The position numbers and the translations under genes were made by a program. A stretch of DNA of 64,000 nt. Source: Robiginitomaculum sp. (GTDB lineage Bacteria > Pseudomonadota > Alphaproteobacteria > Caulobacterales > Maricaulaceae). Under the pieces are notes generated by a model. The model worked only from the letters and a program-made list of their open reading frames with translations, was not told where the DNA came from and ran no database searches. How positions within the stretch are numbered: the stretch's first letter is position 1; every line of letters begins with the position of its first letter. Below are positions 1-64,000 of the stretch, piece after piece. The stretch covers positions 80,506 to 144,505 of the forward strand of contig NVWK01000012.1 of NCBI GenBank assembly GCA_002733605.1, in the 5' to 3' direction.

Positions 1-2543
1 CATCGTTGTCCGGCCGCATTGAAGGCGGACGCGATCACATCATCGACCACTTGCTCTTTCAAGGCACTTGTATCGACAAACATGCCGTTTAGCCCGCCGG
101 TTTCGGCGATCAATACAGGAATGGGGCCATCTTTGGCGGCGAGTGTGCGGTTGATGATTTGCGCCACTTCGGTGGAGCCTGTAAAACATACACCGGCGAC
201 AGGCGCCGCCTCGACCAAGTGCGCTCCGACATCAACGCCCGAACCGGGCAGTACATGCAGTACATTTTTCGGCAAGCCTGCTTTTTGGAACAATTTGATG
301 GTTTCATACGCGATCAGCGGGGTTTGCTCTGCGGGTTTTGCCAACACCGTATTGCCGGCGGCTAACGCAGCCGCGATTTGGCCGGTAAAGATGGCGAGCG
401 GGAAATTCCACGGACTGATACAAACAAAAACGCCGCGTCCGCGCAGGGATAAATGATTGGTTTCCCCTGCCGGGCCAGGCAGGCATTCGGGTTCTCCGAA
501 CAAACGTTCTGCCTCGCAGGCATAATAGCGTAGGAAATCTACGGCTTCACGAACTTCGGAGACACCATCTTCAAAGCATTTGCCGGCTTCCAATGTCATC
601 AAGGCGGTAAAGTCCTCGGTTTTCGCCTCCAACGCGTCCGCCATGCTGCGTAAAATATGGGCCCGCTCAACCCCTCCTCGACGATCCCACTCGGGATAGG
701 CCTTAAGTGCAGATGTGTGGGCGGTTTGCATATCTGCAGGTGATGCCGAGACGCATGTGCCAAGAGCGGTTCCGCTCGCGGGTGCGCTGATGGTTTCGCC
801 TTCTCCTCTGCCAATGCCGGTGCCTTTGATGGTCTTGCCGTTTACAATTGGCCCTGCGGTTATTTTCTTGAACTTCGCGACCCTGTTTTCCAAGTCTATG
901 CGCACAGCGCTTTGGGTTAAATCCAGACCGCGTGAATTTTTACGGGCCTCACCGTAGAGACGCGGCGGAGACGGGATTTTATCATGGCGTACAGGTGGGC
1001 CATCTAAAAACGGGGACTTGGCGACCTGTTCTGCGGGCACACTCTCATCTAGAAACGAATGCACAAAGGAGGTATTGGCCCCATTCTCCAGCAATCTGCG
1101 TACCAGATACGGCAATAGGTCTTCATGGGCACCAACCGGCGCATAGACGCGGCACGGGGCCGGATGGCCGGGGCTATCATAAACGGCGGCATAGAGGGCG
1201 TCGCCCATGCCGTGTAAACGTTGGAACTCATAATGTTCGCCGCCACCTTGGCGGCGCCCGCCTCGTACCATTTCTTCGATTGCGGCAACTGTGTGGGCAT
1301 TATGGGTAGCAAATTGCGTGTAAATCCACTGGCCCGCATCAAGTAGGGTACGTGCACAGGCCAGATAGGCTAAATCGGTTGTTGATTTACGGGTCCACAC
1401 AGAAAAATCCGGCTGGCCGCTCATATGGGCATGTTTGATCTCGCTATCCCAATAGGCCCCTTTGACGAGGCGCACCATGAGACGCCGCCCTTTACCGCCA
1501 CGACATTCTCGTGCCAAATCGGCCAGTTTCTCACAGACCATAACACCGCGTTTTTGGTAAGCCTGTACGGCCAGCCCCAAGCCTTCCCACTCATCTAACG
1601 CCTCTTCATTGACCAGTTTTTCCAGTAATTTCAAAGAGATGACAAGCCGGTCGGCCTCCTCTGCATCCAGAGTGAAATTGAGATTGGCTTTGGCCGCTTC
1701 AATGGCGAGGGCTTTTACTTTCGGGTAAAGCTCGACCATAAGCTGGTCTTCTTTCCGGGTTTCGTAACGCGCATGTAGAGCCGACAGTTTGACCGAAATT
1801 CCGTTTTTCGAGGCAGGCGACGCGTGAACGTCCTGCGTTTTGCCCAAAGTGACAATCGCGTCCCAATAGGCTTTGAAATAGCGCTCGGCATCGGCAGCTG
1901 TGCGGGCCCCCTCTCCCAACATATCAAAGGAGCAAATGGCGGGCTTCTTTCCGGGCTCCAACGTTTTTGCCCGCTCCACGGCGGCCTCTATTGTCCGGCC
2001 AACTACAAATTGTTCGCCCATAATGCGCATGGCCTGCATCATGGCGGCGCGGATGACAGGTTCGCCGACTTGTCTGGTCATGGATTTCATGAAACTGCCA
2101 AGGTTTTTGCGGGCCCGTTCGTCAACTTCAACAATTGATCCGGTCAACATCAAGCCCCATGTGGACGCATTGACCAGCCAGCTCTCGGATTGGCCTTTGT
2201 GCTCGCCCCAGTCTCCCGACGAGATTTTCTCGGCAATCAGCCGGTCTGCCGTTTTGGCGTCCGGCACCCGCAACAAGCTCTCGGCTAGACACATAAGAGC
2301 CAGACCTTCCTTGTTGGAGAGGCCAAACTCTTCGAGGAAGCTCTCCATCATGCCTTTATGCAAATGGCCCGAACCGTCGGATAATTTACGGGCTTTTCGC
2401 ACCAGTCCGACCGCATTTTGATTGATATCCGCCTGCTCTTGAGGGCTCAGACGGGTGGTCGCGCCCAATGTTGAGGCCGCAACATTTTCATCCGTAAACT
2501 TATGGCTATCAAGCGCTTCCCAATCGATCATCAACGTCCCCAT
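1..2543 (-). CDS. putA: Bifunctional proline dehydrogenase / P5C dehydrogenase PutA, 3' end cut by window
   Basis: Oxidises proline to glutamate in two steps (FAD-dependent proline dehydrogenase, then NAD-dependent P5C dehydrogenase). The ORF track omits it because the stop lies outside the window, but the minus frame is open throughout. The N-terminus has the helical PutA arm (around 'LALMCLAESLLRVPDAKTAD') and no ribbon-helix-helix DNA-binding domain, so it is probably not an autorepressor. The FAD-domain motif 'RLVKGAYWDSEIKHA' lies near residue 355. The dehydrogenase motif 'LNAMFVDTSALKEQVVDDV' is followed by 'NAAGQR' at the edge, so the window stops just before the catalytic Cys expected in the family. 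About 847 codons are present. An alternative start is the ATG at 2531, which has GGGGAC upstream. The family assignment is firm; only the start is uncertain. Confidence 0.95.
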   Translation of the reverse strand, partial: MGTLMIDWEALDSHKFTDENVAASTLGATTRLSPQEQADINQNAVGLVRKARKLSDGSGHLHKGMMESFLEEFGLSNKEGLALMCLAESLLRVPDAKTADRLIAEKISSGDWGEHKGQSESWLVNASTWGLMLTGSIVEVDERARKNLGSFMKSMTRQVGEPVIRAAMMQAMRIMGEQFVVGRTIEAAVERAKTLEPGKKPAICSFDMLGEGARTAADAERYFKAYWDAIVTLGKTQDVHASPASKNGISVKLSALHARYETRKEDQLMVELYPKVKALAIEAAKANLNFTLDAEEADRLVISLKLLEKLVNEEALDEWEGLGLAVQAYQKRGVMVCEKLADLARECRGGKGRRLMVRLVKGAYWDSEIKHAHMSGQPDFSVWTRKSTTDLAYLACARTLLDAGQWIYTQFATHNAHTVAAIEEMVRGGRRQGGGEHYEFQRLHGMGDALYAAVYDSPGHPAPCRVYAPVGAHEDLLPYLVRRLLENGANTSFVHSFLDESVPAEQVAKSPFLDGPPVRHDKIPSPPRLYGEARKNSRGLDLTQSAVRIDLENRVAKFKKITAGPIVNGKTIKGTGIGRGEGETISAPASGTALGTCVSASPADMQTAHTSALKAYPEWDRRGGVERAHILRSMADALEAKTEDFTALMTLEAGKCFEDGVSEVREAVDFLRYYACEAERLFGEPECLPGPAGETNHLSLRGRGVFVCISPWNFPLAIFTGQIAAALAAGNTVLAKPAEQTPLIAYETIKLFQKAGLPKNVLHVLPGSGVDVGAHLVEAAPVAGVCFTGSTEVAQIINRTLAAKDGPIPVLIAETGGLNGMFVDTSALKEQVVDDVIASAFNAAGQR

Positions 2544-2614
2544 TTATGTGTATATATTCGCCCAGTTCCGAGTATAGTCCAAACAACGCAAAAATAACAC
2601 TCGAATTGGTACGA

Positions 2615-2642
2615 TTGACCCGTTTTTAAGAGCTTTTGACCC
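2615..2642. repeat. Direct repeat TTGACCC x2, 21 bp apart, in the divergent putA/HAD promoter region
   Basis: The 125-bp gap between divergent putA and the HAD gene contains TTGACCC at 2615-2621 and again at 2636-2642. A 21-bp period puts both on the same helical face, as expected for a dimeric regulator. The 7-mer is short, so chance is possible. Confidence 0.3.
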
Positions 2643-2668
2643 ACTTTTGAAGGAATCAAGACACATCC

Positions 2669-3304
2669 ATGCCCAAGAAGATGCACACGCCAGAAAAAAC
2701 CCGCAAACCGGTACAAATCATTGCTTTCGATTTTGACGGCACGATTACCACACAAGACACATTTGCCCTGTTTTTACGGTATTGGGCAGGCACACCGCTC
2801 TGGACCCTTAAGATACTGAAATTACTTCCTATATTTATAGCCTACGGGCTTAAATTTATTGATCGCAATGCTGTGAAAGTCCATGTTATCCGTACATTTT
2901 TTAAAGGCGCGGATGCGAGCGCCCTGCAAAGCAAAGCCGATCAATTTGCTCAAGAAATTATTCCAAAATTGATTCGCCCACACGCACTGGAAACCCTAAA
3001 ACAGAAGAATAAACCTCCATATACGCTTTATATAGTTTCGGCCTCTATCGAACCCTATCTGCTGAGCTGGGCAAAAACACATAATATTCACAATGTTTTA
3101 TCAACAAAGCTTCACGTGGTTAACGGAAGGTTAACGGGCGAAATCGACGGGCTTAATTGCTGGGGCGCGGGCAAAACTGCTAAAATTGCGTCAGAAATGG
3201 CGGATACACCCTATAAAATCGCTGAAGCCTATGGTGACACCCGTGGAGATCGCGAAATGCTCCACGCCGCAGAAGCGTCTTTCTGGTTACCTTTTCGCCT
3301 GTAG
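2669..3304 (+). CDS. HAD superfamily subfamily IB phosphatase (PSP-like)
   Basis: A 211-residue cytosolic HAD phosphohydrolase. Motif I is 'FDFDGTITTQD' (nucleophile and acid/base Asp) near residue 25, motif II is the Ser in 'YIVSAS' near residue 125, motif III is the Lys in 'GAGKTAKI', and motif IV is 'YGDTRGDREML'. The helical cap between motifs I and II fits subfamily IB, which includes phosphoserine phosphatase and the Caulobacter CicA type. No phosphoserine-specific signature is evident, so the substrate is unknown. An AAGGA lies about 12 bases upstream of the ATG; Met5 is an alternative start. It is divergent from putA and stands alone before the giant repeat gene. Confidence 0.85.
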   Translation: MPKKMHTPEKTRKPVQIIAFDFDGTITTQDTFALFLRYWAGTPLWTLKILKLLPIFIAYGLKFIDRNAVKVHVIRTFFKGADASALQSKADQFAQEIIPKLIRPHALETLKQKNKPPYTLYIVSASIEPYLLSWAKTHNIHNVLSTKLHVVNGRLTGEIDGLNCWGAGKTAKIASEMADTPYKIAEAYGDTRGDREMLHAAEASFWLPFRL

Positions 3305-3446
3305 GTAACAATGCGATTGATTCCATGCCCTAATATGTACTAGCAACTGTATTATCGCCTAGCTTAAATGTTAAATTTTTGTTAGGATGTGGGGATTCTG
3401 TATGTATGCAGATATCTGTATTTTGGTGTTTTTTGGGGGATCCATA

Positions 3447-6400
3447 ATGAAACGCACACTTCTATTGGCAGCATGCGCTGCCGCTTTCGCATCAACGACA
3501 ATTGCGCAGGATTTACCGCCAGGTAATCCGCTCCCCGGTGAATGTTTCGCTCGGGTTATTGTGCCGGCACAATACCGGACGTCTACAGAGACAATTGTCT
3601 TGCGTGAAGCAGGAGAAGAGCTTCGTAAAATCCCGGCAACATACGAAACCGTTACCGAGCAAGTTCTGGTTCAAGAAGCCAGCTTTGAGCTGGTCACGGT
3701 TCCAGCAACGTATAGAAATGTTACACAAACAGTTGTTGTTCAAGAAGCCTCTACGGATTTGGTCACTGTCCCTGCTGTCTACGGCACAGCCACAGAAACG
3801 ATTATCGTGCAACCGCAATCAATTAATTATGTTGCAGTTCCGGCCGTTTATGAAAATGTAAGTGAAACCGTCATTGTCCAAGAAGCGTCTACAGCTCTCG
3901 TAACCATTCCCCCGGTTTACGAAAATGTGACCCAAACCGTCATCGTACAAGAAGCGTCTACAGAACTGGTGACGACCCCGGCTATTTTTGGCACCGTCAC
4001 TGAAACCATTATTGTGACCCCCCGCTCTGTTACGTATGAGCAGATACCTGCAACATATGAAACCGTCACGGATACGATTGTGGTTCAGGAAGCCTCCACA
4101 GAGCTTGTGAGCATTCCAGCTATTTTTGAAAATGTATCCGAAACCATTGTTACCCAAGAAGCGACAACGGAACTGGTGAGCGTACCGCCTGCTTACGAGA
4201 CCGTATCCGAAACCATTATTGTTCAAGAAGCCTCTACAGAGCTTGTCACTATTCCAGCCACCTTTGGCACAGTCACAGAGACCGTCGTTGTGACACCGGA
4301 AACAATTGAGTATGTGAGTGTTCCTGCTGTTTTCGGAACGGTTACAGATACAATTGTGACACAAGAAGTTTCTACAGAGTTAGTGAGCATTCCAGCTGTT
4401 TTCGGATCTGTTACCGAAACGATTGTTGTTCAAGAAGCTTCGACAGAATTGTTGAGCCTGCCCGCAACCTTCGAAACTGTCTCAGAGACTGTCGTCGTGC
4501 AAGAAGCGTCGACCGAGCTTGTGAGTATTGCGCCCGTATTTGAAAACGTAACTGAAACCGTTATCGTTCAGCCGGAATCTGTTGAATATATCAATATCCC
4601 AGCCGTTTACGAAAATGAAACAGAGACGATTATTGTTCAAGAGGCCTCCACCGAGTTGGTCTCCATTCCGGCCACATTTGAAACGGTTACAGATACAGTC
4701 GTTATGACGCCACAAACCGTAAATTATGTTACTATTCCGACCACATACGAAACGGTTCAAGATGTTGTAATTGTTCAAGAGGCTTCGACCGAACTAGTGA
4801 CGATCCCGGCGACATTCGCAACGGTTACGGAAACCATTATCGTGACCCCGCAAACCGTAGACTACGTCACGGTTCCGGCCACATATGAAACGGTTCAGGA
4901 CGTCGTGGTTGTTCAAGAAGCCTCTGCCGAGCTCGTCACGATTGCGGCGACATTCGAAAACGTTACAGAGACCGTTGTCGTTCAGGAAGCCTCAGTTGAA
5001 TATGTCAGCATTCCGGCTATCTACGGCAATGTTACCGAAACAGTTGTCGTGCAGGAAGCTTCAACTGAACTGGTGAGCATCCCAGCCGCATTTGAAACGG
5101 TCACGGAAACCATTATCGTAACCCCGCAAACCGTGAGTTATGTTACCGTTCCGGCCACATACGAAACCGTTCAGGATGTTGTGGTTGTTCAAGAAGCCTC
5201 GACAGATCTGATCACAATCCCGGCCACATTCGAAAATGTTACGGAAACCATTGTTGTGACCCCGCAAAGCATGGACTATGTTACCGTTCCGGCCACATAT
5301 GAAACCGTTCAGGACGTTGTGATTGTACAGGAAGCTTCAATAGAGCTTATACAAATCCCGGCGATCTTTGAAACGGTCGTAGAAACTGTGGAAGTTACAC
5401 CGCGAACCATTGAATACATTGTGATCCCTGCCGTATATGAAACCATACAGGAATCATATATCTCTCAAGCTGCCTCAACAGAGCTGGTCACGATCCCGGC
5501 CACATTCGAAACAGTGACAGACCCGATTATTGTGACGCCACAAACCGTAGACTATGTCACGGTTCCTGCCGTATATGAAAGCTACCAAGAGAGCATTGTC
5601 GTACAAGCTGCTTCGACAGAACTGGTCACGATCCCGGCCACATTTGAAAATGTTACCGAGACCATTATTGTTACACCTCAAACCGTAGATTACGTCATGG
5701 TTGCGGCCACATACGAAACGGTTCAGGATGTTGTGGTTGTTCAAGAAGCCTCGACTGAACTGGTAACCATTCCAGCGACTTTTGAAACCGTTACAGATAC
5801 TGTTGTCGTTCAGCCCGCAGGCATTGAATATGTAACCGTACCTCCAGTGTACGAAACCGTCAGCGAAACAATTGTCGTGCAAGAAGCGTCTAGCGAGCTC
5901 GTGTCCGTTGCAGCCACATATAGAAATGTTATGGAAACCATCATCGTGACCCCGCAAACCGTGAATTACGTCACGGTTCCGGCGACATACGAAACGGTTA
6001 CAGACACAGTCGTTGCCCAAGAAGCCTCTACAGAGCTGGTAACCATCCCGGCAAGTTTCAACACGGTTACAGATACCGTTATCGTCACACCACAAACCGT
6101 GAACTATGTGACAGTTCCGGCCACATACGAGACGGTTAGCGACACTATTGTCGTTCAGGAAGCCTCCACAGAGTTAGTGACAATCCCGGCGACATTTGAA
6201 AATGTCACGGAAACCGTACTGGTTCAGGCCGCCGGCATTGAATATGTAAATGTCCCCGCCACATACGAGACGGTTAGCGACACTATTGTTGTCCAAGAAT
6301 CCTCCACCGAGTTGGTGACAATCCCGGCGACTTTCCAAAACGTGACCGAGACGGTTGTTGTTCAGGAAGCGTCTACAGAACTGGTTTCCATTCCGCCGTC

Positions 6401-9400
6401 ATATGAAAATGTGTCCGAGACAATTGTTGTACGTGAAGCGACAACAGAGTTGGTCACTATTCCGGCTACGTTTGAAACCGTTACAGAGACCGTTATTGTG
6501 ACCCCGCAAAGCGTGGAGTACAACACGATCCCGGCCCGGTATGAAACCTATCAGGAAACAATTATTGCTCAGGAAGCCTCAACAGAACTTGTTGCTGTTG
6601 CCGCGACATTCGAGACCGTGACCGAGACCGTTGTTGTTCAGGAAGTCTCCACAGAGTTGGTGACCATCCCGGCCCAGTATAACACTGTGTCCGAAACAAT
6701 TGTTGTTCAGGAAGCCTCGACAGAACTTGTCACCATTCCGGCAAGTTTCAGAACGGTTACGGACACCGTCGTTATGACACCGCAAACCGTCGCGTATGAA
6801 ACGGTCCCGGCCACATACGAAACATATCAAGAAGCCATCGTGGTGCGCGAAGCGACGACCGAGCTGGTTGTTGTACCGGCAAGCTATAGAACGGTTACCG
6901 AAACAGTTATTGCCCAAGAAGCGTCGACAGAACTGGTCACAGTTCCGGCAACATACAGAACTGTCACCGACACGATTGTACTCACACCCCAAACGGTTGA
7001 GTATGTTACGGTGCCTGCCAGCTTCCGTGACAGCACGACGACATATGTTGCACAGGACAGTGTTGAGCACATGATCGTTATTCCGGCCATTTACGATACG
7101 GTTACGGAAACTGTTATTACGCAGGAAGCCTCGACAAACCTTCGTGTTATTCCGACAACATATCGTACTGTTACAGAGACGATTGTTATACAGCCTGCAC
7201 GTACCGAGATTGAAGTTATTGCCGCCGTCTACCAAACCCGTACCGAGCGTGTTTTGATCTCTCCGGCACGTGAAGAGTGGAAACCGGGCTCTCAAGCCCT
7301 CAACTATGGTCAAATTCAGCAATCAGGGCGCTTTAACACCAATACACCGCGTCAGTTTACAGTCTTTAACGGCGTGTCAGAACAAGTGGTTGTCTCGACA
7401 CAAACGATCGTGAACCAAACTGGTGAGATTTTGTGTCGTGTGTTAATTCCGGCCCAGTACAAAACCATTACCAAGCGTGTTGTGAAAACAGCCGCACGGA
7501 CGGTTGAGCGGGCGATCCCTGCCGTCACCAGACAAATTACACGTCGCGTGGTCGAAACGGCTGCTAGGACTGAAACTATCGCTATTCCGGCCGTGACCAA
7601 TACAATTACCCGCCGGGTTCTTCGCTCCCCTGCCCGTTTCATTCACTTTAGTGAAGCGCGTCAGTCAAACTTACTGATCACCGCCGGATACACTGCGGAC
7701 GGGAAGATCGTCGGTTTTATTGATAATAATGGTGATGGCGCTGATGACCGTGATGGTCTTTCACAAGCCGAAGCCGCAGCTGCGGATCGCCGGGGCAATG
7801 GATCACGTGCGCTTGGCAATGGTACCTATGGCCAACAAATGGGCAACGTAAATACACGCGTTATTACAGAAAATGCAAAAGTGGTTGAGCGGGTTATTCC
7901 TGCCGTGACCAAACAAATCTCACGCCGTGTCGTTGATCAGGCGGCACATACGGTTGAGCGCGTTATTCCGGCCGTAACCAATACAATTACCCGTCGCGTC
8001 GTTGACCGTCCGGCCAGCACACAAGAACGTGTCATTCCGGCCGTGACCGAGATGGATACCCGCCGCCGCATTAAAACACCGGCACGCACGGTTGAACGTG
8101 TCATCCCTGCCGTGACCAAGCAAATCACACGTCGTGTGGTTGATCGTCCAGCAAGTACGCAAGAGCGTGTTATTCCGGCCATCACGAAAGTAGAAACACG
8201 TCGTGTGGTTATAACGCCTGCGACGACACGCGAACGCGTGATCCCAGCAATCACCAAACAAGTCACCCGTCGTGTGGTCAGAACAGCAGCAAGTACGCAA
8301 GAACGCGTCATTCCGGCCGTGACCAGACAAGAAACACGTCGTCGTATCGCGGCGCCAGCGCGCACCGTTGAGCGGGTTATCCCGGCTGTGACCAAGCAGA
8401 TTTCTCGCCGTATTGTGAGAACTCCGGCCTCAACCGTTGAAAAAATTGTTCCGGCTGTCACAAGAGTGGAAACACGCCGCGTTCTGCGCGCGCGCGCAAG
8501 TACACAAGAGCGGGTCATTCCGGCGATTACTAAACAAGTCACCCGTCGCGTGGTCAGCACGCCAGCCCGTACGCAAGAGCGGGTCATTCCAGCGATCACT
8601 AAAGTGGAAACACGCCGCGTTATAAGAGCAGCGGCCCACACGGTTGAACGTCCTGTCGCGGCCATTACCAAGCAAATCACGCGCCGCGTGGTCAGAACAC
8701 CGGCCCGTACGCAAGAGCGCGTCATTCCGGCGATCACGAAAGTGGAAACACGTCGTGTGATTAAAGAAGCCGCCCATACGGTTGAACGCATTGTACCGGC
8801 GATCACCAAGCAAATCACACGCCGCATCGTTGACCGTCCGGCCAGCACGCAAGAGCGTGTTATCCCGGCAATCATCAGACAAGAAACCCGCCGCGTCATT
8901 AAAGAGGCGGCCCACACGGTTGAACGTGTCATTCCGGCCGTGACCAAGCAAATCACACGCCGCGTTGTTGACCGTACGGCCAGCACACAAGAGCGTGTCA
9001 TTCCGGCCATCACCAAAGTAGAAACCCGTCGTGTGGTCACAACGCCTGCAACAACGCAGGAGCGGGTCACACCGGCGATCACCAAACAGATATCACGTCG
9101 TGTGGTCAAAACACCGGCCCGTACACAAGAACGGGTTATTCCGGCGATCACCAAACTAGAAAGCCGCCGCGTCATTACGGAAGCGGCCCATACGGTTGAA
9201 CGTGTCATTCCGGCGATCACCAAACAAATCACCCGTCGCGTGATCAAAACTGCGGCAAGTACGCAAGAGCGCATCATCCCGGCTGTGACCAAAATGGAAA
9301 CACGTCGCCGCATTACAACGCCGGCGCGGACAACGGAACGTGTTATTCCGGCAGTGACCAAACGGGTCGCACGCCGCGTCGTGAAAACGGCGGCCATTAC

Positions 9401-12170
9401 TGTTGAAAAACTTATTCCAGCCATCACAAAAATGCGCGCACGTCGCGTGATCAAAACACCGGCCCGCACGCAAGAACGTATTATACCGGCGGTCATGGAA
9501 CAGATAACCCGTCGTGTTGTGAGAACAACTGCGCGTACAGAGGAACGTGTTATTCCGGCGATCACCAAAATGGAAAGCCGTCGTGTCATTAAAGAAGCGG
9601 CCCACACGGTTGAACGTGTGGTTCCGGCGATCACCAAGCAAATCACACGTCGTGTGGTTAAAACTGCGGCAAGCACCCAGAAGCGTGCCATTCCGGCGAT
9701 CACCAAAATGGAAAGCCGTCGTGTCATTAAAGAGGCGGCTCACACGGTTGAACGTGTGGTTCCGGCGATTACCAAACAAATTACACGTCGTGTCATCAGA
9801 ACGTCTGCCAGCACACAAGAACGTGTCATTCCGGCGATCACCAAGCAAGAGACCCGTCGTGTGCTCAGAACCCCGGCCAGCACGCAAGAACGTGTCATTC
9901 CGGCGATTACCAAACAGATCACACGTCGTGTCGTGAAAACGGCGGCGCGTACTCAAGAACGCGTCATTCCAGCGGTCACAAAACTGGAAACACGCCGTGT
10001 CATTAAAGACGCGGCCCACACGGTTGAACGTGTCATTCCGGCCATCACCAAGCAAATCACACGTCGTGTGGTTAAAACGGCGGCGAGCACTCAGGAACGT
10101 GTCATTCCGGCGATCACGAAAGTGGATACACGTCGCGTGATTAACGAGGCGGCCCATACGGTTGAACGTGTGGTTCCAGCTGTCACCAAGCAAATCACAC
10201 GTCGTGTCGTCAGAACGTCTGCCAGCACACAAGAACGTGTCATTCCGGCAATCACCAAGCAAGAAACCCGTCGTGTGCTCAGAACCCCTGCGCGTACGCA
10301 AGAGCGTGTCATTCCGGCGATCACCAAACAGATCACACGTCGTGTGGTCAGAACGCCTGCCAGCACACAAGAACGTGTTATTCCGGCAATCACGAAGGTG
10401 GAAACATATCGTGTGGTCAGAAACTCTGCACGTACAGAGGAGCGCGCGATTGCGGCGATCACCAAACAAATCACACGTCAGGTTGTCAGAACCCCTGCGA
10501 CCACACAAGAACGTGTCATTCCGGCGATCACCACGCAAGAAACCCGCCGCGTGATCAGAGAAGAAGCCCATACGGTTGAACGTGTTATTCCGGCCGTGAC
10601 CCAACAAGTGACCCGCCGCGTGGTAGAAACGCCAGCACGGGTAACCGAGCGGGTTATTCCGCAGATCACCAAAGTGGAAACACGTCGTGTGGTCAGAACG
10701 CCAGCCAGCACGCAAGAACGTGTCATTCCGGCAATCACCAAACAAGTCACACGTCGTGTGGTGAGAACCCCGGCGAGTACACAAGAACGTGTCATCCCGG
10801 CGATCACCAAATTAGAAACACGTCGCGTGATTAAAGAGGCTGCGCATACGGTTGAACGGGTTATTCCGGCTGTGACCAAACAAGTCACCCGCCGCGTGGT
10901 TCAAACACCGGCGAGTACACAAGAACGCGTCATTCCGGCGATCACCAAGCAAATCACCCGTCGTGTGGTCAAAACACCGGCGAGCGCACAGCAACGTGCC
11001 ATTCCGGCCATCACCAAAGTGGAAACACGTCGCGTCATTAAAACACCGGCAAGTACGCAAGAGCGTGTCATTCCGGCCATAACACGTCAGGTCACCCGTC
11101 GTGTTGTCCAAACGGCCGCGACAACGCTTGAGCACGTTATTCCTGCGGTCACACGTCAAGTTACACGCCGTGTAGTTGATGTGGCTGCCCACACGGAACG
11201 CCGCGAAATTCCGGCACGTTACGACACAATCTCGGTTCAGAGACTGGTTACCGCGGCCCGTATTGAGCGGATTGCGATCCCGGCTGATTTGGGCACGATT
11301 GAGAAACGCACCCAAATCACGCAGGAGAAGGCTGAATGGCGTCAGGTTCTTTGTGAGGCGAATGCCAACACAGCCGTCATCTCTGCGATCCAGACCGAGC
11401 TACAATCCCGCGGGTTCTACTCCGGTGCCATTGATGGTCGACTTGGACAGGCTACCTATAGCGCGGTTGAGCAGTTCCAGATCCGCCAAAGCATGTCCAC
11501 AGGCGGTTTGACCCTGGATACAGTAGATGCCCTTGGTGTTAACTGGCGTACACTGGTCAGCGGCACAGGTGCTGGCGGCTATGCAACCAGCTCTTATGGT
11601 GGCTATACAATCGGTACGATCATCACGACCACGTCGGGAAGCTATACTGTTGGTCGCAATGGCCAAATTCTGAGCTCTAACGGCGCTGTCATAGGGCGGT
11701 TTGGTTCAAACGGCACCATTGTTGATCTTAACGGCAATGTTATTGGCCGGATCACGACCACATCAAACGGCTTTAATAGCTCAACATCATCATCAGCCAC
11801 GAGTATGAGCTATACGGTGGATGCAAATGGTGTGGCCACAGATGCAAATGGCGTCATTATTGGTCGCTTGGATGCAAATGGTAATATTGTGGACGCTCTT
11901 GGCAATATCATTGTTGACAATAGCCAGTTCTCTACCGGTTCATTTGGGAACAATGCCCGTGTCATCTCCGGCAGCTCTAGTTCTAGTAGCTCCAGCTCTA
12001 GCAGCTCAACAACAACCGGTGGGTTTACAACGACAAGCTCGAGCACAGGATTTACTGTTCGCACGAACGGAGAAGTTGTAGATGCATCAGGCGTCATCAT
12101 CGGCCGGGTGGATGCCAATGGCAACATCATTGATACTGCCGGTATCATCATTGGCCGCGTAGACAATTAA
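3447..12170 (+). CDS. Giant secreted charge-polarised repeat protein with C-terminal peptidoglycan-binding domain
   Basis: 2907 codons. The track start at 3387 is too early: ATG 3447 has GGGGGAT just upstream and opens a good signal peptide (KR, hydrophobic core, 'TIAQ'). Architecture: cap 'GECFARVIVPAQY'; about 54 acidic 23-residue repeats (unit like 'TELVTIPATYETVTETVVVQ' plus 'EAS'); an 'EEW' end and a linker; a second cap 'GEILCRVLIPAQY'; about 3 basic repeats; an insert carrying a Ca-loop-like 'DNNGDGADDRDG'; about 50 more basic repeats (unit like 'TQERVIPAITKQITRRVVRT' plus 'PAS'); 'AEWRQVLCE'; a PG_binding_1-like domain around 'LQSRGFYSGAIDGRLG'; then a Gly/Ser-rich tail with a Ser run and copies of 'VIIGRVDANGNIID'. 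Only three Cys were seen outside the signal peptide, all in caps. Short relatives with a few such repeats before a PG-binding or OmpA domain exist in other bacteria (recalled, not searched). Function is unknown; a wall-anchored envelope structure is inferred. Confidence 0.9.
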   Translation: MKRTLLLAACAAAFASTTIAQDLPPGNPLPGECFARVIVPAQYRTSTETIVLREAGEELRKIPATYETVTEQVLVQEASFELVTVPATYRNVTQTVVVQEASTDLVTVPAVYGTATETIIVQPQSINYVAVPAVYENVSETVIVQEASTALVTIPPVYENVTQTVIVQEASTELVTTPAIFGTVTETIIVTPRSVTYEQIPATYETVTDTIVVQEASTELVSIPAIFENVSETIVTQEATTELVSVPPAYETVSETIIVQEASTELVTIPATFGTVTETVVVTPETIEYVSVPAVFGTVTDTIVTQEVSTELVSIPAVFGSVTETIVVQEASTELLSLPATFETVSETVVVQEASTELVSIAPVFENVTETVIVQPESVEYINIPAVYENETETIIVQEASTELVSIPATFETVTDTVVMTPQTVNYVTIPTTYETVQDVVIVQEASTELVTIPATFATVTETIIVTPQTVDYVTVPATYETVQDVVVVQEASAELVTIAATFENVTETVVVQEASVEYVSIPAIYGNVTETVVVQEASTELVSIPAAFETVTETIIVTPQTVSYVTVPATYETVQDVVVVQEASTDLITIPATFENVTETIVVTPQSMDYVTVPATYETVQDVVIVQEASIELIQIPAIFETVVETVEVTPRTIEYIVIPAVYETIQESYISQAASTELVTIPATFETVTDPIIVTPQTVDYVTVPAVYESYQESIVVQAASTELVTIPATFENVTETIIVTPQTVDYVMVAATYETVQDVVVVQEASTELVTIPATFETVTDTVVVQPAGIEYVTVPPVYETVSETIVVQEASSELVSVAATYRNVMETIIVTPQTVNYVTVPATYETVTDTVVAQEASTELVTIPASFNTVTDTVIVTPQTVNYVTVPATYETVSDTIVVQEASTELVTIPATFENVTETVLVQAAGIEYVNVPATYETVSDTIVVQESSTELVTIPATFQNVTETVVVQEASTELVSIPPSYENVSETIVVREATTELVTIPATFETVTETVIVTPQSVEYNTIPARYETYQETIIAQEASTELVAVAATFETVTETVVVQEVSTELVTIPAQYNTVSETIVVQEASTELVTIPASFRTVTDTVVMTPQTVAYETVPATYETYQEAIVVREATTELVVVPASYRTVTETVIAQEASTELVTVPATYRTVTDTIVLTPQTVEYVTVPASFRDSTTTYVAQDSVEHMIVIPAIYDTVTETVITQEASTNLRVIPTTYRTVTETIVIQPARTEIEVIAAVYQTRTERVLISPAREEWKPGSQALNYGQIQQSGRFNTNTPRQFTVFNGVSEQVVVSTQTIVNQTGEILCRVLIPAQYKTITKRVVKTAARTVERAIPAVTRQITRRVVETAARTETIAIPAVTNTITRRVLRSPARFIHFSEARQSNLLITAGYTADGKIVGFIDNNGDGADDRDGLSQAEAAAADRRGNGSRALGNGTYGQQMGNVNTRVITENAKVVERVIPAVTKQISRRVVDQAAHTVERVIPAVTNTITRRVVDRPASTQERVIPAVTEMDTRRRIKTPARTVERVIPAVTKQITRRVVDRPASTQERVIPAITKVETRRVVITPATTRERVIPAITKQVTRRVVRTAASTQERVIPAVTRQETRRRIAAPARTVERVIPAVTKQISRRIVRTPASTVEKIVPAVTRVETRRVLRARASTQERVIPAITKQVTRRVVSTPARTQERVIPAITKVETRRVIRAAAHTVERPVAAITKQITRRVVRTPARTQERVIPAITKVETRRVIKEAAHTVERIVPAITKQITRRIVDRPASTQERVIPAIIRQETRRVIKEAAHTVERVIPAVTKQITRRVVDRTASTQERVIPAITKVETRRVVTTPATTQERVTPAITKQISRRVVKTPARTQERVIPAITKLESRRVITEAAHTVERVIPAITKQITRRVIKTAASTQERIIPAVTKMETRRRITTPARTTERVIPAVTKRVARRVVKTAAITVEKLIPAITKMRARRVIKTPARTQERIIPAVMEQITRRVVRTTARTEERVIPAITKMESRRVIKEAAHTVERVVPAITKQITRRVVKTAASTQKRAIPAITKMESRRVIKEAAHTVERVVPAITKQITRRVIRTSASTQERVIPAITKQETRRVLRTPASTQERVIPAITKQITRRVVKTAARTQERVIPAVTKLETRRVIKDAAHTVERVIPAITKQITRRVVKTAASTQERVIPAITKVDTRRVINEAAHTVERVVPAVTKQITRRVVRTSASTQERVIPAITKQETRRVLRTPARTQERVIPAITKQITRRVVRTPASTQERVIPAITKVETYRVVRNSARTEERAIAAITKQITRQVVRTPATTQERVIPAITTQETRRVIREEAHTVERVIPAVTQQVTRRVVETPARVTERVIPQITKVETRRVVRTPASTQERVIPAITKQVTRRVVRTPASTQERVIPAITKLETRRVIKEAAHTVERVIPAVTKQVTRRVVQTPASTQERVIPAITKQITRRVVKTPASAQQRAIPAITKVETRRVIKTPASTQERVIPAITRQVTRRVVQTAATTLEHVIPAVTRQVTRRVVDVAAHTERREIPARYDTISVQRLVTAARIERIAIPADLGTIEKRTQITQEKAEWRQVLCEANANTAVISAIQTELQSRGFYSGAIDGRLGQATYSAVEQFQIRQSMSTGGLTLDTVDALGVNWRTLVSGTGAGGYATSSYGGYTIGTIITTTSGSYTVGRNGQILSSNGAVIGRFGSNGTIVDLNGNVIGRITTTSNGFNSSTSSSATSMSYTVDANGVATDANGVIIGRLDANGNIVDALGNIIVDNSQFSTGSFGNNARVISGSSSSSSSSSSSSTTTGGFTTTSSSTGFTVRTNGEVVDASGVIIGRVDANGNIIDTAGIIIGRVDN
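3541..7281 (+). repeat. 69-bp coding tandem array, acidic 23-residue units (about 54 copies)
   Basis: In-frame tandem array encoding the acidic half of the giant protein. Consensus positions T1, P7, A8, T14 and A22 recur, with Glu at 2, 11, 15 and 21 and almost no Lys/Arg. Many neighbours alternate between a unit ending 'VTPQT' and one ending 'VVQEAS', giving a 46-residue higher-order repeat. The copy number is estimated from array length divided by 23 and was not counted individually. Confidence 0.9.
7425..11340 (+). repeat. 69-bp coding tandem array, basic 23-residue units (about 53 copies, one insert)
   Basis: In-frame array encoding the basic half. About three units at 7425-7640 are followed by a 75-residue non-repeat insert (7641-7866) and then about 50 units. 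The consensus keeps I6-P7-A8, T14, V17-V18 and A22-S23 of the acidic unit, but has Arg/Lys at 4, 11, 15, 16 and 19. Units alternate between 'TVERVIPA...KEAAH' and 'TQERVIPA...RTPAS' types. Nucleotide identity between units looks higher than in the acidic half, suggesting more recent expansion or gene conversion. Confidence 0.9.
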
Positions 12171-12222
12171 CCAGGTTTAAAACCTCGAAGTTTAGAGCTT
12201 AGAATTTACGCACACTCATTTT

Positions 12223-12252
12223 AAAACCCCGCGCCCTTGGTGCGGGGTTTTT
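12223..12252 (+). terminator. Rho-independent terminator after the giant repeat gene
   Basis: AAAACCCCGC, a 9-nt loop, then GCGGGGTTTT: a perfect 10-bp stem running into a T tract, 53 bp after the stop codon. The symmetric A/T flanks could also allow termination on the other strand. Confidence 0.85.
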
Positions 12253-12360
12253 CATTAGACCAGGACAACCGGGGGCCAACAAGAAGGCCACCAGAGAGCA
12301 TTCGTTAAAACCACCAAAACACCGGTGAAAATAATATTCAGCAAGTATGCAATTCCTTCG

Positions 12361-12388
12361 TTGACTCTGGGAACTTTTTTCGTATATT
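12361..12388 (+). promoter_or_regulatory. Sigma70-type promoter for rplU-rpmA
   Basis: TTGACT (12361-12366), 16-bp spacer, TATATT (12383-12388), placed 122 bp before rplU in the 340-bp gap 12171-12510. Apart from this and the upstream terminator, nothing else in that gap could be supported. The transcript would have a leader of about 115 nt, long enough for autogenous control, but no known r-protein leader fold was recognised. Confidence 0.6.
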
Positions 12389-12510
12389 TCCGGCTCTCTA
12401 TGGGTTCGTCGTTTTGATGGGCTCTGGAATTTCAGATTTGAATGCGGCGTAAGGCACCCAGACCACGGGATTGGGGCCTTTGATACGTACGCGATAAGAA
12501 GGATAAGATT

Positions 12511-12822
12511 ATGTTCGCAGTCATCAAGACAGGCGGCAAACAATATAAAGTCGTTAAAGACGACATTATCATTGTTGAGAAGCTGGACGCAGAAGCAGGC
12601 AAGACCGTCACTTTTGACACCGTACTGATGTGTGGCAAGGACGCGGACGTTAAAATCGGCGCGCCAACAGTTGAAGGTGCCAAGGTTAGCGGTGAAGTGC
12701 TTGAGCAACGCAAAGGCAATAAAGTTCTGGTTTTCAAAAAGAAACGCCGTCAGAACTATCGTCGTAAAAAAGGCCATCGTCAGCATGAAACTGTGATCAA
12801 GATCACAGCGATCAAAGCCTAA
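12511..12822 (+). CDS. rplU: 50S ribosomal protein L21
   Basis: A 103-residue bL21, a primary 23S rRNA-binding protein of the large subunit. It starts '[14 protein letters not shown]' and ends in the usual basic tail ('[16 protein letters not shown]'). An AAGGA sits 7 bases before the ATG. First gene of the rplU-rpmA pair, which in alphaproteobacteria commonly precedes obgE, as here. Confidence 0.97.
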
Positions 12823-12895
12823 CACAATTCGAGCCTTCACGGGCTTCACTATTTACCCTACCCTCTTATATGAGGGCCTATTATGGAGATCAGAC

Positions 12896-13156
12896 ATGGC
12901 ACATAAAAAAGCAGGTGGTTCATCCAACAACGGCCGCGACAGTGCTGGCCGCCGTCTTGGCGTTAAAAAATCCGGCGGACAAGCCGTCATTCCAGGCAAC
13001 ATTATTATTCGCCAGCGCGGAACCAAGTTCTATCCGGGCGAAAATGTAGGCATGGGTAAGGATCACACCCTCTATGCAAAATCCGAAGGCCGTGTGGCAT
13101 TTACGACGAAGCGCAACAAACGCACATTCGTATCTGTGATGCCCGCAGAAGCATAA
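12896..13156 (+). CDS. rpmA: 50S ribosomal protein L27
   Basis: An 86-residue bL27, located at the peptidyl-transferase centre. It begins '[16 protein letters not shown]', so the functional 'AHKKAGGS' N-terminus is encoded directly with no cleavable extension of the Firmicutes type. GGAG lies 8 bases upstream. It follows rplU by 73 bp and is followed by a strong hairpin. Confidence 0.97.
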
Positions 13157-13210
13157 TATAGGCGATTTATATTTCGCCACACTCTGGCGATTTAAACCTG
13201 AATTTAAAAA

Positions 13211-13240
13211 GGGAAGATGGATCGCCATCTTCCCTTTCTT
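13211..13240 (+). terminator. Hairpin terminator after rpmA
   Basis: GGGAAGATGG-ATCG-CCATCTTCCC, a perfect 10-bp stem with a tetraloop, followed by TTTCTT. It ends just 17 bp before the GNAT start codon, so it probably attenuates rather than fully isolates the downstream genes. Confidence 0.8.
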
Positions 13241-13256
13241 CGTTTAGGAGCCTGAC

Positions 13257-16022
<2,766 letters not shown>

Positions 16023-16026
<4 letters not shown>

Positions 16027-17300
16027 GTATGGACATTACATTCGAAAATTTGGAACCAGCGCTACAACAGCTCGGCGTCAATGCCCGTGAGGCGGCGAAT
16101 ACGCTGCGCCTCGCTAGCTCCGAGCAACGTACCGAGGCTATTTGCGCGATGGCCAAACATGTGCGAGCCGATATGGACGCGATCTTGTCTGCCAATGCGA
16201 AAGATATGGAAGGCGGCAAGGCCAAAGGCTTAAGTGCGGCCATGCTTGACCGGTTACAGCTTAGCCCTGAACGTGTCGAAGCAATGGCGCAAGGGTTGGA
16301 GGCTGTTGCCCAGTTGCCCGATCCTGTCGGCAGTGAGGACGAGCGCTGGACCCAACCGAGCGGACTTACCTTTGTCAAAGTCCGTACACCCCTCGGGGTG
16401 ATCGGCATGATCTATGAAAGTCGCCCCAACGTGACCGCAGATGCGGCCTCCTTGTGTCTTAAATCCGGTAATGCCTGTATTTTACGTGGCGGCTCAGAAG
16501 CTGTGCATTCCAATATGGCGATCCATAAATCCATCATAGCCGCGCTGGTCGAAACCGGTCTGCCCGAAAGCTGCGTTCAGTATGTCAATACGACGGATCG
16601 GGCGGCGGTTGGCTATATGCTGGCGGGACTTCATGGTAATATTGATCTGATTATACCGCGCGGCGGCAAAGGCCTTGTCGGGCGGGTACAAAAAGACGCG
16701 CGGGTGCCGGTGCTTTCCCATCTTGAAGGTCGCAATCACACCTATGTGCATACGGATGCAAACCCCGACATGGCGCTTGATATTATCGTCAATGCCAAGA
16801 TGCGACGTACAGGTATTTGCGGGGCGACCGAGACATTATTGATCGATCAGGATGTTGCTCATTATTTACCCAAACTGGCCGAAGCTCTACAGGCGGCCGG
16901 CTGTGTCCTGAAGGGCGATAGCAAAGCACAGGCCCTCCTGCCCGGAATTGCTTTGGCAAGTCAGACAGATTTCGAAACCGAATACTCAGACGCCATTTTG
17001 AACATTAAAGTCGTTGCAAACCTTGACGAAGCTTTGGATCATATTGCCCAGTTTGGCAGCGGTCATACGGACGCGATTGTCACCGGCAATGAAAGTATTG
17101 CACAGCGTTTTCTGGCCCAAGTCGATTCCGCAATTGTCATGCACAATACCTCAACCCAATTTGCCGACGGGGGCGAGTTCGGGTTCGGGGCAGAGATCGG
17201 TATCGCGACCGGTCGTCTGCATGCACGTGGCCCCGTGGGTGCGCAACATCTGACCAGCTACAAATACCATGTATTGGGGACAGGACAAATACGTCCATGA
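16023..17300 (+). CDS. proA: Gamma-glutamyl phosphate reductase
   Basis: 425 residues. Reduces glutamyl-5-phosphate with NADPH to glutamate-5-semialdehyde, the second step of proline synthesis. Aldehyde-dehydrogenase fold with 'GMIYESRPNVTADAASLCLK', 'IPRGGKGLV' and the catalytic Cys in 'RRTGICGATETLL' near residue 265. The C-terminus 'RGPVGAQHLTSYKYHVLG' is characteristic. It starts in the ATGA of proB and ends in the ATGA of nadD. A second ATG lies two codons in. Confidence 0.97.
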
Positions 17301-17893
17301 CGGCACCCCATTTGAACACATGTATGAGTATCGGCCTGTTTGGCGGGTCTTTCAATCCGGCCCATGCCGGTCATTTACATGTCGCCAATTGCGGATTGCA
17401 ACAGTTGGGTCTGGATCAAATCTGGTGGATGGTCAGTCCGCAAAACCCGCTTAAACCGGAGCAACCACCTTATGAGGAACGTGTCGCGAGTGTACGCGCC
17501 CTAGGCTTGCCGCCGCGTATGCACATTAGCCATATGGAGCAGGACTTCGGGACACAATATACAGTTGAGACCTTGCGCAGGGCCAAGAGGCGCTGGCCAC
17601 AACACCAATTTGTCTTCCTGATGGGAGCCGATAATTTAAGACAGCTCCCACAATGGAAAAACTGGCGCGAAATTATGGAAAGCGTGCCCATCGCCGTCAT
17701 TGCAAGGCCCGGCCAAAACCCGTCAGACACCTTGAAAGCCCGCCTGAGCCAGGCAGCGCGCATGTATAATTATGCACGTATCCCCGAAGGCCAAGCCCAT
17801 ACACTTGTCTGGCATAAAGCGCCAGCGTGGACATATCTGACCCCGCCGCTCAATAATTTGTCCTCGAGCGCGCTGCGCGCAAAAGGAGCATAG
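17297..17893 (+). CDS. nadD: Nicotinate-nucleotide adenylyltransferase
   Basis: 198 residues. Makes deamido-NAD from nicotinate mononucleotide and ATP. Nucleotidyltransferase motif 'GLFGGSFNPAHAGH' near residue 12, 'PQNPLK' for the substrate loop, and 'FVFLMGADNLRQLPQW' in the middle. The family's C-terminal 'SST-x-IR' appears as 'NLSSSALR'. ATGA overlap with proA supports the ATG at 17297; Met10 (17324) is an alternative that starts directly at the fold. The nadD-rsfS-rlmH order is conserved in alphaproteobacteria. Confidence 0.95.
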   Translation: MTAPHLNTCMSIGLFGGSFNPAHAGHLHVANCGLQQLGLDQIWWMVSPQNPLKPEQPPYEERVASVRALGLPPRMHISHMEQDFGTQYTVETLRRAKRRWPQHQFVFLMGADNLRQLPQWKNWREIMESVPIAVIARPGQNPSDTLKARLSQAARMYNYARIPEGQAHTLVWHKAPAWTYLTPPLNNLSSSALRAKGA

Positions 17894-17949
17894 CCTTGAC
17901 TTCCAATTCGTGCTATACCATAAGCCGCGTCTATTAATGGAGTAAGACA

Positions 17950-18354
17950 CTGAGTACCGAAATCAAAGCGCCTCAAGGCACGCGAAAATCCGCAAAGAGC
18001 GGCATAGACGCTGATACAATCGCAGCCCACATTCTCGACATTCTCGAAACCCAAAGCGCGGAAGACATTGTAAAAATCGATCTTGAAGGTAAATCCTCAA
18101 TTGCCGATTATATGATCGTGGCCTCTGGCCGCTCCAACCGGCATGTCAGTGCTTTGGCCGACTATATTTTGCGTGGATTGAAAGAAATTGGCCATCCCAA
18201 GCTCGGGGTCGAAGGCATGACGCAATGTGACTGGGTTCTTATTGATGCTGGTGATGTGATCGTGCATCTTTTCCGCCCTGAAGTGCGCGATTTTTATGCA
18301 TTGGAAAAAATGTGGTCTGTACCCAGAGTTGGTGACGACGCCCCTCTTACATGA
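17950..18354 (+). CDS. rsfS: Ribosome silencing factor RsfS, apparent CTG start
   Basis: Binds L14 and blocks 30S-50S joining under starvation. The track shows only 80 residues from an internal ATG (18112), beginning 'MIVASGRSNRHVSALADY', which would lack the first strands of the fold. The same frame is open upstream to a TAA at 17935 and encodes the missing family N-terminus ('ILDILETQSAEDIVKIDLEG'). No ATG, GTG or TTG lies in that extension. CTG 17950 has GGAG 7 bases upstream and gives a normal 134-residue protein. ATGA overlap with rlmH. Identity is firm; the CTG start is inferred from spacing and family length. Confidence 0.88.
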   Translation: MSTEIKAPQGTRKSAKSGIDADTIAAHILDILETQSAEDIVKIDLEGKSSIADYMIVASGRSNRHVSALADYILRGLKEIGHPKLGVEGMTQCDWVLIDAGDVIVHLFRPEVRDFYALEKMWSVPRVGDDAPLT

Positions 18355-18821
18355 AAATCACCATTCGCGCGGCAAGCCTGATTAAATCCGGGCCGGAACG
18401 CGAATTGATTACAGATTATCTTAAACGCGCCAACGGAATTTCCCGAAATCTCGGCATCACCGAAGTGAGCGAAAGCGCCGTGGATACACGCTCGGCCAAA
18501 TCGCGTACGGACGAGACAAACACTATTCTCTCGCGCACAAACCCGACCGATATCGTAGTGATTTTGGATGAACGCGGCAAAGCCCTCACCTCACGCCAAA
18601 TGGCCAAACAAATCGCCCGCTGGCGCGATGACGGGCATCGTCAATTGACGATTGCTATTGGCGGTGCAGATGGTTTCGAGCCATCAGCCCTGCCCGCCAA
18701 TACGATTAAATGGAGCTTTGGCATCCAGACATGGCCACACAAGCTTGTGCGCGTCATGATCGCTGAGCAAATCTATCGGGCTTTGTCGATACTGGCGGGA
18801 AGTCCCTATCATAGAGATTAG
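18351..18821 (+). CDS. rlmH: 23S rRNA (pseudouridine1915-N3)-methyltransferase RlmH
   Basis: 156-residue SPOUT methyltransferase that uses SAM to methylate pseudouridine 1915 in helix 69 on assembled 70S ribosomes. Evidence is the start 'MKITIRAASLIKSGPE', the SAM-knot region 'TIAIGGADGF' and the diagnostic end 'MIAEQIYRALSILAGSPYHR'. The ATG overlaps the rsfS stop. Last gene of the rplU-rlmH run, followed by a short gap to the ArsR promoter. Confidence 0.96.
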   Translation: MKITIRAASLIKSGPERELITDYLKRANGISRNLGITEVSESAVDTRSAKSRTDETNTILSRTNPTDIVVILDERGKALTSRQMAKQIARWRDDGHRQLTIAIGGADGFEPSALPANTIKWSFGIQTWPHKLVRVMIAEQIYRALSILAGSPYHRD

Positions 18822-18850
18822 CGGGTAAACGCTATAAACCTGACAATTCA

Positions 18851-18890
18851 TTATTTAGCCTTGACTCTAATTAGACCGTAGGCTAAATAA
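18851..18890. promoter_or_regulatory. Operator: perfect 10-bp inverted repeat flanking the ArsR promoter
   Basis: TTATTTAGCC (18851-18860) and its exact reverse complement GGCTAAATAA (18881-18890) are separated by 20 bp. The right arm covers the -10 box and the left arm abuts the -35 box. Placement directly before an ArsR-type gene makes it the likely autoregulatory site. Confidence 0.75.
18861..18889 (+). promoter_or_regulatory. Sigma70-type promoter for the ArsR-SdpI pair, likely leaderless
   Basis: TTGACT (18861-18866), 17-bp spacer, TAAATA (18884-18889). A start site 7-8 bases after the -10 box would coincide with the A of the ATG at 18897. No Shine-Dalgarno is present, so the message is probably leaderless. 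Confidence 0.7.
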
Positions 18891-18896
18891 GAAATT

Positions 18897-19220
18897 ATGA
18901 AAATAAACACCGTATTACAGGCCCTCAACCATCCCATACGTCGCGACATTATTGCGCGTCTGCAAAATGGCCCGATGACGGCTGGTGCTCTGGCAGAAGC
19001 CTATGATGTCTCCAAGCCGACCATGTCTACGCATTTCGCGAGTTTGAAAGATGCGGATTTGATCGAGGGGAAGAAAGCTGGTGTCAGTATTATCTATCAT
19101 TTGAATATCACGGTCGCCGAGGAAGCCATGTCTGCGTTGATGGGCTTATTGGGGGGAAGCATCACATCCCCACAAACACAAATGGCTACCCCGGAGCCCA
19201 CCAAGGAGGAACACTCATGA
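18897..19220 (+). CDS. ArsR-family transcriptional regulator (SdpR-like)
   Basis: 107 residues with a winged helix: 'LNHPIRRDIIARLQ', then the recognition region 'GALAEAYDVSKPTMSTHFASLKDADLI' and wing 'KKAGVSIIYHLN'. No metal-binding Cys cluster is visible, which argues against metal sensing and for the SdpR/autorepressor branch. The C-terminal 25 residues are Thr/Pro-rich and probably disordered. It is followed in ATGA overlap by an SdpI-like membrane protein, the same arrangement as Bacillus sdpRI. In that system SdpI recruits SdpR to the membrane; whether this holds here is inference. Confidence 0.85.
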   Translation: MKINTVLQALNHPIRRDIIARLQNGPMTAGALAEAYDVSKPTMSTHFASLKDADLIEGKKAGVSIIYHLNITVAEEAMSALMGLLGGSITSPQTQMATPEPTKEEHS

Positions 19221-19846
19221 ACCGCACACTTTATCTTGCGATTGCCATCATCGCTCTCACGGCCGCGATCAGCATTACACTTTCACTTATTGGATACCCG
19301 CTACCCGCTGACGGTATTCAGACCCTGACGCGCCGCATCGTCACGACCCCTCTTTTGTGGGCAATTTTTAGTGCAGCCATGACGGCTTATGCAGTCTCCA
19401 TAGTGAACAAAAAACCCGCCCAGATAACGGGAAAATCGAAAATGATTTCGAATATAAAAATCCTCTATTTCCCATTATTATTCTTATGTGTGCAAGTATT
19501 GCTACCCTTAAAAATTCATGGCGTGATTGGAGGCGATGCAATGCAATATGTGATGTTTGCGATCAATCTCACCTTTTTCATGAGCATTGGGAACTATGTC
19601 AGCACCGTTAAACCAAATGGCCTCGGCGGCCTCCGCACACAGTGGACTTTGGCCGATCCGGTGGTTTGGGCGAAAACCCAACGGTTTTATGGACGCGGTA
19701 TTGTTATGAGCAGTCTCGCCGCAATTCCTTTGGCTTTCTTTGGAAAACCGGAAATGGCTCTGTGGGCTTTAGTCGCCGGATTTATGGCCGCCTTGATAAT
19801 TTCAAGAGCCTATTCCCACCGGATCGCAAACGAAAAATCTGCCTGA
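19217..19846 (+). CDS. SdpI-family integral membrane protein
   Basis: 209 residues with about six hydrophobic segments. The SdpI signature is visible as 'IGNYVSTVKPNGLGGLRTQW' near residue 120, followed by 'VWAKTQRFYGR'. SdpI in Bacillus gives immunity to the SdpC toxin and signals to SdpR. No SdpC-like toxin gene is nearby, so here it may defend against foreign peptides or sense envelope state. Strong AAGGAGG before the ATG, and ATGA overlap with the regulator show obligatory co-expression. Confidence 0.82.
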   Translation: MNRTLYLAIAIIALTAAISITLSLIGYPLPADGIQTLTRRIVTTPLLWAIFSAAMTAYAVSIVNKKPAQITGKSKMISNIKILYFPLLFLCVQVLLPLKIHGVIGGDAMQYVMFAINLTFFMSIGNYVSTVKPNGLGGLRTQWTLADPVVWAKTQRFYGRGIVMSSLAAIPLAFFGKPEMALWALVAGFMAALIISRAYSHRIANEKSA

Positions 19847-19894
19847 TGTAAACAGGTTATGATTTAACTTTAATCAATAGAACTGGAGAAAAAA

Positions 19895-20848
19895 ATGGTG
19901 AACACAGCCAACAGGATAATTGTGCCTAAAATTTGGAGCATACTTACTGTATCCTTCATACTCGTACTGGTACTTGCCGGATGTAATGCCGATCAATCAA
20001 GCGCAATCCAAAATCAACCGCCCGCTTCCGAGGGTCCGGCACTTTGGACATTGCAAGACGAAGATACAATCATACATTTATTTGGATTGGCTCCGATTTT
20101 AAAACCCGGCACAGCCTGGAAAAATGACGTGTATAACACTGCATTTACGCAGGCACATATTGTCATTCTGGACGTCGACAACACGAGCCCTGACATGCAA
20201 ACAATGGTTCAGCGTCTCGGCTTCTATACAGATGGCAGCACGTTAAACGGCGCGTTAGACAGTTTACTGAGCGAAGCTGAACATGAAGAAATCAATGCGG
20301 TCTCTACCGGCTTGGGCGCACCTCTTATTGCCTTAAACGCTCTTAAACCATGGCTGGCAAATTTACAGCTAGGCGTTATGTCTCTTACCCAACAAGGCTA
20401 TGATTTAGCATCTGGCGGGCCGACAGCCGCCTTGGCCATACAGGCTAAAGACGAGGGCAAAACAATTCGGTATATGCAAGAACCGGAAGAACTACTCAAC
20501 ATGATGTCAGAACTCTCTCAAGAGGAACAAGTCAACATGCTGCTCCACACGGCGCGCCAATTACGTGATAAACCAGATCAATCGGCACACATTGCAAAAG
20601 CATGGCTGGATGGTGATGTCGACACAATTGGCGCGATTTTGCACGGCAAACCCAATTCATGGTCAAGCCCGCTCATTTATGACACATTTGTTGTTCAGAG
20701 AAACGCAAGCTGGGCCAAAGAAATTGAACGATTGATGCAGGCAGAAACCGGTACGATTTTTATGGCCTTTGGTCTAGGGCATTTGGCTGGAAAGGACAGT
20801 CTTATTGGCATGCTTGAAACGGCGGGGTTTGTGCCTGTACGCCAATAA
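19895..20848 (+). CDS. TraB/GumN-like lipoprotein with degenerate first motif
   Basis: 317 residues. N-terminal membrane segment ending in lipobox 'LAGC' near residue 29. The C-terminal motif 'MAFGLGHLAGKDSLIGMLETAG' is that of TraB/GumN proteins. The N-terminal motif, usually G-T-x-H ahead of L-x-P-G-x-x-W, reads 'FGLAPILKPGTAW': the fold is recognisable but the conserved His is Pro. The following acidic motif reads 'ILDVD'. So a catalytic or metal role may be lost. GGAG sits 7 bases before the ATG. Placed downstream of the SdpI gene by 48 bp, possibly the same transcript. Confidence 0.75.
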   Translation: MVNTANRIIVPKIWSILTVSFILVLVLAGCNADQSSAIQNQPPASEGPALWTLQDEDTIIHLFGLAPILKPGTAWKNDVYNTAFTQAHIVILDVDNTSPDMQTMVQRLGFYTDGSTLNGALDSLLSEAEHEEINAVSTGLGAPLIALNALKPWLANLQLGVMSLTQQGYDLASGGPTAALAIQAKDEGKTIRYMQEPEELLNMMSELSQEEQVNMLLHTARQLRDKPDQSAHIAKAWLDGDVDTIGAILHGKPNSWSSPLIYDTFVVQRNASWAKEIERLMQAETGTIFMAFGLGHLAGKDSLIGMLETAGFVPVRQ

Positions 20849-20851
20849 ACA

Positions 20852-20886
20852 TTCCCAAACGAGCTTGGCCTAAACAAGTTTGGGAA
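20852..20886. repeat. Inverted repeat after the TraB-like gene (possible terminator)
   Basis: TTCCCAAAC (20852-20860) and GTTTGGGAA (20878-20886) form a perfect 9-bp stem with a 17-nt loop, 3 bp after the stop codon. No T run follows, so a factor-dependent terminator or RNA-stabilising hairpin is as likely as a classical terminator. Confidence 0.45.
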
Positions 20887-20963
20887 AACACACCCGTCAT
20901 TATTGCCCATAATTTATGGGGAAGGGTCTACACAAATCTTGAAAAGCGGACTAAGCTCGTTGC

Positions 20964-22181
20964 ATGGTTCGCTTTTTACTTTCCTTTGCACTTATTGTTT
21001 TATTGAGCCGCACAGCGTTTGCGCAAACCACTGATCCCAAGCAACTCGATACCCTCTCCGAACAGCAAAAGGAAGCAGAGCAAAGGGCCAATGCCCTTTC
21101 GCAACAACAAGACGAAATCTTGAACGAAATATCAGGCCTACAACGCGATCTTGTCAATGCAACGGCACAAAGCCGGGGCTATGAAAGGGCACAGAATCAA
21201 GCACAGGCGCGGCTTTCGGAACTTGAGCGTGAAGAGACAAAGTTGACGGCTCTGATCCTGAGCGACAGATTGGCTCTCAGCGATATGCTCGCCGCCTTGC
21301 AGCGTATAGAACGACGCCCTGCTCCCTCTCTATTGGCCAACTCTCAAAGTGCGCTGGACGCGGCAAGAGCCGCCAGTTTACTGTCTTCTCTGAGCCTTGA
21401 TTTACAAAAAAAATCGGAAACCTTAAAACAGCAATTGGTCGAATTGCATATCCTTCGCCAAAACATGGTCAATAACCGTCTCGAAATTACCGCCCATGCC
21501 CAAGAAGTTGATGTGCGTTTAAAAGGCATAAAAACCATAATTTCCAACAAGTCCACATTGAATAACAAGCTCGGTAAAGACCGGGAAACACAAGCCCAAA
21601 AGGCCAAAAAACTGGCTGCAGAAGCCCGTGATTTACGCGATCTCATTGCGCGGTTTGAAGAACAAGCTGAAGAGATTACCCCACGATTAAAACCAAAAAT
21701 CAGCAACCTCCCCCCCAACCCGCACATTAAGCCCAAGCGGGGGAAAGCGCCGGCACCCGTGTTTGTGGCGGCCGGATCCGGGCGGTTCGCGGATGCACGC
21801 GGGAAATTACCACTGCCGGTGCTCGGCACGCTCTCGCGGAAGTTTGGTGCCCTGCTGAGCGAAGGGGGGCGTGCGAAAGGCATAAGTTTGCGGACCGCAT
21901 CAAGGGCGCAAGTTGTGGCGCCCTTCCCGGCCCGGGTTGATTTTTCCGGCTCGTTCAACAATGAATCGGTTGTGATTTTATACGTTGGCAACGGATATTT
22001 CATCATCCTCACCGGCCTTGGCGAAACATTTGCATCGGCCGGCGAACATGTTGCTGCTGGCGAACCACTTGGCCTCATGCCAGTGCGTAGAGGGGCAAAA
22101 CCCGAACTTTTCATGGAATTTCGTAAAAATAAAGCCAGTATTGACCCAAAACCATGGATTGGCCCGGCACTTGCACAGTAA
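20964..22181 (+). CDS. EnvC-like murein hydrolase activator (degenerate M23/LytM)
   Basis: 405 residues. Signal peptide ending 'RTAFA'; a long coiled coil at about residues 25-250 with many Gln/Glu/Lys heptads; a Pro-rich hinge; then a LytM-like domain from about residue 275 ('LPVLGTLSRKFGA', 'VVAPFPARVDFSGSF', 'GEPLGLM', 'ELFMEFRKN', 'IDPKPWI'). Active M23 peptidases carry HxxxD and HxH zinc ligands; both are missing, matching EnvC-type regulators that activate periplasmic amidases at the septum. Followed by two CtpA proteases in the same orientation, a common alphaproteobacterial order. Confidence 0.9.
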   Translation: MVRFLLSFALIVLLSRTAFAQTTDPKQLDTLSEQQKEAEQRANALSQQQDEILNEISGLQRDLVNATAQSRGYERAQNQAQARLSELEREETKLTALILSDRLALSDMLAALQRIERRPAPSLLANSQSALDAARAASLLSSLSLDLQKKSETLKQQLVELHILRQNMVNNRLEITAHAQEVDVRLKGIKTIISNKSTLNNKLGKDRETQAQKAKKLAAEARDLRDLIARFEEQAEEITPRLKPKISNLPPNPHIKPKRGKAPAPVFVAAGSGRFADARGKLPLPVLGTLSRKFGALLSEGGRAKGISLRTASRAQVVAPFPARVDFSGSFNNESVVILYVGNGYFIILTGLGETFASAGEHVAAGEPLGLMPVRRGAKPELFMEFRKNKASIDPKPWIGPALAQ

Positions 22182-22333
22182 TTTGCTAATAATTGGTCGC
22201 TAGATTGCCGACAAATATGACGCTTTTTTCATCTGTCGGGCACGTAAATTACTGGAAATACGGATGTTAGAGCGATAGAGTATAACAAAGGGGACCTTAT
22301 AAAGCTCACAAGAGCGAAGGACACGGAGACACT

Positions 22334-23659
22334 ATGAAGTATTTACTACCAACTGTCGGCATTGTTGCGGCCAGCGCATTATTTGCATTTTCCACAACGT
22401 CCCAACATGCGATCGCCGTAGAAAAATCTACGCAGGAACGCACGTTTGAACAACTTGATCTGTTCGCGGATGTGTTGGCGCGTGTCCGTAATGATTATGT
22501 TGTCCCCGTGGACAATGCAGAGCTTATCGATGACGCGATTAACGGGATGTTGCAGGGCCTCGACCCCCATTCCAGCTATGTAAACCCCGAGCGGTTTGCG
22601 GATTTGCAAATCTCTACGTCTGGCGAATATGGCGGGTTGGGCATGGAAGTAACCATGGAAGACGGTGTGGTTAAAGTGGTTGCGCCTATCGACGAAACCC
22701 CTGCCAAAAAAGCCGGTATTTTATCGGGAGATTATCTGACAGCCATAGACGGGGAAAGTATTTTGGGGCTGGGCCTGAGCGAAGCGGTTGACCGCATGCG
22801 CGGCAAGCCCGGCGAAGCGATCACCGTCACGGTCATCCGGCGAGGTGAAGACCCGATGGATATCACCATGACCCGCGAAATCATCAAACCGATTGTTGTA
22901 CGACACCGGGTTGAGGACGGGGTCGGGTATTTGCGTATTTCACAATTTAACGAGAAAACGGCCGGGTCACTTGGTGAAGCCATCAAGGCCCTAAAGAAAG
23001 AATTTGGTGGAAAAATCCCGGGCATTGTTTTGGATTTACGCGGTAACCCCGGCGGCTTGCTTGACCAGTCCATAAAGGTCAGCAGTGCATTTTTGAACGG
23101 CGGTGAAGTTGTCTCCACACGTGGTCGCCACGAGAATGATACCGAGCACTATAATGCCAAACGCGGCCAGTTGTTGAAAGGTGTACCTGTTGTCGTCTTA
23201 ATCAATGGGGCAGCAGCGTCTGCGTCTGAAATCGTTGCCGGCGCCCTCCAAGACAGAAACCGGGCGCTGATCGTTGGCATGACGTCCTTTGGTAAAGGGT
23301 CTGTGCAATCTGTTGTACCGTTACGCAATGGCCGGGATGGTGCTTTGCGTCTTACCACTGCACGCTATTACACACCGGCAGGCCGGTCCATTCAGGGGAC
23401 GGGTATCACACCCGATGTTGCAATTTCCAAAGTGCATGATGATGGCAAAGGCAATGAAGGCCAGATATCCGAATCCGATTTGCCCAATGCGATTAAAAAC
23501 GAGCAGGCAGAAATGGAAGCCGCCGAAGACACATCCGAGATGGTTGTGGAATATCCCCCTGAGGATTTTGATGTTGAAGATGATTTCCAGCTTAAACGGG
23601 CTGTCGAAATTTTGAAAAATGGCACGTATAAGACCCTGCTTGCCGAAGCCAAAAGCTAG
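22334..23659 (+). CDS. ctpA: Carboxy-terminal processing protease CtpA (S41A), copy 1
   Basis: 441 residues, periplasmic. Signal peptide-like start; PDZ domain at about residues 90-180 ('GGLGMEVTMEDG', 'AGILSGDYLTAIDG'); S41 protease with catalytic Ser in 'AAASASEIVAGALQD' and Lys in 'SFGKGSVQSV'. Cleaves proteins near non-polar C-termini; in other bacteria substrates include PBP3 and cell-wall hydrolases. GGAGACACT precedes the ATG. Ends 10 bp before a second, very similar copy. Confidence 0.95.
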   Translation: MKYLLPTVGIVAASALFAFSTTSQHAIAVEKSTQERTFEQLDLFADVLARVRNDYVVPVDNAELIDDAINGMLQGLDPHSSYVNPERFADLQISTSGEYGGLGMEVTMEDGVVKVVAPIDETPAKKAGILSGDYLTAIDGESILGLGLSEAVDRMRGKPGEAITVTVIRRGEDPMDITMTREIIKPIVVRHRVEDGVGYLRISQFNEKTAGSLGEAIKALKKEFGGKIPGIVLDLRGNPGGLLDQSIKVSSAFLNGGEVVSTRGRHENDTEHYNAKRGQLLKGVPVVVLINGAAASASEIVAGALQDRNRALIVGMTSFGKGSVQSVVPLRNGRDGALRLTTARYYTPAGRSIQGTGITPDVAISKVHDDGKGNEGQISESDLPNAIKNEQAEMEAAEDTSEMVVEYPPEDFDVEDDFQLKRAVEILKNGTYKTLLAEAKS

Positions 23660-23669
23660 GAATAAAACC

Positions 23670-25007
23670 TTGGGTGCATCCTTAAAAAAACTGATGAAAT
23701 TCACGTCTCTTGTCGCCCTCGGGGCGGCACTTGGTGTGTCTGCGGCCACATTTGCAGAGCCAAATTCAAACGAAAATGCGCACAGCTATTACCAATTGGT
23801 CATTTTTGCGGACGTGCTCAGTCGTGTACAAGATGAGTATATAGAGGATGTTGATCCGGCCGATCTCGTTGCAGATGCCTTAAACGGGGCGCTCCGGTCT
23901 TTAGATCCTCACTCTCATTACTCGCCTCCGAAAGACTTTGAAAGACAGCAAGAAATTTCACGTCGGGAATATGGCGGCCTTGGAATCGAGGTCAGCATGC
24001 AAGACGGGTTTATCCTTGTTGGTTACGCCAATAAAGGCGCGCCTGCGGCACGCTCAGGTATAAAAGCCGGTGATCTTATCACCCATGTCGAGGGCGTCAG
24101 CATAAAGGACAAGGATTTAAGCGAAGCCGTCGAAAAAATGCGCGGTTTGGCCGGAGACCCGATCACAATTACAGTCAAAACCGCAGAAGATGAGCCACGC
24201 GATATTATCGTTGTGCGCGAAGTGGTTCAGGGTCGGGCCGTCCGCAACCGCATGTTCGAAGGCATGGGGTATATCTATCTGGAGACCTTTAACAATGCGA
24301 ATGTAGCCCGTGATTTGGGTGAAGCTATCGATATTCTAGAGGCCGAGCACGGCGGAAAACTTCCTGGGCTTGTTTTGGATTTACGCGGTAATGGCGGCGG
24401 GCTTTTGACCCAAAGTGTCGCGGTGAGCAGTTATTTTCTGGATGGTGGTGAAGTGTTGTCTGTGCGCGGACGACGTGCAGCAGATAATGATCGTTATCAC
24501 GCCGAACGGGGCGAAAAACTGGCGGGTGTACCTGTGGTGGTGCTCATAAGCGGCACCTCGGCATCTGCATCCGAAATTGTTGCAGGGGCCTTACAAGACC
24601 GTGGGCGCGCCCTGATTGTCGGCACCCAATCCTTTGGCAAAGGGTCCGTACAATCGGTCTATCCACTTAATAACGGCAAAGACGGCGCGTTACGTCTAAC
24701 AACAGATAGGTATTTCACCCCGTCCGGGCGGTCTATTCAGGGCCTTGGCATTACCCCCGATATTTGGGTTGAAGCTTTCCCCGACACTGGCCAAAACCGC
24801 ATTACGTTTCGCGAATCCAGTCTCGCCAATTCTTTGGATGCAATCATATTGGAAACGGAAGGCAACCCGAAGACGCACAAAGATGTTGAGCATGAATACC
24901 CGCCCGAAGATTGGGCCAGCGACCAAGACTACCAACTCCACCGTGCCGTCGAAGTCTTGAAAGCCGAGGATTTCAAGAGCCGTTTGCAGCACGCTTTCAA
25001 CGACTGA
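23670..25007 (+). CDS. Carboxy-terminal processing protease CtpA (S41A), copy 2, probable TTG start
   Basis: The track start (23619) lies inside copy 1 and gives a Pro/Arg-rich leader that is not a signal peptide. TTG 23670 has TAGGA about 8 bases upstream and yields 'MGASLKKLMKFTSLVALGAA', a proper signal peptide; ATG 23694 is the alternative but lacks a ribosome site. Domains mirror copy 1: PDZ ('GGLGIEVSMQDG'), Ser in 'TSASASEIVAGALQDRG', Lys in 'SFGKGSVQSVYPL'. Both copies keep their catalytic residues, so this is a working tandem duplication rather than a decaying one. 445 residues. Confidence 0.92.
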   Translation: MGASLKKLMKFTSLVALGAALGVSAATFAEPNSNENAHSYYQLVIFADVLSRVQDEYIEDVDPADLVADALNGALRSLDPHSHYSPPKDFERQQEISRREYGGLGIEVSMQDGFILVGYANKGAPAARSGIKAGDLITHVEGVSIKDKDLSEAVEKMRGLAGDPITITVKTAEDEPRDIIVVREVVQGRAVRNRMFEGMGYIYLETFNNANVARDLGEAIDILEAEHGGKLPGLVLDLRGNGGGLLTQSVAVSSYFLDGGEVLSVRGRRAADNDRYHAERGEKLAGVPVVVLISGTSASASEIVAGALQDRGRALIVGTQSFGKGSVQSVYPLNNGKDGALRLTTDRYFTPSGRSIQGLGITPDIWVEAFPDTGQNRITFRESSLANSLDAIILETEGNPKTHKDVEHEYPPEDWASDQDYQLHRAVEVLKAEDFKSRLQHAFND

Positions 25008-25077
25008 AGACCCTCTTTTCACACCAACTACAGAGTGTTCGGGTTGCGTTTGGATGTGGCACGGGATATGCAAAAGC

Positions 25078-26313
25078 ATGACAAAGAGTGTGCACCGAAA
25101 AACCCAAAAACTGACATCTGTACGCAAACACGGATTTAGTGCCCTCTTATTGCTAGCCCTGATTGGCCTGTCCACATTTACGTGGCTACAAATCGTCGGG
25201 AAGCGGGTGAATGTAGCGGCAAATGCCGACCCGGAATTTGCGCTTTCTCCGTATCAAACGCCGCAAGCGGCGAATGTTACGCAGCCCCAGCCCCTGCCCG
25301 ATTTGCTAAAAGACGACAATATCCCCCTTGATGTAAACCCTACAGACAGTGTGGAATTGTTGGGCGGGGTCGAAACAAACCAGACCAGCTTAACTGCAAA
25401 TACACGATCAAGGTCATCAATTATCGAAGCATTGGCGGATGTAACCGGCCCGAAAATTATACTCATTGACGGGCAACCCGTCCGCGGAAATGCAGACACC
25501 CCCCTGGCGTCGCCCTTGATCCGTGCACCAATACAAGGTCTGACCCGTATGTCGCCTTTCGGGCGCATGCCGATGATCGCAGCCAATGGACGTACGGTTC
25601 TGAACAGCTACGCCAAGCCCTTTACCCCCATCGTCGGCAAATCCTACACCTCGATCATTATCGGTGGTCTAGGTGTCAATCAGGCGCTCACCCAGCGCGC
25701 TATTGATGAGTTGCCCGGCGAGGTTAGCCTCGCATTTGCGGCCCTGACCCCCAATTTGCAAAGCTGGATTGATCGGGCGCGCGCCAAAGGTCACGAGGCC
25801 TTGATTGAGCTCCCGATGGAAAGTGCCGGGTTTGACGCGACAGCCCCGGATGCCCGTTACACGCTCGCCACAACCGCTCTGGACAGTGCCAATATCCGCA
25901 ATCTGGATTACTTGCTCAGTCGGGCAGAGGGCTATTTTGCCCTGACCAATTATGGAGGCGAGGTTTTAGTCAATAATGAGAAATCTCTAAAACCCATTGT
26001 CGAACATATTAAAAATGCAGGGCTTGGATTTATCTATGACGGCGGCGGCAAAGGGGCCCGCATTCAACAACTGGGCCGAAAATATGCATTGCCTATCGTA
26101 ACCGCCAACCAGTTCCTTGACGAGACGACCCGCACCCGTGAAGATGTACGCCTCTCCATAAGCGAGATGACGGCCCAAAAGGCCAGCCCTGTCCCTATCG
26201 GTATGGGGTTTTCTTACGGCGGCACGATTGACGGCGTTAAAGACTGGCTGGCCACCAAACCGGCCAATACTGAACTTGCCCCTGTCTCATACGCCCTGAA
26301 AACAAATCTCTAA
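25078..26313 (+). CDS. Divergent polysaccharide deacetylase family protein (YibQ-like)
   Basis: About 411 residues. N-terminal transmembrane anchor (residues 18-40), a Pro/Asn-rich periplasmic linker, then the divergent deacetylase fold from about residue 190: 'SIIIGGLGVNQALTQRAIDELP', 'LSFA'-like 'VSLAFAALTPN', 'GHEALIELPME', 'IYDGGGKG', and 'PIGMGFSYGGTIDGVKDWL'. Found in alphaproteobacteria between ctpA and rppH, as here; likely acts on cell-wall glycans. ATG 25054, eight codons earlier, is an alternative start. Shares TAATG with rppH. Confidence 0.87.
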   Translation: MTKSVHRKTQKLTSVRKHGFSALLLLALIGLSTFTWLQIVGKRVNVAANADPEFALSPYQTPQAANVTQPQPLPDLLKDDNIPLDVNPTDSVELLGGVETNQTSLTANTRSRSSIIEALADVTGPKIILIDGQPVRGNADTPLASPLIRAPIQGLTRMSPFGRMPMIAANGRTVLNSYAKPFTPIVGKSYTSIIIGGLGVNQALTQRAIDELPGEVSLAFAALTPNLQSWIDRARAKGHEALIELPMESAGFDATAPDARYTLATTALDSANIRNLDYLLSRAEGYFALTNYGGEVLVNNEKSLKPIVEHIKNAGLGFIYDGGGKGARIQQLGRKYALPIVTANQFLDETTRTREDVRLSISEMTAQKASPVPIGMGFSYGGTIDGVKDWLATKPANTELAPVSYALKTNL

Positions 26314-26795
26314 TGCAAAATGCTCCAACTCTTTATAGGCCTGCTGCCGGGATTGCTTTGTTCAACCCACGCGGCCAAGTGTTTTTAGGGCGGCGTAAAA
26401 ATGCGTCTGGCCCCTATATATGGCAATTGCCCCAAGGGGGTATTGACGCGGGGGAGACGGCGAAAGACGCGGCCATACGCGAGTTGGAAGAAGAAACGGG
26501 CATCGCCCCCCAGTTAATCACACCCTTAGGGGAAATAGAGGACTGGCTGCATTATGACTTCCCTGCGAATTTGAAAAACAGTCGTATGGCGCGGCAATGG
26601 CGCGGCCAGAAACAAAGATGGTTTGCGTTTCGCTTTATTGGCCAGGACGCACAAATTGATTTGACGGTGCACAACGAGATCGAATTTTCAGACTGGCGCT
26701 GGGATAGTCTGACACAGGCCGTAAAACTGATTGTGCCGTTCAAGCGAAGTGTTTATGAACGGGTTGGGGCAGAATTTTCCATATTTGAAAAGTAA
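26313..26795 (+). CDS. rppH: RNA pyrophosphohydrolase (Nudix)
   Basis: 160 residues. Removes pyrophosphate from the 5' end of mRNAs, triggering RNase E decay; also listed in older genomes as diadenosine polyphosphate hydrolase. Nudix box 'GGIDAGETAKDAAIRELEEE' is complete, and the RppH context 'IWQLPQGGID', 'RGQKQRWFAFRF' and 'EFSDWRW' is present. Its ATG overlaps the previous stop as TAATG. Confidence 0.95.
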   Translation: MQNAPTLYRPAAGIALFNPRGQVFLGRRKNASGPYIWQLPQGGIDAGETAKDAAIRELEEETGIAPQLITPLGEIEDWLHYDFPANLKNSRMARQWRGQKQRWFAFRFIGQDAQIDLTVHNEIEFSDWRWDSLTQAVKLIVPFKRSVYERVGAEFSIFEK

Positions 26796-26799
26796 AGTG

Positions 26800-28035
26800 A
26801 TGAGTAAATCCGTCGGACATAATGCGCTGATTTTTATCGTTATAGCTGTCGCTATTGATGCGATAGGTCTGGGTATTATTATGCCCGTCTTGCCGGATTT
26901 ACTGATGGAGTTGACGGGACAACCGTTGAACGAGGCGGCTCTACACGGGGGCTGGTTGACCTTCACCTATGCGCTTATGCAATTCGTGTTCATGCCGATC
27001 ATTGGCGGGTTATCGGATGCGCATGGGCGCCGCAAAATCATGCTCCTGTCCCTGTTTGCCCTCGGGCTTGATTATTTATTGATGGGCTGGGCACCGACCA
27101 TTGGTATTCTTTATATCGGGCGGATTATCTCTGGCGCGACCGGGGCGATATATTCAACTGCAAACGCTTATATTGCCGACATATCGCCGCCCGAAAAACG
27201 GGCCCAAAACTTTGGCATGATTGGGGCGGCCTTCGGGATCGGCTTTGTTCTGGGGCCGGTCATTGGTGGGCTTTTGGGCGAGCTTGGCCCCCGCGTCCCG
27301 TTCTATGCGGCGGCGGGGTTTTCCTTGCTTAACGTGGCATATGGATATTTCTTCTTGCCGGAGACTTTGAAAATTGACAAAAGACGACCTTTTAGCTGGC
27401 GACGGGCCAACCCGTTCGGCACGCTCAAATCCGTGTTGGCCCTACCCCAACTTGGCGGGTTCCTCATTGTCATGTTTCTGTTTTCGTTTGCACATTTTGC
27501 CTATCCTAGCTGTTTCGCCTTTTTCACGAAACAGGCTTATCAATGGAGTCCGCGTGATGTCGGCATGTCGCTGGCTTTCTTCGGGGTGGCGTCCGCATTT
27601 GTGCAAGGCTATCTCATCCGTATTGCGATCCCTAAACTTGGCCTGGTACAATGCGCCATTATCGGTACGCTGATGAATGTGGCTGCATTTGTCGGGCTGA
27701 GCATGGCGGCAAGCGGGGCTATACTCTATCTCTGGCTCGTCCCGGCGGCTCTTGGCGGCTTAGCTGGCCCTGCGATCCAAAACCTGATGTCTGTGCGTGT
27801 GGCGGAGGACGCGCAAGGAGAATTACAAGGGGCGATTGGCTCTATCAGCAGCATCGCCATGCTGGCAAGCCCTTTGCTTATGACCCGCCTGTTTCATAAA
27901 TATGCAGACACAGAAGCAGATATTTATTTTCCCGGCGCGCCCTTCCTTTTCGCAGGCATTCTGGTCGCAATCGCATTACTGGTCTTCATCTGGGCCGTGC
28001 GGTCAACGCCTGTGGTTGTGGCCCCGACAGAGTGA
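26800..28035 (+). CDS. MFS transporter, TetA/TCR-type drug:H+ antiporter family
   Basis: 411 residues, 12 predicted membrane segments. The track start is inside rppH; ATG 26800, 4 bp after the rppH stop, opens directly into helix 1 ('[20 protein letters not shown]', with the conserved Asp). The loop 2-3 signature '[17 protein letters not shown]' and motif C '[15 protein letters not shown]' identify the 12-TMS antiporter type. Sequence alone does not show tetracycline transport; similar genes are common housekeeping effluxers. Its last 50 bp overlap the convergent phosphoesterase gene. Confidence 0.88.
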
Positions 28036-28867
28036 TTACGACGATTTCGGGGCGAGCGCGAAAGCGTGCAGGCAGAATGGACGTACCAATCCCCGCCGTT
28101 ATAAATACCGGAATACCTTGCCATACAGCTTTCCCATAGGCGTATTTTTGACCAAGCTTGGTTGAGGTGACGCGACGGCCAAGTATAGGGATATTAATCT
28201 GGCCGCCATGTGTATGCCCCGCAAGCGCGAGAACCGTATCGGAACGCATCAGATTAAAACTATCGGGGGAGTGCATAAAGACAATCATGTTTTGCCCTAT
28301 AGGGCAGTGTTTAAATACACTTGTGTCCCGCACACCTGTATTAGAATCTGCGAGGCCTATCAGGCATAAATTGGTATTTTTATCCGTGATATTTTGCTGT
28401 TGATTGTCCAGCACCTTGATCCCTGCCCTTTGCAAAGCCTCTGTGATTTGCGTCCCCGCATACCACGCATCATGGTTACCCAGCACCGCATACACGCCGA
28501 GGGGGGCCTGCAAATTTCCCAAATTATGAAGACCCGATTGTATAGACGCGTTAAATGCATCTGAATGCGCGCCCATAGGCTTATGCCCGTTTACATAATC
28601 GCCTGCCAACAAAACAATGTCGGGCGAAAGCGCGTTCATATGTGTCACGATTTTTGCAACACGGTTTACGTTCACATGCTGTCCGCCAATATGGATATCT
28701 GCGATCAAGCCAATCTTAAGCGCAGGCCCCTCCCAATGGCTGGAGTGAATATTGACATGGCGAATGGCCAGTGTTTTCGGCTCGATAAAAAACCCATAAA
28801 CAAGGCAAAGCCCTGCGAGAACAATAAGGTAGTATATAAAACGAAAAAAACGGGCCTGCGTAAACAT
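27986..28867 (-). CDS. Membrane-anchored metallophosphoesterase (YkuE/YaeI-like)
   Basis: 293 residues. A single N-terminal transmembrane helix (residues 8-28) puts the catalytic domain in the periplasm. Calcineurin-type metal motifs are all present: 'IADIHIGG' (Asp, His), 'LLAGDYVNG', 'LGNHDAW', 'FMHSPDSF' and 'GHTHGGQ'. Relatives hydrolyse UDP-linked or phospholipid-linked substrates (LpxH- or YaeI-like); the exact substrate is open. Tail-to-tail with the MFS gene, overlapping it by 50 bp, so mutations at the end of one alter the other. Confidence 0.88.
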   Translation of the reverse strand: MFTQARFFRFIYYLIVLAGLCLVYGFFIEPKTLAIRHVNIHSSHWEGPALKIGLIADIHIGGQHVNVNRVAKIVTHMNALSPDIVLLAGDYVNGHKPMGAHSDAFNASIQSGLHNLGNLQAPLGVYAVLGNHDAWYAGTQITEALQRAGIKVLDNQQQNITDKNTNLCLIGLADSNTGVRDTSVFKHCPIGQNMIVFMHSPDSFNLMRSDTVLALAGHTHGGQINIPILGRRVTSTKLGQKYAYGKAVWQGIPVFITAGIGTSILPARFRARPEIVVITLSGPQPQALTARPR

Positions 28868-28912
28868 GACCCGTTTATATCTTATATTTTGTCAAGATTA
28901 TGACCGGAATTT

Positions 28913-29305
28913 TTAAAGCGTTCCTTGAACCAGTTTCAGACCGTCAAGATGTTGGGCGGCGTCAAGGCTGTCATCACCTTCGGCCGCTGCCAAAGCCTGT
29001 TCGGCCTTGGTTATATCTTCGGCCAGAGCCTCGGCACTTAGATCGCTAAGTGGTGTGCATTGTTCGGCCAGAATGGTCAGGCCACTTGGCATCACATCGG
29101 CAAACCCGCCCTGAATCATATATTTGGTTTCAACGCCATCATTGAACACGGTGATCGCACCTGTGCGGATCGCGGCCATGAAGGGCGCGTGATCGGGTAA
29201 TACGCCGAAATCGCCCTCTGTACCCGGCACGTCAACCTGATCGACAAGACCGGAAAACAATTCGGCCTCAGGGGATACTAATGAAAATTGCAATTTATCT
29301 GCCAT
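28913..29305 (-). CDS. atpC: F1 ATP synthase epsilon subunit
   Basis: 130 residues. The N-terminal β-sandwich is clear ('LQFSLVSPEAELFSGLVDQVDVPGTEGDFG', 'LPDHAPFMAAIRTGAI'); the C-terminal helical part is Ala/Asp/Glu-rich. Rotor stalk subunit that couples and inhibits the enzyme. Last gene of atpHAGDC, separated from atpD by an unlisted small ORF. Confidence 0.95.
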   Translation of the reverse strand: MADKLQFSLVSPEAELFSGLVDQVDVPGTEGDFGVLPDHAPFMAAIRTGAITVFNDGVETKYMIQGGFADVMPSGLTILAEQCTPLSDLSAEALAEDITKAEQALAAAEGDDSLDAAQHLDGLKLVQGTL

Positions 29306-29311
29306 TTTACG

Positions 29312-29479
29312 CTACCTTAGCTTCGCCTCGAACATTGAAGCCGCTTTTTCAAACTTATCCCGACATCCCCTATTACAAAATCCAACCACTTGGCCTTTGT
29401 AAAGTGTCAGGCTATCCGCACTGACCGGATCGCCCGACCAAGGACATATATCATTGATACAGTCCTTGATATCGAGCAT
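29312..29479 (-). CDS. Small Cys-rich YHS/TRASH-like protein between atpD and atpC
   Basis: 55 residues, absent from the ORF track. It reads 'MLDIKDCINDICPWSGDPV' followed by 'YKGQVVGFCNRGCRDKF'. The pattern C-P-W-S-G...F-C-N-x-G-C-x-x-K-F resembles YHS/TRASH metal-binding modules; such short ORFs, sometimes mislabelled glutathione S-transferase, are recalled next to atpC in Caulobacterales. AAGGA sits 8 bases before ATG 29479; ATG 29488 is possible. The stop is 6 bp before atpC. Codon pattern is normal and it fills the gap exactly, so it is very likely translated with the operon. Role unknown; a metal or redox link to ATP synthase is speculation. Confidence 0.75.
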   Translation of the reverse strand: MLDIKDCINDICPWSGDPVSADSLTLYKGQVVGFCNRGCRDKFEKAASMFEAKLR

Positions 29480-29490
29480 CCCGCTCATCC

Positions 29491-31035
<1,545 letters not shown>

Positions 31036-31926
31036 CTAAAGCGCTTCTGCGCCGGAAATAATTTCAATCAAATCAGACGTGATTTGCGCCTGACGTGTAC
31101 GGTTAAAGGTAAGGGTTAGTTTGTCGATCATGTCGCCCGCACTTCGGGTTGCATTGTCCATGGCCGTCATTTTAGAGCCCATTTCGCCAGCACTGTTTTC
31201 AAGAAGTGCAGAAAAAATCTGGGTGTTGATATTGCGCGGGAGCAGAACCTTCAAAATACCTTCTTCGTCCGGTTCGTATTCATAGGCAGCACCCCCGAGA
31301 TCGGGGCCTGCAACTTCGCCTTCAGACGTATCTACAAGAGCCGGGATCATGGTTTTAATGGTCGGCGTTTGCGTCATAACGTTTTCAAACTTGGAGAAAA
31401 GCAATTTACAAACATCAAACTCACCAGCGTCAAACATGGAGGTAATCTTACCACCCAGTTCTGCCGCAATTGTAGCGTTCAGGGTTTTATGTTCCTTCAA
31501 AGAAACATATTCAACAATCAACTCACCATAAAGACGGGTGAGTTGGTCATGGCCTTTTTTGCCGATGCAAAATAATTTCACTGTTTTACCAGCTGCTTGC
31601 AGAGCCGTGATTTCTTCACGGGCTTTGCGCACGATATTGGTGTTAAAACCGCCGCACAGACCGCGGTCTGATGTCGCGACCACTAGCAATTGCACATTAT
31701 CAGACCCTGTGCCCACGAGCAATTTCGGAGCCCCCTCACTGCCGGCCATAGACGCAGACAGATTGGCAATGACCGCAGCGATACGATCAGAGTAAGGTCT
31801 TGATTTCACAGCAAACTCTTGCGCTTTACGCAATTTTGCTGCCGCAACCATTTGCATGGCTTTGGTGATCTTCTGCGTATTCTTAACGCTTTTGATCCGG
31901 TTTTGTAGGTCTTTCAAGCTGGCCAT
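31036..31926 (-). CDS. atpG: F1 ATP synthase gamma subunit
   Basis: 296 residues. Central rotating stalk. Both coiled-coil ends are conserved: 'LKDLQNRIKSVKNTQKITKAMQMVAAAKL' region at the start and 'NATRSAGDMIDKLTLTFNRTRQAQIT' region at the end, with 'TSDRGLCGGFN' in the Rossmann part. Lies between atpA (31-bp gap) and atpD. Confidence 0.97.
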   Translation of the reverse strand: MASLKDLQNRIKSVKNTQKITKAMQMVAAAKLRKAQEFAVKSRPYSDRIAAVIANLSASMAGSEGAPKLLVGTGSDNVQLLVVATSDRGLCGGFNTNIVRKAREEITALQAAGKTVKLFCIGKKGHDQLTRLYGELIVEYVSLKEHKTLNATIAAELGGKITSMFDAGEFDVCKLLFSKFENVMTQTPTIKTMIPALVDTSEGEVAGPDLGGAAYEYEPDEEGILKVLLPRNINTQIFSALLENSAGEMGSKMTAMDNATRSAGDMIDKLTLTFNRTRQAQITSDLIEIISGAEAL

Positions 31927-31957
31927 TGCCGCGCTCCTAAACTTATCTTATCTCGCG

Positions 31958-33493
31958 TTAGCCCGCAAAGTTGGCAGTGAAATCTTTAAGAACGGATTTC
32001 AATGTCGCTTCAAGCTCATCCGTCAATTTCTTACCGGTTTTAATACTTGAGAGCAAATCAGCATGCTGACCATGAAGGTGAACCAACAGTTCTTTCTCGT
32101 AGGCTTGTACTTGCTTCACAGCCACGCCATCAAGATAACCACGTGTGCCCGCATACAATACGCATACTTGCTCTTCCACTTGCAGTGGAGAGAATTGTGG
32201 TTGTTTCAACAACTCTGTCAGACGCTCGCCACGGGCAAGCAAAGCTTGTGTAGACGCATCCAGATCAGAGCCGAACTGGGCAAATGCAGCCATTTCGCGG
32301 TATTGAGCAAGCTCGCCTTTAATGGGACCCGCAACCTGTTTCATCGCTTTAATCTGCGCAGATGAACCCACACGGGACACAGACAGACCTACGTTCAAGG
32401 CCGGACGAATACCCTGGAAGAACAAATCGGTTTCCAAGAAAATCTGGCCATCGGTAATAGAAATCACATTGGTCGGAATAAAGGCTGACACGTCATTACC
32501 TTGTGTCTCAATAATTGGCAGAGCGGTCAAAGATCCGCTGCCATTGGCTTCGTTCAATTTCGCAGAACGCTCAAGCAAACGGGAGTGAAGATAAAACACA
32601 TCGCCTGGATAGGCTTCACGGCCCGGAGGACGACGAAGCAACAAAGACATTTGACGATAGGCCACCGCATGTTTGGACAGATCATCATAAATAATCAGGC
32701 CGTGCATGCCGTTATCACGGAAATACTCACCCATCGCACAACCGGCGAACGGTGCAAGATACTGCATAGGTGCAGGCTCGGACGCGGTCGCAGAGACGAT
32801 GATGGAATATTCCATCGCGCCGTTTTCTTCGAGTGTTTTGACCAATTGGGCCACAGTTGAACGTTTTTGACCGATCACAACATAGATACAGTAAAGTTTG
32901 TTGTCTTCTTCGTTATTATCGAAGGCCGCTTTTTGGTTGATGATCGCATCAACGGCTATGGCCGTTTTACCGGTTTGGCGGTCACCAATGATCAATTCGC
33001 GCTGGCCACGGCCAATCGGAATCAGCGCATCAATCGCTTTAATACCGGTTTGCACAGGCTCATGCACACCTTTACGCGGGATAATACCCGGAGCTTTCAC
33101 ATCAACGCGGCGGCGCTGTGTAATACCTTTTAGCGGGCCTTTACCGTCGATAGGTTCGCCGAGCGCATTTACAACGCGACCGAGCATGCCTTTGCCGACA
33201 GGAACGTCCACAATCTCGCCGAGACGCTTGACTGTGTCGCCCTCTTTAATACCACGGTCATCACCGAAGATAACCACACCGACATTGTCGCTTTCGAGAT
33301 TAAGGGCCATGCCTTTAACGCCGCCCGGAAATTCGACCATTTCACCGGCACTAACATTGTCCAGACCGTGGATACGGGCAATACCGTCACCAATGGACAA
33401 AACCTGTCCAATATCTGTCACCTTAGCCGTTGTGCCAAAGACTTTAATTTGCTTTTTCAGAATGCTTGAAATTTCTGCGGCGCGAATATCCAT
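31958..33493 (-). CDS. atpA: F1 ATP synthase alpha subunit
   Basis: 511 residues. Non-catalytic nucleotide-binding subunit: '[14 protein letters not shown]', P-loop '[13 protein letters not shown]', '[13 protein letters not shown]', and 'FTANFAG' at the C-terminus. Separated from atpH by 4 bp, so translationally coupled. Order atpH-A-G-D-C without F0 genes is the alphaproteobacterial pattern; F0 genes lie elsewhere. Confidence 0.98.
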
Positions 33494-33497
33494 GGGT

Positions 33498-34055
33498 CTA
33501 TGCCTCTTTCATTGCCATTTTCAAACCCTCAAGCTTAGTCTTGAGAGTGCTATCAAAATAACGGGATCCGATTTTTACGGCAAATCCCCCGAGTAGTTCC
33601 GGATCAATATGGGTTTCAATTGCCACATTACGTCCGAGTGATTTTTTAAGTTGTGCCTTGATCGATGTCAGTTGAGCGGTCGAGAGCTTTTTGGCGGAGA
33701 ACACCTCTGCAACGCCTGTACCACGTTGACGGGCCAGTTTTTCATCAAACGCGCTGATCATCGCAGGAATATCCGCTGCACGACGATTTTGCACACAAGT
33801 GCCGATGAACTGGATTGTCATTTTACCGAGCTTTGCTTTCTTGGCCAGCGCCAATAAGGCCGCGCTTTTATCCTCATCTGAAATCACAGGGCTTTGGACC
33901 AAGCGGCGTAGATCGTCACTTTTTGCAAACAAACCTTTTAGGGTTTTTAAATCTTTTTCTACTGTTTTCAAAGACTTGGCAGATTCTGCAAGCTCTAGCA
34001 GGGCCGAAGCATACCGCCTAGAAACTTCACTCACGATCACATCCGTGTTCGACAT
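33498..34055 (-). CDS. atpH: F1 ATP synthase delta subunit
   Basis: 185 residues. Peripheral stalk subunit linking F1 to b/b'. Helical N-terminal domain ('[19 protein letters not shown]') and C-terminal segment '[25 protein letters not shown]' are typical. First gene of the operon; the 229-bp gap to priA upstream must hold the operon promoter, but no convincing -35/-10 pair was found there. Confidence 0.95.
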
Positions 34056-34284
34056 GAAAAAAACTCTCTACAAGACTACGCCAAAACTAACAGATCAATG
34101 CTGGCGGATAAATTAAACGGACAAGAACGCCCACATATACCGACTCATACGGCCCTAAGACCGCAAAGTTGACGCCTCTTAGCATGGCCTTTTCGCGATT
34201 CCAAGCCCTGTTTTACACTGTTTTGTCACAAGCCTTTTCTGGGCGGTTTTTGCGTCCGTTTCTGCATGCTAAAGACGGCATCTT

Positions 34285-36453
34285 TCACATAAAACTTTGC
34301 GGGTCTATGTCGATTTGGAGTTTGGTTTTATGGGGGGGACGCAGGCGGGACTTCCACGCTTGCATATAGGCAGATAGATTAACCATGGGTTCAGCCTTGA
34401 CCAGAAACCTGCGACGATGGCGACCTCTTAATATGGCGATCGGGGCTTCGCTAGGGCCCATGATTTCGATGCCTTCGGCGCGCGGGGCTTTGGCGAGGAA
34501 TTTACGGGCAAATTCATCGGCTTTTTTGCCGTCAGGGGCCGAGATAATCACAGCTGCCAATTTGCCATAAGGCGGCAAGCCAAGCAGTTCGCGCATGGAC
34601 AGCTCTGCGGCAATAAAGCCCTCGCGGTCTCCGGCAGCCAAGGCTTCCAGGGCCTCGTGTTCGGGCATATGGGTCTGGATCAGCGCCCTGCCCGGTTTCT
34701 CGGCGCGCCCGGCCCGGCCAGCGACTTGCACCAAGGTTTGATATGTTCGCTCGCCTGCGCGCAAATCTCCGCCCGCCAAGCCAAGGTCGCCATCGACGAC
34801 CCCTACAAAGGTCAAATGCGGAAAATTATGGCCTTTCACGACCATTTGTGTGCCAACCAATATATCAATGTCGCCAGCCGCCATGCGCTCCATACGCTCA
34901 CGAATACGTTCGGGATTGCCCGCCGTATCCGAGGACAGGACTTCTATGCGGGCTTGCGGGAATAACTGGGTGGCTTCCTCGGCCACGCGCTCGACCCCCG
35001 GCCCGACGGGATGTAAACTGCCTTCGGTTTTACACTCAGGACACGCGCTCGGCATGGGCATGGAAAACCCGGTAAGATGGCACATGGCCCGCCCCGTGCG
35101 CCTATGCTCGACCAACCAGCTATCAGTGTCGGGGGATTTCAATTTCTCGCCGCAGGCCCGACAGATAATCAAAGGCGCATAGCCCCGACGGTTTAGATAG
35201 AGCATGGCCTGATCGCCCTGTTCTAGAGCCTCGGCAATCCCGTCAATGAGGGGCTGGGACAGGAAACGTCCGTTTTCAGGCTTATCCTCTTTTAAATCGA
35301 CAAGTCCAATCTCCGGCATTACGGCGGCACCGGGGCGTTCAGGTAAAATCACATGAGCATAGCGCCCTGTACGTGCATTGGTCAGGCTTTCCAAAGACGG
35401 GGTGGCCGAGGCCAGCACCACAGAGGCTCCCGATAATTTGGCCCGCACCACGGCCATATCGCGCGCATTATAGATGACGCCCTCATCTTGTTTGTAGGAA
35501 TTATCATGTTCCTCGTCGACGACAATCAATTGCAAATCCGCATAGGGCAGATACAAGGCTGAGCGAGCCCCGATGACCAATTTAGCCCGCCCCGCCGCCA
35601 CTTCGCGCCATGTTCTCCGCCGGGCGGCCTCCCCCATGGCCGAGTGCCATTGGGCCGGTTCCGTACCAAAACGTTGGGCAAAGCGGCGCAATCCCGCTTG
35701 GGTCAGGGCGATTTCCGGTACGAGGATCAAAACCTGTCCACCTTGGCGGAGCGCCTGTGCAGCCGCCTCCAGATACACCTCCGTCTTCCCCGATCCCGTC
35801 ACCCCGTCGAGCAGGGCGATTGAAAATTCTTGTCGAGCGACCAAATCGGCCAGCTCCTGACCAGCCGTGATTTGTTTGGGGGTCAGGGCAAATTGCCGGC
35901 CTTCATGATCGGGATCAGGCGTTCCAAACGGTGGATCGAGCGGAACCGAAATTTTTTCCAGTAGTCGTGAGGGGCCCGCCATTGTGCGCACAACGGAGGC
36001 TGAGACATTGGCGGCCTTGGCAATATCGCTGGCTGTAGCGGGCCAAATATCTTGTAAATCCAGCACCCGTTTTCGGCCTGCGCTTAGGCCTACAAGCCGC
36101 TCCGCGCTTCGGGGCGTATACATGGTGACAATCGGGCTGGGGTCGAGCGCTTTATAGCTGCGCAAAACCATGCGCAGAACCATGCCGAGCGGGGCGCAAT
36201 TATATTTGGCCGTCCAGTCGACAAATTTCAACATGCCAGGGTTTAGCGCCCGACAGTTTTTTCGCTCGGAGATATCTTTTAATTTGCGGTCAGTGTCCGC
36301 CTGACCCAACCCCCAAACCACGCCGAGCTTCATCTGTTTCCCGATCGGGGCGTAGACAAAATCACCGCATGCCAACTGCATGCCGGTTGGCACCACATAA
36401 TCAAACGGCTCGGGAACACCGACCGGAAATAACACCTTGGCGATTTGCTTCAT
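34285..36453 (-). CDS. priA: Primosomal protein N' (replication restart helicase PriA)
   Basis: 722 residues. 3'-to-5' superfamily 2 helicase that reloads the replisome at stalled forks. N-terminal 3'-DNA-binding domain ('PEPFDYVVP'), Walker A 'GVTGSGKTEVYL' near residue 225, 'VVDEEHDNSYKQDE', 'SATPSLES', and late motifs 'VGTQMVVKGHNFP' and 'QVAGRAGR'. In the zinc region only 'CRAC', one mid Cys and 'CPEC' remain of the eight Cys of E. coli; the replaced part 'SPDTDSWLVEH' is recalled as usual for alphaproteobacteria, so one zinc site seems kept. It shares the minus strand with the downstream atp operon. Confidence 0.96.
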   Translation of the reverse strand: MKQIAKVLFPVGVPEPFDYVVPTGMQLACGDFVYAPIGKQMKLGVVWGLGQADTDRKLKDISERKNCRALNPGMLKFVDWTAKYNCAPLGMVLRMVLRSYKALDPSPIVTMYTPRSAERLVGLSAGRKRVLDLQDIWPATASDIAKAANVSASVVRTMAGPSRLLEKISVPLDPPFGTPDPDHEGRQFALTPKQITAGQELADLVARQEFSIALLDGVTGSGKTEVYLEAAAQALRQGGQVLILVPEIALTQAGLRRFAQRFGTEPAQWHSAMGEAARRRTWREVAAGRAKLVIGARSALYLPYADLQLIVVDEEHDNSYKQDEGVIYNARDMAVVRAKLSGASVVLASATPSLESLTNARTGRYAHVILPERPGAAVMPEIGLVDLKEDKPENGRFLSQPLIDGIAEALEQGDQAMLYLNRRGYAPLIICRACGEKLKSPDTDSWLVEHRRTGRAMCHLTGFSMPMPSACPECKTEGSLHPVGPGVERVAEEATQLFPQARIEVLSSDTAGNPERIRERMERMAAGDIDILVGTQMVVKGHNFPHLTFVGVVDGDLGLAGGDLRAGERTYQTLVQVAGRAGRAEKPGRALIQTHMPEHEALEALAAGDREGFIAAELSMRELLGLPPYGKLAAVIISAPDGKKADEFARKFLAKAPRAEGIEIMGPSEAPIAILRGRHRRRFLVKAEPMVNLSAYMQAWKSRLRPPHKTKLQIDIDPQSFM

Positions 36454-36499
36454 GGCCTAGGTATCAAAGATTCGTAGCCAGTTGGCAATGGGCAGAAAG

Positions 36500-37741
36500 T
36501 TAGTCTTGGTCTTTCACCAATGTTAAGTTTGGCGTGCGGCCCTTGTCCTTATAAAAACTTTGCCCCACGGCGATCCCTGTAATTGAGGAGTATTCTTCCA
36601 GTTTTCGGGATTGTTTATGATGATCCCCGCGCAAGCTTTCCATGTCAGACAACAGGTTTAGGAACTTTTTGTTCAACGCGTCATAATTTGCGTTCATGCC
36701 TGTAAGCGCCAGCCTATTCTCGTCCAATTCCGTCGTTTTTTTGCCCAAACGCGCGGCCATGCCTTCGACGCGGCGGGTATCACGCTCGGACAAGGTTTTT
36801 AGTTTGGTTCTCTCAGAAGCGTCATAGCGGCTCATTTCAGTATTGACCTTTAACAGGGCCTCCAATCCCTCGATTGTGGCGCCCAACGCAAAGATTTTGT
36901 CGTCACTGCGCTGGCGCATATCCGCAAGGGCGTTCTGGCAGGCCGTGGATGCATATCTGGCCTTATCAAGTTTTGAAAGCGTTTCAATATGGGCCGATTT
37001 TTCTTGCGAATAATCGAGACGCAGGGTTTTCAAACCGGATGTCACCGTCTCTTTATGGCTGTGCTCATCCTTTATTCTGGCACGAAATAAATCTGCCTGT
37101 CTTTCAAGTTCCGTATTTTGCCGTGCCAAAACAGCGGTCGCGTCTTTCAGTTTTAACATTTCTTTTTGAACAACAAAATTCTCCGCCTTTAAGTCTTTGA
37201 CCCGCACGACAAGCCTATGTTTTTCGCCTTGTAAATCATCCATGTCTGCATTCAGGCTGGAATATTGTGCCGTATCGTCACGTAGGCGCTCGTCTTGCTC
37301 GACCATATGCCCGCGACAGATTTCTAATTCTGCATAGGCTTCGTCGAAACGAGCCTGATAGGCCACGGCTTTGCTTTCCATTTCATTCGCCCAGACCGTC
37401 TTCTTGGCCAAATCGCTTTGCAGGTTTTCCAAACGGGTTTTTAGCTGGGCATTTTCGGGCTGTAAACGTTCCAGACTGAGTGTGTTTAATTCGACAGTTT
37501 TCAAAAATCCGCCCAGTTTATCAATTTCTCTGACCGTCCCCTTGTTGAGCCGCATGCTCTCGCGCAAGGCTGTCGCCATTTTGCTTAAATCGCATTTCAA
37601 ATCCCCGATTTCACGCATTTGTGCGGACATACGTCCCGAGACATCCGGCAAAATGACGGGTTTTGTCCCCCGGGTTTTGCTCTTGGACGTAACGGCTAAT
37701 GGTTTTTGCGACTTTTTCCCAATTTTACTTAAAATTCCCAC
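36500..37741 (-). CDS. Coiled-coil protein (intermediate-filament-like architecture), unidentified
   Basis: 413 residues. Starts with GTG 37741 (GGAG 7 bases upstream). A basic Lys/Ser/Thr-rich head of about 35 residues is followed by some 330 residues of nearly continuous heptad-bearing helix rich in Leu/Glu/Lys/Arg, then a short polar tail ('GQSFYKDKGRTPNLTLVKD'). No membrane segment, signal peptide or enzyme motif. Head-rod-tail layout and size are like crescentin and related filament proteins of Caulobacterales; an SMC/scaffold-type role is equally compatible. Lies between priA and divergent xerC, 46 bp upstream of priA. Confidence 0.7.
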   Translation of the reverse strand: MGILSKIGKKSQKPLAVTSKSKTRGTKPVILPDVSGRMSAQMREIGDLKCDLSKMATALRESMRLNKGTVREIDKLGGFLKTVELNTLSLERLQPENAQLKTRLENLQSDLAKKTVWANEMESKAVAYQARFDEAYAELEICRGHMVEQDERLRDDTAQYSSLNADMDDLQGEKHRLVVRVKDLKAENFVVQKEMLKLKDATAVLARQNTELERQADLFRARIKDEHSHKETVTSGLKTLRLDYSQEKSAHIETLSKLDKARYASTACQNALADMRQRSDDKIFALGATIEGLEALLKVNTEMSRYDASERTKLKTLSERDTRRVEGMAARLGKKTTELDENRLALTGMNANYDALNKKFLNLLSDMESLRGDHHKQSRKLEEYSSITGIAVGQSFYKDKGRTPNLTLVKDQD

Positions 37742-37928
37742 AAGAAATCTCCAGTTTTAAGTTTCCAAAATTATGGTTGCGCGAATACAGATATACACTC
37801 TGTTCAGCAGTCAAAGTAATTCGAAAAACTGTCCCACAACCATGCCGATTAACGAATCAGCATGCGTTCAATGTTTATAAACTTTCCTAATTATTCCTTA
37901 ACTGCCGCACGTTAGGGCTGTTAAAACT

Positions 37929-38879
37929 ATGTCACAGCAAGCAGAAATTAACGCGCTCCCGCTCGATACGGCTCTGAAGTTGTTTTTAGCCCATCTGGGT
38001 GGGGAACGTAGGCTGGCCGATAAAACGGTGGAAGCCTATCAACGCGACCTCGTTAATTTCTTTGCCTTCCTCAACATGCATTTAGGACGGCAGGTGACGC
38101 TTGGGGATTTGCAGACCCTGACCATCACGAATTTTCGTAGCTATATGTCGGCGCGCAGGCGCGGTAATGACGGCATTTCGGCCAGTTCTCTGGCACGTAA
38201 TTTGTCTGCCTTGCGCATGTTTTTTCGCTATGTCGAACGTAGATGGGATATAAAGAACACGGCAGTGGCCCTGATTAGAGGTCCACGCTTGCCCAAAAGA
38301 CTCCCTAAACCCATAAGCGTTGAAGCCAGCAAAATTTTACTGGACGCCGCCCCTGCCACAGACGCACCCAAGTGGGTTTCGGCACGAGATACAGCCGTGC
38401 TAACCCTACTTTACGGAGCTGGTTTGCGGATTTCAGAAGCCCTGTCTCTGACAGGGGCCGATGCCCATATAGGAGATAGCTTGCGCTTGACGGGTAAGGG
38501 CAACAAAACCCGGCTTGTTCCGATCCTCCCCGTTATTCAACACGCAATCACTACGTATGTGCACTGTTACGAGGCGGCCCATTCAACGCCCTTGCCACAA
38601 GATGGCCCCCTGTTTCGCGCTATACGCGGCGGGCCTTTACGGGCCGAGACGATACAAAGCCGGCTTCGGATCTTACGCGGCCAGCTTGGATTACCGCAAA
38701 CAACGACCCCGCACGCCCTGCGTCATTCTTTTGCCACCCATCTCCTAGCGGGCGGCGGGGATTTGCGTACGATTCAGGAATTGCTTGGGCATTCCAGTCT
38801 GGCCTCTACACAGGTGTATACTGATGTGGATGCGACGAGCCTGATGAGGGTCTACGCGGCCGCGCATCCCCGAGCTTAG
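37929..38879 (+). CDS. xerC: Tyrosine recombinase XerC
   Basis: 316 residues. Resolves chromosome dimers at dif with XerD and FtsK. N-terminal SAM-like DNA-binding domain ('ERRLADKTVEAYQRDLVNFF'), catalytic domain with Arg in 'GAGLRISEAL', Lys in 'GKGNKTR', 'HALRHSFATHL', 'LGHSSLASTQ' and the Tyr nucleophile in 'VYTDVD'. The full R-K-H-R-H-Y set is present. Not associated with attachment sites or a mobile element, so it is the housekeeping type. Divergent from the coiled-coil gene. Confidence 0.93.
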   Translation: MSQQAEINALPLDTALKLFLAHLGGERRLADKTVEAYQRDLVNFFAFLNMHLGRQVTLGDLQTLTITNFRSYMSARRRGNDGISASSLARNLSALRMFFRYVERRWDIKNTAVALIRGPRLPKRLPKPISVEASKILLDAAPATDAPKWVSARDTAVLTLLYGAGLRISEALSLTGADAHIGDSLRLTGKGNKTRLVPILPVIQHAITTYVHCYEAAHSTPLPQDGPLFRAIRGGPLRAETIQSRLRILRGQLGLPQTTTPHALRHSFATHLLAGGGDLRTIQELLGHSSLASTQVYTDVDATSLMRVYAAAHPRA

Positions 38880-38971
38880 GCCCACACTCCCCTTAACTCC
38901 ACATTCTACATTCTACATTCTATGATGTTTTTGAGGCTTTTGTAAAAGGACTATATCTAATAATCTATTTT

Positions 38972-38990
38972 TAGTTTGTTTTTCAAACTA
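38972..38990. promoter_or_regulatory. Palindromic operator candidate upstream of the membrane protein/HTH_34 pair
   Basis: TAGTTTG-TTTTT-CAAACTA, perfect 7-bp arms, with another GTTTG directly after it, 37 bp before the start codon. The region is AT-rich and promoter-like. A winged-helix regulator gene lies in the same transcript, making autoregulation likely. Confidence 0.5.
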
Positions 38991-39026
38991 GTTTGCTACA
39001 TGTAGAGAAACATACAGGAGACACAA

Positions 39027-39647
39027 ATGACAAAAACTGAAATTCTTGATGATATTGAATATGTGACAGCGCTTGCAGTGGAAGGACGAAATGCTCCCTA
39101 TCTTGGCGGCAGAATAGGTCTGATGTGGGGTGTTTTATTATGTGTGACCTTGTTGATACACTGGGCCACCCTTACGGGCCACCTAGCGTTTCCGCAATCC
39201 TCGCTGGGCATATTATGGATAGTCTATGGGGTTGTCGGGTTTGTCCTCAGCGGCATTTTAAACCGTGGCACGCCTGCAAAACCGGGACAATCCTCCATGA
39301 ATAACAAAGTTGCAAATGCGCTCTGGGTCGGCAATGCCATTTTCCTGAGCATCTACGCCATGTCCGCTGGACTTAGCGCAGGATTCGGCGGCAATGACTT
39401 TATCATTATGGATACAATTCTACCGCTTGCCTTCGGATTATATGGGTTCATACATTATGTTTTAGCCCGCATCAGCGCTGAAAAATGGCAGTATGTTTCT
39501 TCAGCCGTCTCTCTTGGATTTGTACCCATCTGTCTGTTTTTGCAAGGTGAGGCCAACTTGTATCTTGCCTCGGTTGTAGGTATTATTGCGACAATTATCG
39601 TACCAAGCCTCCTCTATATCAAGCGTGAACCGCACGATGTGATCTAA
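39027..39647 (+). CDS. Six-segment integral membrane protein, unidentified
   Basis: 206 residues. A soluble N-terminus of about 30 residues ('ILDDIEYVTALAVEG') is followed by about six hydrophobic segments. No transporter or enzyme motif is recognised. CAGGAG precedes the ATG by 7 bases. The next gene, 2 bp downstream, is a small winged-helix regulator; such pairs of a membrane protein and an HTH_34 protein are frequent in Caulobacterales-like genomes, suggesting a membrane-linked sensory or stress unit. Function unknown. Confidence 0.75.
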   Translation: MTKTEILDDIEYVTALAVEGRNAPYLGGRIGLMWGVLLCVTLLIHWATLTGHLAFPQSSLGILWIVYGVVGFVLSGILNRGTPAKPGQSSMNNKVANALWVGNAIFLSIYAMSAGLSAGFGGNDFIIMDTILPLAFGLYGFIHYVLARISAEKWQYVSSAVSLGFVPICLFLQGEANLYLASVVGIIATIIVPSLLYIKREPHDVI

Positions 39648-39649
39648 CC

Positions 39650-39943
39650 ATGAGCGCTTCAATCAAAAACATAAATGACATTATACACGGGCGTTTGCGG
39701 CTCGGTGTGATGGCCTACCTCTCCACGGCGAGCCCCGTCAGTTTTCCAGAACTGCTTAAAGTGACCGAGGCAACCAATGGTAATCTGTCCACACATCTGA
39801 CCAAGCTCGAAACGGCCGGCTTTATCCATCAAGAGAAAGGCTATAAAGGCAAGCGCCCGCAAACTCTTGTGCACCTGACCGATGAAGGGCGTAGCGCCTG
39901 GATTGAATATCTGAAAGCCATGCGGCTCATGCTGGATATCTGA
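39650..39943 (+). CDS. Winged-helix DNA-binding protein (HTH_34-like)
   Basis: 97 residues, essentially a single winged helix: 'GRLRLGVMAYLSTASPVSF', recognition helix 'TNGNLSTHLTKLETAGFI', wing 'KGYKGKRPQTLVHLTDEG', and a C-terminal dimerising helix. Resembles the MarR/PadR-like HTH_34 group, with no effector domain. Starts 2 bp after the membrane protein and is followed by a strong terminator, so the two form a closed bicistronic unit. Confidence 0.82.
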   Translation: MSASIKNINDIIHGRLRLGVMAYLSTASPVSFPELLKVTEATNGNLSTHLTKLETAGFIHQEKGYKGKRPQTLVHLTDEGRSAWIEYLKAMRLMLDI

Positions 39944-39972
39944 CATCTTCCCGTAGATGTTCAGCCAACTCG

Positions 39973-40000
39973 ATCCCCGGCCATGTGTCGGGGATTTTTT
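39973..40000 (+). terminator. Rho-independent terminator after the HTH_34 gene
   Basis: ATCCCCG, 9-nt loop, CGGGGAT, then a run of six T. It sits 29 bp after the stop codon. Confidence 0.85.
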
Positions 40001-40036
40001 CTATATGCTTTTTCTATATGCCGCCTTTCTATATGC
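39998..40036. repeat. Triple direct repeat TTTCTATATGC
   Basis: Exact copies of the 11-mer TTTCTATATGC start at 39998, 40011 and 40026 (spacing 13 and 15 bp), directly after the terminator and about 80-120 bp upstream of the PhnA-like gene. Could be a regulator site or replication slippage product. Confidence 0.6.
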
Positions 40037-40117
40037 TTGGGTTCAATTATTGATAGTATTCACGTACGAAGCGAGGTATGGCGGTCTTTCATATTCATAC
40101 TCTGAAGCGAGACCCGA

Positions 40118-40696
40118 ATGTCCATTGCCCCTGCCCTTTTAGAACGTGCAAACAGTGTGTGTGAGCTTTGTGCCGCGGCGGATACACTTGAGGCGTATGA
40201 TGTCGGGCCGGAGGACAATGCGCCCCCGGAAAACACCATCCTTATATGTGCGAGTTGTAAAACCCAGAGCGAAGGACAGGCCTCTCTTGATTCCGAACAC
40301 TGGAAAGCTTTGAGCGACAGCATGTGGAGCCAAGTTCCAGCCGTGCAAGTTCTGGCGTGGCGGATGTTAAACCAGTTGTCTGGTGAAAGCTGGGCGAGTG
40401 AGCTTCTCGACATGATGTATCTAGAAGACGAGGTCAAATTATGGGCCGAAGCAGGACTGGCGGCCCAGAGCGCAAATTCGGACACACCAACCCGCGATAG
40501 TAATGGTACCGAGCTAAAAGACGGCGACACAGTCACCATAATCAAAGACCTTGTGGTCAAAGGTGCCGGATTTACCGCCAAACGCGGCACGGCGGTGCGT
40601 AATATCTCTTTGACGGATAATCCTGAACATATTGAAGGTCGGGTCAATGGCACACGGATTGTGCTGGTCAGTGCATTTTTGAAGAAGTCGGTTTAA
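40118..40696 (+). CDS. PhnA/YjdM-family protein
   Basis: 192 residues. N-terminal zinc-ribbon-like part with 'VCELCAAADTLEAYDV' and 'ILICASCKTQ' (two CxxC pairs), a helical middle, and a C-terminal PhnA domain from about residue 128 ('SNGTELKDGDTVTIIKDLVV', 'RVNGTRIVLVSAFLKKS'). Named after the E. coli phn locus but not required for phosphonate use; the biochemical role is uncertain, so a symbol is withheld. No strong ribosome site before the ATG. Confidence 0.88.
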   Translation: MSIAPALLERANSVCELCAAADTLEAYDVGPEDNAPPENTILICASCKTQSEGQASLDSEHWKALSDSMWSQVPAVQVLAWRMLNQLSGESWASELLDMMYLEDEVKLWAEAGLAAQSANSDTPTRDSNGTELKDGDTVTIIKDLVVKGAGFTAKRGTAVRNISLTDNPEHIEGRVNGTRIVLVSAFLKKSV

Positions 40697-40704
40697 GCAC
40701 ACAC

Positions 40705-41394
40705 ATGGAAATTTACGGCCAAACGTCCAAATCAATTCCCCAGAAGATCACTGTCACGATCATTGAAATTTTCCTCATAGGATTGTCGGCATGGATAATG
40801 ATGGGAAACGGTCAAAACTTCGTTGCCAATCTCATCGGCTTTGATCTTCCCGCAAGCATTCCGGCAAGGCGGTGGGTGATACTGACTTTCTCCATCATGG
40901 TGTTAATCCGCATGGCCATAATGATGTTCAAATTTTTGCACCGCCGCATGCCTTGGTCGGAAACGCTGGCTGTTCCGGGTGCCTTCGCGATCTATTATGT
41001 TGGGTTTGCGCTATTATGCCTGCCTGCGTCCCGATCCTTGGGCCTGTTTGACTTCGTTGGTATTGGAATTTTCATACTCGGCTCGTGGTTCAATACATGG
41101 TCGGAATATCAACGCCATACTTTCAAGAAAGATGGCACGAATAAAGGTAAATTATATACACAAGGCCTGTTCGGCACCTCCATGCATATCAATTATTTCG
41201 GAGATGTGCTTTGGGTATCGGCCTACGCAATCCTGACCCAAAACCTATGGGCATGCCTCATCCCCGTGATGCTGTTTTGCATGTTTGCGTTCTATAACAT
41301 TCCACAACTTGATAAATATCTGGCAGGGAAATACGGAGACGATTTCCAACACTACGCGGCCACGACCAAAAAATTTGTACCATTTATTTGGTAG
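40705..41394 (+). CDS. DUF1295/isoprenylcysteine methyltransferase-like membrane protein
   Basis: 229 residues with five or six membrane segments. The C-terminal region 'LGSWFNTWSEYQRHTFKKD', 'GLFGTSMHINYFGDVLWVSA' and 'DKYLAGKYGDDFQHYAATTK' resembles the steroid 5-alpha-reductase/ICMT superfamily, where such residues bind SAM or NADPH cofactor. The normal 'HP.Y' motif reads 'HINYFGD'. Likely a lipid- or small-molecule-modifying membrane enzyme. Lies 8 bp after the PhnA-like gene. Confidence 0.75.
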   Translation: MEIYGQTSKSIPQKITVTIIEIFLIGLSAWIMMGNGQNFVANLIGFDLPASIPARRWVILTFSIMVLIRMAIMMFKFLHRRMPWSETLAVPGAFAIYYVGFALLCLPASRSLGLFDFVGIGIFILGSWFNTWSEYQRHTFKKDGTNKGKLYTQGLFGTSMHINYFGDVLWVSAYAILTQNLWACLIPVMLFCMFAFYNIPQLDKYLAGKYGDDFQHYAATTKKFVPFIW

Positions 41395-41440
41395 CTGGCT
41401 TATTCTTCCTCACGTTGAGCGCCTCCTTTTCCCACCCGCA

Positions 41441-41544
41441 CATCCCTGCGCAGGCAGGGGCCTATTGCGGTGTTGGCAAATTAAGTTTGGGTTTTTTACA
41501 TCTATTTGGAAATATCTCAGTGGATCCCTGCCTGCGCAGGGATG
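41441..41544. repeat. REP-like inverted pair (BIME-type) between convergent genes
   Basis: CATCCCTGCGCAGGCAGGG (41441-41459) and its exact 19-bp reverse complement (41526-41544) bracket 66 bp. Each copy is itself a hairpin (ATCCCTGC/GCAGGGAT). The core GGATCCC-GCCTGCGC-GGGATGA type is recalled as a dispersed palindrome in alphaproteobacteria. Being between convergent genes it may also terminate both. Confidence 0.75.
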
Positions 41545-41595
41545 AGCGGGGTGCTGGGGTAGTTTTAGATAGTGGGTGGGGAGGAAAACCCCAGC

Positions 41596-42981
41596 CTACA
41601 TCTGCATTGCCCATTTTTCCACGTCCATACAGGCCTGACGGACGGCTTCGGAACAAGTTGGATGGGCGTGACAGGTACGCGCGATATCCTCAGAGGCCGC
41701 GCGGAATTCCATGGCCAGAGCGACTTCACCAATCATTTCGCCAACGCCTGCACCGATCATATGGGCACCAAGGATTTCGTCGGTTTCGGCGTGGGCCAGA
41801 ATTTTGACGAAGCCATCGGTTTCGTGGTTTGCGCGGGCGCGGGAATTGGCGGCAAACGGGAATTTACCGACTTTGAACGGGATGCCTGCTTCTTTAAGCT
41901 GCTCGGTGGTTTTACCGACACAGGCGATTTCCGGCTTGGTATAGACTACGCCCGGGATGACATCGTAATTTACATGGCCGGCCTTGCCAGCAATCAATTC
42001 GGCCACAGCCACGCCTTCATCTTCGGCCTTGTGGGCGAGCATTGGCCCGTGGGTACAATCGCCTACGGCCCAGATACCGGCCACATTGGTTTTGAAATGA
42101 TCGGTTTCAACGAAGCCGCGCTGATCCGTCGTAACACCTACAGTCTCCAGTCCAAGGCCATCCGTGTATGGACGGCGGCCAATGCAGACGAGCACTATGT
42201 CGGTCTCGAACTCTTTGGGTTTACCGCCAGCGGCAGCTTCGGTTGTGACAATCACACCGGACTTGCTCTTGGTGACGCCGGTGACTTTACGGCCCAGTTC
42301 AAACTTTACTTTTTGTTTCTTGAAAATGCGGGTGGCCTGCTTTTGAACCTCCCCGTCCATACCCGGCAGGATGTGATCCAGATATTCAACCACGGTCAGC
42401 TCTGCCCCCAGACGCCGCCAAACGGAGCCAAGCTCCAAGCCGATAACCCCTGCTCCAATCACCAGCATTTTACTCGGCACTTTAGACAACTCAAGCGCGC
42501 CAGTGGAGGAGACAATCTGCTTTTCGTCAATGTCGACGCCCGGCAAGGTCGCCACTTCGGAACCGGTGGCAATAACTATGTTTTTGGTCTTGAGGGTCTT
42601 CCCGTCGATTTCGACCGTGTTGGCATCGACAATTTTACCGAAGCCGTTGATGTGCTCGACCTTGTTTTTCTTGAACAAAAACGCAATGCCCTGCGTGAGA
42701 CCATCTACAGTTTGTTCCTTGGCGCCCATCATGGTTTTTAGATCAAGCTCGACTGTGGCCTTGATGCCCATACCGGCGAAATCGTTTTGGGCGGTTTCGT
42801 ACATTTCAGACGCATGTAACAAGGCTTTGGACGGAATACAGCCAACGTTTAAACAGGTGCCGCCAAGGGTTTTACGGCCCTCGATACAGGCGACTTTCAG
42901 GCCCAATTGTCCGGCGCGAATGGCGCAGTTATAGCCACCAGGGCCACCACCGATTACAAGAATATCATAGGTTTCAGACAT
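41596..42981 (-). CDS. lpdA: Dihydrolipoyl dehydrogenase (E3)
   Basis: 461 residues. FAD/NAD oxidoreductase that reoxidises dihydrolipoyl groups of the 2-oxoglutarate (and possibly pyruvate) dehydrogenase complex. FAD motif 'LVIGGGPGGYNCAIRAGQLG', redox disulfide 'GGTCLNVGCIPSKALLH', NAD motif 'VIGAGVIGLELGSVWRRLGA', and active-site 'HAHPTCSEA' at the C-terminus. Belongs with sucAB but is separated from them by about 3.4 kb of accessory genes. The 389-residue plus-strand ORF over it is a shadow. Confidence 0.97.
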   Translation of the reverse strand: MSETYDILVIGGGPGGYNCAIRAGQLGLKVACIEGRKTLGGTCLNVGCIPSKALLHASEMYETAQNDFAGMGIKATVELDLKTMMGAKEQTVDGLTQGIAFLFKKNKVEHINGFGKIVDANTVEIDGKTLKTKNIVIATGSEVATLPGVDIDEKQIVSSTGALELSKVPSKMLVIGAGVIGLELGSVWRRLGAELTVVEYLDHILPGMDGEVQKQATRIFKKQKVKFELGRKVTGVTKSKSGVIVTTEAAAGGKPKEFETDIVLVCIGRRPYTDGLGLETVGVTTDQRGFVETDHFKTNVAGIWAVGDCTHGPMLAHKAEDEGVAVAELIAGKAGHVNYDVIPGVVYTKPEIACVGKTTEQLKEAGIPFKVGKFPFAANSRARANHETDGFVKILAHAETDEILGAHMIGAGVGEMIGEVALAMEFRAASEDIARTCHAHPTCSEAVRQACMDVEKWAMQM

Positions 42982-43061
42982 AAGGAGACTCGCTATTTTC
43001 TGCGTTAATACACCTGCAAACTGCCCCTCCTGATCGTGTGCGTCAAGCGCGGATTACGGGC

Positions 43062-43613
43062 TTAATCATGATTTGGCAGGCGCTCCAGAATTTGTACATA
43101 CATGCGGTCAATGCGGGTGCGTCTCTCGGCGCTTACCGGTGTGTATATTTGCTGAAACCCGACAAGATATGCGTAATTCATCACGGCCAGATCAATGGCC
43201 TGCTGAGACGATATGTTTTTTGCCTGTTGCAAAAGGCTCGCTACATATTCAACCCGCCTTTTATCTACCCGCTTAATGGCCCTTTCCACCTGTGCGTCTG
43301 CCCCCGCCCAGCGGCGTAAAGCGCGTTCGACCCCCATATCCGTTTCCATCGTAATTTTATTAAGTGCGGTCAAGCGGGCAACGGGGTCCTCCTCCCTGTC
43401 GGCTTGGGCGATAACGTTTTGTGTGAGGGTTTGCTCCCAGCGGGCCAAAAGTGTGGATACAAAGTCCTCGCGGTCTTTGAAGTGATGGTAAAACGATCCT
43501 TTTGTCCGACCAGCAGCCGTGCACAACCCGTCTATACGAATGGCAATGGGGCCCTCTTGAGCTAATCGTTTTAGCCCTAAATCAAGCCAGTCTATTTTCG
43601 AAAACCGCGTCAT
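43062..43613 (-). CDS. TetR-family transcriptional regulator
   Basis: 183 residues. N-terminal TetR helix-turn-helix: 'WLDLGLKRLAQEGPIAIRID' then 'LCTAAGRTKGSFYHHFKDRE'. C-terminal all-helical ligand domain without recognisable ligand residues. ATG 43613 is preceded by GGGATTGTG; GTG 43616 is the track start. Follows the membrane-protein gene by 66 bp on the same strand; the palindrome at 44142-44160 before that gene is the probable target. Confidence 0.88.
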   Translation of the reverse strand: MTRFSKIDWLDLGLKRLAQEGPIAIRIDGLCTAAGRTKGSFYHHFKDREDFVSTLLARWEQTLTQNVIAQADREEDPVARLTALNKITMETDMGVERALRRWAGADAQVERAIKRVDKRRVEYVASLLQQAKNISSQQAIDLAVMNYAYLVGFQQIYTPVSAERRTRIDRMYVQILERLPNHD

Positions 43614-43679
43614 CACAATCCCGTCTGCCTGATACTGTTACAGATACATATGGTATCCATTTCGGGAAATACCAGATGT

Positions 43680-44114
43680 TCATAGATAATACGCCCCAAC
43701 ACCAATTGCGAACAATGTTGTGGCAAGACTTGCACCCCAAAATGGGATATTGAACCAGAATAAATGGGCCATAACGCTGTACGCCGCCCCTGTCCCCACT
43801 AAAATAACGGCCAAAACCGGATGGAACAAAATCGAGGGTGCAATAAAGCTCAGGCACATATAAATGGCCGCGAAAATAAGGATGCCCACACTATGGCTCA
43901 TGTGAAATCCCATATAAGACCGCCAAAAACTATTGGCATTCGCAGCCGGGTTACGCACCAATTTCACATGTGTGTTTTGCAAGAGCGGTAATACGTTTTT
44001 GTCATGGGCGACAAAGTATCGCGGGCGTTTTAAATCTGCGAATGTGTATTTTAGATGCAAAGCCCCCAAAACGGCCAAAATCAACAGCCCAATGCGAATA
44101 CAAAGTATTTCCAT
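43680..44114 (-). CDS. Small four-segment membrane protein, unidentified
   Basis: 144 residues. N-terminal hydrophobic helix, a soluble stretch with 'YTFADLKRPRYFVAHDK', then 'WRSYMGFHMSHSVGILIFA' and two more hydrophobic segments. The His/Ser-containing 'GFHMSHS' is reminiscent of the LIC_13387-type membrane family, but this is recalled loosely. ATG 44114 has GAGG 6 bases upstream; the track start (GTG 44126) is less likely. Co-transcribed with the tetR gene, under a TetR-like operator. Confidence 0.7.
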   Translation of the reverse strand: MEILCIRIGLLILAVLGALHLKYTFADLKRPRYFVAHDKNVLPLLQNTHVKLVRNPAANANSFWRSYMGFHMSHSVGILIFAAIYMCLSFIAPSILFHPVLAVILVGTGAAYSVMAHLFWFNIPFWGASLATTLFAIGVGAYYL

Positions 44115-44138
44115 CATCAACCTCACTTTCCGCTTTAG

Positions 44139-44166
44139 TACATACCATACTATATGGTATTGTCAA
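44139..44166 (-). promoter_or_regulatory. Promoter with palindromic operator for the membrane protein-tetR pair
   Basis: On the minus strand: TTGACA (44161-44166), 16-bp spacer, TATGTA (44139-44144). The spacer holds ATACCAT-ATAGT-ATGGTAT (44142-44160), perfect 7-bp arms, which touches the -35 and covers the -10. A bound repressor would block polymerase directly. Confidence 0.75.
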
Positions 44167-44206
44167 TATAGAGAGCAAGAACACCTATTGGTAGGTATAA
44201 AAAAGC

Positions 44207-44656
44207 TTATTTCAACCAGTTCTTTGCCGCACTGAAGCGGGCGAAAATAATGAGCAGAATGGAAATGATCGGGATCAGAACCGGCATAACCAATTGCCCT
44301 GCCCCAAAAGAGCTACCTATCTTTAGAAACCCCCACCAATGTATTTGCTGGATGATGACGCCGAGCAAAGACAGATTTAGCACCCGAATGGCCAAGCGTT
44401 TTCTCAATACAAGCAGTAGGCAACCAAGGGCTCCGCAAAACACAGCGACAGCAAAGGCCGCTGTCGCCCAAGCTGCAGGTGCGGCGTCATATCCGGCTTG
44501 TGCGGCTTGAGCGGCTTCAGACATTTTAGCAATGGCCTCTTCGCTCATATTCATCTGTCTGAAGAACTCCATTAGCCCCATTAGGTTCCACAACAAAGCG
44601 ACTACGCTCACAACCCAAAACCAGATCGGCGGTTTATTTTCATTTATTTCAGACAT
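44207..44656 (-). CDS. Four-segment membrane protein, unidentified
   Basis: 149 residues with four hydrophobic segments ('FWVVSVVALLWNLMGLMEFF', a second around 'TAAFAVAVFCGALGCLLLVL', a third around 'LLGVIIQQIHWWGFL', a fourth near the end) and an Ala-rich amphipathic loop between the first two. GGGGGA lies 6 bases before the ATG. No enzymatic motif. It is on the same strand as the TetR pair and precedes its promoter; it may have its own transcript. Function unknown. Confidence 0.7.
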   Translation of the reverse strand: MSEINENKPPIWFWVVSVVALLWNLMGLMEFFRQMNMSEEAIAKMSEAAQAAQAGYDAAPAAWATAAFAVAVFCGALGCLLLVLRKRLAIRVLNLSLLGVIIQQIHWWGFLKIGSSFGAGQLVMPVLIPIISILLIIFARFSAAKNWLK

Positions 44657-44759
44657 TATGTCCCCCTTATTTAGTATCTTTTTTATTTACTTTTTTTGTT
44701 TTCTGGCGCGGAGAAATAGCATATTCGCGCGTGTTTTGGAAGGAAAACCAAGCAAACTT

Positions 44760-44800
44760 GTTTAATATTGAACTATGTGCTATATAGTTCAATATTAAAC
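44760..44800. promoter_or_regulatory. Operator: 17-bp perfect inverted repeat before the nitroreductase-MarR pair
   Basis: GTTTAATATTGAACTAT (44760-44776), 7-bp spacer, ATAGTTCAATATTAAAC (44784-44800). It contains a plausible promoter TTGAAC-N17-AATATT and ends 14 bp before the start codon. Each arm also holds a near-palindromic TTTAATATTGAA half, so two MarR dimers could bind. Confidence 0.8.
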
Positions 44801-44814
44801 TAATGGAGATAGAT

Positions 44815-45951
44815 ATGCGTAGAAGACAATTTTTGAAAATTGCAGGTGGATCGGCAGCACTTACCGGTGGGGCTGGTTGTGTTTATGCCGCCCCAACGGC
44901 CAAATCCGCGCGCGCAGCCTGGGAGAGCGCAGGCGCATATACTGACCCGATGCGGTTCGCTTTGTCCTACGCCATTCTTGCGCCTAATCCGCACAACCGC
45001 CAACCGTGGCAAATCGAACTTAAGAGCGAGCATGAGGCCATATTGTATTGTGATCCGGAACGGCACCTCCCCGACACAGATCCGTTTGATCGGCAAATCA
45101 CTATAGGGCTGGGGTGTTTTCTGGAAGTGTTCGCACTGGCGGCGGCCCATAAAGGGTATAGCGCACAATTCGAATATTTCCCGCAGGGTGCCAGTATGCC
45201 GCTGCTAGATGCCCGTCCTGTCGCTCGTTTATTGTTGAAGCCGGACACAGCGGCGAACCCGGATTTATTTCCCTACATCCCCTTTCGCAAAACGGATCGT
45301 AGCCCCTATTCCAACCGCGTTCCCGCAATACAAGATTTAGAGAGCGTACAACGCGCTGGCGGGATTATGGCAAATGTATCATCAGAAAAAAACACGGTAC
45401 AAACTCTGAAACCCATATGTATTGCGGCCCTTCGAACTGAATTTGGCACACCGCACACATATCAGGAATCTGTCGATCTAATGCGTATTGGCCGTGCGCA
45501 AGTCCGGAGAAACCCGGACGGAATTTCTATTGAAGGCCCGATGGTCGAACTGCTTAAAATCGGGGGCGTTCTTTCCAAAAAGGCTCTACAAAACCCGCAG
45601 AGCACCGCCTTTCGACAAGGGTTGCAAATAGGGCTGGACGGGATCGAAAACTCTCCCGCCTTTGTCTGGATAATCAGTCCAGACAATACGCGCACGGATC
45701 AAATCGCAAGCGGGCGGGCCTATGTGCGCGCTAATCTGCAAGCGAGCGCACTTGGCTTGTCCATGCAACCCTTAAGCCAAGCCTTGCAGGAATATTCCGA
45801 AATGGCGCCCCACTATCAAGCCATATATGAAGCTCTTGGTATAAAAACTCCAAACTGTCTACAAATGCTGGCGCGGATAGGGTATGGTCAGAAAAAGGGA
45901 CGGGCTCCACGTTGGCCATTAGACACACGGATATATCCTTATGCAGAATGA
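44815..45951 (+). CDS. Tat-exported Acg-like nitroreductase-family protein
   Basis: 378 residues. ATG 44815 (GGAG 6 bases upstream) rather than the track start gives 'MRRRQFLKIAGGSAALTGGAG', a twin-arginine signal. The nitroreductase/Acg fold is seen in 'AILAPNPHNRQPWQIEL' (FMN-binding region), 'FDRQITIGLGCFLE', 'PFRKTDRSPYS' and 'RANLQASALGLSMQPLSQAL'. Mycobacterial Acg binds FMN but does not reduce nitro groups. A folded cofactor-bearing periplasmic enzyme is inferred from the Tat signal. The MarR gene overlaps its 3' end by 11 bp. Confidence 0.85.
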   Translation: MRRRQFLKIAGGSAALTGGAGCVYAAPTAKSARAAWESAGAYTDPMRFALSYAILAPNPHNRQPWQIELKSEHEAILYCDPERHLPDTDPFDRQITIGLGCFLEVFALAAAHKGYSAQFEYFPQGASMPLLDARPVARLLLKPDTAANPDLFPYIPFRKTDRSPYSNRVPAIQDLESVQRAGGIMANVSSEKNTVQTLKPICIAALRTEFGTPHTYQESVDLMRIGRAQVRRNPDGISIEGPMVELLKIGGVLSKKALQNPQSTAFRQGLQIGLDGIENSPAFVWIISPDNTRTDQIASGRAYVRANLQASALGLSMQPLSQALQEYSEMAPHYQAIYEALGIKTPNCLQMLARIGYGQKKGRAPRWPLDTRIYPYAE

Positions 45952-46384
45952 TGCCCGACTTCTATTCCAAACATTTACAGAAATCGGAATCATCAACCAG
46001 TTGGCCCGTGCAGAGCTAAAGCAAGCACTTCCCGAGGGCATGAGTAATGCGCAATTTGAGACGCTCACCCATCTTAACCGGGTTGATGGCCCGCATGGCC
46101 CGAGCCAAATGGCCACGGCTTTCCAAGTCACGAAAGGGGCAATGACGCATACGCTCGGGCTATTACAAAAAAACGGCTGGGTCCGCGTTGAAACCCATCC
46201 CACGGATGGGCGCGGGAAGACAGTCGAGATTACCAAATCTGGTCAGGCAAAATACCAAGAGGCCCAGCAGACACTCTATGCTCTCATGGGCGAGTTGCTT
46301 GCCTTCACATCGGATATGGATTTGGAAACCCTGAACCTAAATCTGGAAAAAATCCGCGTGTTTATGGACGCGGCCAGAGATTGA
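45941..46384 (+). CDS. MarR-family transcriptional regulator
   Basis: 147 residues. Winged helix 'MSNAQFETLTHLNR', 'QMATAFQVTKGAMTHTLGLL', wing 'RVETHPTDGRGKTVEITKSG', and long C-terminal dimer helices. No Cys for redox sensing near the N-terminus. Overlaps the nitroreductase gene by 11 bp, so both are made together; the long palindrome upstream of that gene is the probable autoregulatory site. Ends 13 bp from convergent sucB. Confidence 0.88.
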   Translation: MQNDARLLFQTFTEIGIINQLARAELKQALPEGMSNAQFETLTHLNRVDGPHGPSQMATAFQVTKGAMTHTLGLLQKNGWVRVETHPTDGRGKTVEITKSGQAKYQEAQQTLYALMGELLAFTSDMDLETLNLNLEKIRVFMDAARD

Positions 46385-46397
46385 CGGGCGCCCTTCT

Positions 46398-47909
46398 CTA
46401 CAGATCAAGCAACATGCGTTCAGGGTCTTCCAGACATTCTTTGACACGGACAAGGAATGTCACTGCACCCTTACCGTCAACAATACGGTGATCGTAGGAC
46501 AGGGCCAGATACATCATTGGCCGGATCACAATCTGGTCGTCAATGACCACGGCCCGTTTTTCGATCTTGTGCATGCCGAGGATGCCGGATTGTGGCGGGT
46601 TCAAAATCGGGGATGACATCAGGGAGCCGTAAACACCACCATTGGAAATGGTGAATGTGCCGCCGCTCATATCGTCCATAGACAATTTACCGTCACGGGC
46701 TTTTTGACCAAGCGCACCGATGCCTTTTTCAATACCTGCCAAAGACAATGTATCTGCATCGCGCAAGACCGGCACAACCAGACCTTTTTCCGTGCCGACA
46801 GCAATGGAAACATCATAGTAGTTTTTGTAGATAACGTCTGTACCGTCAATTTCCGCGTTCACGGTTGGTACGTCTTTCAAAGCGGTTACACAGGCTTTGA
46901 CGAAAAAGCTCATAAAGCCAAGTTTTACACCGTGCTTGTCAATAAACACCTGCTTATATTTTTTGCGCATTTCCATAACGCTGGTCATATCGACCTCATT
47001 ATAGGTGGTCAGCATAGCGGCCGTATTTTGTGCGTCTTTGAGGCGGCGTGCAATTGTCTGGCGCAAGCGCGACATGCGTACACGTTCTTCGCGCGGGCCG
47101 GTTTCGCGGGGTGCGCTGACAGTGGCAATCGGCGCGGCCGGAGCAGGAGCCGGGGCCGCTTTTGCAGCAAGGGCATCGCCCTTGGTGATCCGGCCATCTT
47201 TGCCAGAACCTGCAATAGCGCTAGCGTCTAGTCCTTTTTCTGCAATGACGCGCTGAGCGGACGGCATCGGGTCTTTTGTTGTCGATGGGGCGGGCGCAGT
47301 GGACGCAATGGCTACAGGCGCCGCACTTGGCGCAGACGCGGCAGGCGCATCACCTGTTGTCAGTTTTGCCAAGGTCGCCCCGACCAAAGCGACTTCGCCT
47401 TCGGGAATGAGAATTTCGCTTAGGATACCAGCGCTTGGCGCGACCAATTCCTGAGCGGCTTTATCGGTTTCCAACTCGACCAGAGCTTCGTCCTTTGCCA
47501 CCGTGTCGCCAGCCTGTTTCAGCCACGTCGCAACGGTCACTTCGGTTACGCTTTCGCCGACATTGGGCACATCAATATTTATCACTTCACCAGAGGCGGA
47601 GTCTGCGGCCGGTTTTGTCTCTGCTGGGGCTTCGGCTTTTGGAGCTTCAGCTTTTGCGGGCGCAGTGGCGGCCCCTTCGGAAGACATGCGGGCAATGACC
47701 ACGCCGATTTCTGCGTTTTCACCCTCAGGGACGAGGATTTCCGTGAGCACGCCATCCTCGGGGGCCACAAGTTCCTGCGCCGCTTTATCGGTTTCCAACT
47801 CGACAAGGGCTTCGTCTTTTTTGACGCTATCGCCAACCTGTTTCATCCAGACGGCAATGGTAACCTCGGCAACACTTTCGCCTACATTCGGGACTGTAAT
47901 ATCTGTCAT
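46398..47909 (-). CDS. sucB: 2-oxoglutarate dehydrogenase E2 (dihydrolipoyl succinyltransferase) with two lipoyl domains
   Basis: 503 residues. Two tandem lipoyl domains: '[20 protein letters not shown]' with '[19 protein letters not shown]', and a second copy from about residue 110 with '[19 protein letters not shown]'; both keep the lipoylated Lys in 'ETDKA'. Pro/Ala linkers, a peripheral-subunit-binding domain ('[20 protein letters not shown]'), and a catalytic domain ending in '[15 protein letters not shown]'. Most SucB proteins have one lipoyl domain and about 400 residues. Nine bases separate it from sucA. Confidence 0.96.
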
Positions 47910-47918
47910 AATCTCACT

Positions 47919-50876
47919 CTACTTCGCAAAAGATTCATCTAATATAGCCTGCTGTTCGGCTTTATGTTTACTGGCAATCCCGGTCGCGGTTGATGCACTT
48001 GCCTTGCGACCAACATAATGTGGACGGGGGTGCTTGGCGCCGATTTCCGCAAGGGTTTCCTCGAGAAACGGTTCAATAAATGACCATGCGCCCATGTTTT
48101 TAGGCTCTTCCTGACACCAGACTATGTCTGCGTTTTTAAACCGGCCCAACTCAACCACAAGCGCGTCGCCGGGATAGGGGAATAATTGTTCGACCCGCAT
48201 AAGATACACATCTTTGCGCTTGAGTTTTTCACGCTCTTCAAACAATTCATAATAAACTTTGCCCGTGCACAAAACTACACGCTTGATCTTGTCGTCCTCG
48301 ACAAGGCGGACTTCGCCGTCATGCGGGTTATATTCCGCGTCATCCCATAACACCCGATGGAAGCACGAACCCGGCCCCATTTCTTCAAGGGTCGAGACAC
48401 ATCGTTTATGGCGCAATAATGATTTCGGGGTCATGATAATCAGGGGTTTGCGGAAATTACGATGCACTTGGCGGCGTAGCACATGGAAGTAATTGGACGG
48501 TGTTGTTATATTACACACTTGCATATTATCTTCGGCGCACATTTGCAGATAACGCTCTAGGCGCGCAGAGGAATGCTCTGGCCCCTGCCCTTCATAACCA
48601 TGCGGTAACAACAAAACCAAACCCGACATACGTAGCCATTTTTGCTCGGCAGAGGAAATAAACTGGTCCATCACGACCTGCGCGCCATTGGCAAAATCGC
48701 CAAATTGGGCTTCCCAAAGTGTCAGGGCTTTCGGCTCGGTAATCGAGAACCCGTATTCAAACCCGAGCACGGCATTTTCAGACAACATGGAATCCAGCAC
48801 TTGATAGTATTCCTGTCCTTCTTCGAGATGATTTAGGGGGGTGTAACGGGCTTCGGTTTCCTGATTGACAATATGACTATGGCGTTGTGAAAATGTGCCG
48901 CGTCCACAATCCTGACCCGACAAACGCACGGCATGCCCTTTGATCAGCAGGCTACCGAAAGCAAGATGCTCGGCCAAGGCCCAGTCTATATTTTCGCCGG
49001 ATTCTATTTTTGTGCGGCGGGCATTGAGTAATTTTTTCAGGGTTCTGTGACACCCGGAATCTTCGGGAATGGTTGTGATCCTGTCCCCGATCATTTTCAG
49101 GGTTTCAATTTTAACGGCCGTATCGCCACGTCTCTTTTGATCTCCCTTGGGGAGTTGAATGCCCGACCATACGCCTGCCAACCAATCGGGCGCCTTGGTT
49201 TCAAATGATTGAGCTGTATCGAACTCCTGTTCAAGGAAGTCCGTAAATTTGTCTTTCATGGCCAAATATTCAGCTTCACTCATCGTGCCGTTGGCAATCA
49301 AGCGCGCACCGTAAATATCGCGTGTGGATTTTTTGCCTTTGATGGTTTTGTACATGATCGGCTGGGTAAAGCTTGGATCATCACCTTCATTATGGCCATA
49401 GCGTCGATAGCAGATCAAATCCAACACCACATCTTTGCCAAAGGTTTGGCGATATTCTGTTGCCACACGCGCCGCAAAAACAACCGCTTCAGGATCGTCG
49501 CCATTCACATGGAAGATCGGTGTTTCCACCATCATGGCCACATCGGTCGGATACGGGGTTGAACGGGAAAAATGCGGAGATGTGGTAAAACCGATCTGGT
49601 TATTGACGATCACATGCATGGTGCCGCCAGTTTTGTAGCCCAATAGGCCAGACAAGCCAAAACATTCTGTAATCACCCCTTGGCCGGCAAAGGCAGCATC
49701 CCCGTGCAACAACACAGCCATGACTTTCTCGCCGTCGACACTATGATGGGTGCCTTGCATCATTTGTTGTTTAGCCCGGGTTTTCCCGATCACAATCGGA
49801 TTCACGGCTTCGAGATGGGACGGGTTCGGGGCCAGAGACAAATGCACTTCATTGCCATTGAAGACCCGGTCAGAGGATGCACCCAAATGGTATTTCACAT
49901 CGCCGGAGCCAAAGTCTTGGGAGCCAGAGCTGACCCCGCCTAGGAATTCAAAGAAAATCGCCTGATACGGCTTGGCCAGCACGGCGGCCAAGACATTGAG
50001 GCGTCCACGATGGGGCATGCCGAAATTGATGTCTTTGACACCCATAGCGCCGCCAACCTTGATGATTTGCTCAAGGGCGGGAATAAGGCTCTCGGCCCCG
50101 TCCAGACCGAAACGTTTCGTGCCCGGATAGCGTTTTTGTAATAAATCTTCAAACGCTTGCGCTTCGATCAGTTTTTGCAAAATGGCTTTGCGACCTTCGG
50201 GCGTAAATTGAATTTCCTTGTCCGGGCCTTCAATCCGCTCTTGCAGCCAGCGCTTCTCGACAGGGTCAGACACATGCATGAATTGTATGCCAAATGTCGA
50301 ACAATAGGTTCTGTGCACAATATCCAGAATTTCGCGCAAGGTCGCCGTTTCCAGCCCCAGTACATTGTCGATATAAATCGGACGGTCATAATCTTCTGCA
50401 CTAAATCCGTAAGTTAACGGCTCCAGTTCGGGGTGCGGCTCGCGCTTCACGAGGCCAAGCGGATCAAGGTCGGCAATCAAATGCCCGCGAATACGGTAGG
50501 CGCGGATCAGCATGAGCGCGCGCAAGCTATCTTTGGTGGCTTGGCGGATATCTTCAACGCTTGCAGAAGGTTGGGTCGCCTTGATTTTGACGCCTAAGTC
50601 TTCCTCGGGCCATTCCCCCGTGAGGGCGGATGTCCACTCTCCATTTGGATCTTGTGGCCAGTCTTTGCGCTTCCATGATGGCCCATCTGCGGTTTTTTGT
50701 ACCTGAGCCTGCTCTTCACCCAATGTGTCAAAATAGGCGCGCCAGCTGGCGTCCACCGCGTTCGGGTTTTCGCTGTAGCGGGCCTGCATTTGTTCCAGAT
50801 AGACTGCATTGGTCCCTCCCAGATACAATGTGTCTAGGAAGTCCTGATTTTGCTGTGAGCGCGGTTTGTTCACCAT
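47919..50876 (-). CDS. sucA: 2-oxoglutarate dehydrogenase E1
   Basis: 985 residues. Thiamine-diphosphate-dependent decarboxylase of the TCA cycle. N-terminal E2-binding 'YLEQMQARYSENPNAVDASW', then 'FGMPHRGRLNVLA', 'LHGDAAFAGQGVI', 'NNQIGFTT', 'DLICYRRYGHNEGDDPSFTQ', and C-terminal 'CQEEPKNMGAWSF'. GAGG lies 6 bases before the ATG. Followed by sucB in the same operon; 65 bp downstream of sucD. Confidence 0.98.
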   Translation of the reverse strand: MVNKPRSQQNQDFLDTLYLGGTNAVYLEQMQARYSENPNAVDASWRAYFDTLGEEQAQVQKTADGPSWKRKDWPQDPNGEWTSALTGEWPEEDLGVKIKATQPSASVEDIRQATKDSLRALMLIRAYRIRGHLIADLDPLGLVKREPHPELEPLTYGFSAEDYDRPIYIDNVLGLETATLREILDIVHRTYCSTFGIQFMHVSDPVEKRWLQERIEGPDKEIQFTPEGRKAILQKLIEAQAFEDLLQKRYPGTKRFGLDGAESLIPALEQIIKVGGAMGVKDINFGMPHRGRLNVLAAVLAKPYQAIFFEFLGGVSSGSQDFGSGDVKYHLGASSDRVFNGNEVHLSLAPNPSHLEAVNPIVIGKTRAKQQMMQGTHHSVDGEKVMAVLLHGDAAFAGQGVITECFGLSGLLGYKTGGTMHVIVNNQIGFTTSPHFSRSTPYPTDVAMMVETPIFHVNGDDPEAVVFAARVATEYRQTFGKDVVLDLICYRRYGHNEGDDPSFTQPIMYKTIKGKKSTRDIYGARLIANGTMSEAEYLAMKDKFTDFLEQEFDTAQSFETKAPDWLAGVWSGIQLPKGDQKRRGDTAVKIETLKMIGDRITTIPEDSGCHRTLKKLLNARRTKIESGENIDWALAEHLAFGSLLIKGHAVRLSGQDCGRGTFSQRHSHIVNQETEARYTPLNHLEEGQEYYQVLDSMLSENAVLGFEYGFSITEPKALTLWEAQFGDFANGAQVVMDQFISSAEQKWLRMSGLVLLLPHGYEGQGPEHSSARLERYLQMCAEDNMQVCNITTPSNYFHVLRRQVHRNFRKPLIIMTPKSLLRHKRCVSTLEEMGPGSCFHRVLWDDAEYNPHDGEVRLVEDDKIKRVVLCTGKVYYELFEEREKLKRKDVYLMRVEQLFPYPGDALVVELGRFKNADIVWCQEEPKNMGAWSFIEPFLEETLAEIGAKHPRPHYVGRKASASTATGIASKHKAEQQAILDESFAK

Positions 50877-50941
50877 GAGTTACCTCGGTGTTATTGTTGT
50901 CTTGCGTTGTGTGCACCCCACATTAACCATAAGGGTGTTAC

Positions 50942-51826
50942 CTATCCTTTAAGCACAGTCATAAGAGTTTCGCCTAATTTTGCAGGCGATAATGATACGG
51001 TTACACCTGCGGCTTCGAGAGCTGCAATCTTATCTTCCGCGCCGCCTTTACCACCAGATACAATCGCGCCCGCATGGCCCATTGTACGGCCCGGAGGGGC
51101 TGTACGGCCTGCGATAAAGCCAACGACCGGCTTGGAGCGTCCTTTTTTAGCTTGATGGGCTAGATATTCAGCCGCCTCTTCTTCGGCAGAGCCGCCAATT
51201 TCGCCAATCATGATGATTGATTTGGTTTCGTCATCGCCAAGGAATAAATCCAGACAGTCAATAAAACTGGTGCCATTGATCGGATCACCGCCAATGCCAA
51301 TCGCCGTGGTCTGGCCAAGGCCAACCTGTGTGGTCTGGAACACGGCTTCATAGGTCAATGTTCCTGAACGCGAAACCACGCCAACAGAGCCTTTTTTGAA
51401 AATTTTGCCCGGCATAATGCCGATCTTACACTCATTCGGGGTCAGAACACCCGGACAGTTTGGCCCAATCAGACGGGATTTAGAGCCACAGAGCGCGCGT
51501 TTCACGGCGATCATATCGGCCACAGGCACACCCTCGGTAATGGCGACGATCAATTCCATTTCGGCGTCAATGGCTTCCAGGATCGAATCAGCCGCGAATG
51601 GCGGCGGCACATAAATAACGGTTGCTGTCGCACCGGTGACGGCTCTGGCTTCCGCAACCGTATTAAAGTTTGGCAGGCCGAGATGGGTTGTACCGCCTTT
51701 GCCGGGCGTGACCCCCGCGACCATTTGCGTGCCATAAGCCTGCGCCTGCTCGGTGTGGAATGTACCGGTTTTGCCGGTCATGCCCTGGGTAATCACTTTG
51801 GTATCTTTGTTTATAAGCACAGACAT
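50942..51826 (-). CDS. sucD: Succinate-CoA ligase alpha subunit
   Basis: 294 residues. CoA-binding Rossmann domain '[17 protein letters not shown]', the phosphohistidine in '[11 protein letters not shown]' and '[16 protein letters not shown]'. Pairs with SucC to make ATP or GTP from succinyl-CoA. Unusually, its partner sucC is not adjacent: a 190-residue secreted-protein gene lies between, ending 11 bp before sucD. Confidence 0.98.
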
Positions 51827-51837
51827 ATATTATCTTT

Positions 51838-52410
51838 CTATTTAGCATATCGAGGCACGATAACAGTTAAGTTCGTCCCTGCTTCATTCAGCTTTGTACT
51901 ATCAGTCATTACAATTAGGCTTCCCACAACCAGTTCATCATATTTCCAAATACGCATTCTTTGTCCACCTGAAGAATCATCGGCAATAGGGGATTGAGGG
52001 AACGTTAAATATTTCCGCAAAGTAGCTAAAACTTTTTTAGACGGAGCATAAGGGTTTGCAATAGAACAAACCGCGACAGGCGGATTTTCTGTTTCTACAA
52101 TCGAGACTCCCAACATAACCGAAAACTTAGGCTCAATCTCTATAAGCCACGCCTTAAACCACGAGCTGGGGTCTTGCGGAGCTAAAATTTTAGCCATGTC
52201 CCCATTAAGTTCCCTCCATTCAAAAACACGGGCTGCGCTTTCCACCTTATCAACCCTAGGCATTGTTTGCACACAATGGCCTATGAAATTTTTAGAAAAT
52301 TTTTCGATAAAGTCAGGAGCAGCGTACTTGGCGTACTTATCCTCTTGAGCGAATACATTACAAGGCAAGAAAACCATTAACAAAACAAAACAAGTTATTA
52401 ACCTAATCAT
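51838..52410 (-). CDS. Secreted hypothetical protein inserted between sucC and sucD
   Basis: 190 residues from ATG 52410 (AGGAGAGAGGG directly upstream); the track start at 52458 adds a charged leader and is less likely. Signal peptide 'MIRLITCFVLLMVFLPCNVFA', then a mature domain with two Cys ('GHCVQTMP', 'AVCSIANP') that could pair, 'DPSSWFKAWLIEIEPKFSVM' and no recognised motif. It is visibly more AT-rich than the suc genes around it. Same strand and tight spacing (11 bp to sucD) suggest it is co-expressed. Possibly a late insertion; function unknown. Confidence 0.75.
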   Translation of the reverse strand: MIRLITCFVLLMVFLPCNVFAQEDKYAKYAAPDFIEKFSKNFIGHCVQTMPRVDKVESAARVFEWRELNGDMAKILAPQDPSSWFKAWLIEIEPKFSVMLGVSIVETENPPVAVCSIANPYAPSKKVLATLRKYLTFPQSPIADDSSGGQRMRIWKYDELVVGSLIVMTDSTKLNEAGTNLTVIVPRYAK

Positions 52411-52463
52411 CCCTCTCTCCTGTCGAGTATGTGCCTTGACGCTTGAAGCCACCGCCAAACACC

Positions 52464-53669
52464 CTAGCCTTTTCTTCGCGCTTGCACAGCGGCAACAATT
52501 TTTTGGGCAGCGTCATCAAGATCGTCAGCGGCAAGCACGTCTACATCGCTATCATTGATAATTTTCTTGCCGGCTTCGACATTTGTACCTTCAAGGCGCA
52601 CAACAAGGGGAACCGTAAGACCAACCTCGCCGACAGCCGTAACAATGCCCTGTGCAATCACATCGCATTTCATGATGCCGCCAAAGATATTGACCAATAT
52701 GCCTTGGACATTGTCATCGGAGGTAATGATTTTAAAGGCCTGAATAATGTTCTCTGTCGTGGCCCCGCCCCCGACATCGAGGAAGTTGGCAGGCTCTTCA
52801 CCGTAAAGCTTGATGATATCCATAGTGGACATAGCCAAGCCAGCCCCGTTGACCATACAGCCGATTGTGCCGTCCAGAGCAATATAGGACAGGCCGTATT
52901 TGTCGGCTTCGACTTCTTTTGCGTCCGCTTCGGTTTCGTCGCGCAAGGCCTGAATATCAGGATGGCGGAACAGAGCATTGTCGTCAAAGCTGATTTTTGC
53001 GTCCAGACAATGCAGGTTTTGGTCTTCGGTCACGATCAACGGATTGATCTCGAGCATGGACATGTCTTTGGCCAAAAAGCCTTCATATAATATTTTACCA
53101 ATCTTGGCAGCTTGCTTGGCTAAATCACCAGAGAGCTTAAACGCGGCTGCAAGTGTGCGGCCATGATGGGGCATAAAGCCTGTCGCCGGATCAACATCAA
53201 AGGTGATGATTTTTTCAGGTGTGTCGCGGGCAACCCCTTCGATATCCATACCGCCCTCTGTCGAGGCCACGAAGGAAACGCGCGAGGTTTGACGGTCTAC
53301 CAAGAGAGACAGATAGAACTCTTTATCAATATCGGAACCAAATTCAATATACAGACGATTGACCTGTTTACCGACCGGGCCGGTTTGGTGGGTCACGAGT
53401 GTATTGCCGAGCATTTCTTTGGCGTTTTGCACCACTTCTTCAACGGACCAAGACAAACGCACGCCGCCTTTATCGCCAGCCGCGTCTTCTTTAAATGTGC
53501 CCTTGCCGCGACCACCTGCGTGGATTTGTGATTTGACCACCCAAAGCGGGCCGCCTAATTCTTTTGCAGCCGCCTCGGCTTCGCTCGCGTCGAAAATCGC
53601 GATGCCTTTGGAAACAGGTACGCCGAGTGATTTTAGGACTGCCTTGCCCTGATATTCGTGAATGTCCAT
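52464..53669 (-). CDS. sucC: Succinate-CoA ligase beta subunit
   Basis: 401 residues. ATP-grasp subunit: '[19 protein letters not shown]', '[12 protein letters not shown]', '[10 protein letters not shown]', '[12 protein letters not shown]' and '[17 protein letters not shown]'. Completes succinyl-CoA to succinate conversion with SucD. Should be the first gene of the suc operon; the upstream 220 bp hold a short inverted repeat at 53726-53746 and a direct repeat at 53801. Confidence 0.98.
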
Positions 53670-53725
53670 GAAATATTTGCTCTCTTATACACTGTACGGG
53701 CGCGATTCGTCCCCCCGACTCTGTT

Positions 53726-53746
53726 CTGTTATAGCGCGCATAACAG
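53726..53746. repeat. Inverted repeat CTGTTAT-N7-ATAACAG upstream of sucC
   Basis: Perfect 7-bp arms around AGCGCGC, 57 bp upstream of the sucC start in the promoter region. Could be a regulator site for the suc operon or, less likely, for the divergent hydrolase gene. No downstream T run was seen. Confidence 0.4.
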
Positions 53747-53800
53747 CCCTTACAACAGCAGAAAAGCACCGTTGGGAGCATTTTCTACAGAAACCACACA

Positions 53801-53837
53801 GAAATGTGAATTGACCCGCGCGAAATGTGAATTGACC
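53801..53837. repeat. 16-bp direct repeat, 21-bp period, upstream of the hydrolase gene
   Basis: GAAATGTGAATTGACC at 53801-53816 and again at 53822-53837, exact over 16 bases. The 21-bp period places both on one DNA face, like tandem activator sites, 50 bp before the hydrolase start codon and in the sucC divergent region. Confidence 0.75.
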
Positions 53838-53888
53838 AACGTGACATGAGCTTGCACGTTTCGTTTTGTCATTACCAAGGGGTATATT

Positions 53889-54680
53889 ATGAACAAGACT
53901 TTGATTTTATCGTGTGTGTTGGCCATGGGCGTATCCGCATGTGGCACACAGGTTTCGCAGGCTAAAGAAAACGCGCCTGCAAAACATGCCACAGAAATGG
54001 AACAGACCACGCAGACAATTTTTAAAGCGTCTGACGGGGAAAGTGTATATTCTGATTTTTATGCCTCAGCCCAAGGCAAAGAGGCGCCCCTTATTCTTTT
54101 ATTTCACCAAGCCGGTGCAAATGGACGCGGCGAGTATGCGAACATCACTCCGAAACTCGTCGCACAAGGGTATAATGTTTTACAAGTTGACCAACGCAGT
54201 GGCGGCGGAAGCTTTGGCAGTCAAAACCGAACAGTGAAAGCCCGTGGCAAGTCTACGATATATTGCCCGGCCTATGCCGATATGGAAGGCGCGTTGCATT
54301 ACGCGACGGAAAACGGATATACGAAAATATTCGCGTGGGGCTCGTCCTACAGCGCCGCATTGAGCTTGAAATTGGCGGGGGAGCACGGCGATAGCCTTGC
54401 AGGGGCGCTTGCCTTTTCACCTGCATCGGGAAAAGGCATGGGCGCGTGTGCGGCCAATCAATTCATATCCGCGATCAAGATACCCACCCTTGGCCTGCGG
54501 CCCTCTTCTGAAATGCGTCCACCGGGGCAAGCTCAACGCGAATTATTTATCCAGCAGGGGCTGGAATATTTTGTATCCGAAGACGGGGTGCACGGCTCTT
54601 CCATGCTTGACCCGTCCCGGGCAAAAGGCGATGTGAAACCCACATGGGACAAGGTGTTAGCTTTTTTGAGCGCCCACTAG
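53889..54680 (+). CDS. Alpha/beta hydrolase lipoprotein (dienelactone-hydrolase-like)
   Basis: 263 residues. Lipobox-type start 'MNKTLILSCVLAMGVSAC', so the mature protein begins at Cys18. α/β-hydrolase fold: oxyanion region 'LLFHQAGANGRGEY', nucleophile elbow 'AWGSSYSAALSL' (G-S-S-Y-S, not the commoner G-x-S-x-G), and catalytic His in 'SEDGVHGSSML'. Substrate unknown. AAGGGG precedes the ATG by 8 bases. Divergent from sucC and transcribed towards the carotenoid oxygenase gene. Confidence 0.8.
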   Translation: MNKTLILSCVLAMGVSACGTQVSQAKENAPAKHATEMEQTTQTIFKASDGESVYSDFYASAQGKEAPLILLFHQAGANGRGEYANITPKLVAQGYNVLQVDQRSGGGSFGSQNRTVKARGKSTIYCPAYADMEGALHYATENGYTKIFAWGSSYSAALSLKLAGEHGDSLAGALAFSPASGKGMGACAANQFISAIKIPTLGLRPSSEMRPPGQAQRELFIQQGLEYFVSEDGVHGSSMLDPSRAKGDVKPTWDKVLAFLSAH

Positions 54681-54727
54681 CCCCCAAAGAGCACAATGTG
54701 CAAGGCGCGCAATTGGAGCGAGGTTCA

Positions 54728-56269
54728 TTACGCCGTTCCTTTCCATGCCCCATGAAAACCAAGTGGCAACGCATAGGGTAGTTCTAATATACAAACCGGC
54801 CCGTCTTCAATATGGGCTGCATCTATAATGTTTAGTTGCGTGCGCTGTGTTTCCAAATTCAGGGTCGTTCCGATCAACCAACCCTCATCTTCCCGCGATG
54901 ATCCCGGGCGCGCAAGGAACAGATGTTCCTCTACGACCGTCGCCTGACCGTAATTATGTCCGGTAATTTTACCGCTGACAAAATCATGTTTTAAAATCGA
55001 GGATTGCCCGGGAGCGTCTTCAAAGCTGTCTCCGACAGTATAAAGATAGCGCGCATTTTCCCCCATAACATTGCTGTTAAACTGCGGAAATTCATGAGCA
55101 GCCCGCTCTTTACTAACCTTCTCGACCCGTGCTTTCCCATTTTTATACAAGACCACATGCGCCAAATACGTTGGCGTTGGTTCGAACTTTTCGCCGCGCA
55201 TAACGGCGGTCGCGCCTTTGGTGATAAAACTATCATCACCCGCACACACACTAAAGCGAATATCTCCAACATTGTCTTCCCAAGCATTGCCGTAATGAAA
55301 CTGGAAACCCGGCGGTAATTCGTATTCACGTCGGGCGTCAAGATTATCTTTCTCCACCACAATCACCCGCTGGCCTTCTTGTGGCAGCCATTTAAATTTG
55401 CCGAGGAATGTATCCGATTGCTGTACGGCCTGAAAGGACGGTACGACAAAGATAAGGTGTTTTTTTGTGATGCAAAAATCGTGAATCATACCCGGCGCCA
55501 CATTTTTAAGCAGGTGCACACCCGCCAACTCCCCATTGGCATGAATTTTGTAAACCAGAAGACGGTTATGAAAAACATCCTGCCCAAAATTCCAGACCGT
55601 ACCGTCTGTGTCCACTTTCGGGTGGGCCGAGAACGGCATGCCTTTCAGCCCCTTGCCCCATGTTTTAGCCCCAAGGGTTTCTAAGGTCATATCGTCCAAA
55701 CGGTAGGCGGAACCACCCTCCCAGAGGGCGAGCAGTTCACCACCGATGGGCAAGATGCTGGTATTGGCGGCATTGAAATCATCAGGCCCGCTGACCGGCG
55801 CAGGATTGTCAATTTTTGTCCCGAACGCCGATGCCAGAAAGCGACCCGCCTTTTCTTCGCGCACATATTTATCAGTGCGCACCATACGTCCCGTATGGGA
55901 CACACCGTCCGCATTGATATGATAAGCGTGCACCATGCCGTCGCCGTCGAACCAATGGTGCAGGCGCAGCCCGTCTCTCTCGAACAAGGCCGGCCCATTG
56001 CGGTAGAACGTACCGGACAAACCGGTTGGTATTTTACCAGACACCACACGCAGTTTCGCTGTCGACATATCACTGGCAGGCACACTGCGCCAACCCAGTG
56101 TCCACGGATTTTTGCGGGAAGATTGTGCAAAGCTTTCAAAATCGCTCAGAGCAGTGTTCGCCGTACTGCTTTTTGCGAACGCGCCAATACTTGCACCAAT
56201 CCCTGCTCCGAGGCTGGCGCCCGCGCCCAATATGTGTAGTGCTGATCTACGTGTGAAATCCAGTGTCAT
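54728..56269 (-). CDS. Tat-exported carotenoid oxygenase family protein
   Basis: 513 residues. The N-terminus 'TLDFTRRSALHILGAGASLG' is a twin-arginine signal. Carotenoid-cleavage (RPE65) family: 'GTFYRNGPALFERDGLRLHHWFDGDGMVH', and the four iron-binding His are found in 'FSAHPKVD', 'GMIHDFCIT', 'FHYGNAWE' and the C-terminal 'GFHGAWKG'. Cleaves polyene or phenylpropanoid double bonds with O2; the substrate cannot be assigned. Strong AGGAGG upstream. Followed by convergent hydrolase, preceded by a DUF2141 gene on the same strand (9-bp gap). Confidence 0.92.
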   Translation of the reverse strand: MTLDFTRRSALHILGAGASLGAGIGASIGAFAKSSTANTALSDFESFAQSSRKNPWTLGWRSVPASDMSTAKLRVVSGKIPTGLSGTFYRNGPALFERDGLRLHHWFDGDGMVHAYHINADGVSHTGRMVRTDKYVREEKAGRFLASAFGTKIDNPAPVSGPDDFNAANTSILPIGGELLALWEGGSAYRLDDMTLETLGAKTWGKGLKGMPFSAHPKVDTDGTVWNFGQDVFHNRLLVYKIHANGELAGVHLLKNVAPGMIHDFCITKKHLIFVVPSFQAVQQSDTFLGKFKWLPQEGQRVIVVEKDNLDARREYELPPGFQFHYGNAWEDNVGDIRFSVCAGDDSFITKGATAVMRGEKFEPTPTYLAHVVLYKNGKARVEKVSKERAAHEFPQFNSNVMGENARYLYTVGDSFEDAPGQSSILKHDFVSGKITGHNYGQATVVEEHLFLARPGSSREDEGWLIGTTLNLETQRTQLNIIDAAHIEDGPVCILELPYALPLGFHGAWKGTA

Positions 56270-56278
56270 CGCTGCCTC

Positions 56279-56761
56279 CTAGTTTAAACGAATGGCTTGA
56301 ACGGTGGCTGTGCCAGTCGCAGTCACTGTAAACTTAGCCTTCACCCATTTTGCCGGGCCCATATTGCCGGTCGCATTATTGGAAAATGCATATGGCTCTG
56401 TCGGCATGCCGAACAAATTCGTGTTCATTTCACCGTCGCCATTCACGTCGTGGAACAATTTGATGGCGTACTCACCTTCAGGCAGATGTTCGAAACTAAA
56501 GCTTACAGTGTCCGCTGTCACATTCGTGGTAGAGGCCCGCACACCTTTATTGGTTTTATACCCAGTTTCGCTGTCGAATAACGCCGCCATAATCGCGCCT
56601 TTCGCGTTCTTGACGCCACGAATGTCCACTGTGATTTCTGCGGTGCCATTTGTAGGCGTGGCTGATGTAGGCGTAGCGGGGACGTCTGCGGCATGGGCGC
56701 ATGACGCTGTGCCCGTTGCAAAGATGGCTGCGAGGGCGATTGTGTTCAATGTTTTGTTCAT
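56279..56761 (-). CDS. DUF2141 secreted protein
   Basis: 160 residues. ATG 56761 has GGAG 7 bases upstream; the track start is four codons earlier. Signal peptide ('AAIFATGTASCAHAA'), a short Thr/Pro linker, then the DUF2141 β-sandwich: 'ITVDIRGVKNAKGAIMAALF', 'LPEGEYAIKLFHDVNGDGEMN' and 'TEPYAFSNNA'. DUF2141 proteins are often beside carotenoid-related genes, matching the oxygenase 9 bp downstream. Divergent from the LytTR gene, sharing a repeat-bearing intergenic region. Confidence 0.87.
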   Translation of the reverse strand: MNKTLNTIALAAIFATGTASCAHAADVPATPTSATPTNGTAEITVDIRGVKNAKGAIMAALFDSETGYKTNKGVRASTTNVTADTVSFSFEHLPEGEYAIKLFHDVNGDGEMNTNLFGMPTEPYAFSNNATGNMGPAKWVKAKFTVTATGTATVQAIRLN

Positions 56762-56850
56762 GGGGAACTCCATAATTTAGGTTTTGAAAAGCGTTGTGCC
56801 TTTCGATGAGTGGACTATGAACGAGAAAATTTCGGGCGAAAGCAGGGATG

Positions 56851-56910
56851 CGTGAAGACGGGGTTTGACTACGTGAACGGCAAGGGGTTGCCCTTCGCGA
56901 TACGTGAACG
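56851..56910. promoter_or_regulatory. Three phased CGTGAA repeats between DUF2141 and LytTR genes
   Basis: CGTGAA occurs at 56851, 56872 and 56903, that is 21 and 31 bp apart (two and three helical turns); the last two are TACGTGAACG in full. LytTR regulators bind phased direct repeats of about 9-10 bp. The site lies in the 236-bp divergent gap, so it may control both genes. Confidence 0.55.
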
Positions 56911-56997
56911 CCACAGTTTTTCCCTTGCGCAGCGCGAAATTATTGGCATTGTTATTCACGAAGCGCCAAAACAATCAGCGCCCAAATAATCAACAAT

Positions 56998-57726
56998 GTG
57001 GGGAATATGAAAAACCAGATCAAAGCTTTAAAGCCAATGGTCGTGACATGCCTCATCGCAGGCATAATCCTAAGCGTACTTGCACCTTACGGCACCCACA
57101 CCCTTAACCCGGTGATCCGGTTTGTTTATTGGGTAGGTCTATCCTTGGCTGGCGGTTTTGGCGCAGGGATTATAGATGTTATTTTGCACTGGCGTGGATG
57201 GACTATAAAACCATGGCAACACGCGGTTGGACAATCCATCACAAGCACAATTGCCGTCGCGAGCATACTTCTGATGATGAGCTATAGTACATTTGGCCCG
57301 CCGAGCCTGAAAAGCTTTCTCAGCACACTGTTTTACATATGGGTTGTCGCGGCTACAATCTCATTGATTGGCATGCTCATACGCAAGCAAAAGCTCGCGA
57401 CGACAAACGTTGAAAACAATGCCCGCCCGGCACTCTATGAACGCTTGGCGCCCAAACTTCGCAGTGCAGACATCTATGCGCTCTGTGCAGAGGATCATTA
57501 TGTGCGGGTGGTTACGAGCAGAGGAGAAGAACTTGTTCTGATGCGTCTCTCCGATGCCATCAAAGAAACACTGCCGCTGAAAGGCCTCACGCCGCATCGT
57601 TCCTGGTGGGTGGCAGAGGCTGGCGTTGACACAGTGAAAAAAGCAGGACTGATGCTACATTCGGGACAATCTGTACCGATTAGCCGCACCGGTATGAAGC
57701 ATGTCCGCGCAGCAGGATGGGTCTAG
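56998..57726 (+). CDS. Membrane-bound LytTR-domain transcriptional regulator
   Basis: 242 residues. Four hydrophobic segments at about residues 10-125, then a LytTR DNA-binding domain ('ADIYALCAEDHYVRVVTSRG', 'LMRLSDAIKETLPLKGLTPH', 'PISRTGMKHVRAAGW'). A one-component sensor that probably binds DNA from the membrane. Start GTG 56998, or ATG 57007 three codons later. Its stop shares CTAG with the convergent GNAT stop. The phased CGTGAA repeats upstream are the likely target; the divergent DUF2141/carotenoid oxygenase pair is a candidate regulon. Confidence 0.87.
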   Translation: MGNMKNQIKALKPMVVTCLIAGIILSVLAPYGTHTLNPVIRFVYWVGLSLAGGFGAGIIDVILHWRGWTIKPWQHAVGQSITSTIAVASILLMMSYSTFGPPSLKSFLSTLFYIWVVAATISLIGMLIRKQKLATTNVENNARPALYERLAPKLRSADIYALCAEDHYVRVVTSRGEELVLMRLSDAIKETLPLKGLTPHRSWWVAEAGVDTVKKAGLMLHSGQSVPISRTGMKHVRAAGWV

Positions 57727-58247
57727 GTGTTCGGATTATCCTGCCCGTAAATATAGAACTCCCCGTCAAAAACACCGCCTACATTATTGACCTTTTTCAA
57801 GCGTTTTGAGCCAAGTCGCTCGGCAACCACCATACTACCCGTATTACTGACATCTATATTATGGATCACACGTTGCCAGCCCAACACATTAAACGCATAG
57901 TCGATTGAGGCACGCCCGGCCTCGGTTGCGTAGCCCTTACCCCAGGATTTGCGGTTCAGCCCCCAACCCACTTCACGGTCTTCCCAACCTTCAGGATACC
58001 ACGGCCCGACACGACCAATAAAATCACCGCTTGATTTTTCTTCTACAGCAAACATGCCGTAGCCACGAATTTGCCAATGGCCGATCATCGTCGCCATCCC
58101 CCGCCATGCGTGGGCACGGCTCAGCGGCTTGCCACCCATATATTTCATGGTTTGCGCGTCGGCCATCATCTCGGCCCAGCCTTCAAAGTCTTCTTCGGCA
58201 TTCAGAGGGCGCAGGATAAGGCGTTCGGTTTCGATTAATATGGTCAT
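57723..58247 (-). CDS. GNAT family N-acetyltransferase (RimJ/RimL-like)
   Basis: 174 residues from ATG 58247 (GGAG 7 bases upstream); the track's extra 19 residues are spurious. 'IETERLILRPLNAEEDFEG', acetyl-CoA loop 'RKSWGKGYATEAGRA', and 'NTGSMVVAERLGSKRL'. Substrate unknown. Sits between mdh and the LytTR gene, its stop overlapping the convergent one by 4 bp. A terminator hairpin for mdh lies in its upstream region. Confidence 0.88.
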   Translation of the reverse strand: MTILIETERLILRPLNAEEDFEGWAEMMADAQTMKYMGGKPLSRAHAWRGMATMIGHWQIRGYGMFAVEEKSSGDFIGRVGPWYPEGWEDREVGWGLNRKSWGKGYATEAGRASIDYAFNVLGWQRVIHNIDVSNTGSMVVAERLGSKRLKKVNNVGGVFDGEFYIYGQDNPNT

Positions 58248-58261
58248 AGCAATCTCCAGAC

Positions 58262-58285
58262 AAAAAAGGCGGGCCGAGGCCCGCC
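58262..58285 (-). terminator. Rho-independent terminator after mdh
   Basis: On the minus strand GGCGGGCC-TC-GGCCCGCC followed by TTTTTT: a GC-rich perfect 8-bp stem with a T run, 22 bp after the mdh stop. Confidence 0.85.
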
Positions 58286-58307
58286 AAATTCCTGATTTTA
58301 TCAAATC

Positions 58308-59315
<1,008 letters not shown>

Positions 59316-59384
59316 TTACGCCGCATTCTCACAAGGTGCAAATGATTCGCATCCAATATTGGAAAATTATTGCCCAAAATCACA

Positions 59385-59416
59385 AAAACCGCCTCTGATC
59401 TCTCAAAGGCGGTTTT
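59385..59416. terminator. Bidirectional-looking terminator between the MscS-like gene and mdh
   Basis: AAAACCGCCT, 12-nt loop, AGGCGGTTTT: perfect 10-bp stem with A and T flanks. On the minus strand it follows the MscS-like stop by 24 bp and precedes mdh's promoter region. Confidence 0.8.
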
Positions 59417-59440
59417 CCAAGATGCATTATCTGTACAAAT

Positions 59441-60700
59441 CTATTTTTTCTTAGTGCGAGATTTTGGGGCGCGTGATTTGGATGTACTAGATTTGGATTT
59501 GGGTTTGGATTTGGACTTGGGTGGGAACCATTCGCCAAGTTTGCCCTTTGCCCAGTCGCGACCGCCAAGACCAAAAGCAATCGCGCCGCCAACACCGGCT
59601 GCAAATGCGGCCGCCCAGACGAAGGATCTAAAGGCCGTATTGACGATCTCGTCACCAATGCCCATTTGGCTCAAGCCCATAAAGGTCACCAAGACAATCG
59701 TAACAATTTTGGTGATCCGTCCAGCCACTTCGCCAAATGCCTGTCCGGCCAGTCGCGAGGCTAGATTGGCAATGAAAAACCCTGCGCCAATGATAATTGC
59801 GCCTAGAGTTATGTTGCCACCGAGGCTTAGCAGTTGATTGAATATTCTGGTCAGTTGTTCAATACCGAGAATATTCATGGCCGCGATTGCGCCCATCAGA
59901 GAAATGCCGATAAAGGCCATCGTGCCGATCAGCTTTGACGGCACGACGCTTGCATTCGCTTCCCCGTCAAGAGCCCCCAGCGCGTTCAGGGTTTTATCAA
60001 CCCCAAGTGCAGGCAGCGTAGACTGGGCAAGTCTCGAAACAAAACGGCCAATCATTACAGCCAGCCCCAAGACCACAGAGGCGCTGAGCAATTGCGGAAT
60101 ATAGCTCATGACCTGATCGAGCATGCCTGTGAGCGGCCCTGTAATACTGTCAATATCAAGCACACCTAGCGCCGTCACACCAAACAGGAACAGGACAAAC
60201 GCAAAGACAACCCCGCCAATAGTTTTGGCAATATTGTTAGAGGCTTGTGTACCGTCATCATCGACACCAAAGCGAATGGCCAATGTGTCGACTTGGGCGG
60301 CTTCCAAAGTTGCCGTGGCCGCTTCGCGGAAGATTTTTGCCAAAATCCAACCGATGAAAAAGATAAATCCGGCCCCGCCAATGCGCGGCACATATTTGAA
60401 AATATCATCCAGCATGGCTTTGATGCCTTCGAGAGGCTCCGAGAGCTGTGGAAAACGACTTAGACCCATCAAAATAAAGACAAGCCACAACACCCAGAAG
60501 ACGGCTTTTGACAGGGATTTTCCAATATTCCCGCCAGTTGTTTTTGCTTTACGCCCCAACCCTGTACGGTTGATGGCGCTGGATACAATCGCGGCGGCAA
60601 TTTTCGAAATGATATAGCCAAAAATGATTGTCATCAGAGCCAAAACCGGCCCGACAAATTGTTGCGGTAACCAGCTCATATACTGTTCAATATTTTCCAT
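59441..60700 (-). CDS. Mechanosensitive-channel TM-helix-repeat protein (CmpX-like)
   Basis: 419 residues from ATG 60700 (AAAGG 7 bases upstream); the track's start is TTG. Multiple membrane segments arranged as repeated 'TM helix' units; the conserved 'AAFAAGVGGAIAFGLGGRDWA' region near residue 370 is typical. A Lys/Ser/Pro-rich basic tail of about 35 residues ('KSKSKPKSKSSTSKSRAPKS') closes the protein; it is encoded by near-tandem GGATTTGGGTTT DNA. Likely an inner-membrane channel or osmotic-stress protein; no ion specificity can be read. Confidence 0.85.
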   Translation of the reverse strand: MENIEQYMSWLPQQFVGPVLALMTIIFGYIISKIAAAIVSSAINRTGLGRKAKTTGGNIGKSLSKAVFWVLWLVFILMGLSRFPQLSEPLEGIKAMLDDIFKYVPRIGGAGFIFFIGWILAKIFREAATATLEAAQVDTLAIRFGVDDDGTQASNNIAKTIGGVVFAFVLFLFGVTALGVLDIDSITGPLTGMLDQVMSYIPQLLSASVVLGLAVMIGRFVSRLAQSTLPALGVDKTLNALGALDGEANASVVPSKLIGTMAFIGISLMGAIAAMNILGIEQLTRIFNQLLSLGGNITLGAIIIGAGFFIANLASRLAGQAFGEVAGRITKIVTIVLVTFMGLSQMGIGDEIVNTAFRSFVWAAAFAAGVGGAIAFGLGGRDWAKGKLGEWFPPKSKSKPKSKSSTSKSRAPKSRTKKK

Positions 60701-60938
60701 TAGGAAGCCTTTCAAGTAAAACTAAATGCTATTCATCCTAGCAATGGCTTCCCTCTGAAGCCCCCCAAAGCGACGAATCCCACATGAGACAACCGCACTT
60801 CGTAATACTATTTAGAACTTCCAAGCTGAACACAACCTAAATAAGGGCTATCCTCACCCAAGCAGAGCCCTTACCATTATCTGCACACTGTCTGCGCGCT
60901 GGCTACAATCCGGTTTTATATGAAAGCAAAGACACTCT

Positions 60939-61034
60939 ATGAATAAAATAAAAAACCCGGTTTTGTTTAGCGCACTGGTAGTTGTCGCATTTGTGATTTT
61001 GGCTTTAGCGTCCATTGGACTATCCATAGCCTAA
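60939..61034 (+). CDS. Small single-helix membrane protein (31 residues), tentative
   Basis: Too short for the track. 'MNKIKNPVLFSALVVVAFVI' plus 'LALASIGLSIA': positive N-terminus then one transmembrane helix. Ends 21 bp before the Dsb-like gene on the same strand. Ribosome site weak (GAAAG at 60922-60926, 12 bases upstream). The rest of the gap 60701-60938 shows only a TAAGGGCT/AGCCCTTA stem (60842-60873). It may be a real accessory microprotein or an artefact; ribosome profiling would decide. Confidence 0.45.
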   Translation: MNKIKNPVLFSALVVVAFVILALASIGLSIA

Positions 61035-61055
61035 ATTCACAATAAAAGGTCTGCC

Positions 61056-61685
61056 ATGTTCAAAAAAAATCTCGTTTTTATAGTCTCCGCTGTTGTTGCG
61101 ATCTTGTTTGTCGTCTACTTGGCTCTACCACACGTTTTGGGGTGGAAAGCGAAAACCATCACCAAGCACACAGTTGAATTGGAAACTTTGCTTGGGGACA
61201 TGGCGTGGGTGTCTCCGGGCCTCTCAGAAACACATGCGCTCTACGAAATTTCCTTTCGAACCTGTCCGGCCTGTATTGCCTATCACAAAACCGAATTTCC
61301 CAAGCTTCAGGCCATGGGCGTCGACACACGGTTATTTGTTTTTGCCCATGACGCGGAATGGGTTTCAGCCGAGGAGCGCAGCGTGGTCGCCGCGCTTTCA
61401 GAAACCCGAAGCTGGGAACTTGCTCAAGACTGGTATGAGGCCAGCCCCAATCGGTTTTACGCAAAAATGATGGACGATATACCAAGCGCAGACGGGAATG
61501 AGGCGCGCACAGCCCTGATTACAAAAGGACAGCAACAAATTAGCAGGCTGTATACAATTCTTGCAGACAACGGCATTATAAGTACGACCCCTGCATTGAT
61601 ATGGCAAAACAAGGCGGGAAAATGGCGCGCGATTACCGGCTATAATTTATATACAAATGCCGAAATCCGAAAAGAGTTGAAGTAA
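61056..61685 (+). CDS. Thioredoxin-fold Dsb-like periplasmic protein
   Basis: 209 residues. N-terminal membrane anchor or uncleaved signal ('FIVSAVVAILFVVYLALP'), then a DsbA/DsbG-like domain with active site 'SFRTCPACIAYHK' (C-P-A-C) and the cis-Pro loop 'ISTTPALIWQNKAGKW'. Probably a periplasmic thiol:disulfide oxidoreductase or isomerase. AAAGGT lies 6 bases before the ATG. Upstream of zapE in the same direction, 9 bp apart. Confidence 0.82.
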   Translation: MFKKNLVFIVSAVVAILFVVYLALPHVLGWKAKTITKHTVELETLLGDMAWVSPGLSETHALYEISFRTCPACIAYHKTEFPKLQAMGVDTRLFVFAHDAEWVSAEERSVVAALSETRSWELAQDWYEASPNRFYAKMMDDIPSADGNEARTALITKGQQQISRLYTILADNGIISTTPALIWQNKAGKWRAITGYNLYTNAEIRKELK

Positions 61686-61694
61686 AGAGAGTAT

Positions 61695-62840
61695 ATGGGG
61701 GTTTTCACATATCTGGAGACGCAGATTGCAAATGGAATGCTGCGCGAAGATGAGGCCCAAATCGAGGCGGCCCACAGGCTTGACGGCCTCTTGGCCAACC
61801 TCGCTGAGTATACACCCAAACGCGGGTTGTTTTCCAAAACACGCCAAGCCCCCAAGGGCCTGTATATGTGGGGCGGGGTCGGGCGCGGGAAATCGATGAT
61901 TATGGATGTGTTCTATGATATTGTCCCCACGCCTAAAAAGAGGCGCGTGCACTTTCACGCCTTTATGCAGTCCATTCACAGGGATATAAATCTTTGGCGG
62001 AAATTGACGCAAAAAGAGCGGCGCGCCAGCCCAAACCATGTACGCGGTGCCGGTGACGACCCTATTGCGCCGACCGCCAAAGCCATTGCCCTGCAAACCG
62101 ATGTTTTATGCTTTGACGAATTTCACGTCACCGACATTACTGATGCTATGATTCTCAGCCGTCTGTTTACGGCTCTGTTTGAACGCGGCGTTGTGGTTGT
62201 CGCGACCTCGAACAGGGCGCCGAGCGCTTTGTATAAAGACGGATTGAACCGGTCTCTATTTTTGCCGTTTATCGACCTTTTGAGCGAAAAGCTCGATGTC
62301 TTTGCTTTCGAGGGCGATGTGGATCATCGCTTGCGCAAGCTTAAGCGCGCGCCCGTCTATTACGCGCCACTTGATAAAGCTGCCGCCACAGGTATCGAGC
62401 AAGCTTGGCAGCGGTTGATCCGGCCCGCAAAGCCGCAGACCGTAACCCTGCACATTCAGGGCCGCGAATTGTCTCTGCTGGCCGTGTCCTCGACCGCACG
62501 GGCCAGTTTTGATGATTTGTGCGGGCAGGCTTTGGGGGCGGCGGATTATCTTGAAATTGCCAGAAACTTTACGGCGCTTGTTTTGGAAAACGTGCCGCAA
62601 ATGGGGCCGGAAAACCGCAATGAGGCCAAACGGTTTGTCACCCTGGTCGACGCACTTTATGAAGCCAAAACCAAGCTTATTCTGTCTGCGGATGCGCCGC
62701 CTGAAACCCTCTATGTTGGCGGGGACGGGGTTTTTGAATTTGAACGCACAGTGTCGCGCCTGATGGAAATGCAAAGCCTTGATTATCTCGGGGCTTCGCA
62801 TGAAACAACAGGCGTTGAAGCCGAAGAGACAACCTCATGA
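61695..62840 (+). CDS. zapE: Cell division protein ZapE (AFG1-like ATPase)
   Basis: 381 residues. AAA+ protein that modulates FtsZ rings and, as mitochondrial AFG1/LACE1, protein quality control. Walker A 'GLYMWGGVGRGKSMIMDVF' near residue 60, 'FHAFMQSIHRDINLW', Walker B 'VLCFDEFHVTDITDAMIL', 'VATSNRAPSALYKDGLNR', and sensor-like 'RNFTALVLENVPQM'. It is normally next to mdh in alphaproteobacteria; here mdh is about 2.4 kb away. ATGA overlap with the GtrA gene. Confidence 0.95.
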   Translation: MGVFTYLETQIANGMLREDEAQIEAAHRLDGLLANLAEYTPKRGLFSKTRQAPKGLYMWGGVGRGKSMIMDVFYDIVPTPKKRRVHFHAFMQSIHRDINLWRKLTQKERRASPNHVRGAGDDPIAPTAKAIALQTDVLCFDEFHVTDITDAMILSRLFTALFERGVVVVATSNRAPSALYKDGLNRSLFLPFIDLLSEKLDVFAFEGDVDHRLRKLKRAPVYYAPLDKAAATGIEQAWQRLIRPAKPQTVTLHIQGRELSLLAVSSTARASFDDLCGQALGAADYLEIARNFTALVLENVPQMGPENRNEAKRFVTLVDALYEAKTKLILSADAPPETLYVGGDGVFEFERTVSRLMEMQSLDYLGASHETTGVEAEETTS

Positions 62841-63253
62841 AAACCATGGTTTTAAACATCATAGAGCGCTTTGGTTTGTTTCGGGTTATGCGTTACGGAC
62901 TTGTCGGTATATGTGCGGCCAGCGCCCATGCGGGTATGGCGTTTTTAGCCCACCGCCAATTTCATCTCGACCCGACCATTAGTAATTTTGCAGGGTTTTT
63001 AAGCGGGGCTGTGATTTCCTATCTGGGGTCCTATTATTTCACCTTCAAAAGCACAGAAGGCCATGGCCGCTCCCTGCCCCGATTTGCTCTGGTCTGGCTG
63101 ATCGGGATTGCGATTAATATTGGCTTGTTTAAAACTTTGCTGACCGCCTTTAACGTGCCCTTTGGCTTGAATGTGTTTATCGCCATTGTTGTCACACCGA
63201 TTGCCCAATATCTTATGCTGCGGTTTTGGGCGTTCAAGGATAGCGTGGACTAG
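62837..63253 (+). CDS. GtrA-family membrane protein
   Basis: 138 residues with four membrane segments. 'FRVMRYGLVGICAASAHAG', 'NFAGFLSGAVISYLGSYYFTF' and 'PIAQYLMLRFWAFKD' match GtrA, which flips or transfers undecaprenyl-linked sugars for O-antigen or teichoic-acid glucosylation. No glycosyltransferase partner (GtrB) is adjacent, so the substrate is unknown. Starts inside the ATGA of zapE. Confidence 0.87.
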   Translation: MKTMVLNIIERFGLFRVMRYGLVGICAASAHAGMAFLAHRQFHLDPTISNFAGFLSGAVISYLGSYYFTFKSTEGHGRSLPRFALVWLIGIAINIGLFKTLLTAFNVPFGLNVFIAIVVTPIAQYLMLRFWAFKDSVD

Positions 63254-63255
63254 GC

Positions 63256-64000
63256 ATGCATATTGTTGAAGAACTGATCACGGAACGGGCACGCAAATTA
63301 ATGGCGAAGCCTAAGCTTTGGCGCATGGTGCGCCCGCCTTTATATAAAGCGCTCGGATACGCAAAAGCGGTGCATATGGCCGACGCTGTCGCAGAGTATT
63401 CGGGACGGCAAGCGTTCGAACATGTTAGCCAGATGCTGGCCCTGCGACCAGATATCAAAGGCACACACCATATCCCGCCCTCTGGCCCGCTGATCATTAT
63501 TTCAAATCATCCGACAGGGTTGGCGGACGGTATCTTCGTCTATGACGCCCTGAAAACCATCCGACCAGATCATATGTTTATGGCCAATGCGGATGCGTTG
63601 CGGGTGATCGAAAAAGCCGAAGACATTATCATCCCTGTCGAATGGGTTGTCGAAAAACGTAGTCCAGCCAAAGCCCGCGAAACATTGCGCGTGTTTAAAT
63701 CCGCGTTAGTCGCTGGCAAGGCCGTGGTGATTTTTCCGTCCGGTGTTCTGGCGAAACTGGGCTTGCGCGGCTTGGTCGAAAAACCGTGGAACGCGACCGC
63801 CATCAGCATGGCCAAAAAACACAATATTCCGATTGTACCCTTGCGTATAAAATCGAGGAATTCCGGGCTTTATTATCTGTTCTCGGTTTTAAATAACGAG
63901 CTTCGCGATATTACCCTGTTCCATGAGCTTCTCAATAAGCGCGGCCAATCACCGCTCATGACATTCGGCCCTGTGATTGATCCATCCAAACTGCCAAAAG
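63256..64000 (+). CDS. PlsC-like acyltransferase, 3' end cut by window
   Basis: The first 248 codons are present; the frame is open to the window edge. PlsC/lysophospholipid acyltransferase signature: catalytic 'SNHPTGLADG' (NH-x4-D) near residue 78, then 'VIFPSGVLAKLG' near residue 160 and 'AISMAKKHNIPIVPLRIKSR'. Likely adds acyl chains to a lysophospholipid or ornithine lipid precursor; which one is not readable. It follows the GtrA gene by 2 bp. Not in the track because the stop lies outside the window. Confidence 0.9.
   Translation, partial: MHIVEELITERARKLMAKPKLWRMVRPPLYKALGYAKAVHMADAVAEYSGRQAFEHVSQMLALRPDIKGTHHIPPSGPLIIISNHPTGLADGIFVYDALKTIRPDHMFMANADALRVIEKAEDIIIPVEWVVEKRSPAKARETLRVFKSALVAGKAVVIFPSGVLAKLGLRGLVEKPWNATAISMAKKHNIPIVPLRIKSRNSGLYYLFSVLNNELRDITLFHELLNKRGQSPLMTFGPVIDPSKLPK

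Follow-up and report, generated by a model that had tools for sequence, protein, structure and literature searches.

The stretch of DNA analysed here (the window) is 64,000 nucleotides of a contig from Robiginitomaculum sp., and on its minus strand the gap between atpD and atpC, the genes of the F1 beta and epsilon subunits, is filled by a small open reading frame encoding a cysteine-containing microprotein. The initial annotation had described a frame of 55-58 residues with CPWSG and FCNxGC motifs, and it is present as described. The features of the region are:

29491..31020, minus strand: atpD (F1 beta), the upstream gene, from the open reading frame list and matches across Alphaproteobacteria
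29489..29492, minus strand: Shine-Dalgarno motif AAGG of the microprotein, overlapping the atpD stop codon, from the sequence
29312..29488, minus strand: YHS/TRASH-like cysteine microprotein frame, 58 codons from the first ATG; MSGMLDIKDCINDICPWSGDPVSADSLTLYKGQVVGFCNRGCRDKFEKAASMFEAKLR
29312..29479, minus strand: 55-residue form of the microprotein from the second ATG at 29479, from the AAGG spacing and homologue alignments
29453..29455, minus strand: codon of the invariant Asn12, in the place of the first YHS/TRASH metal ligand (Asp or Cys), from the alignment and comparison with the motif in PMC4626032
29432..29446, minus strand: C15-P-W-S-G19 motif with the first conserved Cys, from alignments
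29363..29380, minus strand: F37-C38-N-R-G-C42 motif with the second and third conserved Cys, from alignments
29315..29318, minus strand: Shine-Dalgarno motif AAGG of atpC, within the last microprotein codons, from the sequence
28913..29305, minus strand: atpC (F1 epsilon), the downstream gene, from the open reading frame list

The microprotein frame begins 2 nt past atpD (stop codon 29493-29491) with its first ATG at 29488, and its own stop codon (29314-29312) lies 6 nt ahead of the atpC start at 29305. The 55-residue product is likelier than the 58-residue form because the AAGG at 29492-29489 abuts the first ATG and is separated from the second by 9 nt, and the homologues, which align as conserved from residue 5, agree with this. 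The AAGG of atpC (29318-29315) sits at the same spacing of 9 nt before the atpC ATG and, lying within the end of the microprotein gene, gives a layout that would fit translational coupling. The good ribosome site claimed earlier holds for the window's genome but not generally, given that a recognisable Shine-Dalgarno motif precedes an in-frame start in only 31 of the 61 loci in which a microprotein occupies this slot. No RNA element was found at the atpD-atpC junction, and pattern matches to internal promoters and terminators in the region were close to chance level, with no excess.

At the N-terminus of the window's AtpD (30880-31020), a Lys/Ala-rich extension of about 45 residues precedes the conserved core; comparable extensions occur in loci L003, L006, L024 and L082. 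In L157 and L163 the atpD frames reach about 600 residues, with a Cys-containing start (DCRYCN...CGVCKP) before the beta subunit that gives no Pfam match above the cut-off. In four Sphingomonadales loci (L005, L100, L111 and L114) the epsilon subunit has only 84-85 residues, compared with about 130 in the window's order. Elsewhere in the window (22334-25007), two consecutive and similar open reading frames with an overlap of about 40 bases look, by eye, like carboxy-terminal processing peptidases.

The microprotein is a genuine conserved protein-coding gene. Scanning genome contigs gave 32 loci that carry a relative, the majority in the atpD-atpC gap, and the number grew when the window's order and Sphingomonadales were searched; in total, the slot is held in 61 loci, corresponding to about 50 distinct genomes of Sphingomonadales and GTDB-type Caulobacterales (Robiginitomaculaceae, Parvularculaceae and others). 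Homologues in the slot are 60-80% identical to the microprotein of the window. Within-genus pairwise dN/dS (Nei-Gojobori) ranges from 0.04 to 0.42, with most values at 0.04-0.26, chiefly 0.08-0.2, and one at 0.42, and although single values are rough because dS is near saturation, all are well below 1 and the microprotein is under purifying selection. Conservation across atp operons had been proposed as a check on the frame, with dN/dS near 1 as the sign against coding; the same slot is filled in the genomes of both orders, if patchily, and the ratios fall on the coding side. The remark that so short a frame is easily missed was also borne out, given that no NCBIfam family matches it and its Pfam match lies below the cut-off. 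No match to the microprotein was found among plasmids or viral contigs, and a literature search returned nothing on a YHS gene in the atp operon or on small proteins encoded there.

The aligned members (n = 55) have the motif N-x2-C-x22-C-x3-C, in which N12, C15, C38 and C42 are invariant; P16, S18, G19, R43 and F46 are among the other invariant positions, and Cys10 is frequent but not invariant. Left out of this alignment were two Robiginitomaculum antarcticum-like loci (L029 and L060), in which GCRD is replaced by ANFFSGGD, so that the third Cys is lost while the frame is kept. The motif has the same spacing as the ligands D178-x2-C181-x22-C204-x3-C208 in the YHS module of the Mycobacterium phlei adenylyl cyclase, which makes that enzyme copper-responsive (PMC4626032). 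The likeness to YHS (PF04945) extends to size, the GFCxxxC...F core and the ligand position three residues ahead of the first Cys, but at that position the microprotein has the invariant Asn12 instead of Asp (or the Cys also used in YHS/TRASH sites), it has no conserved His, and it is a stand-alone protein, whereas in the cyclase the YHS is a module of an enzyme. YHS is the only Pfam match, scoring 20.5 bits where the cut-off is 30.3, and is reached weakly at E<=0.1 by 51 of the 55 members; TRASH_HVO_1752_C is reached, also weakly, by 14. The YHS/TRASH-type resemblance suggested earlier thus stands for a genuine coding microprotein, albeit below the cut-off, and the microprotein is probably best described as a divergent YHS/TRASH-like protein and not as a certified member. 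Distant matches fall within frames of 640-930 residues that, as read from their sequence, encode heavy-metal P-type ATPases.

AlphaFold confidently predicts a small beta-beta-helix fold of two strands and a helix with a mean pLDDT of 89. Foldseek gave no significant match in the PDB (best E 0.33); the top rows, all individually weak (E >=0.33), are for the most part TRASH/YHS domains and include ribosomal L24e, phenol/toluene hydroxylases that carry a YHS domain, and ZMYM5 with its TRASH domain. With the TRASH domains of L24e, ZMYM5 and HVO_1752 (C-terminal domain) the microprotein has the Cys motif in common, and its predicted fold may be similar, with weak profile and fold matches. Searches for PDB relatives by sequence found none, and a fold search among viral proteins gave nothing significant.

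Many close homologues are not linked to atp genes. Among 385 genomes sampled across the class, strong matches occurred in 15, of which the window's own was the only one located in the atp slot. Two loci (L024 and L056) have a relative downstream of atpC, L037 has two modules in tandem, in L014/L200 the relative continues from a frame that reads by eye as GNAT-like, and some relatives stand alone. In 14 loci a gene for an FtrA-like regulator, combining DJ-1/PfpI with an AraC helix-turn-helix, lies head-to-head with the relative. Two of the FtrA-linked copies (L069 and L070) have damaged cysteine motifs and are apparently decaying in place. In L039 and L044 a clearly related CPYSG...GFCN..CRD module (about 47% identity over 34-40 residues) forms the C-terminus of a GST-like protein outside the atp operon, unlike the free microprotein.

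Presence is patchy even among close relatives of the window. In its genus, 7 of 12 atpD-atpC junctions contain the gene and 5 are empty and clean, with an atpD-atpC gap of 0-26 nt and no copy elsewhere in the same genomes; no convincing gene remnants were found in empty junctions. Mapped on a tree built from 136 AtpD sequences, the presence label needs at least 18 changes, a count that pools gains and losses and comes from a sample partly drawn by presence. Although part of a core operon, this junction is variable, with accessory genes gained and lost there. Other inserts of 0.35-1.1 kb were seen at several junctions of the window's order, with unrelated ones of 0.6-1.1 kb at L148-L150, L153, L160, L161, L166, L167 and L169. 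Where the slot is held, the microprotein is mostly inherited vertically with the operon, as indicated by the correlation of its distances with those of AtpD (Mantel r 0.50, reached in 0 of 999 permutations). All strong matches sampled in Sphingomonadales (15/15) and in the window's genus (7/7) are in the slot.

Patchy presence, lack of co-change with F1 and homologues elsewhere, taken together, lead us to read the microprotein as an independent small protein: the evidence says that its gene is an optional operon passenger, found in far from all members of two orders, and not a part of the ATP synthase. Our preferred explanation, to which we assign a probability of roughly 50%, is a free-standing metal-binding (or thiol) microprotein for which the atp operon provides a site of expression. 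The product would be a soluble, single-domain YHS/TRASH-type protein acting on its own, most likely binding one transition-metal ion (copper or zinc) via Cys15, Cys38 and Cys42, with Asn12 or Cys10 nearby, and its role may be that of a metal-binding, metal-buffering or thiol protein. Between atpD and atpC the gene is probably transcribed with its neighbours and coupled to them in translation, so that its level would follow ATP synthase production and the operon would serve as a steady expression site for an accessory gene. The purifying selection, the M. phlei spacing, the YHS/TRASH profile matches, the AlphaFold model and the P-type ATPase matches point to such a protein, and its independence from F1 is seen in the genus absences, the changes on the AtpD tree and the post-atpC, FtrA-linked, GST-fused and tandem copies, together with further loci across the class. 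Against it count the Asn in place of the first ligand and the variable Cys10, the non-significant Foldseek E-values, the R. antarcticum frames kept despite the lost Cys, and the complete slot occupancy of the strong matches in Sphingomonadales and the genus, a constancy of position beyond what a pure passenger would require.

A related but unlikely alternative is a thiol or electrophile-stress protein, in which the cysteines would take part in redox or covalent chemistry instead of stable metal binding. The FtrA-like neighbours fit such a role, as do the rhodanese that also lies beside the FtrA-linked relative in L066, the GST fusions and the replacement of a metal ligand by Asn. However, three Cys in the exact TRASH spacing and a predicted TRASH-like fold favour a metal site, and the FtrA contexts within one genus amount to a single syntenic event. 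Most of the FtrA-linked loci are one syntenic group, with L012, L028 and the pair L061/L066 separate.

The initial annotation had proposed a metal- or redox-responsive partner of F1, and we consider this, or an assembly factor whose finger would contact AtpD or AtpC and modulate the ATP synthase according to metal or redox state, quite unlikely. Retention of the slot in two orders with a spacing of a few nucleotides, the placement of every sampled strong member of Sphingomonadales and the genus, and the correlated AtpD distances would all suit a partner. They are outweighed by the clean absences in the genus, the repeated switches on the AtpD tree and the occurrence of the same family without atp linkage in many genomes. 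Furthermore, no column of AtpD or AtpC changes along with presence, the maximum being 4 of 13 sister pairs. The zeta inhibitor of Alphaproteobacteria (PF07345), likewise a small accessory protein related to F1, is present in holders and non-holders alike. It is a different family, encoded on another contig in the window's genome; the microprotein is not itself a zeta inhibitor, given that it has no PF07345 match and YHS is its only Pfam match, and a replacement for zeta is ruled out because zeta occurs irrespective of the microprotein. One further variant seems improbable: a dispensable, lineage-specific microprotein that senses metal or redox state and is made together with F1 would adjust ATP synthase activity or assembly upon copper, zinc or thiol change, with repeated gain and loss according to the needs of the habitat.

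Equally doubtful is a structural zinc finger for protein or RNA binding, L24e-like and with no sensing or buffering role. Ribosomal L24e-type proteins head the list of PDB matches, though with non-significant E-values, but the L24e site uses four Cys (PMC4626032) where the microprotein has three and an Asn in first place, and its sporadic distribution is unlike that of a ribosomal component. A chance open reading frame, to which the varied inserts at this junction in the window's order might have pointed, is ruled out for practical purposes by the same-slot homologues in about 50 genomes, with conserved sequence and low dN/dS across two orders.

The finding adds a conserved small gene, lacking an NCBIfam model and missed at the Pfam cut-off, to one of the best-studied bacterial operons. 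If copper or zinc binding holds true, the microprotein would offer a minimal single-domain YHS protein for studying the poorly understood chemistry of YHS/TRASH domains, and if a contact with F1 were to prove true, it would represent a novel type of regulation for the ATP synthase.
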